NCBI RefSeq assembly: GCF_000519325.1
Contig: NZ_KI912613.1
Coordinates: 911,103-945,820 of the forward strand
Direction: 5' to 3'
DNA: 34,718 bases
DNA from: Patulibacter minatonensis DSM 18081
GTDB taxonomy: Bacteria > Actinomycetota > Thermoleophilia > Solirubrobacterales > Solirubrobacteraceae
The position numbers and the translations under genes are program-made. The notes beneath the pieces are model-generated. The model searched no databases and had not been told where the DNA came from. It was given only the letters and a program-made list of their open reading frames with translations. Shown here one piece after another: positions 1-34,718 of this stretch. The number at the start of each line of letters is the position of its first letter. Positions within the stretch are counted from its first letter, which is position 1.

Positions 1-145
1 GGGCCGGGGCCGGGGCCGGGACGTCGGACTGCGGACCGGTGCCGCCGACGGACCCGGCGGCCGGTGCGGCGTCGGACGTCGTCGCGGCCTCCGGGGGCGT
101 CGCGGCCGGATCCGGCTCGCCGGGCGTCGGCTGCTCGGGGCTCAT
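1..145 (-). CDS. ABC transporter ATP-binding protein, N-terminal part (OppF/DppF position), cut by left edge
   Basis: Only the first 48 codons are inside the window, read leftwards from an ATG at 143-145. The ATG overlaps the TGA of the upstream ATPase gene (ATGA), so the two are translationally coupled. The visible residues are a Pro/Ala/Thr-rich leader (starting [13 protein letters not shown]) with no ABC motif yet; Walker A would lie off the window. The identity as the second ATPase of the importer is inferred only from operon position, since these importers usually end with a D-F ATPase pair. A disordered leader of at least 48 residues would be longer than is usual for OppF, and an internal start further left cannot be excluded. 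Confidence 0.6.
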   Translation of the reverse strand, partial: MSPEQPTPGEPDPAATPPEAATTSDAAPAAGSVGGTGPQSDVPAPAPA

Positions 146-1212
146 GCGGCCGTCCCCGTCGTCGGGACGCCCGCGGCGAGCGCGGCCTGCTCGGGCGACT
201 CGCCGGCGGCGAGCGCGCTCCAGATGCGGGTGCCCTGCTCCTCGTCCATGTCGCAGCGCACCAGGTGCTCGGGATCGGACCCGACCGGCGTGAGCGCCGG
301 GTCCTCGGTGCCGCAGCACCGCGCGGCGTAGGCGCACCGGGGCTGGAACGCGCAGCGCCCCGTCGGGTGGATCAGGCTCGGCGGCCGGCCCTCGATCGGC
401 ACGAGGTCGACGTCGCGCGGCAGGTCGAGCCGCGGGATCGAGCGCAGGAGCCCCCACGTGTACGGGTGGCGCGGCTGCCGGAAGAGGGTCTTCACCGGTG
501 CGCGCTCGACGATGCGGCCGGCGTACATCACGGCGATGTCGTCGGCGATCTCCGCCACGACGCCGAGGTCGTGGGTGATCATCACGACGGCCATCCCGAG
601 CTCGGCCTGCAGGCGCTGCAGCAGCGCCAGGATCTGGGCCTGGACGGTGACGTCGAGCGCGGTCGTCGGCTCGTCGGCGATCAGGAGCTTCGGGTCGTTG
701 GCCAGCGCCATCGCGATCATCACGCGCTGGCGCATGCCACCGGAGAACTCGTGCGGGTAGTCGTCGACCCGCTGGTGCGGCCGCGGGATGCCGACGAGCC
801 CGAGCAGCTCGATCGCCCGCTCCTTCGCCTGCTTCCGCGAGACGTCGCGGTGCGCCCGGATGCCCTCGGTGATCTGCGATCCGACCCGGTAGAAGGGGTG
901 CAGGGACGACAGCGGGTCCTGGAAGATCATCGCGACGTCGTCGCCGCGCAGCCGGCGCAGCGTCCGGTCGTCGGCGGTGACGAGGTCGGTGCCGCCGAAG
1001 CGGACCTCGCCCGTCACGCGGGCCCCGGCGCGCCGCATCAGGCCCATCAGGGAGAGCATCGTCACCGACTTGCCGGAGCCGGACTCCCCGACGACGCCGA
1101 GCACCTTGCCCGGCTCGACGGCGAAGCTCACGCCGGAGACGGCGTGGACGTCGCCGTCCTCGGTGGGGATCGTGACGCGGAGGTCCCGGACGTCGAGCAG
1201 CGGGTCGGTCAT
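142..1212 (-). CDS. Peptide/nickel-type ABC transporter ATP-binding protein (OppD/DppD family)
   Basis: This 356-residue protein is the cytoplasmic ATPase that powers the importer encoded beside it. Walker A GESGSGKS is at residues 42-49, the Q-loop Gln at 98, the ABC signature SGGMRQR at 157-163 and Walker B LLIADEP at 176-182. A C-terminal oligopeptide-transporter (oligo_HPY) segment follows, with a Cys cluster ([16 protein letters not shown]) like the one that holds an Fe-S cluster in some DppD proteins; whether it does so here is unknown. The start is the ATG at 1210-1212. It overlaps the permease stop by four bases, and the protein then begins at the usual place, [13 protein letters not shown]. 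The stop overlaps the next ATPase start. Family assignment is secure; the substrate is not known. Confidence 0.95.
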
Positions 1213-2318
1213 GCGAGCCTCACGCGGGGGTCGATCAGGGCGTAGACGATGTCGACGAGGATGTTCGCGGCGATGATGAAGAACGCCGCGAAGAGCACCG
1301 TGCCCTGGATGACCGGCAGGTTGCTGGCGACGATCGCGTCGTAGGACAGGCGCCCGATCCCCGGGATGTTGAACACCGACTCCGTGAGGACGGCGCCGCC
1401 GAGCAGGATGCCGAGGTCGAGGCCGAACGCGGTGACGATCGGGGTGATCGCGGACCGCACGCCGTGGCGGACGACGACCCGCCTCCGGGACAGGCCCTTC
1501 GCCTCGGCGGTGCGGAGGTAGTCCTGGTCGAGGACCTCGAGCAGGTTCGCGCGCATCAGCCGGGCGTAGATCGCCGCGAACGAGAGCGCGAGGATGCACC
1601 AGGGGACGATCAGCGACGTGAACCACGCCCCGGGGTCCTCGGTCAGCGGCCGGTAGGCCCCGGTGTCCGGGATCAGGTGGATCACCCCGTAGCTCTGGGA
1701 GAACAGGGCGAGCGCCACGAGCGCCAGCCAGTAGACCGGCGCGGAGATGCCGAGCAGCGCACCACCCATGACGAGGCGGTCGAAGAAGCTGCGCGGGCGC
1801 AGCGCCGAGAGGATGCCGATCAGGACGCCGACGATCAGCCAGATCACCGCAGCACCGGCGGCGAGCGAGATCGTCGCCGGCAGGCGCGACGTGATGGCGT
1901 GCGCGACGTCGGCGTTCGTGTCGTAGCTGAAGCCGAAGTCGAAGTGCAGGACGATCTGCTTGATGTAGTGGAAGTACTGCTCGTAGATCGGCCGGTCGAG
2001 GAACAGCGTGTGCTTCACGCGGTCGATCTGCGCCTGGTCCGCGCCCTTGCCGGCGCGCTGCGCGGCGGGGTCGCCGGACGGGAGCGCGTAGAAGATGAGG
2101 AACGCCAGCATGCTCACGACGAGCAGCAGGAAGACCATCCACACCAGACGGCGGTAGATGTAGCGCGCCGTCGGCGAGACCAGTCTCCGGACGGTCGGGC
2201 CGAACACGCGGACGACCACGCGGCCCGGGAGCGTGCGGGCGAACCGGTCCCAGAGGGCCGCGACGGGGGCGAGGAGGCGCGCGAGGAGGCGCACGACGGG
2301 AGCGAGCAGACGTGTCAT
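1209..2318 (-). CDS. ABC transporter permease, OppB/DppB family
   Basis: A 369-residue inner-membrane permease, one of two that form the substrate channel. A basic N-terminal stretch of about 55 residues precedes the first membrane segment (about 59-80). That stretch is longer than in typical OppB proteins. The family pattern follows: a large extracytoplasmic loop (about 81-145), further membrane segments, and the ATPase-contact EAA-type loop with AEAKGLS at about 271-277. It is separated from the upstream binding-protein gene by 64 bases holding a strong hairpin, and overlaps the downstream ATPase gene by four bases. Shorter starts within the basic N-terminus are possible. Confidence 0.93.
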   Translation of the reverse strand: MTRLLAPVVRLLARLLAPVAALWDRFARTLPGRVVVRVFGPTVRRLVSPTARYIYRRLVWMVFLLLVVSMLAFLIFYALPSGDPAAQRAGKGADQAQIDRVKHTLFLDRPIYEQYFHYIKQIVLHFDFGFSYDTNADVAHAITSRLPATISLAAGAAVIWLIVGVLIGILSALRPRSFFDRLVMGGALLGISAPVYWLALVALALFSQSYGVIHLIPDTGAYRPLTEDPGAWFTSLIVPWCILALSFAAIYARLMRANLLEVLDQDYLRTAEAKGLSRRRVVVRHGVRSAITPIVTAFGLDLGILLGGAVLTESVFNIPGIGRLSYDAIVASNLPVIQGTVLFAAFFIIAANILVDIVYALIDPRVRLA

Positions 2319-2333
2319 CGGAAGGGTGCCTCG

Positions 2334-2363
2334 GCGGTCCGGGGCCGTGGGGCCCCGGACCGC
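2334..2363 (-). terminator. Intercistronic GC hairpin between binding-protein and permease genes
   Basis: Perfect inverted repeat with 13-base arms (2334-2346 and 2351-2363) and a 4-base loop. It starts 19 bases after the binding-protein stop. There is no following T-run in the direction of transcription, so it fits an mRNA-stabilising or attenuating hairpin better than a classical terminator. That would let the binding protein be made in excess over the permease, as is common for ABC importers. Confidence 0.6.
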
Positions 2364-2382
2364 GGCGATGCGGGTGGGGGGA

Positions 2383-4194
2383 CTAGCTGCCCAGCGAGGT
2401 GTAGGCGAGGTCCCAGACCGAGTTCCAGGACGCGATCACGCCGTGGACGTTCGGGCCCTGGATGTTCGCCTGGGTGTCCCAGAGCCACGGGATCGCCGGG
2501 ACCTGGTCGGTGATGTCCTTGTCCGCCTGGCCGAGGATCTGGTTCCGCTGCGCCTCGTCAGCGGTCCGCAGGCCCTTGTCGACCTCGGCGTCGATCTTCG
2601 GATCGGCGAACAGCGACGGGTTGTTCATGTTCGTCGGCTGGATGCCCTTCTGGGTGAAGACCGGCGAGAGCATCGGGCCGGCGTCCACGAAGTCCGGCAG
2701 CCAGCCGAAGTTCGGGCAGCCGTCGATGGTCTGCATCGACTTCACGACCTGGCAGAACTTCTGGTACATCGCGGTGTGCTGGACGCTCTTGACGTTCACC
2801 TTGATGCCGATCTTGGCCAGGCTGTTCTTCGCCACCTGGGTGGTCTCACGACCGGGCGACTCGGTGTCGCCGACGAACGTCACGGCCGGACCGGTGTACA
2901 TCCCGTCCTTGAAGCCGGCCTTCTTCAGGTACGACTTCGCGAGCTCGAGGTCGCCGCTGGCGGACTTCAGGAAGTCAGCGCCCGTGCCGGCCTCGCCACC
3001 GGCCTCGTCGAAGCCCGGCGAGCCCGGGAACAGGAAGTGCGTCGCGATCTCGCCGACGAGGTCGCCACCGCGCTGCTTGCGCATCGACTGACGGTCGAGC
3101 ACCGCGGCCGCGGCCTTGCGGACGTTGAGGTCCGAGAACGGCTTCTTCTTCGTGTTCAGCGCGATGTAGCGGTTGCCCAGCGCACTGAAGGTGATCTGCT
3201 TCGGCGACTGGGTCTTGTAGCGCGCGACCGCGTCCTTCGGGGCGGGATCGATGCTGATGGTGTTCTTCGTGTTCTGGACCTGTCGCGCGTTGACCGAGGA
3301 GTCGCCGCCGATGGCGACGTCGATCGTGTCGACGTACGCGGGGCGCGGGTCGCCCGCCGCCTTGCCGCCCCAGTTCGGGTTGCGCACGAGCTTCAGCTCG
3401 CGGCCGGCCTCGTAGCTCTTGATCATGTACGGACCCGTGAACGCCTGCTTCGTCGGGTCCTGGTCGAACGGGTTCGGCGTCTTCTTGTCCTTCGACTCCG
3501 CGTAGGCCCGCGGGATCGGGGAGCTCAGCGGCAGGACCAGCGCCTTGGCGAGCGTGGCTCCCGACGGCTTGTCGAGCTTGAAGACGATCGTCTGGTCGTC
3601 CGGGGTCTCGATGCCCGCGACCTTGCCGCCGGTCGCCTTCTCCATGCCGACGACGTCACCGAAGTACGACGTGATGTAGCCGTTGGCGACCGAGGCGGCC
3701 TTGCCGCGCTCGATCGCGTACTTGACGTCGTCGGCCTTCACGGTGCCGCCGACCGCCGGCGCGTACTTGATGTTCGGGCGGATCTTGACCGTCACGGTCT
3801 TCCCGTCCGCGGAGACCACCGGGTCGCCCGAGGCGATGTCCGGGATGACCTTCGAGCTGTCGGCCGGGTCGTAGGTGTAGAGCTGGCGGTGGACGACCGA
3901 CGTGATGTTGTAGTCGCCCTGGAAGTACGCGGTCCCCGGGTCGAGGTGCTGGAAGCCCTCGGTCGAGATCACCTTCAGCGCGCCGCCCTTCTTGGCCGCC
4001 GGGTCGGGGATGCCGTTGTAGTACGTGCCGTCCTTGACGAGGGCGGGACCGCTCACCTTGTTGGCCGCGGCCACCGAGAGCGCACCGGCGCTCGCGCGGC
4101 GCCCGTTGTTGTCGCCGCCGCCACAGGCGGCGAGGCCTACTGCGAGCGCGCCGGCCGTACCGAGCGCCGACAGTCGTCGAACCGTGGGATGCAT
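2383..4194 (-). CDS. ABC transporter substrate-binding lipoprotein (SBP family 5)
   Basis: A 603-residue extracytoplasmic binding protein of the oligopeptide/nickel class (SBP_bac_5). A signal peptide at residues 1-23 ends in a lipobox LAAC with the acylated Cys at 24, followed by a Gly/Asn-rich linker. The mature part shows the family's opening (GGALKVISTEGFQHLDPGTAY, in pieces) and the later FTGPYMIKSYEAG and LNTKKKPFSDLNVRKA blocks. An AGGAG ribosome site lies 8 bases before the ATG at 4192-4194. It sits between the two permease genes, 39 bases after OppC and 64 before OppB. The ligand cannot be told from sequence; a peptide is the default for the family. Confidence 0.95.
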   Translation of the reverse strand: MHPTVRRLSALGTAGALAVGLAACGGGDNNGRRASAGALSVAAANKVSGPALVKDGTYYNGIPDPAAKKGGALKVISTEGFQHLDPGTAYFQGDYNITSVVHRQLYTYDPADSSKVIPDIASGDPVVSADGKTVTVKIRPNIKYAPAVGGTVKADDVKYAIERGKAASVANGYITSYFGDVVGMEKATGGKVAGIETPDDQTIVFKLDKPSGATLAKALVLPLSSPIPRAYAESKDKKTPNPFDQDPTKQAFTGPYMIKSYEAGRELKLVRNPNWGGKAAGDPRPAYVDTIDVAIGGDSSVNARQVQNTKNTISIDPAPKDAVARYKTQSPKQITFSALGNRYIALNTKKKPFSDLNVRKAAAAVLDRQSMRKQRGGDLVGEIATHFLFPGSPGFDEAGGEAGTGADFLKSASGDLELAKSYLKKAGFKDGMYTGPAVTFVGDTESPGRETTQVAKNSLAKIGIKVNVKSVQHTAMYQKFCQVVKSMQTIDGCPNFGWLPDFVDAGPMLSPVFTQKGIQPTNMNNPSLFADPKIDAEVDKGLRTADEAQRNQILGQADKDITDQVPAIPWLWDTQANIQGPNVHGVIASWNSVWDLAYTSLGS

Positions 4195-4224
4195 GGGAAC
4201 TCCTGCTTTTCGGGGGGATCGAAG

Positions 4225-4243
4225 GCGCCGGACCTACCGGCGC
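4225..4243 (-). terminator. Hairpin spanning the permease stop codon
   Basis: GCGCCGG (4225-4231) pairs with CCGGCGC (4237-4243). The 5-base loop contains most of the permease TAG stop region. It lies just before the binding-protein ribosome site. There is no T-run, so it is more likely an intercistronic RNA element than a terminator. Confidence 0.4.
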
Positions 4244-5214
4244 TTCCGGGGGTTCAGTGCGTCCTGGAGCCCGTCACCGAGGAGGTTGAAGGCCAGGACG
4301 GTGAGCAGCAGGGCCAGGCCCGGGAAGAGCATGAACCACCACTGGTCGGTGTTCTTGGACGCGTCGCCGAGCATCTGACCCCAGCTGGATGTGGGGTCCT
4401 GGACGCCGACGCCGAGGAACGAGAGGGACGCCTCGAACAGGATGTTCTGCGGGACGAGGACGGTCGAGTAGACGATGATCGGCGCCACGAGGTTCGGCAC
4501 CAGGTGGCGCAGCATGATCCGCGTGTGCGACGCGCCGATGGAGCGCGCGGCGAGGACGAACTCCTCCTCGCGCAGCGACAGCACCTGCCCGCGCACGATG
4601 CGGGCGATGAACGGGAAGCCCGCGATCGCGATGATGATGACCACGACCGGGACGCCCGGGGTGATCAGCCCGCCGAGACAGCCGCTGCCGATGCTGCAGG
4701 CCGAGGCGAGGCCGATGCCGAGCATCAGGATCGGGAACGCCAGGAGGACGTCGAGGAGGCGCGAGACGATCGCGTCGACCCAGCCGCGGAAGTACCCGGC
4801 CAGCACGCCGACGAGGGTGCCGAGCGTCACCGAGATCGCGGTCGACAGGAGCGCGACGGAGAGCGACACCCGGGCGCCGTAGATCACGCGGCTGGCGACG
4901 TCGCGGCCGAGCTGGTCGACCCCGAACGGGTTGATGCTGTTCGGCCCGAGGGGCTCGCCGCCCTCGTTGACGGCCTGCCCGTCCTGGAAGTCCGGTGACG
5001 GCAGCCCGAGGACCTGCACGAGCAGCGGCGCGAGGATCGCGACCAGCACGAGGACGCCGATCAGGCCGAGGCTGACGAGCGCGACCTTGTCGCGCTTCAG
5101 CCGGCCCCAGAGGATCTGGCGCTGGGAACGTGCGACGTCCGCGGACGCGGCGTCGTCGTCGGTCAGGGGAACGACCGGTGGCTGGCCGGGATCGGCCGTG
5201 ATGGGGGTGCTCAA
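4234..5214 (-). CDS. ABC transporter permease, OppC/DppC family
   Basis: A 326-residue second permease and the first gene of the importer operon. It has a cytoplasmic N-terminus of about 43 residues, a first membrane segment at about 44-70, the family motif GVDQLGRDVASRVIYGAR near 98-115, and the ATPase-contact loop AARSIGAS further on. The chosen start is TTG at 5212-5214 (leading to MSTPITADP), because no ATG or GTG precedes it in frame at a sensible distance. The ribosome site is weak (GGAAACC about 8-14 bases upstream). The operon promoter should lie in 5215-5441. Being first, ahead of the binding protein, is an unusual gene order. Confidence 0.92.
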   Translation of the reverse strand: MSTPITADPGQPPVVPLTDDDAASADVARSQRQILWGRLKRDKVALVSLGLIGVLVLVAILAPLLVQVLGLPSPDFQDGQAVNEGGEPLGPNSINPFGVDQLGRDVASRVIYGARVSLSVALLSTAISVTLGTLVGVLAGYFRGWVDAIVSRLLDVLLAFPILMLGIGLASACSIGSGCLGGLITPGVPVVVIIIAIAGFPFIARIVRGQVLSLREEEFVLAARSIGASHTRIMLRHLVPNLVAPIIVYSTVLVPQNILFEASLSFLGVGVQDPTSSWGQMLGDASKNTDQWWFMLFPGLALLLTVLAFNLLGDGLQDALNPRKRR

Positions 5215-5311
5215 GGTGCGCGGTTTCCGGGGGAGAAACGGACGGCGTATGGGTCGCGCAGCAGGGGATGAGGTCCCCGGGGCGCCGTGCGACGTTCACC
5301 ACCTTGCCACA

Positions 5312-5332
5312 TCCCCCCACCGGTCGGGGGGA
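5312..5332. repeat. Inverted repeat in the gap between dtd and the importer operon
   Basis: TCCCCCC (5312-5318) and GGGGGGA (5326-5332) pair across a 7-base loop. It lies about 110 bases downstream of the dtd stop and about 100 upstream of the importer start, both read on the minus strand. It could end dtd transcription or be an operator of the importer; the sequence does not decide. The rest of 5215-5441 shows no gene. Confidence 0.35.
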
Positions 5333-5441
5333 ACTTCGCGGGCACCGGAATGCGCGATCCGGCGACAGTCGGAAGCCCGCCGATACGCCGTCCGCGCGGC
5401 TCTGCGGAACGGGCCGGACGCTCTGTCGCAGGTGCTCCCGC

Positions 5442-5873
5442 TCAGGTGGTCGGAGCGTCGCGCTCGACCAGCAGCGTGACCGGCCCATCGTTCACGCTGT
5501 GAACGGCCATGTCGGCCCCGAAGACGCCCATCTTCGCGTGCAAGTTGGCGCAAAAGCGCTCGTACAGGGGGCGGGCGTGGTCGCCCGGGGCCGCTTGCGA
5601 CCACGACGGGCGGGTCCCCTTGCGGACGTCGCCGTAGAGCGTGAACTGGCTGACGCAGAGCACCTCGCGGTCCCCGAGCGGCTCGGCCATCCGCCCGTCG
5701 GCGTCGACGAAGATCCGGAGCGCCGCGACCTTGTCGGCGACGCGGTCGCAGACGTCCTCGTCGTCGGTGCGCGCGACCCCGAGGAGGATCAGGAGCCCGG
5801 GCCCGATCGCCGCGACCTCCTCGCCGTCGACCACGACCGACGCCTCGGTGACGCGTTGCACGAGGGCGCGCAT
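5442..5873 (-). CDS. dtd: D-aminoacyl-tRNA deacylase
   Basis: A 143-residue cytoplasmic proofreading enzyme that removes D-amino acids (and Gly) from tRNA. Its length is typical of the family. The two active-site signatures are intact: SQFTLYGD at residues 75-82 and the Gly-cisPro-containing NDGPVT at 128-133. The usual family start MRALVQRVTEA fixes the ATG at 5871-5873, which shares one base with the stop of the transporter gene upstream (TGATG). It is the last gene of a four-gene overlapping minus-strand operon. Identification is secure. Confidence 0.97.
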   Translation of the reverse strand: MRALVQRVTEASVVVDGEEVAAIGPGLLILLGVARTDDEDVCDRVADKVAALRIFVDADGRMAEPLGDREVLCVSQFTLYGDVRKGTRPSWSQAAPGDHARPLYERFCANLHAKMGVFGADMAVHSVNDGPVTLLVERDAPTT

Positions 5874-6811
5874 CAGCCGACCGCCGTCACGACGAGGACG
5901 CCGACGGTCATGATCGCCGTGGTCCACACGATCGACGCCGCGACGGGCCGGAAGTCGAGGCCGAAGCGGTGCGCGACGAGCATCCCGTTGAGCCCCGACG
6001 GCGCCGCGGCCTGGAGGAGCATCCCGGGCGGCAGGTCGAGCGCCACGACCGACGCGACGACCACGATCAGTGGTGCGACGAGCAGCCGCAGGACGATCAC
6101 GACCCCGACCTCGGGCGGGATCAGGCGCCCGCGGGCGTCGCGCAGGATCGACCCGCCCTCGCCCTGCGCGGAGAGCTGGACGCCGACGACGAAGAAGCCG
6201 ACGGGCAGCACCGCGACGACGATCACCTGGGCGACGTCGCCCGCCCAGTCCGGGGCGTCCCCCGGGATCGCGAGGCCGGCCAGCGACGCCCAGAGCAGCG
6301 GGTTCTTCAGGAACGCCACCAGCCGTCCCGCGCCGGTGGGCTCGCCGACCGCCCCGCCGGTGCCGAACGCGGCGCCGACGGCGAACGCGCCCACGAACAG
6401 GGTCGGCTGCCCGACGAGGCTGTCCCACGCGACGGCGGGACCGAGCTCGTGGCCCCCGAGCACGGTGCGCACGAGCGGCAGGCCGAAGTACCCGGTGTTC
6501 GTGACGATCACGGCCAGTACGACCGCCCCGACCGTCGCGCGCGGGAGGTGCAGCACCCGCGCGGCGACGAACCAGGCGAGCACGCCGACCGTCCCCATCG
6601 CCACGAACCCGGTGAGCAGTCCCGAGATCAGCGTCAGGTCGACGTGCAGACGCGAGACGAGGACGAGGTAGACGGGCGGCAGCACCCACGTCAGGAGCAG
6701 GCCCATGGTGTCGCGTGAACGACGCTCGACGGTGTCGTGCCAGCGGCGCTCGGCGCCGATCCCGGCCAGCGTCGCAGCGATCATCACGGCGACGAGGACG
6801 GGGAGGCTCAC
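5873..6811 (-). CDS. AEC-family (auxin efflux carrier-like) membrane transporter
   Basis: A 312-residue polytopic membrane protein with about ten hydrophobic segments split into two halves, as in the AEC transporter family. Family-like stretches are NTGYFGLPLVRTVLG in the middle and the C-terminal ending in VLVVTAVG. Members in bacteria have been linked to export or uptake of organic acids such as malate, but the substrate here is unknown. The start is GTG at 6809-6811, overlapping the acetyltransferase stop (GTGA). An in-frame extension upstream to 7084 is Pro/Arg-rich shadow of the acetyltransferase gene and is not used. Confidence 0.85.
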   Translation of the reverse strand: MSLPVLVAVMIAATLAGIGAERRWHDTVERRSRDTMGLLLTWVLPPVYLVLVSRLHVDLTLISGLLTGFVAMGTVGVLAWFVAARVLHLPRATVGAVVLAVIVTNTGYFGLPLVRTVLGGHELGPAVAWDSLVGQPTLFVGAFAVGAAFGTGGAVGEPTGAGRLVAFLKNPLLWASLAGLAIPGDAPDWAGDVAQVIVVAVLPVGFFVVGVQLSAQGEGGSILRDARGRLIPPEVGVVIVLRLLVAPLIVVVASVVALDLPPGMLLQAAAPSGLNGMLVAHRFGLDFRPVAASIVWTTAIMTVGVLVVTAVG

Positions 6812-7335
6812 GCCCCGGGGTCCGTTCCCGGTGGGACGTCGGCACGGTCGCGCCGGGCGGGCCGGCCGAGCCGGCGACGGCGGGGCGGCACCACCTCGCG
6901 GACCATCCAGACGTGCTCGATGCCGGCCTCGGTGAACGGCCGGCCGACGGGGCGGTAGCCGGCCTTCCGGTAGAGACCCTCGGCGGCGACCTGGGCCGCG
7001 AGCCGGAGCTCCTCCGCCCGGATTCCCTGGGCGTACTCCATCGCCCGGTCCAGGAGCTCGCTGGCGATCCCGCGGCCGCGCCACGCCCGGTCGACGGCCA
7101 CGCGACCGACCTTCACGAGCGGCCCGCTCGACATCAGGCGCAGGGTCCCGACGACCGCGCCGTCCGGGGCGACGGCGATCGCGTGCCGGGCGACGTCGTC
7201 GTAGGCGTCGACCTCGGCCTCGCGCGGGACGCCCTGCTCGTCGCAGAACACGCGCAGGCGGAGCGCCTTGGCCTGGCGCAGGTCGCGGGCGTCGCGGACC
7301 CAGCGGATCGCGATCGGGGTGTCGGTGCCGATCAC
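6808..7335 (-). CDS. GNAT-family N-acetyltransferase
   Basis: A 175-residue acetyltransferase that should use acetyl-CoA on an unknown amine. The N-terminal block LRLRVFCDEQGVPREAEVD with a following HAIAV resembles the ElaA/YjcF type of GNAT. The acetyl-CoA pyrophosphate loop RGRGIA is at 86-91, followed by an ALxLYRKAGYR-type segment. The basic tail of about 25 residues is not part of the domain. Its ATG overlaps the stop of the thioredoxin-like gene (ATGA), and its own stop overlaps the transporter start. Nothing in the context shows the substrate. Confidence 0.88.
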   Translation of the reverse strand: MIGTDTPIAIRWVRDARDLRQAKALRLRVFCDEQGVPREAEVDAYDDVARHAIAVAPDGAVVGTLRLMSSGPLVKVGRVAVDRAWRGRGIASELLDRAMEYAQGIRAEELRLAAQVAAEGLYRKAGYRPVGRPFTEAGIEHVWMVREVVPPRRRRLGRPARRDRADVPPGTDPGA

Positions 7336-8051
7336 CGGGCGGACCCTCCGGTCGGCGCGGTGCCGGTCGTCCGCGACGTCACGCCGAGCCGCGCGAGGTC
7401 GCGCTCGACGTCTGCGACGCTGCCGTACTCGGCCGGGCGCACGTCGACGATCCGGCCGTCCCGGTCGATCAGGACGGTGTTCGGGAACGAGAGCCCGGCC
7501 TGCAGGTCGCCGCGCTCGATGCGCTTGCCGCGGTCGATCACGTGCGGGTAGACCGTGGGCTGCTTCCGCAGGAACGCGTCGACGGAGGCGCGGGAGCCCT
7601 CCGAGATCAGCCCGAGGAAGGCGACGTCCTTCCCGTAGCGCGACGCCGCCGCCCGCAGGACCGGGAACTCACGGACGCACGGCGCGCACTGCGGGAACCA
7701 GACGTTGATCAGCACCGGGCGGCCGCGCAGGCCCCGGAGCAGCGCGCGGAAGCGGTCGCGGCCGCGGTCGACGTCGCGCCCGAGGTCGAGCACCGGGACG
7801 CCGCCGGACGCGGCCCCGTCGGCGGTGGCGCCGGGGACGTCCCCGGCGTACAGGCGGGCGATCGCGGGCGGCGCGCCGGCCACGTCCGCGCGGGCCTCCG
7901 CGAGCGTCGGGACGTGCTCCGGCGTGGTCGCGCCGGTGTCGCTCTGGGCCAGCCCGATCACCAGGGCGATCGCGATCACGACGCCCGCGAGGCCGGCCGC
8001 GAGGGCACGGCGGTGGGTGCGCAGACGGGCCATCCGTCCGAAGGGTGCCAC
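7332..8051 (-). CDS. TlpA/ResA-like membrane-anchored thioredoxin
   Basis: A 239-residue protein, first in the four-gene operon. A membrane anchor at about 17-35 is followed by an extracytoplasmic thioredoxin fold. The active site is WFPQCAPC with Cys at 122 and 125, and the cis-Pro loop appears as SFPNTVLIDRDG. Proteins of this group reduce disulfides outside the cytoplasm, for example in cytochrome c maturation, but no such partner gene is nearby. The start given is GTG at 8049-8051. An ATG six codons later (8031-8033) is equally possible, since neither has a strong ribosome site. The divergent helicase gene lies across a 210-base gap. Confidence 0.88.
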   Translation of the reverse strand: MAPFGRMARLRTHRRALAAGLAGVVIAIALVIGLAQSDTGATTPEHVPTLAEARADVAGAPPAIARLYAGDVPGATADGAASGGVPVLDLGRDVDRGRDRFRALLRGLRGRPVLINVWFPQCAPCVREFPVLRAAASRYGKDVAFLGLISEGSRASVDAFLRKQPTVYPHVIDRGKRIERGDLQAGLSFPNTVLIDRDGRIVDVRPAEYGSVADVERDLARLGVTSRTTGTAPTGGSAR

Positions 8052-8125
8052 AGCGACACGCCCGCCCCGCGCGACCCTCGTCCGGGTGCCGCCGACGGGG
8101 TGGGCGTCGCGTCGTGTGATTCAGG

Positions 8126-8131
8126 TACGAT
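8126..8131 (+). promoter_or_regulatory. Candidate -10 box of the helicase gene
   Basis: TACGAT fits the actinobacterial TANNNT pattern. It would place the transcript start near 8138, giving a leader of about 125 bases that includes the hairpin at 8146-8169. No clear -35 is seen. Confidence 0.4.
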
Positions 8132-8145
8132 GCGGGCGTCTGCAC

Positions 8146-8169
8146 GAGAGGGACCGACCCGTCCCTCTC
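8146..8169 (+). other. Hairpin in the predicted 5' leader of the helicase mRNA
   Basis: GAGAGGGAC (8146-8154) pairs perfectly with GTCCCTCTC (8161-8169) across the 6-base loop CGACCC. It would lie at or just after the predicted transcript start. It may protect the 5' end or take part in regulation; no known riboswitch is recognised. Confidence 0.45.
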
Positions 8170-8261
8170 CCGGTCCCCCGCAGTCCCGCCTCGTCGGCGA
8201 CCGGCCGTTCCCGCGGTCCGGTGCTGCCCCGAGAACCTCCCGTTCCCGCTTCCTGCCCTTC

Positions 8262-11200
8262 ATGGCGCAACGACCCTCCGTCGTGGTCTCCGAGGCCACC
8301 TCGATCCCCGATCCGGCGGACATCGCCAGGGTCGCCGCGTTTGCGCACGAGCCGTTCGTGTGCGACGGCGAGTCGGCGGACGACGTCCTCGCACCGGGGA
8401 CCATCCGGCGCCACGCGTTCGAGTTCGCCCGCGCCGAGCTCGACGCCGGCGGGACGGTCCCCTCGCAGAAGTGGCGCCGCCGCTGGTCGCTGCTCCTGGG
8501 CCTCGACCGCGCGCTGCACACCGAGACCCCGGTGCTCGCGGACGGGACGACGCTCAACCCGCACCAGATCGACGCCCTGTCCGGCACGTACGCGGCGCTC
8601 CTCGCGGACGCCCAGCGGCGGACCCGCGGCATCGGCGCGAGCGACGGCGACGCCCTGCTCCTGTCGTTCGAGGACGACGAGCCGACCGTCCACGACGAGC
8701 CGCCGCCGCAGGTCGCCCCCGTCGAGGAGGACGACCCGGAGGACGAGCTCGACGCCGAGGAGCCCGACGACGCGCCGACGGGCGACACCGGCGAGTTCGC
8801 CGCCGTCGCCGCCGCCCCGGAGGAGGACGACGAGGACGACGACGCCCAGGGCGGCATGGCGTCCCTCGAGGACGAGCTCGAGGACCTCCCCGACGCGGAG
8901 CCCGAGAACGAGTCGGCGCTCTACGACGACGAACAGGACGAGGACGTCGACGAGGACGTCGACGCCGCCGTCCTCGACGACCCCAACGCGCACAAGCGCT
9001 TCTGGTTCGAGCACGCCACGGGTGCCGGCAAGACGGTCGCCGCGATGGGCTTCGTCGAGGCCTGCCGCACCGGCGGCGTCCTGATCCTCACCCACCGCCG
9101 CAACCTCGTCGACCAGTTCATCGACGAGCTCCAGACCCGCGGCTACGGCGCGCGGCTCTCCAAGCCCCTGCTCGGCGACGCCGACATCGACACCGGGGAC
9201 TTCGACCCGGCGGCGGGCGGCCCGGTCACGATCGAGACGTACCAGTGGTTCGTCCGCAACGCCGGCCAGATCTCGGGCGCCTACACCGTCGTCATCTGCG
9301 ACGAGGCCCACACGGCGCTGGGCGAGAAGACCTCGGCCACGATCCGCGCGTGGACGGGCCCGATCTTCATCGGCATGACGGCCACGGGCGCGCTGATCGC
9401 CCGGCACGTCACCGACCTCTTCCCGACGCAGACCTCGCGCTTCGACCTCGCGCAGGCCGCCCGCCGTGGCGTCATCGCGCCGCTGCGCTCGCTGCGGATC
9501 CCACCCGGTCCCGGCGTCCGCACCATCGCGAAGGTGCCGCTGCGCAAGGGCGAGGTCGACATGGAGTTCGACCAGGACGAGCTCGCCAAGCTGCTCGACC
9601 AGGCGCCCTTCAACCTCGCGATCGCCGACCTCTACAAGACGCGCTTCCGCAACACCCCGGGCGTCGTCTACACCGCCGGCGTCCAGCACGCCTACAACGT
9701 CGCCGAGTCGTTCCGCGCGATGGACATGAAGGCCGAGGCCGTCTCGGGCGAGACCCCCAAGCGCGAGCTCGCGAAGATCCTCGCCGACTACGAGGCCGGC
9801 GAGATCGACGTCCTCGTCAACGCGCAGCTCCTGGCCGAGGGCTGGAACTCCCCGCGCGCGACCATCTGCATGCACCTGGCGCCGACGGCGTCCAAGCGCA
9901 TCTACCAGCAGCGCGTCGGCCGCGTCACCCGTCGTCACCCGGGCAAGGAGGCGGGCGTCGTCATCGACTTCGTCCACCCCGCGACGGGCAACGACGACCC
10001 GGTCGTCACGCTGCACTCGCTGCTGGACCGCGACGTCTACCGCGGCGGCGCGATCGTCGTCGGCCCCGTCCGTCGGGGCCGCGGTCGCCGCGTCAAGGTC
10101 GAGCGCCGCGTCCTCCCCGTCACGCCCGACATCGAGCGCCGGCGGCAGGTCTTCGAGCGCGAGCTGTGGCGGATCGCCGTCGAGCAGCTCGACTGGGGCG
10201 AGCAGCGCATCTGGGCCGCCCTCGCCGGCGCGAAGGCGTCGCCGACGAACTGGCGCCGCGGCCGCGCGATGCTGAACTTCGACCGCTCGGGCGAGCTCCG
10301 CAGGCAGTTCCTCATCACCGCCCTGGAGCGCAACCGCAACCAGCAGCTCCGCATGCGCGCGATCCAGGAGATCGCCGTCCTCCGCGAGGCCGAACCGTTC
10401 GACACCGCGATCGACTTCGTCGGCCAGTGGCCGCGTGAGGAGCGCCGCGAGGCCTCCCGCGTCCTCCTGCAGGCGATGGCGGACCGGCGCATCGGTCGCC
10501 GTGAGCAGGCGACCGCCTGGATCTGGCGTCTCGCCGAGTACACGCGCGACATGCACGAGGAGTACGCCGCCCAGCGCTGGCCGGCCACGAAGCACCTGCT
10601 CGGGCTGCTCGTGAACTCCTCGGGCGCCGCGCACGCCCGCAACGCCCGCCGGCTCGTCCACGCGGCGCGTCAGCACGACCGCCGGCTGCAGGCCGCGCTC
10701 CTGGCCGCCGCGGTCGCCCACACGCCGGAGGCCGAGGAGGTCCTGCGCGAGGCCCGCACCCGCCTGGCCCGCAAGCCCGGCGCGCTGTCCCGCGACCTCC
10801 TCAAGGACTTCCCGAGCGGCAAGCGGCGCAAGAAGCGCTCGCGCAACAAGAAGAAGAACGGCGGGGGCGACCAGGCCCAGAACGGCCAGAACGGCAACGG
10901 GCAGCACGGCAACGGGCAGGCCCCGGACGCCGAGGCGTCCGCCGAGGGCGACCGACAGCCCGTGGCCGTCGGCGCCGAGCCCGAGTTCGAGGCCGCGACC
11001 TTCGAGGGTGGCGGCCAGACCGGCGGCCAGCAGGGCCAGGGCGGCGGCTCCCGCCGCAGCCGCTCGCGGCGCGGTCGCTCACGCGGACGCCGGCGCGGTG
11101 GCGGTGGCGGTGGCGGCCAGAACGGTGGTCAGGGCGGACAGAACGGGCAGGAGCCGGACGGCGGCGGTCAGGACGAGCAGCAGCCGGACGGCGGTCGCCC

Positions 11201-12221
11201 CGCGCGGGGCGATGCGGACCAGCAGCGGTCCGACGGCGCCCACGACGGCGGCCCCTCGGACGCGACCGCGTCCGACGACGCCGGGGAGGCCCCGGTCCGC
11301 CGCCGTATCCGCGGGCAGAAGGCCGCCGCCCGGGCCTCCGCAGAGGCCGAGGCCCCGACGATCGGCGCCGTCGACGCCACGCAGGCCGACGATGCCCCCC
11401 GCCCCAGCCGGCGGGCCCGGCGGGCCGCGGCCGCCGAGGGCGCGACGAGCGGGTCCGAGGCCGTCATCGACGCGGCCGACGCACCGTCCGCCGCGGACAC
11501 CGCCGCCCCGAAGCCCGCGCGGACGCGCCGCAGCGCCGCGGCGGCCGCCGTGGCGCCGTCGGACGACGACGCGGCGTCCGTGAAGCAGGCCCCGGCCCGC
11601 CGCGCGACGACGGCTGACGCGACGGCCGACGACGCGGCCCCCGCGAAGAAGGCCCCGGCCCGCCGGACGACGAAGGCCGCCACAGCCGACGCGACGACCG
11701 ACGACGCGGCCCCCGCGAAGAAGACGCCGGCCCGCCGGACGACGAAGGCCGCCGCAGCGGCCGACGACGTCGCGCCGGTGAAGAAGGCCCCGGCCCGCCG
11801 GACGACGAAGGCCGCCGCGTCGACCGACGACGACGCCCCCGCCAAGAAGGCGCCCGCCCGCCGCACGACGAAGGCCACCGCAGCGGCCGACGACGCCGCC
11901 CCCGCGAAGAAGACGCCCGCCCGCCGCACGACGAAGGCCGCCGCAGCGGACGCCGCGGCCACTCCCGCCACCGCGACGAAGGCCGCCTCGAGACCCCGGA
12001 CGACCGCCGCGAAGAAGGCGCCCGCCAAGACCGCGGCGAAGCCGAGGACGACGGCCGCGAAGAAGCCCGCGGCGAAGACCGCCGCGGCGAAGGCGACCTC
12101 CGCGAAGACCACCACCGGCACGACGCGCGCCCGCGCCGCGAAGGCCGCGGCCTCCGACGAGGCGCCGAAGAAGCCCGCGACGCGACGCCGCACGACCCCG
12201 AAGGACGACGACACCCCGTGA
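8262..12221 (+). CDS. DEAD/DEAH-box superfamily 2 helicase with acidic insert and histone-H1-like tail
   Basis: A 1319-residue ATP-dependent nucleic-acid helicase. Residues 1-130 include a motif-0-like NPHQIDALSG. Residues about 137-243 are a long Asp/Glu-rich stretch. The helicase core follows: Walker A ATGAGKT near 251-257, CDEAH near 346-350, GMTATG near 371-376, a motif V region LAEGWNSPRA and motif VI QQRVGRVTRR near 549-558. After about 850 the protein is low complexity: Lys/Arg- and Gly/Gln/Asn-rich, then SRSRRGRSRGRRR, then about six Ala/Lys/Pro repeats from 1101. It ends in a Lys/Ala/Thr tail like bacterial H1/HU-beta tails. Start ATG 8262 lacks a good ribosome site; an in-frame ATG at 8130 would add 44 unconvincing residues. 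Its stop overlaps the next gene (GTGA). Target nucleic acid unknown. Confidence 0.9.
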   Translation: MAQRPSVVVSEATSIPDPADIARVAAFAHEPFVCDGESADDVLAPGTIRRHAFEFARAELDAGGTVPSQKWRRRWSLLLGLDRALHTETPVLADGTTLNPHQIDALSGTYAALLADAQRRTRGIGASDGDALLLSFEDDEPTVHDEPPPQVAPVEEDDPEDELDAEEPDDAPTGDTGEFAAVAAAPEEDDEDDDAQGGMASLEDELEDLPDAEPENESALYDDEQDEDVDEDVDAAVLDDPNAHKRFWFEHATGAGKTVAAMGFVEACRTGGVLILTHRRNLVDQFIDELQTRGYGARLSKPLLGDADIDTGDFDPAAGGPVTIETYQWFVRNAGQISGAYTVVICDEAHTALGEKTSATIRAWTGPIFIGMTATGALIARHVTDLFPTQTSRFDLAQAARRGVIAPLRSLRIPPGPGVRTIAKVPLRKGEVDMEFDQDELAKLLDQAPFNLAIADLYKTRFRNTPGVVYTAGVQHAYNVAESFRAMDMKAEAVSGETPKRELAKILADYEAGEIDVLVNAQLLAEGWNSPRATICMHLAPTASKRIYQQRVGRVTRRHPGKEAGVVIDFVHPATGNDDPVVTLHSLLDRDVYRGGAIVVGPVRRGRGRRVKVERRVLPVTPDIERRRQVFERELWRIAVEQLDWGEQRIWAALAGAKASPTNWRRGRAMLNFDRSGELRRQFLITALERNRNQQLRMRAIQEIAVLREAEPFDTAIDFVGQWPREERREASRVLLQAMADRRIGRREQATAWIWRLAEYTRDMHEEYAAQRWPATKHLLGLLVNSSGAAHARNARRLVHAARQHDRRLQAALLAAAVAHTPEAEEVLREARTRLARKPGALSRDLLKDFPSGKRRKKRSRNKKKNGGGDQAQNGQNGNGQHGNGQAPDAEASAEGDRQPVAVGAEPEFEAATFEGGGQTGGQQGQGGGSRRSRSRRGRSRGRRRGGGGGGGQNGGQGGQNGQEPDGGGQDEQQPDGGRPARGDADQQRSDGAHDGGPSDATASDDAGEAPVRRRIRGQKAAARASAEAEAPTIGAVDATQADDAPRPSRRARRAAAAEGATSGSEAVIDAADAPSAADTAAPKPARTRRSAAAAAVAPSDDDAASVKQAPARRATTADATADDAAPAKKAPARRTTKAATADATTDDAAPAKKTPARRTTKAAAAADDVAPVKKAPARRTTKAAASTDDDAPAKKAPARRTTKATAAADDAAPAKKTPARRTTKAAAADAAATPATATKAASRPRTTAAKKAPAKTAAKPRTTAAKKPAAKTAAAKATSAKTTTGTTRARAAKAAASDEAPKKPATRRRTTPKDDDTP
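11562..11951 (+). repeat. In-gene tandem repeat encoding Ala/Lys/Pro/Arg units
   Basis: Six consecutive units of about 63-72 bases encode variants of DDAAPAKKAPARRTTKAA. Codon-level identity is high between neighbours. Units differ by insertion of short ADAT stretches, suggesting recent unequal exchange or slippage. All units keep the frame. Confidence 0.9.
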
Positions 12222-13228
12222 CCCACCAGAGCCGCGAGATCCACCTGGCCCAGCGCCCCGTCGGGGTGCCCGGCCCGGAGGTCTTCTCGCTGGTGGAGAC
12301 CGAGGTCCCGGATCCGGGCGACGGCGAGGTCCTCGTCCGCAACCGCTGGATGAGCGTCGATCCCGCGATGCGGGGCCGGATGGACGACCGCCCGTCCTAC
12401 GCCCCGCCGTTCCGGATCGGGCACCCGATGGAGGGCGGCGCCGTCGGCGAGGTCGTCGCGTCGAACGCGCCGGACCGCGCGGTGGGCGACCTCGTCCTCC
12501 ACGGCCTCGGCTGGCGCGAGCTCGCGGTGCTCCCGGCCCGGAGGACCGCGCCGGTGGACGCGTCGGTCGCGCCCGAGCAGGCGTACCTCGGCATCCTCGG
12601 CATGCCGGGACTGACCGCGTACGCCGGCCTCACGGCGGTCGCGCGGATCCGCGAGGGCGACGTCGTCCTCGTCTCCGCGGCCGCCGGAGCGGTCGGCTCG
12701 GCGGTCGGGCAGATGGCGCGACAGCTGGGCGCGTCGAAGGTGATCGGCAGCGCGGGCGGTCCCGAGAAGGTCCGCCACGTCGTCGAGGACCTCGGCTTCG
12801 ACGCCTGCATCGACCACAAGGCCGGCCGGATCCGGAAGCAGCTGAAAGAGCATGCGCCGGACGGGATCGACATCGACTTCGAGAACGTCGGGGGCGAGCA
12901 CCTCGAGGTCGCGATCGGCGCGCTCCGGATGAACGGGCGGATCGCGGTCTGCGGGATGATCTCGCAGTACAACGCGACCGAGCCCCCGGCGGGCCCGCGC
13001 AACCTCGCGCGGCTGATCCAGACCCGCGGCACGATCCAGGGCTTCCTCGTCCTCGACCACTACGACCTGCGGGACGAGTTCGTGCAGCGCGCCGCCGGCT
13101 GGATCCGCGACGGGCACCTCCGGTACGAGGAGACCGTCGTCGAGGGGCTCGAGCACGCCCCCGACGCCATGCGCGACCTGCTCGCCGGGAAGAACACCGG
13201 CAAGATGCTCGTCCGCATCGCCGGCTGA
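12218..13228 (+). CDS. Zinc-independent MDR NADP-dependent oxidoreductase (leukotriene B4 dehydrogenase/CurA-like)
   Basis: A 336-residue cytoplasmic reductase of the medium-chain dehydrogenase superfamily. It shows the N-terminal LVETEVPDPGDGEVLVRN block, the WMSVDPAMRGRM motif typical of the prostaglandin reductase/CurA branch, and the NADP-binding AAAGAVGSAVGQMARQLGA at about 148-166. No structural zinc Cys cluster is present. Members reduce the double bond of alpha,beta-unsaturated ketones or aldehydes. The GTG start at 12218-12220 overlaps the helicase stop. The coupling to a helicase gene has no obvious metabolic meaning. Substrate unknown. Confidence 0.92.
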   Translation: MTHQSREIHLAQRPVGVPGPEVFSLVETEVPDPGDGEVLVRNRWMSVDPAMRGRMDDRPSYAPPFRIGHPMEGGAVGEVVASNAPDRAVGDLVLHGLGWRELAVLPARRTAPVDASVAPEQAYLGILGMPGLTAYAGLTAVARIREGDVVLVSAAAGAVGSAVGQMARQLGASKVIGSAGGPEKVRHVVEDLGFDACIDHKAGRIRKQLKEHAPDGIDIDFENVGGEHLEVAIGALRMNGRIAVCGMISQYNATEPPAGPRNLARLIQTRGTIQGFLVLDHYDLRDEFVQRAAGWIRDGHLRYEETVVEGLEHAPDAMRDLLAGKNTGKMLVRIAG

Positions 13229-13249
13229 GCCCACCCGGTCGTCGGGCTC
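13227..13249 (+). terminator. Weak hairpin after the MDR reductase gene
   Basis: GAGCCC (13227-13232, overlapping the stop) pairs with GGGCTC (13244-13249) across 11 bases. There is no T-run. It may end the helicase-MDR transcript. Confidence 0.3.
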
Positions 13250-13295
13250 TCCAGTCCGGAACGCCCGTCGGCACGCCCCCACCCCGGCCGTAGGG

Positions 13296-13301
13296 CACAA
13301 T
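13296..13301 (+). promoter_or_regulatory. Candidate -10 box for leaderless fbiC transcription
   Basis: CACAAT is followed by six bases and then the fbiC ATG at 13308. A transcript starting seven bases after the box would begin on the ATG itself. No ribosome site precedes the ATG, which agrees with a leaderless mRNA. Confidence 0.5.
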
Positions 13302-13307
13302 CGCTCG

Positions 13308-15614
13308 ATGACCGTTGCCGCACCCCGTCGCGTCACGTTCAGTCGGAACCACACGCTGTCGTTGTCGCGGACGTGTTCGTCGGTGTGCAAGTACTGCGCG
13401 TTCGCGACCCGCAAGTTCCATCTGCACACGAAGGACGAGGTCCTGGCGATCCTCGACGAGGCCGTCAAGCGCCGCGCGAAGGAGCTCCTGATCCTCACCG
13501 GCGAGGAGCCCGACAGTCATCCCGAGGTCGCCGCGACGCTGAAGGAGTGGGGCTTCACCGACTTCGTCGACTACGTCGTCTGGGCCGGCGAGCGCGCGCT
13601 CGAGCGCGGGCTGCTGCCGCACACGAACCTCGGCGCGGTCACGAAGGAGCAGCTCGCGCGGCTGCGGACGGTCACCGCGTCGCAGGGCGTGATGCTCGAG
13701 TCGATCTCCGAGCGGCTGATGGAGACCGTGCACGCCGGGTCGCCGTCGAAGCACCCGCAGCGGCGCCTCGCGACGCTGCGCGCCGCCGGCGAGCTGAAGA
13801 TCCCGTTCACCACCGGGATCCTCGTCGGGATCGGCGAGACGAAGCAGGAGCGCTTCGACTCGCTCGCCGCGCTCGCGGAGGTCCAGGCCGAATTCGGCCA
13901 CCTGCAGGAGATCATCCTCCAGAACTTCGTCCCGCACGAGCGGTACTACGGGCGCGACGTCGGGGCGATCGCCGACGAGGCCGCACGCGAGTACTGGCGC
14001 ACCGGCATCGGCGACCATCGGCCCAGCCTGGGGCTGCCGGCGTGGGCGAACCCGATCTCGATCGCCGACATGGTCGAGCTCGTCGAGGAGACCCGGCGGT
14101 TGATGCCGGACATCGGCATCCAGATCCCGCCGAACCTCGCCGACTGGTGGCCCGAGCTCGTCGCCGCCGGCGCGACCGACCTCGGCGGTCTCTCCGCCAA
14201 CGGCGACCACATCTCGCCCGAGCACCCGTTCCCGTCGCCGACGCAGGTGCGGGCGCAGCTGAAGCCGCAGGGCGTCGCGCTGTCCGAGCGGCTCTGCGTC
14301 TACGGGCAGTACATCGACGAGACGTGGATCGACCCCGCCGTCCTCGACGCGATCACCGTCAAGTACTGGACCTTCATCCCGCGCGGCACGTCCGGCCGGT
14401 CCGAGGCCCCGTTCGTCATCGACCGGGGCCTCGTCGCCCCCGCGCTGGAGAAGGCGCGCGACGGCGTGCAGCTGTCGGAAGAGGAGCTGACGGCCCTCTT
14501 CGTCGAGCGCGACCCGGTCGCGGTCGAGGAGATCCGCGTCGCCGCGGACGAGCTGCGCCGTGAGCTCGCGGGCGACACCGTCTCGTTCGTCGTCAACCGC
14601 AACCTGAACCTCTCCAACGTCTGCACGGTCGGCTGCGCGTTCTGTGGCTTCGGGCAGTCCAAGCGCTCCCCCGACGCCTACGACGTGTCGGAGGAGGAGT
14701 TCGAGGCCCGCGTCAGGGACGCCGTCGACTACGGCGCCACCGAGCTCTGCATCCAGTCCGGGATCCACCCCGACTGGACGCTGGACGACTACCTCCGCTG
14801 GCTCCGGCTCGCCAAGGAGTTCGGGCTCCGCCACGGCCGCGACCTGCACCTCCACGCGTACTCGCCGATGGAGATCGCGCACATGGCCGACATCTCCGGC
14901 CTGCCGCTGCACGAGCTCTTCCCGCTCCTGCGCGAGGCCGGTCTCGGCTCGACGCCCGGCACCGCCGCCGAGGTCCTCGTCGACGGGATGCGCCAGCGGA
15001 TCTCGCCGAACAAGCTGCCGGTGCAGCGGTGGGTCGACGTCATCCAGGCGTCGCACCGCGCCGGGCTGAAGTCCACCTCGACCGTGATGTTCGGGCACAT
15101 CGAGGAGCCCTGGGAGCTCGCCCAGCACATGCGCCTGATCCGCCGGGTCCAGGAGGAGACCGGCGGCATCACCGAGTTCGTGCCCCTGTCGTTCATCCCG
15201 TTCCAGACGCGCCTGGGCCGGACGCACGGCGTCGAGGAGATCACGATCGAGGACAACCTCAAGCACACCGCCGTCTTCCGGCTCGCGCTCGGACGCAGCA
15301 TCCGGAACGTCCAGGCCTCCTGGGTGAAGATGGGCCTGCAGGGCGCGACCGAGGCCCTGCGCTGGGGCGTCAACGACCTCGGCGGCACGCTGATGGAGGA
15401 GAACATCTCCCGCCTCGCCGGCGCCGCCCACGGCACGATCCTCCACCCGCACCAGCTCGCCCGGGCCGCCCACGACGCCGGTCGCCCCGCCGCCGAGCGC
15501 ACCACCACCTACGGCACGATCGAGCATTACCCGATCGGCGAGCTGCCGCTCGAGCCCGGCGCCGACCACGAGTACGTCGGCGGCGCGCTCCCCACCGCCG
15601 TCGCGGTCGCCTGA
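13308..15614 (+). CDS. fbiC: FO synthase, fused CofG-CofH (coenzyme F420 biosynthesis)
   Basis: A 768-residue double radical-SAM enzyme that makes the deazaflavin FO from tyrosine and the pyrimidine 5-amino-6-ribitylamino-uracil, the first committed step to F420. The CofG half carries the 4Fe-4S motif CSSVCKYC with Cys 23, 27 and 30. The CofH half carries CTVGCAFC with Cys 439, 443 and 446. The later block TSTVMFGHIEEPWE and the IPFQTRLGRTHG region are typical of CofH. The single-chain fusion is the actinobacterial form. The class II aldolase gene follows after three bases. The two LLM-class genes at the right end are possible F420 users. Both halves look intact. Confidence 0.97.
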   Translation: MTVAAPRRVTFSRNHTLSLSRTCSSVCKYCAFATRKFHLHTKDEVLAILDEAVKRRAKELLILTGEEPDSHPEVAATLKEWGFTDFVDYVVWAGERALERGLLPHTNLGAVTKEQLARLRTVTASQGVMLESISERLMETVHAGSPSKHPQRRLATLRAAGELKIPFTTGILVGIGETKQERFDSLAALAEVQAEFGHLQEIILQNFVPHERYYGRDVGAIADEAAREYWRTGIGDHRPSLGLPAWANPISIADMVELVEETRRLMPDIGIQIPPNLADWWPELVAAGATDLGGLSANGDHISPEHPFPSPTQVRAQLKPQGVALSERLCVYGQYIDETWIDPAVLDAITVKYWTFIPRGTSGRSEAPFVIDRGLVAPALEKARDGVQLSEEELTALFVERDPVAVEEIRVAADELRRELAGDTVSFVVNRNLNLSNVCTVGCAFCGFGQSKRSPDAYDVSEEEFEARVRDAVDYGATELCIQSGIHPDWTLDDYLRWLRLAKEFGLRHGRDLHLHAYSPMEIAHMADISGLPLHELFPLLREAGLGSTPGTAAEVLVDGMRQRISPNKLPVQRWVDVIQASHRAGLKSTSTVMFGHIEEPWELAQHMRLIRRVQEETGGITEFVPLSFIPFQTRLGRTHGVEEITIEDNLKHTAVFRLALGRSIRNVQASWVKMGLQGATEALRWGVNDLGGTLMEENISRLAGAAHGTILHPHQLARAAHDAGRPAAERTTTYGTIEHYPIGELPLEPGADHEYVGGALPTAVAVA

Positions 15615-15617
15615 GCC

Positions 15618-16280
15618 ATGCCGGGTCGCCGCCGCAGCCGTCGGGCCCGCATCGCGGACCACGCGCTCCTGCGGGGCGCCGCCGAGGTCGCCCGCACGCT
15701 CGAGCCCGAGGGCCTCGTGGTCGGCACCGTCGGGAACGTCTCGGTCCGCACCGGCCCGACCGTCCACGTGACCCCGACGCGCACCGGCTACGCCGCGATG
15801 TGCGCCCGCGACCTCGTCATGGTCGACGTCGCCTCCGGGGTCGTCCTCGGCGCCGGAACGCCGTCGCGGGAGCTGCCCCTGCACCTCGCCGTCTACCGCG
15901 CGCGACCCGACGTCGGCTGTGTCCTCCACACCCACAGCGTCGCCGCGACCGCGTGGAGCTTCCTCGACGAGCCGCTGCAGCCGGAGCTCGAGGACCTCGC
16001 CTACCACGGCATCGCGCCCGTCCGCACGAGCCCGCACGCCGACGCCGGCACCGAGGCGCTCGCGACCGCCGCCGCCACGACCCTCGGCCCCGACACCGCG
16101 GTCCTCCTCGGCCGCCACGGCGTGCTGACGGTCGGCGCGACCCCGGCGGACGCCCTCCTCGCGGCCCGCGTGGTCGAGCGCCAGGCCCGCGTCGCCTGGC
16201 TCGTCCGCGGCGCGGCGCCGTGGGCCACGGGCGTGGCGTCGGCGGTGCTCGACGACGTCGCCGGCAGCTCGACCGGCTGA
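15618..16280 (+). CDS. Class II aldolase/adducin-family protein (fuculose-phosphate aldolase-like)
   Basis: A 220-residue cytoplasmic zinc-dependent lyase candidate. The substrate-phosphate loop GNVS is at 39-42, the candidate catalytic Glu at 85 (PSRELPLH), and the zinc ligands are the HTH pair His104 and His106 plus His167 in LLGRHG. Family members cleave sugar 1-phosphates to dihydroxyacetone phosphate and an aldehyde, or act on related methylthio-sugars; adducin-like relatives lack activity, but the metal ligands are kept here. The ATG lies three bases after the fbiC stop, so the genes should be co-transcribed. A role in F420 side-chain supply is considered in the findings. Confidence 0.88.
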   Translation: MPGRRRSRRARIADHALLRGAAEVARTLEPEGLVVGTVGNVSVRTGPTVHVTPTRTGYAAMCARDLVMVDVASGVVLGAGTPSRELPLHLAVYRARPDVGCVLHTHSVAATAWSFLDEPLQPELEDLAYHGIAPVRTSPHADAGTEALATAAATTLGPDTAVLLGRHGVLTVGATPADALLAARVVERQARVAWLVRGAAPWATGVASAVLDDVAGSSTG

Positions 16281-16314
16281 TCCGGGGCGCCCCGCGTCCC
16301 CCCGTCCGCCCCGC

Positions 16315-16320
16315 TACGGT
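16315..16320 (+). promoter_or_regulatory. Candidate -10 box for leaderless methyltransferase transcription
   Basis: TACGGT is followed by seven bases and then the GTG start at 16328. The spacing matches a transcript that begins on the start codon. Confidence 0.45.
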
Positions 16321-16327
16321 CGAGGGG

Positions 16328-16975
16328 GTGCCCGCCGGACCGCACCCCGAGGACGACCTGATCCCGGAGCACGTGGTGCTCGGCGGGGTCGCGCTCGACG
16401 TGTGCCGCCCGCGGGACCTCGAGTCCCTGATCGACGACGACGCGTTCGGCGCGCAGGAGTTCCTCCCGTACTGGGCCGAGCTGTGGCCGAGCACGCCGGT
16501 GCTCGCCGAGGCGCTCGGGGCGGTCGACCTCGACGGTCTGCGGATCCTGGAGCTCGGGTGCGGGCTCGGGCTGCCGAGCCTCGTCGCCGCCCACCGCGGC
16601 GCCCGCGTCACCGCAACCGATTGGGCGGCCGACGCGCTCGCGCTGCTGGCCGGCAACGCCGAGCGCAACGGGCTCGACCTCGACCTGCGGCGCCTGGACT
16701 GGTTCGCCCCCGCGGACGCGTGGCCGGACGGTCCGCCGGAGCCCTGGCCGCTGGTCGTCGCCGCCGACGTGCTCTACGAGGCCCGCAACGGCCCAGCGTT
16801 GCTGCGCACCCTCGAGCGGGTCGTGGCCCCCGGCGGCGAGGCCTGGATCGCCGACCCCGGTCGCCCGACCGCCGCGGGGTTCTGGCGGGCCGCCGCCGAG
16901 ACGTGGACGCTCGACCTGCTCGGCGACGAGGCCTCCGGCCGCCCGACCGTGCGACGGCTGCGGCGGCGGGACTGA
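16328..16975 (+). CDS. METTL21/METTL20-type SAM-dependent methyltransferase
   Basis: A 215-residue class I methyltransferase. An N-terminal block GAQEFLPYWAELWPST is typical of the lysine methyltransferase family 16. The SAM loop LELGCGLGLPS is at about 74-84, an acidic post-motif is ATDWAADALAL, and DVLY at 137-140 matches the DxxY motif of METTL21/METTL20 enzymes. Bacterial METTL20 relatives methylate the beta subunit of electron-transfer flavoprotein, which would suit the neighbouring acyl-CoA dehydrogenase island; that link is inference. The GTG start at 16328 precedes the typical N-terminus and lies just after a -10-like box. The stop is seven bases from the convergent enoyl-CoA hydratase stop. 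Confidence 0.85.
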   Translation: MPAGPHPEDDLIPEHVVLGGVALDVCRPRDLESLIDDDAFGAQEFLPYWAELWPSTPVLAEALGAVDLDGLRILELGCGLGLPSLVAAHRGARVTATDWAADALALLAGNAERNGLDLDLRRLDWFAPADAWPDGPPEPWPLVVAADVLYEARNGPALLRTLERVVAPGGEAWIADPGRPTAAGFWRAAAETWTLDLLGDEASGRPTVRRLRRRD

Positions 16976-16982
16976 CCGGCCC

Positions 16983-17747
16983 TCAGCGTCCGGTCCACTC
17001 CGGGTCGCGCTTCTCGAGGAACGCGGCGACGCCCTCGGCCATGTCCTCCGACGCCACGACCCGCTCCACGAGCTCGCGCGAGACCGCCCAGCCCGCCGCG
17101 GCGTCGCCGTCGAGCGACCGGACCACGCCCTCCTTCGTCGCGCGCACCGCGACCGGACCGCCCCGGCCGATCTCCGCGGCGAGGTCGAGCGCGCCGTCGA
17201 GCGCGCCGCCGTCGTCCGTGACGCGGTTGACGAGGCCCAGGCGCGCTGCCTCCTCCGCCCCCATCGTGCGGCCGGTGAGGAGCAGCTCCATCGCCACGTG
17301 GTACGGGACGCGGCGGGGCAGCCGGGCGATCGCGCCGCCGGAGGCGATCACGCCGCGGTGGACCTCCGGCAGCGCGAAGACGGCGCCCTGCGCGGCGACG
17401 ACGAGGTCGCAGGCCATCGCGAGCTCCCAGCCCCCGCCGACCGCCGCACCCTCGACCGCCGCGATCACCGGCTTGACGGGCGGGCGCTCGAGCATCCCGT
17501 AGAACCCGCGGGGCGCGACCTCCATCGACGCGCCCGCGGCGACGGCCTTCAGGTCCGACCCGGCGCAGAAGCGACCGCCGGCACCGGTGATCACCGCACA
17601 GCGCAGGTCGTCGTCCCCGTCGAGCACGTCGAGCGCGGCGGACAGGCCGACCGCCTGCTCGCGGTCGAACGCGTTGTACGCGCGGGGCCGGTCGAGGGTC
17701 ACGATCAGCACGCCTGCGGTCACTGCGGTGCGGATCGGGTGCGGCAC
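16983..17747 (-). CDS. Enoyl-CoA hydratase/isomerase (crotonase) family protein
   Basis: A 254-residue crotonase-fold enzyme, expected to hydrate trans-2-enoyl-CoA in beta-oxidation-like pathways. The CoA and oxyanion-hole elements CAGSDL (61-66) and AVGGGWELAMACDL are present. Both catalytic glutamates of true hydratases appear kept: Glu108 in GGWELA and Glu128 in FALPEV. The start is GTG at 17745-17747, chosen because AGAGGAA sits at the right distance upstream and the protein then starts at the family position; the in-frame extension to 18026 is rejected. A GGAG-TT-CTCC palindrome lies about 80 bases upstream of the start. Confidence 0.93.
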   Translation of the reverse strand: MPHPIRTAVTAGVLIVTLDRPRAYNAFDREQAVGLSAALDVLDGDDDLRCAVITGAGGRFCAGSDLKAVAAGASMEVAPRGFYGMLERPPVKPVIAAVEGAAVGGGWELAMACDLVVAAQGAVFALPEVHRGVIASGGAIARLPRRVPYHVAMELLLTGRTMGAEEAARLGLVNRVTDDGGALDGALDLAAEIGRGGPVAVRATKEGVVRSLDGDAAAGWAVSRELVERVVASEDMAEGVAAFLEKRDPEWTGR

Positions 17748-18121
17748 GGCGTTCCTCTCGACGGGTCGGCGGTCACCTTCGCCCAGCCTCCGGGGCCCGT
17801 GGGACGGCCGCCGCCGGCGATTCGGAGTTCTCCACAAGTCGCCGCCGGCGGGCCGTGCGGGACGGTGCGGACGGGGGTCTGCGGACACCGCACACACCGT
17901 GGAACGGTCGATCCAGAACCGGCCGCGCCCGGTGTGCGCCGTCCCGGGACGGGGACCTGTGGTGCGCTCCAAGTCGGCGGACCGGTGGTGGATGCGCGCC
18001 GTCGGGACGACCGTAGGCTCGGCCACCTGCCGTCCCTCCCTCGAAGGAGCACCACGACCGTGGTCCGTCCCGCGCCTGAGCGCCCGAACATCGCAGCACC
18101 CGCCCGGGCCCGGAGCCCCCG
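17748..18121. other. Bidirectional 374-base regulatory gap with palindromes
   Basis: No gene is supported here. It separates the divergent hydratase and phosphotransferase genes. It holds the dyad TTCGGAGTTCTCCACAA (17821-17837), which resembles the palindromes at 23206 and 27593. It also holds a perfect 14-base palindrome CCGTCCCGGGACGG (17939-17952). Toward the right there is a -10-like TAGGCT at 18014-18019 reading into the phosphotransferase. Confidence 0.5.
18014..18019 (+). promoter_or_regulatory. Candidate -10 box of the first phosphotransferase gene
   Basis: TAGGCT fits TANNNT and lies 103 bases before the ATG at 18122. A degenerate dyad GGTG-CG-CTCC is centred about 48 bases upstream, close to but not exactly the spacing of the better sites elsewhere in the island. 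Confidence 0.35.
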
Positions 18122-19168
18122 ATGAGCGACGTCACCGCGAGCACCGCGGTGTCGCTCCCCGGCATCGAGCGCGACCGCGTGAGCCCGTGGCTGCGGGAGC
18201 ACGCCGGGCTGCGGGGCACGCTCGCCTACGACCTCGTCGCCGGCGGACGCTCGAACCTGACCTACCGGGTGACCGACGCCGAGGGGCGGCGGGTCGTGCT
18301 GCGCCGTCCGCCGACCGGACTCGTGCTGGAGTCCGCGCACGACGTGGCCCGCGAGCACCGGATCATCTCCGCGCTCCTGCCCACCGCCGTGCCGGTCCCG
18401 CCCGTCCTCGGCCTGTGCGAGGACCCCGCGGTCACCGGCGCGCCGTTCTACGTCATGGAATTCGTCGACGGCGCGATCCTGCGCGACGAGCGGGCCGTCG
18501 AGGCCGCGTTCGCGGTCGGGGACCGGCACCGGCTGGCCGAGACGCTGGTCGACGCCATGGCCGACCTGCACGCGGTCGACCCCGACGCGGTCGGTCTCGG
18601 CGGGCTCTCGCGCCGCGACGGGTTCGCCGAGCGCCAGCTGCGCCGCTGGCACAAGCAGTGGCACGCCTCGCGCTCCCGTGAGATCGCGGCGATCGACGAG
18701 GGCCACCGCCTGCTCTCCGAGCGGATCCCGCCGCAGCGCCGGCTCGGGATCGTGCACGGGGACTTCCGGCTCGACAACACGGCGTTCCGCCCCGACGGGA
18801 CCGTCGCCGCGGTGCTCGACTGGGAGCTGTGCACGCTCGGCGACCCGCTCGCCGACCTCGGGCTGCTGCTCGTCTACTGGACCGCCCCGGACGACGACGG
18901 TCCGTCGCTCACCGGGACCCCGACCCGCGCGGACGGGTTCCCCGGCCGCGAGTTCCTCGTCGACCGCTACGCGGCGCGGACCGGGGCCGACGTCGGGCCG
19001 GTCGACTTCTGGACGGCGCTCGGCCACTGGAAGCTCGCGTGCATCGCCGAGGGGATCCACGCGCGGTACGTCGCCGGCGTGATGGGCGACGACGGGCTCG
19101 ATCCCGAGGTGATCGCCCGGGCGGCCCCGCTCCTCGCGGAGGAGGCCCTGCGCGTGCTCGAGGCCTGA
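18122..19168 (+). CDS. APH-fold phosphotransferase, ACAD10/11 N-domain type (copy 1)
   Basis: A 348-residue kinase-fold protein. The Brenner-type catalytic loop VHGDFRLDN has His202, Asp204 and Asn209, and the metal-binding Asp is 223 in VLDWE. The N-terminal GGRSNLTYRV loop and VLRRPPTG lysine-region equivalent match the family fused to acyl-CoA dehydrogenase in ACAD10/ACAD11 and found as LvaA in levulinate catabolism. In those systems it phosphorylates the 4-hydroxyl of an acyl-CoA; automatic labels as aminoglycoside resistance would be misleading. GGAG eight bases before the ATG supports the start. A second copy is encoded at 22101-23171. Confidence 0.9.
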   Translation: MSDVTASTAVSLPGIERDRVSPWLREHAGLRGTLAYDLVAGGRSNLTYRVTDAEGRRVVLRRPPTGLVLESAHDVAREHRIISALLPTAVPVPPVLGLCEDPAVTGAPFYVMEFVDGAILRDERAVEAAFAVGDRHRLAETLVDAMADLHAVDPDAVGLGGLSRRDGFAERQLRRWHKQWHASRSREIAAIDEGHRLLSERIPPQRRLGIVHGDFRLDNTAFRPDGTVAAVLDWELCTLGDPLADLGLLLVYWTAPDDDGPSLTGTPTRADGFPGREFLVDRYAARTGADVGPVDFWTALGHWKLACIAEGIHARYVAGVMGDDGLDPEVIARAAPLLAEEALRVLEA

Positions 19169-19204
19169 GCGTCGAATCGTTCCCGCGCCGCGGGCCGGCG
19201 CACC

Positions 19205-19228
19205 TAGAGTTGGAGCACGCCACAACTC
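19205..19228 (+). promoter_or_regulatory. Promoter and dyad in front of the PucR-type regulator
   Basis: TAGAGT (19205-19210) is a TANNNT -10 box within the recurring string CCTAGAGTTGGAGCAC. GAGTTG (19207-19212) and CAACTC (19223-19228) form an inverted repeat that would straddle the transcript start near 19217. A protein bound there would block transcription, which would fit negative autoregulation. Confidence 0.4.
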
Positions 19229-19327
19229 GTCGCCGCGCCCGGCCGATCCGAGCGCCGTCGCCGTGGGAGCTTCGGACTCCCGGGCGGCCGTCGCCGCCGC
19301 GTCCAGGATCGACGATTCGAGAGACAC

Positions 19328-21244
19328 GTGGGTTCCCAGATCACCGCTCCGCACCACCAGGTCCAAGCGTCACCCGACGGGCCCGCCCCGTCGCCGACCG
19401 ACCCCCGGACGGCGGATCTGTACGGCGAGGCGATCGCCGCGTTCGGCGACGTCTCCGAGGCGCTCTCCGAGCTCCACGAGCTCGACGACCTGCTGCACCT
19501 CATCGCGCGGAAGATCTGCGAGCTCGTCGGGGTGCGGCGCTGCAGCCTCTACCTGCGCGACGAGCGCTCGAGCCTCTACCGCGGGCAGGTCGGGCACTGG
19601 CTGCACGACATCGACGAGGGCGTCAAGCGGCTGACCTCCGGGGGCGCCGGCGACGCGTTCACGCGCGAGATCGTGGCGACGAAGGCCCCGGTCGTCGTGC
19701 AGGACACCCGCAGCGACACCCGGCCGATCAAGTCGACGATGCGGTCGTGGGACGTCCGCTCGATGCTCGGCGTGCCGATGGTGCTGCGCGGCGACGTCGT
19801 CGGGATCGTCTACCTCGACGACGCCGACCAGCGGCGACAGTACACCGCCGCCGACGAGGCGATCGCGTCGATGTTCGCGAACCTCGCGGCGATCGCCATC
19901 CAGCAGGCGCGCCTGACGTCGGACCTGCGCGCGAAGCTCACGACGGTCGCGACCCAGAACGCGAGCATGCGCCGCGCCGCGGTCGTCGACGACCGCCTCA
20001 CCGCGCTCGTGCTCGAGGGCAGCAACATGCGGGAGATCGCGACGGCGATCGCCGAGCTGACCGGCAAGGCGTGCGCGATCCACGACGCCGAGTTCCGCCA
20101 GATCGCCGTCGGCCGCCCGGCCGGGGACGACGACGGGATGCTGCCGAAGCTGCTGAGCGCGGACACGCGCTCGCACCCCGACGTCCGCCGCGCGCTCGCG
20201 GGCCTGCGCGACAACCGCCCCGGCGTCGTCGGGCCGATGCCGTACGCGGGGGTCCACAACCGCTGCATCGTGGCGCCGGTGGCCGCCGGCACCGACCAGT
20301 GGGGGCACCTGCTGCTGCTCGAGCACGGCAGCCGCCTGACGAACTTCGACATGCTCGTCGCCCGACGCGGCGCGACCGTCATCGCCTGGGGCATGAGCGC
20401 CGAGCGGCGCGCCGCCGCGGCCGAGTGGAACGTCGGCGCGTCGCTGGCCGGCGAGCTGATCCGCGGCAACCGCGACATCTCCGCGCTCGAGCGACGCGCG
20501 GAGCACGTCGGCATCCGCATCGACGACCCGCACGCGCTCTGCCTGATCACGACGGCCACCGACTCCGGCACGATCGTGCCGGACGCCCGCGCGGTCGCCG
20601 ACGCGTTCGCGCCCGAGGGCGAGGGCGAGCCCCGGCCGCTGGCCACCGCGGTGACGGAGGGCGTCGGCGTGATCGTCCCGCTGCCGTCCGACGACGCCAA
20701 GGGCCTCGAGGCCGTGAAGGCGCGCGTGACCGCCGCGTGCGCCGCGCTCGACGCCGACGGCGCCCTGATCGCGGGGATCTCGACGGTCTGCCGGCAGCCC
20801 GCGGACTACGTCCGGGCGTACGAGCAGGCGATCCAGGTCGTCCGCTGCCTGAACACGTTCTCCGCCGCGGACCACAGCCAGGTCCTCGCCGCCAACGACC
20901 TCGGCGCCGGCCGGCTCTTCCTGTCGACGTCGAACGCCGCCGAGGCCGACCGCTTCGTGCAGGAGACCCTCGGGAAGCTCCTGACCGACAAGTCGCGCGC
21001 GGACCTCCTGACGACGCTCCACGTCTTCTGCCGCCACGGCCGCTCGGTCCGTCGCACCTCGCAGGTGATGGGCGTGCACGAGAACACGATCCGCTACCGG
21101 ATCATGCGCGCGGAGACCCTGACGGAGCTCGACGTCACGAACGACTCCGACGCTCAGTTCAGCGTCCAGCTCGCGCTGCTGATCCTGCGGCTGAAGGGCG
21201 TCCTGCCGTGGGAGGCCGGCGTCGAGGAGCCGGACGCCGGCTGA
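19328..21244 (+). CDS. GAF-domain transcriptional regulator of the PucR/CdaR family
   Basis: A 638-residue cytoplasmic regulator. A GAF sensor domain covers about residues 35-195 (CSLYLRDERSSLYRG, then MLGVPMVLRGDVVGIVYLDD). A middle region of about 205-390 and a CdaR GGDEF-like region follow. The C-terminal PucR helix-turn-helix is near 565-600 (RRTSQVMGVHENTIRYRI). Such proteins sense small molecules and usually activate catabolic genes. It lies in the centre of the CoA island, between the two phosphotransferase genes, and is the only regulator in the window. The start is GTG at 19328-19330 with a weak GAGAGA ribosome site. Its stop is six bases from the convergent SDR stop. Confidence 0.92.
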   Translation: MGSQITAPHHQVQASPDGPAPSPTDPRTADLYGEAIAAFGDVSEALSELHELDDLLHLIARKICELVGVRRCSLYLRDERSSLYRGQVGHWLHDIDEGVKRLTSGGAGDAFTREIVATKAPVVVQDTRSDTRPIKSTMRSWDVRSMLGVPMVLRGDVVGIVYLDDADQRRQYTAADEAIASMFANLAAIAIQQARLTSDLRAKLTTVATQNASMRRAAVVDDRLTALVLEGSNMREIATAIAELTGKACAIHDAEFRQIAVGRPAGDDDGMLPKLLSADTRSHPDVRRALAGLRDNRPGVVGPMPYAGVHNRCIVAPVAAGTDQWGHLLLLEHGSRLTNFDMLVARRGATVIAWGMSAERRAAAAEWNVGASLAGELIRGNRDISALERRAEHVGIRIDDPHALCLITTATDSGTIVPDARAVADAFAPEGEGEPRPLATAVTEGVGVIVPLPSDDAKGLEAVKARVTAACAALDADGALIAGISTVCRQPADYVRAYEQAIQVVRCLNTFSAADHSQVLAANDLGAGRLFLSTSNAAEADRFVQETLGKLLTDKSRADLLTTLHVFCRHGRSVRRTSQVMGVHENTIRYRIMRAETLTELDVTNDSDAQFSVQLALLILRLKGVLPWEAGVEEPDAG

Positions 21245-21250
21245 GCGCGG

Positions 21251-22027
21251 TCAGTCCGGCGGCTGCAGGTAGCCGCCGTCGACGCGCAGGAGCGAGCCCG
21301 TCGTGTAGCTGCTCGCGTCGGTGGCGAAGTAGAGCATCGCGCCGACGATCTCGTCCGGACGGCCGCCGCGCTGCAGGGCGAAGGCCGCGGACTCGCGGGC
21401 GAACGCCTCCTGGTCCCAGTGCTCGGAGATGTCGGTGAGGAAGGTGCCCGGCACGATCCCGTTGACGCGGACGTTCGGGCCGAACGCCCGGGCGAACCCG
21501 ATCGTCAGCGCGTCGAGGCCCGCCTTCGCGGCGGCGTAGGGCAGGACGTGCGGCGTCGGGTTCGTGCCCGCGACGCTGGAGACGTTGATGATCGACCCGC
21601 CGTCGCCCGCGGCCATCCGGCCGCCGATCGCGGCCATCAGCCGGAACGGCCCCGAGAGGTTCACGTCGACGACCTTCCGCCAGAGCTCCTGGCTGACGTC
21701 CGCGGGCGTGTCGTAGAGCGGCGACATCCCGGCGTTGTTGACGAGGACGTCGACGCGCCCGAACTCGTCGTAGCTCGCGTCGATCAGGTCGTCGAGCTCC
21801 TCCCACCGGCCGACGTGGCAGCCGAACGCGAGGGCACGCCGGCCGTGCTCGGCGCGGACGACCTCGGCCAGCGCCTCGCAGTTGTCGTGGTCGCGGCTGG
21901 CGATCACGACGTCGGCGCCGGCGCGGGCGAACGCGAGGACGGTCTCGCGGCCCAGGCCGCGGCTGCCGCCGGTGACGAGGGCGACCTTGCCCTGCAGTGG
22001 GAGGGCGTGGTCGGTCGGGTCGCTCAT
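21251..22027 (-). CDS. Short-chain dehydrogenase/reductase
   Basis: A 258-residue classical SDR. The cofactor loop TGGSRGLG is at 19-26, NNAG at 97-100, the catalytic Ser near 150-151 and YAAAK at 164-168. It ends with the usual YTTGSLLRVDGGY. The residues after the second strand (ASRDHDN) suggest NADP as likely as NAD. It is downstream of phosphotransferase copy 2 in the same orientation with a 73-base gap, so the two are probably one transcript. In the Lva pathway an SDR makes the 4-hydroxyacyl-CoA from the 4-keto form; this gene could do that or act as a 3-hydroxyacyl-CoA dehydrogenase. AAGGA seven bases before the ATG supports the start. Confidence 0.93.
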   Translation of the reverse strand: MSDPTDHALPLQGKVALVTGGSRGLGRETVLAFARAGADVVIASRDHDNCEALAEVVRAEHGRRALAFGCHVGRWEELDDLIDASYDEFGRVDVLVNNAGMSPLYDTPADVSQELWRKVVDVNLSGPFRLMAAIGGRMAAGDGGSIINVSSVAGTNPTPHVLPYAAAKAGLDALTIGFARAFGPNVRVNGIVPGTFLTDISEHWDQEAFARESAAFALQRGGRPDEIVGAMLYFATDASSYTTGSLLRVDGGYLQPPD

Positions 22028-22071
22028 GCGGGTCCTTCGGATCGGGGAGGTCGGGGGCCGACGGGGCCGGT

Positions 22072-22090
22072 CGGCCGAGCCGCTCGGCCG
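22072..22090 (-). terminator. Intercistronic hairpin between phosphotransferase copy 2 and the SDR
   Basis: CGGCCGAG (22072-22079) and CTCGGCCG (22083-22090) pair across three bases, with partial pairing continuing outwards. It starts 11 bases after the phosphotransferase stop. No T-run follows, so transcript continuation into the SDR is expected. Confidence 0.45.
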
Positions 22091-22100
22091 GCGGCGGGCG

Positions 22101-23171
22101 TCACGGTCGGGGCGCGAGGCCCGCGAAGCCCGCGGCCTCGGCCAGGAGGAGCGGGACGTCGTGCTCCAGGCGCGCGGCGTAGGGCGTGTCGAGGAGGCCC
22201 TGGACGTGCTGGGCGTACGCGCCCTCGACGATCGCGGCGAGCTTCCAGAACGCGAGCGTCATGTACCAGTCGAGGTGCTCGACGGACCGGCCGCAGCCCT
22301 CGGCGTAGCGGGCGGCGAGCTCGGCGCGCGACGGGCTGCCGGGCGCGCGCGAGACGCCCTGCACGTGCGGCATCGCGGGCTCGGCGGGGCGGTCGGTGCC
22401 CCAGAAGCCGAGGAACAGCCCGAGGTCGAGCAGCGGGTCGCCGATCGTCGCCATCTCCCAGTCGATGATCGCCGCGGGCGCGATCTCGGGGCCGGGCGTG
22501 AGCATGAGGTTGTCGAGGTGGAAGTCGCCGTGGAGGATGCCCGGCTCGCCGTCCGGCGGGCGGTGCTCCTCGAGCCACGCGCCGAGCTCGTCGAACCACG
22601 GGAGCTCGCGGTGGCGGTAGCGCTGCAGCTGGCCGCTCCAGCGCCCGACCTGTCGGCCGAGGAACCCCGCGGGCCGGCCGAAGTCGGCGAGGCCGATCGA
22701 CTCCCACGGCGCGCGGTGCAGCGCGGCGAGGGCGTCCATCGCGGCGAACCCGACGGCGCGCAGCGTGTCGGGGCCGGGCGGGTAGGACGCCGGCAGCGCG
22801 TCGGCGATCGCGTGGCCGTCGATCGCCTCCATGACCATGAACGGCGCGCCCGGGACGTCCGGGTCCGCGCAGGCGACGACGGGGGCGGGCGCGGGGACGT
22901 CGGTCTGCGCCAGGGCGACGAGGACGCGGTGCTCGCGGCCCATGTCGTGCGCGCTCTTCGAGATCGCCTCGGCGGGCGGGCGGCGCACGACCCACCGGCG
23001 GTCGCCGGCGCGCAGGAGCAGCGTCTCGTTGGAGTTGCCGCCGGTGAGCGGGTCCAGGGAGAACGGCCCGTCGACGCCCAGGGCGTCCTGCAGCCAGTCG
23101 GCGAGCTCCGGCGGGACGGGCGTGGGCGGGCGGACGGCGGTCTCGGACACGACACGCCGAGTCTTCCCCAC
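22101..23171 (-). CDS. APH-fold phosphotransferase, ACAD10/11 N-domain type (copy 2)
   Basis: A 356-residue kinase-fold protein of the same family as the one at 18122. The catalytic loop is LHGDFHLDN with His204, Asp206 and Asn211, and the metal Asp is 227 in IDWE. GGNSNETLLL and VVRRPPAEAISKSAHDM match the N-lobe. Conservation of all catalytic residues suggests an active kinase, plausibly for a hydroxyacyl-CoA. The start is uncertain: GTG at 23171 is given, but the GTG at 23148-23150 (VSETAV) is also reasonable. It diverges from the acyl-CoA dehydrogenase gene across a 216-base gap that holds a strong palindrome. Confidence 0.9.
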   Translation of the reverse strand: MGKTRRVVSETAVRPPTPVPPELADWLQDALGVDGPFSLDPLTGGNSNETLLLRAGDRRWVVRRPPAEAISKSAHDMGREHRVLVALAQTDVPAPAPVVACADPDVPGAPFMVMEAIDGHAIADALPASYPPGPDTLRAVGFAAMDALAALHRAPWESIGLADFGRPAGFLGRQVGRWSGQLQRYRHRELPWFDELGAWLEEHRPPDGEPGILHGDFHLDNLMLTPGPEIAPAAIIDWEMATIGDPLLDLGLFLGFWGTDRPAEPAMPHVQGVSRAPGSPSRAELAARYAEGCGRSVEHLDWYMTLAFWKLAAIVEGAYAQHVQGLLDTPYAARLEHDVPLLLAEAAGFAGLAPRP

Positions 23172-23205
23172 GCGGGGGACGCCCGGACGGGCCGGGCGGG
23201 CCCGG

Positions 23206-23222
23206 TTTGGAGGTTCCTCCGA
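23206..23222. promoter_or_regulatory. Palindromic operator between phosphotransferase copy 2 and the acyl-CoA dehydrogenase
   Basis: TTTGGAGGTTCCTCCGA contains the perfect dyad GGAGG-TT-CCTCC centred at 23214.5. The centre is 51.5 bases upstream of the -10-like TAGGTT at 23266. The same palindrome occurs upstream of the acyl-CoA ligase at nearly the same distance from its -10. The position suggests an activator site for the rightward promoter. Confidence 0.65.
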
Positions 23223-23265
23223 GAACGCGCGCCCCGCCCCGCTTCGCGCGGGCGGCGTGGACGCC

Positions 23266-23271
23266 TAGGTT
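23266..23271 (+). promoter_or_regulatory. Candidate -10 box of the acyl-CoA dehydrogenase
   Basis: TAGGTT within CCTAGGTTGGAGTGCG, a string shared with other island promoters. It would give a leader of about 110 bases. No -35 consensus is seen, in keeping with activator dependence. Confidence 0.5.
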
Positions 23272-23387
23272 GGAGTGCGACCTTGCGGTGGCCGCGGGCG
23301 ACCACGGCCCGTCCGACCCCCGACGACCGTCGGCGACCACGGGCGGGCCCGCCCCGCCGGCCGCCGACGAACCGGAGCGACATCGAC

Positions 23388-24671
23388 ATGGCCTGGGACT
23401 TCTCCACGGAACCCGAGTTCGAGCAGCAGCTCGAGTGGATGCGGACGTTCGTGCGCGAGCGGATCTACCCGCTCGAGACGCTCGACCTCGACTGGCGCTC
23501 CTACCGCGAGGCGATCAAGCCGCTGATGGAGGAGGTCAAGGCGCAGGGCCTCTGGGCCGCGCACCTCGGCCCCGAGCACGGCGGCCAGGGCTACGGCCAG
23601 GTGAAGCTCGGCCTGATGCACGAGATCCTCGGCGGCTCCGACCTCGCGCCGCCGGTCTTCGGCAACAACGCGCCGGACTCCGGCAACTCCGAGCTGATCG
23701 CGATCTCCGGCGACCCGGACCAGTGGGAGAAGTGGGGCCAGCCGCTGCTCGACGGCCGGCTCTACAGCGCGTTCTCGATGACGGAGCAGGGCACGGGGTC
23801 GGACCCGAAGCAGTTCACGTCGACCGCGGTCCGCGACGGCGACGAGTGGGTCATCAACGGGACGAAGTGGCTCGTCGGCAACGCCGCGCGCAGCGACTTC
23901 CACATCGTGATGGTCCGCACCGACACGTCCGAGGGCGCGGACCCGTACCGGACGATGTCGATGTTCATCGTGCCGACCGACGCACCGGGGCTCTCGATGC
24001 GCGACATCGGCCTGATGCACGAGCCGGAGAGCAACGGCCTGAACCACCAGCACTCCGAGGTCTTCTACGAGGACGTCCGCGTGCCCGCGGAGAACCTGCT
24101 CGGCGACGAGGGCGGCGCGTTCGTGCTCGCCCAGAAGCGCCTGGGCCCCGGTCGCATCCACCACTGCATGCGCTGGGTCGGCGTCTGCCGTCGCGCGTTC
24201 GACGCGATGTGCGAGCGCGCCGTCTCGAAGTCGGTGCACGGCAGCCTGCTGAGCGAGAAGCAGACGATCCAGAACTGGATCGCCGACTCCGCCGCCGCGA
24301 TCGAGTCCGCGCGCCTCCTGACGCTCCACGCCGCGTGGACGATGGACCGCGTCGGCGCGTCGAACGCCCGCACCGAGATCGCGATGATCAAGTACGCCGG
24401 CGCGCCGGTGATGCACGAGGTCCTCGACAAGGCGATCCAGATCCACGGGTCGCTCGGCTACTCGACGGACATGCCGCTCGAGCAGATGTACCGGTGGTCC
24501 CGTGCCGCCCGGTTCTACGACGGCCCGGACGAGGTCCACCGCGTCACGGTCGCCAAGCGGATCCTGCGGAACTACGAGCCGCGCGACGTCCCGACGGACC
24601 ACATCCCGACCCGGCGCGCCGCGGCCGAGAAGCTCTACCCGCAGTACGTGTCGAGCTCGAGCCTGGTCTAG
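23388..24671 (+). CDS. Acyl-CoA dehydrogenase, ACAD10/11-like
   Basis: A 427-residue FAD enzyme of the acyl-CoA dehydrogenase family that should oxidise the alpha-beta bond of an acyl-CoA and pass electrons to electron-transfer flavoprotein. It shows the FAD/substrate block AFSMTEQGTGSDPKQF, the NGTKWLVGNA strand, QIHGSLGYSTDMPLEQMYR and the C-terminal YDGPDEVHRVTVAKRIL. The long form and the FLxNxxAPDSGN-like NNAPDSGNSE resemble the ACAD11 branch, which removes the phosphate of 4-phosphoacyl-CoA while dehydrogenating. Flanking kinases and the HAD gene support this branch. The ATG at 23388 has GGAG about 11 bases upstream. Its TAG stop overlaps that of the convergent HAD gene. Confidence 0.93.
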   Translation: MAWDFSTEPEFEQQLEWMRTFVRERIYPLETLDLDWRSYREAIKPLMEEVKAQGLWAAHLGPEHGGQGYGQVKLGLMHEILGGSDLAPPVFGNNAPDSGNSELIAISGDPDQWEKWGQPLLDGRLYSAFSMTEQGTGSDPKQFTSTAVRDGDEWVINGTKWLVGNAARSDFHIVMVRTDTSEGADPYRTMSMFIVPTDAPGLSMRDIGLMHEPESNGLNHQHSEVFYEDVRVPAENLLGDEGGAFVLAQKRLGPGRIHHCMRWVGVCRRAFDAMCERAVSKSVHGSLLSEKQTIQNWIADSAAAIESARLLTLHAAWTMDRVGASNARTEIAMIKYAGAPVMHEVLDKAIQIHGSLGYSTDMPLEQMYRWSRAARFYDGPDEVHRVTVAKRILRNYEPRDVPTDHIPTRRAAAEKLYPQYVSSSSLV

Positions 24672-25291
24672 AAGAGGCGCACCCCGAACGTCGTCTCGAG
24701 TGCGGCGAGCGTGTCCGGGGCCGCGACGTGGCGGATCCCGCGGATGCCCGCGCGGTCCGCCGCCACGACGTTCTGCTCGAGGTCGTCGACGAAGACCGCG
24801 CGGTCCGCGGCGACACCGGCCCGCTCCAGCGCGAGCCGGTAGATCGCGCCCGACGGCTTGCGGACCCCGACGTGCCCGGAGAGCACGACGTGGTCGAACA
24901 GGCCGTCGAGGTCGTAGTCGTCGTAGCAGTGCATCCCGAACGAGTTCGAGAGCAGGACCGTGGTGATCCCGGCGGCGCGGAGCGCGGCGACGCCCGCCAG
25001 CATCGCGTCGTCGGGCCGCAGCGCGGCGGTCAGCCTGCGGAGCAGCCCCTCGGGCCGGACGTCGTCGCCCAGACGCGGCGCGAAGGCCCGCTCGAACGCG
25101 ACCTCGGACAGCTCGCCGCGCTCGACGGCGAGGAACAGCGGCGTCGCCTCCGGGTCCTCGCGGACGACACGCCGGAAGCGGTCCGGGGCGAGGCCGTCGG
25201 CCTCGCAGCCCGCGGCGAACGACGCGAAGACGTCGGTGGTCAGGACGCCCCCGAAGTCGATGAGGAGCGCGGTCGGCGTGGCGGCGGGCAC
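24668..25291 (-). CDS. HAD-family hydrolase, ACAD10 N-domain/epoxide-hydrolase-N type
   Basis: A 207-residue HAD-superfamily protein. Motif I is DFGGVLT with the nucleophile Asp12; the usual second Asp is Gly14, as in several HAD-IA proteins. Motif II is LLSNSFG, motif III the Lys of VRKPSGAIY, and motif IV FVDDLEQNV. This branch forms the N-terminal domain of human ACAD10 and of soluble epoxide hydrolase, and acts as a phosphatase in some members. The start is GTG at 25289-25291, six bases after a TACCGT box, so it may be leaderless. The longer in-frame extension is Arg/Pro-rich non-coding sequence. The stop lies in a CTAG shared with the acyl-CoA dehydrogenase stop. Confidence 0.9.
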   Translation of the reverse strand: MPAATPTALLIDFGGVLTTDVFASFAAGCEADGLAPDRFRRVVREDPEATPLFLAVERGELSEVAFERAFAPRLGDDVRPEGLLRRLTAALRPDDAMLAGVAALRAAGITTVLLSNSFGMHCYDDYDLDGLFDHVVLSGHVGVRKPSGAIYRLALERAGVAADRAVFVDDLEQNVVAADRAGIRGIRHVAAPDTLAALETTFGVRLF

Positions 25292-25297
25292 GGTCGG

Positions 25298-25303
25298 ACG
25301 GTA
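25298..25303 (-). promoter_or_regulatory. Candidate -10 box for leaderless HAD gene transcription
   Basis: On the minus strand TACCGT is followed by six bases and then the GTG start at 25291. This is the same geometry as at fbiC and the methyltransferase. Confidence 0.5.
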
Positions 25304-25346
25304 GGTGGCCGTTCGTCGGCGCGCGTCGTTGGTGCCGCGGCGGCTT

Positions 25347-25408
25347 GTCGCCCGCGACGAAGACCCCGCCGGCACCGCGGGCGGGGACCCGTCGTCCTGC
25401 ACGAGGCT
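25347..25408 (+). promoter_or_regulatory. Weak candidate operator and -10 box of the mycofactocin-type SDR
   Basis: GTCGC-CC-GCGAC (25347-25358) is a short dyad centred at 25352.5. A poor -10-like GAGGCT lies at 25403-25408, 50.5 bases from the centre. The spacing matches the better sites in the island, but both elements are weak and may be chance. Confidence 0.2.
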
Positions 25409-25454
25409 CGGGACAGCCGTGGCGCACCGCCCGGCGGGACCGAGGAGGAGCAGC

Positions 25455-26303
25455 ATGGGGGATCTCGAGGGCAAGGTCGCGTTCATCACCGGGGCGGCGC
25501 GCGGACAGGGCCGCAACCACGCCCTGCGGCTGGCCGAGCGCGGGGTCGACATCATCGCGCTGGACGTCAACCGGTCGATCGACACCGTGTCCTACCCGGG
25601 ACCGGACGCGGAGGACCTGGCGGAGACCGTGCGGCTCGTCGAGGCGCTGGACCGGCGCATCGTGGCCGTCGAGGCCGACGTCCGCGACCCCGACGCGGTG
25701 CGGTCCGTCGTCGAAGAGGGGATCGAGACGTTCGGCCGGCTCGACATCGTGATCCCGAACGCCGGGATCGCGTCGGTCGCGTCGGCGCGTGAGATGAGCG
25801 ACGCGATGTGGCACGAGCTGATCGACATCAACCTCAACGGGACGTGGCACGCGATCTCGGCGTCGCTGCCGCACATGGGGCTCTCGAGCCCAGGTGGTCG
25901 CGGCGGGTCGATCGTGCTGATCGGTTCCGTCGCGAGCTTCAAGGGGATGGCGAACATCGTCCACTACGTCGCGACGAAGCACGCGATGGTCGGGATCGCC
26001 AAGTCGCTGGCGTTCGAGCTCGGGCCCGACCACATCCGGGTCAACGTCATCTGCCCGACGAACGTCGACACGCCGATGGTGCAGAACGCGTTCACCCGGA
26101 AGCTGTTCATGCCGGACGTCGAGAACCCGACCCGGGAGGACGCCGAGCGCGAGGGCTCGCCGCACCGGCAGGCCAACGCGATCCCGGTCCCGTGGATCGA
26201 CCCCGACGACACGACCAACGCGATGCTGTTCCTCGTCTCCGACACCGGCCGCTACGTGACGGGCACGGCGATCCCGGTCGACGCAGGGTTCCTCACGAAG
26301 TGA
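25455..26303 (+). CDS. Mycofactocin-coupled SDR-family oxidoreductase (carveol-dehydrogenase-like)
   Basis: A 282-residue SDR. The cofactor loop TGAARGQGRNHALRLAE at 12-28 and the following DIIALDV are the hallmark of the mycofactocin-coupled subfamily, which holds its NAD tightly and passes electrons to the peptide redox carrier mycofactocin. PNAG is at 101-104, catalytic Ser158, and YVATK at 171-175. The roughly 25-residue insert after the Rossmann tail and the C-terminal YVTGTAIPVDAGF fit the subfamily. GAGGAGGAG just before the ATG at 25455 fixes the start. Substrates of relatives are terpenoid or other secondary alcohols. The stop abuts the convergent CoA-transferase stop. Confidence 0.92.
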   Translation: MGDLEGKVAFITGAARGQGRNHALRLAERGVDIIALDVNRSIDTVSYPGPDAEDLAETVRLVEALDRRIVAVEADVRDPDAVRSVVEEGIETFGRLDIVIPNAGIASVASAREMSDAMWHELIDINLNGTWHAISASLPHMGLSSPGGRGGSIVLIGSVASFKGMANIVHYVATKHAMVGIAKSLAFELGPDHIRVNVICPTNVDTPMVQNAFTRKLFMPDVENPTREDAEREGSPHRQANAIPVPWIDPDDTTNAMLFLVSDTGRYVTGTAIPVDAGFLTK

Positions 26304-27539
26304 TCAGGCGACCGCGCCCGCCGCGCGCAGCGCCTCGATCTCGTCGGTCGTGAACCCCGCGTCGGCGAGCGTGGCGTCGGTGTCCGTCCCGGCCGGCACC
26401 GGCGCGCGGCCCGCGGTCGCCGGGGTGCGGTCGAAGCGCGGGGCCGGGGCGGGGACGGCGTGGCCGTCGACCTCGACGAAGCCGCGACGGGCCACGGCGT
26501 GCGCGTGGTGCGGCGCCTCGTCGAGCGAGAGCACCGGGGCGAAGCACGCGCCGAGCGGCTCGAGGACCGCGCACCACTCGTCGCGGGTCCGGCCGGCGAA
26601 GACCTCCGCGAACCGCGCCGAGTTCGCGGGCCACCGGGAGCGGTCGTCCTGCGGCCCCAGCTCGTCCGCGTCGAGCCCCATCCCCTGCAGCAGCGCGGCG
26701 TAGAACTGCGGCTCGATCGCGGCGACGGAGACGAAGCGCCCGTCCTTCGTCGCGTAGACGTCGTAGAAGTGCGCACCCCCGTCCAGCAGGTTCGCCTCGC
26801 GGTCGTCCTCCCAGAAGCCCTCGTGCCGCATCCCGTGGATCGCCGTGGCGAGCTGCCCCGCGCCGTCGACCATCGCGACGTCGACGGTCTGCCCCCGACC
26901 GGAGCGCTCGCGCTCGAACAGCGCCGCGACGACCCCGGACGCCAGGAGCGCGCCCCCGCCGCCGAAGTCGCCGATGAGGTTCAGCGGCGCCACGGGGCGG
27001 TCGCCACGGCCGATCGCGTGGAGGACCCCGGTGAGCGCCAGGTAGTTCAGGTCGTGGCCGGGCGCCTGGGCGTACGGGCCCTCCTGCCCCCACCCGGTCA
27101 TCCGCCCGTAGACGAGCCGCGGGTTGCGTCCGCGGACGACGTCCGGGCCGACGCCGAGCCGCTCGGCCACGCCGGGCCGGAACCCCTCGACCAGGACGTC
27201 GGCCGCGTCGGTCAGCCGCAGGACGACGTCGACGCCCTCGGGCTGCTTGAGGTCGACCGTCACCGAGGTGCGGCCGCGCACGAGCGCGCGGTCGACGGCC
27301 CCCGGATCGCCCGCCTGGCTCGCGCGGTCGACCCGGACGACCTCGGCCCCCATGTCGGCCAGCAGCATGCAGCCGAAGGGGGCGGGGCCGATGCCGCCGA
27401 GCTCGACGACGCGGACGCCGGCGAGCGGGCCGGACGGCGCGGCGGTGCCGTCGCGGTCCCCGGCCCCGTCCCCCGCGGGACCGGTCGCACCGGAGCCTCC
27501 GTCCGGGGTGGTGGTCGGCCGGTCGCGCGCGTCGGACAT
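26304..27539 (-). CDS. CaiB/BaiF CoA-transferase family protein, alpha-methylacyl-CoA racemase-like
   Basis: A 411-residue protein of the CaiB/BaiF fold. After a disordered leader of about 36 residues come GPLAGVRVVELGGIGPAPF, the motif GHDLNYLALTG with His162, and NLIGDFGGGG with Asp191. This His/Asp pair matches the two catalytic bases of alpha-methylacyl-CoA racemase, so racemisation of a 2-methyl-branched acyl-CoA is more likely than CoA transfer. Such racemases serve isoprenoid and sterol side-chain breakdown. The ATG at 27537-27539 is seven bases from a CAGTCT box and may be leaderless. The gene diverges from the acyl-CoA ligase across 158 bases. Confidence 0.9.
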   Translation of the reverse strand: MSDARDRPTTTPDGGSGATGPAGDGAGDRDGTAAPSGPLAGVRVVELGGIGPAPFGCMLLADMGAEVVRVDRASQAGDPGAVDRALVRGRTSVTVDLKQPEGVDVVLRLTDAADVLVEGFRPGVAERLGVGPDVVRGRNPRLVYGRMTGWGQEGPYAQAPGHDLNYLALTGVLHAIGRGDRPVAPLNLIGDFGGGGALLASGVVAALFERERSGRGQTVDVAMVDGAGQLATAIHGMRHEGFWEDDREANLLDGGAHFYDVYATKDGRFVSVAAIEPQFYAALLQGMGLDADELGPQDDRSRWPANSARFAEVFAGRTRDEWCAVLEPLGACFAPVLSLDEAPHHAHAVARRGFVEVDGHAVPAPAPRFDRTPATAGRAPVPAGTDTDATLADAGFTTDEIEALRAAGAVA

Positions 27540-27592
27540 CGTCCCGAGACTGCCGCGGGCGCACGACTCCCGAGGTCGCCCGCGGGCCCGGT

Positions 27593-27610
27593 TTCGGAGG
27601 GTCCTCCAAA
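27593..27610. promoter_or_regulatory. Palindromic operator between the racemase-like gene and the acyl-CoA ligase
   Basis: TTCGGAGGGTCCTCCAAA contains the perfect dyad GGAGG-GT-CCTCC centred at 27601.5. Read on the other strand it is TTTGGAGGACCCTCCGAA, nearly identical to the site at 23206. The centre is 50.5 bases upstream of TACGCT at 27652 and 62 bases upstream of the racemase start. Confidence 0.65.
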
Positions 27611-27651
27611 TCGGCCCGGCGCGGCGGCGCGGCGGGCCCGGCGCCCCGACC

Positions 27652-27657
27652 TACGCT
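27652..27657 (+). promoter_or_regulatory. Candidate -10 box of the acyl-CoA ligase
   Basis: TACGCT within CCTACGCTGG, the recurring island promoter string. It would give a leader of about 34 bases ending in the AAGGGAG ribosome site. Confidence 0.5.
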
Positions 27658-27697
27658 GGCGGGGTCCGGCCGACGGCCGGGAAGGGAGAGCACACCG

Positions 27698-29257
27698 GTG
27701 ACATCGCAGCCCACGTCGACAGCAACCCGCGCGTTCCCGGACGACCACGCCGCGGCGGATCCCACGGCGGTCGCCTATCGGATGGCCCGCGGCGGCGAGG
27801 AGGTCACCTACACCCGCCTGACGGAGCGGTCCCGCCGGATCGCCCGGCTGCTGCACGACCGGGGCCTGCGGCACGGCGACTGCGTCGCGCTCGTGATGGA
27901 GAACACCCCGCGGTTCTTCGAGGTCGCGTGGGCCGCCCAGCGCTCCGGCCTCCGCTACACCGCCGCGTCGACCCGCCTGACGGCCCCCGAGATCGCGTAC
28001 CTGCTGCAGGACAGCGACAGCCGCGTCGTCTTCGCCACGCCGGGCTGCGCCGTGGTCGTCCGGGACGCCGTCGCCGGCCTCGACGACCCGCCGGCCCTGA
28101 TCGGCACCGAGGGCCCGCTGGACGGCTTCGAGGACCTCGACGCGCTCGTGGCCGGGCTTCCGGGCGAGCCGCTCGACGACGAGGCCGAGGGCATCGACCT
28201 GCTCTACAGCTCCGGCACCACCGGCCGGCCGAAGGGCATCGAGGACGCGCTGCCGCTGGCCCCGCTCGGCACGCCGCCCGGCGTCGCGAAGCTCATGCAG
28301 GGCCGCTTCGGGTTCACGAAGGACATGGTCTACCTGTCCCCCGCGCCGCTCTACCACTCCGCCCCGCTGCGGGTGAACATGACCGTCCACCGCACCGGCG
28401 GCACCGCGGTCGTCATGGAGCGCTTCGACGCCCGCGAGGCGCTCGCGCTGATCGAGCGCCACCGCGTCACGCACGCGCTGATGGTGCCGACGATGTTCGT
28501 GCGGATGCTGAAGCTGCCCGACGAGGAGCGCCTGCGGTTCGACGTGTCGTCGCTGCGGTGCGTCATCCACGCCGCGGCGCCGTGCCCGCCGGAGGTCAAG
28601 CGCCGGATGATCGAGTGGTTCGGCCCGGTGATCCACGAGTACTACGCGGCGACCGAGAACCACATGTTCACCGCGATCACGTCCGAGGAGTCGCTGGAGC
28701 GGCCCGGGTCGGTCGGCCGGTCGCTGCTCGGGATCCCGCACGTGCTCGACGACAACGGCCGCGAGCTGCCGGCCGGCGAGACCGGCACGATCTGGTCGGA
28801 GGGCGGCCCGCCGTTCTCGTACCGCAACGACCCGGAGAAGACCGCCGAGTCGCGCAACGACCGCGGCTGGGCGACGGTCGGCGACCTCGGGCACCTCGAC
28901 GAGGACGGGTACCTCTACATCAGCGACCGTCGCAGCGACCTGATCCTCAGCGGCGGCGTGAACATCTACCCGCAGGAGTCCGAGGCGGTCCTCGTCACGC
29001 ACCCGAAGGTCACCGACGTGGCCGTCTTCGGGATCCCGCACGACGAGCTCGGCGAGGAGGTCAAGGCCGTCGTCCAGCCGGCCGACCCGGGCGCCGCGGG
29101 CCCGGAGCTCGAGGCCGAGCTCCTGGCCTTCTGCCGCGAGCACCTGGCGAAGTTCAAGTGCCCGCGGAGCATCGACTTCGAGGACGAGCTCCCGCGCCAC
29201 GCGACGGGGAAGCTCTACAAGCGGCTGCTCCGCGACCGGTACGTCGCGGGGGCGTAG
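27698..29257 (+). CDS. Acyl-CoA synthetase (AMP-forming ligase, FadD-like)
   Basis: A 519-residue adenylate-forming enzyme that should activate a carboxylic acid with ATP and CoA. The P-loop-like SSGTTGRPKG is near 171-180, YYAATENHMFTAI gives the A5 motif region, GDLGHLDEDGYLYISDR the A7/A8 core, and the catalytic Lys505 lies in the C-terminal GKLYKR. The substrate-pocket type cannot be read from sequence. The GTG start at 27698 has AAGGGAG nine bases upstream. It carries the same upstream palindrome as the acyl-CoA dehydrogenase, so the two are probably co-regulated, and it could play the role LvaE has in levulinate catabolism. Confidence 0.94.
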   Translation: MTSQPTSTATRAFPDDHAAADPTAVAYRMARGGEEVTYTRLTERSRRIARLLHDRGLRHGDCVALVMENTPRFFEVAWAAQRSGLRYTAASTRLTAPEIAYLLQDSDSRVVFATPGCAVVVRDAVAGLDDPPALIGTEGPLDGFEDLDALVAGLPGEPLDDEAEGIDLLYSSGTTGRPKGIEDALPLAPLGTPPGVAKLMQGRFGFTKDMVYLSPAPLYHSAPLRVNMTVHRTGGTAVVMERFDAREALALIERHRVTHALMVPTMFVRMLKLPDEERLRFDVSSLRCVIHAAAPCPPEVKRRMIEWFGPVIHEYYAATENHMFTAITSEESLERPGSVGRSLLGIPHVLDDNGRELPAGETGTIWSEGGPPFSYRNDPEKTAESRNDRGWATVGDLGHLDEDGYLYISDRRSDLILSGGVNIYPQESEAVLVTHPKVTDVAVFGIPHDELGEEVKAVVQPADPGAAGPELEAELLAFCREHLAKFKCPRSIDFEDELPRHATGKLYKRLLRDRYVAGA

Positions 29258-29378
29258 GGCCGTCCCGGCCGGGTCGGCTACCGGGTCCGCCCGGGCGCCG
29301 GACGACCCGGTCCCGGCGCCTCTTGGGCGAATCACGGAACGGTCGGACCACCGGTCCCGTACGGCGTACGGACGGGCC

Positions 29379-29384
29379 TACGTT
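29379..29384 (+). promoter_or_regulatory. Candidate -10 box of the cytochrome P450 gene
   Basis: TACGTT within CCTACGTTGGAAGCACGG. The inverted repeat CCGTAC-GGC-GTACGG (29357-29371) lies in the -35 to -10 spacer region. The GGAGG-type palindrome is absent here. Confidence 0.5.
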
Positions 29385-29417
29385 GGAAGCACGGAACACC
29401 CCCACGAGGAGGACGAC

Positions 29418-30713
29418 GTGCACGACCAACAGACCGAGGACCTGCCGGAGGCGGCACTGACGGACCCGGCGTTCACCGAGGACCCGTACCGCTACTACCC
29501 GAAGCTCCTGCGGGAGTGCCCGGTCAAGCACGAGCCCGGGGTCGGCTGGCTCGTCAGCCGCTACGCCGACGTCCGGACGATGGCGCTGAACACCAAGGAC
29601 TTCTCCTCGAGCGTCGCCGGCGAGGGCGGCCCGCGCCACATGGGCGTGAGCGAGGAGCCGTTCTCGCAGGAGGTGCTCGACCTCCTCGAGCAGTACCACC
29701 CGATGGACAACGCGCTGTTCACGGCGGACCCGCCGCACCACACGCGGCACCGGGCGCTCGTGAACAAGGCGCTGAACCCGCGCCGCGTCCGCAAGCTCGA
29801 GGGCGCGATGCGGCAGATCGCCCACGAGCTGGTCGACGCGTTCGTGGACGACGGCCGCTGCGAGCTCCACACGCAGTTCGGGATCGGCCTGCCCCTGACC
29901 GTCATCGCGGACACCCTCGGTGTCGCCCGCGCGGACATGCCGGCGTTCAAGCACTGGTCGGACTGCATGCTCGCGGGCAACCTCGACGTGCTCGACAACC
30001 CCCGCCGGGCGGAGGTCGCGCGCGCCGTCATCGCGTTCCAGCAGTACATGATCCCGTTGATCGAGGAGCGCCGGGAGACGCCCTGCGACGACCTCCTCAG
30101 CGACCTCGCCAACGCCGAGATCGACGACGACACCGCCGAGCTCCCCGGGCCCAGGCGCCTGACCACGGCGGAGCTCCTGCCGATCGTCAGCCAGCTGCTG
30201 CTCGCCGGCAACGAGACGACGACGAACCTCATCGGCAACGGCCTCGTCCTGCTGCTCCAGCACCCCGAGTCGATGGCCGAGCTCCGCGCCGACCCGACGC
30301 TGATCCCGAACTTCCTGGAGGAGGTCCTCCGCTTCGACGGGCCGATCCACTGCACGTTCCGGCGTGCGCAGGAGGGCGCCGAGGTGCTCGGCGAGTCGTT
30401 CGCGCCGGGCACGATGGTGATCCCGATGTGGGGCGCCGCGGGTCAGGACGAGACCGTCTTCGAGGACCCGCGCTCGTTCGACATCCACCGGAGGAACGCG
30501 AAGCGGCACCTGACCTTCGGGGCGGGGATCCACTTCTGCGCCGGCGCCGAGATGGCGCGCGTCGAGGGCAAGGTCGCGTTCGAGGTGCTCCTCGAGCGGC
30601 TCGCCGACATCCGCCTCGCCCCCGAGGCCGACCTGGCGCACCAGCCGAGCTTCTCCGCCCGCGGCTACCGGCGCGTCGACATCGAGTTCAACCGACCGAA
30701 GGACCGAGCATGA
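29418..30713 (+). CDS. Cytochrome P450
   Basis: A 431-residue soluble bacterial P450. The I-helix oxygen-binding motif AGNETTTN starts at 263, the ExxR motif lies in EEVLRFDGP, and the heme ligand is Cys374 in FGAGIHFCAG. FTADPPHHTRHR is the C-helix region. The overall sequence resembles the CYP125/CYP142-type and other actinobacterial P450s that hydroxylate lipids or terpenoids, but no subfamily can be assigned by eye. The start is GTG at 29418 behind GAGGAGG. The stop overlaps the next ATG (ATGA), coupling it to the SnoaL-like gene. No ferredoxin gene is adjacent, so electrons must come from elsewhere. Confidence 0.95.
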   Translation: MHDQQTEDLPEAALTDPAFTEDPYRYYPKLLRECPVKHEPGVGWLVSRYADVRTMALNTKDFSSSVAGEGGPRHMGVSEEPFSQEVLDLLEQYHPMDNALFTADPPHHTRHRALVNKALNPRRVRKLEGAMRQIAHELVDAFVDDGRCELHTQFGIGLPLTVIADTLGVARADMPAFKHWSDCMLAGNLDVLDNPRRAEVARAVIAFQQYMIPLIEERRETPCDDLLSDLANAEIDDDTAELPGPRRLTTAELLPIVSQLLLAGNETTTNLIGNGLVLLLQHPESMAELRADPTLIPNFLEEVLRFDGPIHCTFRRAQEGAEVLGESFAPGTMVIPMWGAAGQDETVFEDPRSFDIHRRNAKRHLTFGAGIHFCAGAEMARVEGKVAFEVLLERLADIRLAPEADLAHQPSFSARGYRRVDIEFNRPKDRA

Positions 30714-31117
30714 GCACCACCGGGACCACGCGCCTCGAGGCGAACAAGCAGACGATCCGCGACTTCCTGGAGGTCCTGAGCACCGGGGACGTCGCCGGGG
30801 CGATGGAGTTTGTCGCCGACGACGGGACCTGGTGGGTCGCCGGCACGACGCCGCTGTCGGGCACCCACACGAAGGCCGCGTTCACCGCGCTGCTCGGGGG
30901 CGTGGGCGACGCCTTCCGGATCCCGCTCGGGATCACCCCGAAGGCGTTCACCGCCGAGGGCGATCGCGTGGCCGTCGAGGCGGAGTTTTACACCGAGCGC
31001 AACGACGGCGTGGTCTACAACAACCAGTACCACTTCCTGTTCGAGGTCCACGACGGGAAGATCCGTCGGGCCAAGGAGTTCCTCGACACGATGCACGCCG
31101 CCGACGTCCTCTGCTGA
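30710..31117 (+). CDS. SnoaL-like/NTF2-fold protein
   Basis: A 135-residue protein with the SnoaL/ketosteroid-isomerase-like pattern: an N-terminal helix pair (ANKQTIRDFLEVLSTGD), a WWVAG strand, a central AEFYTERNDGVVYNNQYHF strand pair and a C-terminal IRRAKEFLDT. Proteins of this fold include isomerases, hydrolases, cyclases and non-catalytic partners. The ATG overlaps the P450 stop, so the protein probably acts on the P450 product or substrate. The exact reaction is unknown. It ends 19 bases from the convergent LLM gene stop. Confidence 0.85.
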   Translation: MSTTGTTRLEANKQTIRDFLEVLSTGDVAGAMEFVADDGTWWVAGTTPLSGTHTKAAFTALLGGVGDAFRIPLGITPKAFTAEGDRVAVEAEFYTERNDGVVYNNQYHFLFEVHDGKIRRAKEFLDTMHAADVLC

Positions 31118-31136
31118 GGACGCCGGCGGGGCGGGG

Positions 31137-32189
31137 TCAGCCCGCGGGGGCCCGCTCCGCCGCGAGGCGCTCGCGCACCGCCGGCAGGACCTTCGACGTC
31201 AGCGTCGCGATGCGCGCGCTGCCGGACTCCACGGACTCGCCGGGGAGCTGCGCCCAGAAGTGGACGTCGCGGATCAGCGGCTGGCCCACGAGCAGGTCGG
31301 AGATCTCGCGGGTCGCCGTCTCGACGTCCCAGAGCTGGAAGGCCCCGGCGTCGACGATCGACTGGGCGTCCGGGAACCGCGGGGTCTCGTCCGGCGGCCC
31401 GAAGGCGCCCCAGCCGATGTACTCGTTCAGCTGGTAGAGCGCGTGCTGCCCGATGCGCGCCCACTCGGCCTCCGGGTCCTCCGCCACGATCGCCCACTGG
31501 CCCGCGTAGATCGCGCCCTCCGACCGCGGCCGTCCGGCCCGCTCGAGCCCCTCGACGTACATCTCGTGGTGCGCGTTCTGGGTGCTCAGGAACCCGTCGC
31601 CGATCCGCGCGGCGCGGTCGATCGCGGGGGGCGACATGCCGCCGATCAGGACCTGCGGCGTCCGGGCGGGCTGCGGGTGGACCGTGAGGTCGGGGTAGTC
31701 GAACCGCTTGCCGCCGAAGGCGATCGAGCGCCCCGACCACGCGCGACGGACGACCTCGACGGTCTCCTCCAGGAGGCTCGGCCGGTGCTTGATGTTCCGG
31801 CCGAACGCCTCGAACTCGAGCTCGCGGTAGCCCACCGCGATGCCGAGGTCGAAGCGGCCGTCGCTGAGGATCCCCAGCGTCGCGGCGTCCTCGGCCAGGC
31901 GCACCGGGTCGTGCAGCGCCGGGAGCATGAGGTTCGTCGAGATCCGCAGGTCCTTCGTGCGGGCCGCGATCGCGGCCGCCACCACCAGCGGGGACGGCGT
32001 GTAGCCGTCGTCGCAGAAGTGGTGCTCCGTCAACCAGACCGACCCGATGCCCTGGGTCTCCGCCCACGCGATCTGGTCGAGCACGTCGGCGTAGAGCTGC
32101 TCGAACGGCCGGCGCCACTGCTCGGGGTTGCGCAGGTCGTACCAGAGGCCGAAGCGGACGTCGTCCGGTCCGGTCGCCGCGGCGCCCAT
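31137..32189 (-). CDS. LLM-class flavin/F420-dependent oxidoreductase (second of the operon's two)
   Basis: A 350-residue TIM-barrel enzyme of the bacterial luciferase-like superfamily. It shows GSVWLTEHHFCDDGYTP-type active-site residues, ISTNLMLPALHDPVRLAEDAA, and the barrel segment LSDGRFDLGIAVGYRELEFEAFG. Members use FMNH2 or F420H2 to reduce or mono-oxygenate substrates; the sequence alone does not settle which. The ATG at 32187-32189 lies two bases after the alpha/beta hydrolase stop, with AGAAGG upstream, so they are coupled. It is last in a three-gene minus-strand operon with a related LLM gene first. Confidence 0.93.
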   Translation of the reverse strand: MGAAATGPDDVRFGLWYDLRNPEQWRRPFEQLYADVLDQIAWAETQGIGSVWLTEHHFCDDGYTPSPLVVAAAIAARTKDLRISTNLMLPALHDPVRLAEDAATLGILSDGRFDLGIAVGYRELEFEAFGRNIKHRPSLLEETVEVVRRAWSGRSIAFGGKRFDYPDLTVHPQPARTPQVLIGGMSPPAIDRAARIGDGFLSTQNAHHEMYVEGLERAGRPRSEGAIYAGQWAIVAEDPEAEWARIGQHALYQLNEYIGWGAFGPPDETPRFPDAQSIVDAGAFQLWDVETATREISDLLVGQPLIRDVHFWAQLPGESVESGSARIATLTSKVLPAVRERLAAERAPAG

Positions 32190-32191
32190 GG

Positions 32192-33004
32192 TCAGGACAC
32201 CTTCTGGAGGAACGCGAGGAGCTCCTCGCGGTAGAGCTCGGGCTCCTCGTAGAACGGCGCGTGGCCGCTCTTCTCGCACCCGACGAAGCGGGCGTCCGGG
32301 ATGAGGTCGGCCGCGGCCTTGGCCGCGTCGTAGGCGACGAACGCGTCGTGCCGGCCGCCGTAGAGGAGGGCCGGCACGCCGAGCGCCCCGAGGCCCTCGC
32401 GGACGTCGGCCTCGGCGATGCTGACGAGCAGGTCGTCGCCCTTGACGCCGATCTTCATGAACTCGTGCCACATCCACTCGACGAGGTCCGGGGACACCGC
32501 GGCGTCCGGCGCGCAGACCGCGTTCGCGATCCCGCGCAGCCCCGCGGCCCGGTCCTGGCGGATGCCGGCGACGAGCCCGGCGACCTCCTCGGCGGTGCCG
32601 CCGTGCGGCCAGCCCTCGGCCTGCGAGTAGCGCGGCGTCGCGCCGCACGTGAGGACGAGGCCCGAGGCGCGGTCGCCCAGGCGGATGACGACCTCGGCGG
32701 CGATCGCCCCGCCGGCCGACCAGCCGTTGACGACCGGCTTGTCGAGGCCCGTGTGCTCGATCAGCGCGATGACGTCGGACGCGGTCGTGTCGACCGAGAC
32801 CTCGGCGAAGTCGTTGTCCGACTGGCCCGCCGCCCGGACGTCGAGCAGCACGACCTCGTGGCCGGCCTCCAGGAGCGACGGCAGCGTCGTGTCCCAGAAC
32901 CGCGTCGAGGCGCCCCAGCCGTGGATCAGGACGATCGCCCGCCCGTCCCCCGCGTGGTGCTCGTAGTAGATCCGGCGGTCGCCGTCGACGTTCAGGTAGG
33001 CCAT
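32192..33004 (-). CDS. Alpha/beta-fold hydrolase
   Basis: A 270-residue hydrolase with a complete triad: Ser96 in the elbow GWSAGG, Asp220 in GGRHDAF and His248 in KSGHAPF. The oxyanion-hole motif HGWGAS starts at 28. The fold suits esters, lactones or carbon-carbon bonds. The ATG at 33002-33004 with GAGGA upstream begins the typical MAYLNVDGDRRIYYE; the in-frame extension to 33112 is not used. It lies between two LLM oxidoreductases, so it may open a lactone or ester formed by one of them (inference). Confidence 0.92.
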   Translation of the reverse strand: MAYLNVDGDRRIYYEHHAGDGRAIVLIHGWGASTRFWDTTLPSLLEAGHEVVLLDVRAAGQSDNDFAEVSVDTTASDVIALIEHTGLDKPVVNGWSAGGAIAAEVVIRLGDRASGLVLTCGATPRYSQAEGWPHGGTAEEVAGLVAGIRQDRAAGLRGIANAVCAPDAAVSPDLVEWMWHEFMKIGVKGDDLLVSIAEADVREGLGALGVPALLYGGRHDAFVAYDAAKAAADLIPDARFVGCEKSGHAPFYEEPELYREELLAFLQKVS

Positions 33005-33047
33005 GTGGTCCTCGATCTTCCGGGTGGTGTGGGGGCTGGACGGACAC

Positions 33048-33102
33048 CGACCGGGCGGTCCCCCGCCCGGTCGCACCGGTGCCGTCCGGGCGGACGGCAC
33101 CG
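33048..33102 (-). terminator. Two adjacent intercistronic hairpins
   Basis: CGACCGGGCG (33048-33057) pairs with CGCCCGGTCG (33064-33073). Directly after, CGGTGCCGTCCG (33077-33088) pairs with CGGACGGCACCG (33091-33102). Both are perfect and very stable. They lie in the 171-base gap between the first LLM gene and the hydrolase gene. No T-run is present. Confidence 0.55.
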
Positions 33103-33146
33103 TCCCGGGCACCCGTCGCGGTCGCCCGCCGGATGGCCCGGGTGGG

Positions 33147-33170
33147 GCGGCGACGCGGCCGCGTCGCCGC
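33147..33170 (-). terminator. Perfect 24-base palindrome just after the first LLM gene
   Basis: A perfect palindrome with 12-base halves meets at 33158/33159 (half-site GCGGCGACGCGG). It begins five bases after the LLM stop codon in the direction of transcription. It may stabilise the 3' end of an LLM-only mRNA or cause partial termination. Confidence 0.6.
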
Positions 33171-33175
33171 GCCGG

Positions 33176-34270
33176 TCAGACGGCGGCGGGCGTCGCCGAC
33201 ATCTCGTGCAGGCGCGGGATGACCTGCTCGCCGATGAGGTCCATGCTGCCGCGGACCATGTCGTGCGGCATGCCGGCGTAGGAGACGGCCATCGAGCAGC
33301 GGAGCTCGCCGATGAGGTCGAAGCGCTGCTTGTACTTCTCGACCATCTGGTCGGGCGTGCCCCAGCACTGCGAGGCGATGAAGCCCTCGCAGGCGGCCTC
33401 CAGGCCGGCCTCCTTGATGGCGTCGGCGCCGGCCTGGTAGGCCTGGTAGCCGTTGGTCTTGCCCCAGTGGTCGCCGTTGAAGTCGTAGTGCTTGATGACC
33501 GACAGGTAGTACTTGGAGAGGTACTCGCGGGCGACCTTCTCGGCGACCTCGGCGTCCTCGTGGCAGTACGTGAAGTCGGTCAGGAGCGGGGCGCCCGGCT
33601 CGACGTTCGGGCGGACCTCGCGCCAGCGCGCACGCCACGCCTCGATGGCCTCGGCGTGCTGCTCGATGGGCAGCTGGACGAAGGACATCATCGTGCCGCC
33701 GAGGTTGGCGGCGGCGATGCCGGAGTCCGGCGTCATCGCGACGGAGAAGAACTCGCGGTCGCGCCAGCCGCGCTCGGGCGTCGGGTGGATCTCGACGCGC
33801 GACTGCTTGAAGAACTCGGTGTCGTACTCGGCGACGCCGGTGTCGAGGATGTCGAGGATGATCTCGGCGGCCTGGTCGAAGCGACCGCGGGCCTCGGCCA
33901 TGTCGACGCCGAAAGCCTCGTACTCCTCGCGGGCCAGGCCGCGGCCGAAGCCGAGCATGAAGCGGCCCTCGCCGAGGATGTCCAGCATCGCGATCTTCTC
34001 GGCGACCCGGAGCGGGTTCGGCCACCACGGCAGGATGATCGCGCCGGTGCCGACCTTGATGCGGCTCGTCTTCGCCAGCAGATGGGCGGAGAACTGCATG
34101 TTGTCCGGCATCATCGAGTAGTTCGGATCGAAGTGATGCTCGGGCGCCTGGACGTAGTCGAAGCCCGCCGTCTCGGCGTGGATCGCGAGGTCCGTCTCGG
34201 CACGGAACATGTCGGCGTCGGACATGCCCTCGTGGGTGTTCTGGAAGATCAGCTGGATTCCGACGTCCAT
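33176..34270 (-). CDS. LLM-class flavin/F420-dependent oxidoreductase (first of the operon's two)
   Basis: A 364-residue luciferase-like TIM-barrel enzyme. It shows the N-terminal MDVGIQLIFQNT, the active-site YVQAPEHHFDPNYSM, VGTGAIILPWWPNPLRVAEK and the barrel loop GEGRFMLGFGRGLAREEYEAFG. The mid-domain HPTPERGW and the C-terminal CWGTPDQMVEKYKQR are usual for flavin-type group members of this superfamily. It may use F420H2 or FMNH2. The start is ATG 34268-34270 with AAAGGA upstream inside a small hairpin. The gene leads the operon with the hydrolase and the second LLM gene and has its own palindrome-bearing promoter. The in-frame upstream extension to 34672 is Arg/Pro-rich and rejected. 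Confidence 0.93.
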   Translation of the reverse strand: MDVGIQLIFQNTHEGMSDADMFRAETDLAIHAETAGFDYVQAPEHHFDPNYSMMPDNMQFSAHLLAKTSRIKVGTGAIILPWWPNPLRVAEKIAMLDILGEGRFMLGFGRGLAREEYEAFGVDMAEARGRFDQAAEIILDILDTGVAEYDTEFFKQSRVEIHPTPERGWRDREFFSVAMTPDSGIAAANLGGTMMSFVQLPIEQHAEAIEAWRARWREVRPNVEPGAPLLTDFTYCHEDAEVAEKVAREYLSKYYLSVIKHYDFNGDHWGKTNGYQAYQAGADAIKEAGLEAACEGFIASQCWGTPDQMVEKYKQRFDLIGELRCSMAVSYAGMPHDMVRGSMDLIGEQVIPRLHEMSATPAAV

Positions 34271-34271
34271 G

Positions 34272-34289
34272 GGAAAGCCCGTCCTTTCC
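34272..34289 (-). promoter_or_regulatory. Hairpin covering the ribosome site of the first LLM gene
   Basis: In the mRNA, GGAAAG pairs with CTTTCC across a 6-base loop. The AAAGGA ribosome-binding stretch lies in the 5' arm and loop, and the ATG follows one base after the structure. It could limit translation initiation. Confidence 0.4.
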
Positions 34290-34342
34290 GCCCGCAGGCG
34301 GGTGCGTGTCGTGAGTGCTGCCCGTCGTGCAGCCGTGGTGCC

Positions 34343-34348
34343 AACGTA
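34343..34348 (-). promoter_or_regulatory. Candidate -10 box of the LLM operon
   Basis: On the minus strand TACGTT lies in ACTACGTTGGCACCACGG, close to the string in front of the P450 gene. It would give a leader of about 65 bases. Confidence 0.55.
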
Positions 34349-34388
34349 GTTCGCGTGCGGGGGGCTCCCGGAAGGACCTTCGCGGCCG

Positions 34389-34408
34389 TTTCGTACGGTT
34401 CTACGAAA
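34389..34408 (-). promoter_or_regulatory. Palindromic operator of the LLM operon
   Basis: TTTCGTA (34389-34395) and TACGAAA (34402-34408) form a perfect inverted repeat with a 6-base spacer, centred at 34398.5. The centre is 50.5 bases upstream of the -10 box, the same distance as the palindromes before the acyl-CoA dehydrogenase and ligase genes, though the sequence is different. Confidence 0.6.
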
Positions 34409-34409
34409 G

Positions 34410-34718
34410 TGGCCGGATCGCCAGTGGGGGCGGGGGTTCGCGGGGGCGGGAACGGGTCCGGCGCCGTGCGGAACGGCGCCGGGCTGGTTCGGGCGCGGTC
34501 GGGCGTCGGCACGGGTGCGGGCGGCCGTCCGGCAGGCCCGGGGCGCGGTCGCGTCCCGCCGCGCGTATCGCCGGCGGGCGGTTCGGCGCAACGTCGCCGG
34601 AGCCGGGTCCGAGGTGCGCGGGCCCGCGGGTCGAGCGAGCAGGTCGACGCGGAGCGCAGGAACGAACGCCACCCCGACCGCCCAAGCCGGCCGGCGCGTG
34701 TTCCTGCGCCGTGGGCGC
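34410..34718. other. Apparently non-coding right end with a GC hairpin
   Basis: No gene with recognisable protein features is seen. CCGGCGCCGT (34458-34467) pairs with ACGGCGCCGG (34473-34482) across five bases, a possible 3'-end hairpin of a gene entering from beyond the right edge. Open frames here are Arg/Pro/Ala-rich with no convincing start or motif. Confidence 0.4.

What the first reader, a model, noticed from the sequence alone, without database searches (positions are those of the whole stretch)
13308..16280. fbiC is three bases from a class II aldolase: possible F420 side-chain supply
In Methanocaldococcus a fuculose-phosphate-type class II aldolase was proposed to give lactaldehyde, then lactate for F420. 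Known bacterial routes use phosphoenolpyruvate or 3-phosphoglycerate instead. The aldolase has full zinc ligands and is tightly coupled to fbiC here, so it may supply an F420 precursor, or salvage a by-product of radical-SAM chemistry (5'-deoxyadenosine-derived sugar phosphates, also class II aldolase substrates).
Basis: partly seen in the sequence, partly recalled or inferred. Interest (0 to 1): 0.6.

Follow-up and report, generated by a model that had tools for sequence, protein, structure and literature searches.

The report
FO synthase gene paired with aldolase
In soil actinobacteria of the order Solirubrobacterales, the gene for the first enzyme of coenzyme F420 synthesis is repeatedly found in one operon with an uncharacterised aldolase, even after being copied or moved in the genome, so the aldolase probably serves that enzyme's reaction; what it acts on is unknown.

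Summary
A full-length fbiC (FO synthase, CofG-CofH fusion) ends 3 nt before a class II aldolase with intact metal ligands. The pair is not a strain oddity: I found it directly adjacent and co-directional in 13 genomes (probably 14), in 6-7 genera and two families of Solirubrobacterales, with different genes around it. In aldolase-bearing Patulibacter, fbiC has left its ancestral place (SBP-fbiC-greA-cofE-cofC-cofD) and exists only beside the aldolase; a Patulibacter without the aldolase keeps fbiC in place. In five other genomes the pair carries an extra fbiC copy. The constant partner is FbiC itself, so the aldolase probably serves the FbiC step. The proposed supply of the F420 lactyl group is possible (this lineage lacks the FbiB reductase domain) but not favoured: most F420-gene carriers of the order lack the aldolase, CofC looks the same across genomes, and the genome has a separate rhamnulose-phosphate aldolase/dehydrogenase. 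Salvage of FbiC's 5'-deoxyadenosine fits better (sister aldolases sit beside mtnA; the predicted fold matches DrdA and FucA), but the needed isomerase MtnA is missing from these genomes. The substrate remains open.

The parts
13308..15614 (+). fbiC: bifunctional FO synthase (CofG half then CofH half), 768 aa
   Evidence: NCBIfam TIGR03550 CofG and TIGR03551 CofH over cut-offs; only fbiC hit in the genome
13374..13397 (+). CofG-half radical SAM motif CSSVCKYC
   Evidence: read from the sequence; motif scan
14622..14645 (+). CofH-half radical SAM motif CTVGCAFC
   Evidence: read from the sequence; motif scan
15615..15617 (+). three-base gap (GCC) between the fbiC stop and the aldolase start
   Evidence: sequence; gaps of about -4 to +5 nt in relatives
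15618..16280 (+). class II aldolase/adducin-family enzyme (DrdA/FucA fold), 220 aa
   Evidence: Pfam PF00596 149 bits; model pLDDT 94.5, best matches DrdA 6btd/6btg Z 28.9 and FucA Z 28.1
15870..15872 (+). Glu85, equivalent of FucA Glu73
   Evidence: alignment
15927..15935 (+). His104-Thr-His106, metal ligands (FucA His92, His94)
   Evidence: alignment
16116..16118 (+). His167, metal ligand (FucA His155)
   Evidence: alignment

Best explanation
fbiC and the aldolase form a conserved two-gene operon in Solirubrobacterales that is inherited, copied and moved as a unit. Shown here: adjacency in 13-14 genomes under varied surroundings, relocation of fbiC out of the ancestral F420 locus in Patulibacter, and extra fbiC copies kept beside an aldolase elsewhere. 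Inferred: the aldolase is an auxiliary enzyme of the FbiC step and not a supplier of the C3 side chain. The most likely mechanism is disposal or recovery of what FbiC releases. Each FO made releases two 5'-deoxyadenosines; a phosphorylase or nucleosidase would give 5-deoxyribose (1-phosphate), an isomerisation the 5-deoxyketose phosphate, and this enzyme would cleave it to DHAP and acetaldehyde, as DrdA does. The isomerase step is unaccounted for, so the exact substrate is a guess.
For: Adjacent pair in G000, G033, G069 (Patulibacter americanus), G075, G135, G222, G179, G087, G165, G153 (Conexibacter MAG), G160, G162, G077 and probably G139. Surroundings differ (ADH/methyltransferase, hydantoinases plus LLM, P450/BVMO, sugar transport, PucR/XdhC), while FbiC is constant. 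fbiC is absent from between SBP and greA in G000, G069 and G075 but present there in aldolase-less G081. Extra fbiC copies beside the aldolase in G087, G153, G160, G162 and G179. The sister clade (inside a 100/100 clade) is mtnA-linked in G025, G034 and G058, MtnA over the TIGR00512 cut-off in the two tested. Best structural match is DrdA, tied with FucA. FO synthase yields two 5'-deoxyadenosines (PMC8571402), an inhibitor salvaged by kinase/phosphorylase, isomerase and class II aldolase (PMC6079011). G000 has an MTAP-like phosphorylase (144 bits, under its 275 cut-off). The aldolase is under purifying selection, dN/dS about 0.28-0.48.
Against: No MtnA/DrdI-type isomerase (PF01008) in 12 of the 13 firmly paired genomes; the exception, G153, has only a fragment at a contig start, 36 bits. 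One aldolase-clade member sits beside npdG (G083), and four others near neither gene. The pocket differs from FucA and from the mtnA-linked sisters: FucA Gly44 and Ser72 are both replaced, mostly by Arg, hinting at another substrate. In E. coli the DHAP shunt was not needed to relieve 5'-deoxyadenosine toxicity (PMC10986504).
Confidence: 0.35

Rival explanations
1. F420 side-chain supply: the aldolase cleaves a 6-deoxyketose 1-phosphate to DHAP and L-lactaldehyde, which is oxidised to lactate, phosphorylated to 2-phospholactate and used by CofC/CofD. The operon would then pack the two precursor branches of F420 together.
For: CofE is single-domain and no FbiB-type reductase passes the cut-off in 10 genomes tested, so the PEP route lacks its known last step here; the origin of 2-phospholactate is an acknowledged gap (PMC8498797; PMC6450877). 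One clade member is beside npdG, an F420 gene (G083). CofC has Gly at the FbiD-163 position, so it is not of the 3-phosphoglycerate type.
Against: fbiC occurs in 140/151 genomes of the order, the aldolase clade in few. The missing FbiB domain does not track the aldolase (G081 lacks the aldolase), and CofC residues do not track the fbiC-aldolase pair. The aldolase is linked to fbiC and not to cofC/cofD/cofE. G000 has a RhaD-aldolase/dehydrogenase, TIGR02632 808 vs 568 bits, an independent lactaldehyde source. FucA Tyr113, Ser72 and Gly44 are replaced.
Confidence: 0.2
2. Catabolic cargo: fbiC copies provide FO/F420 for F420-dependent oxidoreductases of catabolic clusters, and the aldolase cleaves an intermediate of that catabolism; Patulibacter inherited the pair from such a cluster.
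For: In G160 the order is hyuA-hyuB-NTF2-LLM-fbiC-aldolase on one strand; G087 copy 3 lies near hyuA/hyuB and GntR regulators; G083 and G077 aldolases lie among transporters, dehydrogenases or a sugar isomerase.
Against: No catabolic partner is shared by all pairs; only FbiC is constant. In Patulibacter the pair stands beside unrelated genes and holds the only fbiC.
Confidence: 0.2
3. Handling of another FbiC by-product: FbiC cleaves tyrosine and releases the glycine-imine that hydrolyses to glyoxylate (established CofH chemistry, from general knowledge). The enzyme would add a phosphorylated ketone donor to glyoxylate or a related aldehyde, or decarboxylate a related acid.
For: Class II aldolase-family enzymes include decarboxylases, and one member of this clade scores best against 3-oxo-tetronate-4-phosphate decarboxylase (L200, 110 bits, cut-off 250). 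The basic residues in the pocket could bind a carboxylate.
Against: No scoring model passes its cut-off and no neighbour shared by the pairs points to glyoxylate chemistry; this is reasoning from chemistry only.
Confidence: 0.1
4. Chance or simple shared descent: the genes are neighbours because no rearrangement has separated them.
For: Within Patulibacter some other neighbours are also shared (ADH, methyltransferase).
Against: Other neighbours are broken up or replaced while this pair stays within about 5 nt; the pair joins phylogenetically different fbiC copies in several genera.
Confidence: 0.03

Closest known systems
FbiC / CofGH FO synthase
   Same: CofG and CofH halves with both CxxxCxxC motifs; CofG and CofH models over cut-off
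   Different: Under the full-length PRK09234 cut-off (648 vs 1018 bits) and starting right at the CofG domain; lies in an operon with an aldolase away from cofE-cofC-cofD
DrdA / Ald2, 5-deoxyribulose-1-phosphate aldolase of the DHAP shunt
   Same: Fold (Z 28.9 to 6btd/6btg), metal ligands, sister clade beside mtnA
   Different: No mtnA/drdI in the paired genomes; altered phosphate-pocket residues; partner is fbiC
[quoted passage not shown]
   Same: Fold (Z about 28) and Glu/His/His/His metal site
   Different: FucA models not reached (81-101 bits vs cut-offs 250-400); Tyr113 replaced by Glu, Ser72 by Arg, Gly44 by Arg
MtnB methylthioribulose-1-phosphate dehydratase
   Same: Same superfamily; acidic residue at the Tyr113 position, as I recall for MtnB (not checked)
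   Different: 62 bits vs cut-off 137; structural match weaker (APIP Z 21)

Membership tests
FbiC bifunctional FO synthase | CofG and CofH domains over curated cut-offs | tested here: met
   TIGR03550 345 vs 213; TIGR03551 440 vs 374 bits
FbiC bifunctional FO synthase | Two intact CxxxCxxC radical SAM motifs | tested here: met
   CSSVCKYC and CTVGCAFC
FbiC bifunctional FO synthase | Full-length equivalog PRK09234 cut-off | tested here: not met
   648 vs 1018 bits; not a defining requirement of FO synthase, since both domain models pass
FbiC bifunctional FO synthase | Makes FO | not testable with these tools
   Inferred: only fbiC of the genome, with cofC/D/E present
Class II aldolase/adducin superfamily | PF00596 over cut-off and Glu/His/His/His metal site | tested here: met
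   149 vs 22 bits; residues
[quoted passage not shown]
   TIGR01086 81 vs 400; FucA_Meth 90 vs 250 bits
[quoted passage not shown]
   Glu125, Arg55, Arg84 at these positions
DrdA/Ald2 5-deoxyribulose-1-P aldolase (DHAP shunt) | Fold of DrdA | tested here: met
   6btd/6btg Z 28.9, rmsd 2.3, 187 aligned, but tied with FucA
DrdA/Ald2 5-deoxyribulose-1-P aldolase (DHAP shunt) | MtnA/DrdI isomerase in the genome or cluster | tested here: not met
   No PF01008 match in G000 or the other paired genomes except a fragment in G153
DrdA/Ald2 5-deoxyribulose-1-P aldolase (DHAP shunt) | Cleaves 5-deoxyribulose-1-phosphate | not testable with these tools
   needs an enzyme assay
MtnB dehydratase | TIGR03328 cut-off | tested here: not met
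   62 vs 137 bits
PEP route of F420 (FbiD plus FbiB reductase domain) | FbiB C-terminal reductase domain | tested here: not met
   TIGR03553 over cut-off in 0 of 10 genomes; CofE is 248 aa, one domain; a divergent stand-alone reductase is not excluded
3PG-F420 route | Ser at CofC position 162 (Mycetohabitans) | tested here: not met
   Gly in G000 and in relatives with that column aligned

The most novel reading that the evidence does not exclude
A cofactor-making radical SAM enzyme is permanently coupled in one operon to a dedicated aldolase that recycles its own by-product by a route without MtnA, and this pair displaced the original fbiC in Patulibacter.
Probability: 0.25. Interest if true: 0.7.

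Novelty: new variant of a known kind. Interest (0 to 1): 0.5.

Why it matters
Two open questions become testable in one operon: how bacteria without the FbiB reductase domain obtain the F420 lactyl group, and how radical SAM cofactor enzymes dispose of 5'-deoxyadenosine. The pair also offers a helper gene that could raise FO/F420 yields in engineered hosts. I found no paper describing an fbiC-aldolase pair in the open-access library searched.

Tried and rejected
Chance adjacency: rejected by recurrence with varied flanks. Assigning the aldolase to a named NCBIfam equivalog: none passes its cut-off. The order-wide tables first suggested that several aldolases (G033, G135, G162, G165, G077, G139) were unpaired; reading the contig ends showed fbiC tails or the aldolase start there, so contig breaks had hidden the pairing. 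A fucose source (PF02952): only sub-cut-off matches in G000, which fall in the rhamnose operon region. The 2006 Methanocaldococcus lactaldehyde dehydrogenase paper is not held; that precedent rests on PMC8498797. RNA fold around the junction is unremarkable, z 0.55. A first pfam/ncbifam call failed on a wrong methyltransferase start. My first reading placed the FucA Tyr113 equivalent elsewhere; the alignment with FucA puts it at Glu125.

Full report
WHAT IS THERE. The window lies in a 5.52 Mb single-contig genome (G000:C1:911103-945820). Its nearest named relative is Patulibacter americanus (L100; same genus as G069), so it is a Patulibacter or very close. fbiC occupies 13308-15614 and the aldolase 15618-16280, same strand, three bases apart. 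FbiC passes the CofG and CofH cut-offs and has both radical SAM motifs. The aldolase is a clear class II aldolase/adducin-family protein with the full metal site, but no NCBIfam equivalog (FucA, AraD, MtnB, OtnC and others) reaches its cut-off. No promoter- or terminator-like site was found around the junction, and the 3-base gap leaves no room for a separate regulatory region.

IS THE PAIR CONSERVED? In 151 genomes of the order, fbiC is found in 140. Close relatives of the aldolase are rare: 16 of 146 genomes of the family at E <= 1e-30 and 17 of 399 of the class at E <= 1e-35, all in the same order. In these the aldolase follows fbiC directly on the same strand in Patulibacter genomes G000, G033, G069, G075, G135 and G222, and in G179, G087, G165, G153 (a Conexibacter MAG, also L101), G160, G162 and G077 (a different family), probably also G139. 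For G033, G135, G162, G165, G077 and G139 a contig break runs close to the junction; an fbiC C-terminus upstream of the aldolase, or in G033 the aldolase start after the fbiC stop, is visible at the contig end. The G139 tail is only 15 residues and counts as probable. Where both ends are resolved the spacing is about -4 to +5 nt. Chance adjacency in genomes of roughly 5,000 genes would be of order 1 in 5,000 per fbiC copy (inference).

PHYLOGENY. In a tree of 116 aldolases, 22 Solirubrobacterales sequences form one clade with full support (100/100). Its first branch is three proteins of another family (G025, G034, G058) that overlap or abut mtnA; the MtnA of G025 and G058 passes TIGR00512. The remaining 19 (98/89) comprise the fbiC-linked ones plus five without fbiC: G083 (beside npdG, which passes TIGR01915), G144, G219, G140 and a second copy in G160. 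Further out, many mtnA-linked aldolases occur across phyla (25 of 80 loci). The fbiC tree shows that aldolase-linked fbiCs are not one lineage: in Patulibacter it is the native gene; in G160 it is sister to the other fbiC of the same genome; in G087 it is sister to that genome's copy 2; in G153 it groups with G162. G179 falls inside Patulibacter, which could be transfer or contamination of that MAG.

RELOCATION OF fbiC. The ancestral F420 locus of the order reads gcvT-mntR-nramp-DUF-SBP-fbiC-greA-cofE-cofC-cofD(-npdG), seen whole or in part in G144, G081, G083, G087 copy 1, G153 and G162. In G000, G069 and G075 the SBP and greA genes remain but fbiC is missing from between them, and the only fbiC hit in those genomes is the aldolase-linked one. 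G081, a Patulibacter in which no close aldolase was found, keeps fbiC in the old place. In G087, G153, G160, G162 and G179 the aldolase-linked fbiC is an additional copy. All complete copies checked have both radical SAM motifs. The fixed element amid changing neighbours (hydantoinases with LLM in G160; hydantoinases and GntR in G087; P450 and BVMO genes in G179; sugar transport and a SIS protein in G077; PucR/XdhC in G162) is FbiC itself (neighbours without a score are named from my reading of their sequences). I take this as the main argument that the aldolase serves the FbiC step.

THE ENZYME. An AlphaFold2 model (pLDDT 94.5, pTM 0.88) matches DrdA of Bacillus thuringiensis best (6btd/6btg, Z 28.9, rmsd 2.3 over 187 residues) with FucA tied (Z 28.1); YgbL 25, AraD 24, decarboxylases about 22 and MtnB (APIP) 21 come lower. 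The fold does not fix the substrate. Against FucA the metal ligands are kept, but Gly44, Ser72 and Tyr113 are Arg55, Arg84 and Glu125 here. In the fbiC-linked members Glu is constant at the third site, and the first two are mostly Arg (exceptions Gln, Lys or Thr at the first, Met, Ile or another residue at the second); the mtnA-linked sisters keep Ser at the second site. Archaeal FucA-like proteins in the sample also have Asp/Glu around the third position, so loss of Tyr113 alone does not exclude lactaldehyde-forming activity. dN/dS of 0.28-0.48 for the aldolase and 0.22-0.28 for fbiC shows purifying selection; these are rough counts at high G+C.

SIDE-CHAIN SUPPLY? For: G000 has cofD-cofC-cofE with a one-domain CofE, and the FbiB reductase domain (TIGR03553) is over its cut-off in none of 10 genomes. 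Since the PEP route needs this reduction (PMC6450877), the origin of the lactyl group here is open; a stand-alone reductase, as in Thermomicrobia (cited in PMC8498797 and PMC8764529), is not excluded. Against: these traits are shared by genomes without the pair (G081 for the missing domain; G144 and G083, whose aldolase is not fbiC-linked, for CofC), CofC is not of the 3PG type, the aldolase is never beside cofC/D/E in the loci read, most F420-gene carriers lack it, and G000 has a rhamnose operon with a bifunctional rhamnulose-1-phosphate aldolase/dehydrogenase (TIGR02632, 808 vs 568 bits).

BY-PRODUCT SALVAGE? FO synthase makes two 5'-deoxyadenosines per FO (PMC8571402). 5'-Deoxyadenosine inhibits radical SAM enzymes and can be salvaged by kinase or phosphorylase, isomerase and class II aldolase (PMC6079011). 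The mtnA-linked sister clade and the DrdA-like fold fit. G000 has an MTAP-like phosphorylase, below its cut-off. But PF01008, the isomerase family, is absent from 12 of the 13 firmly paired genomes (a 36-bit fragment in G153 is the exception), although the same search finds it in 32 of 151 genomes of the order. The canonical shunt is therefore incomplete. Either another isomerase acts or the substrate is different. In E. coli the shunt served growth on 5'-deoxynucleosides and not detoxification (PMC10986504).

VERDICT. The pair is real, conserved and almost certainly functional; the aldolase most likely assists FbiC. By-product salvage is my leading mechanism at 0.35, side-chain supply 0.20, catabolic cargo 0.20, another by-product 0.10.

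Noticed in passing
L207 (G000:C1:3601373-3618257), L209, L223: fbiC is missing from the ancestral SBP-fbiC-greA-cofE-cofC-cofD locus in aldolase-bearing Patulibacter; a possible clean excision or relocation.
   Followed up: yes
L081 (G087:C1:4402698-4420372): A second fbiC in G087 lies in a cluster with a BMP-type ABC transporter, an alanine-glyoxylate-type aminotransferase, an LLM oxidoreductase and cofD, cofC and cofE: an F420 gene set inside what looks like a catabolic cluster.
   Followed up: partly
L204 (G160:C1:2990791-3007330): hyuA-hyuB-NTF2-like-LLM (TIGR03842-like, under cut-off)-fbiC-aldolase on one strand: an apparent F420-dependent catabolic operon carrying its own FO synthase.
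   Followed up: partly
L070 (G083:C87:190660-207187): A member of the same aldolase clade lies next to npdG (F420:NADPH oxidoreductase) among transporter and dehydrogenase genes.
   Followed up: partly
L075, L076, L074 (G025, G034, G058): mtnA overlaps or abuts a sister aldolase of this clade: a likely DHAP shunt in another family of Solirubrobacterales.
   Followed up: partly
L207, L209, L208, L210, L081: CofE is a single domain in every cof cluster read, and the FbiB reductase domain is over its cut-off in none of the 10 genomes searched; how dehydro-F420 is reduced, or avoided, in this order is unexplained.
   Followed up: partly
window 8283-12221 (+): Large protein with a helicase-like N-terminal part and a long Ala/Lys/Arg/Gly-rich repetitive C-terminal tail, just upstream of the ADH gene that precedes fbiC.
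   Followed up: no
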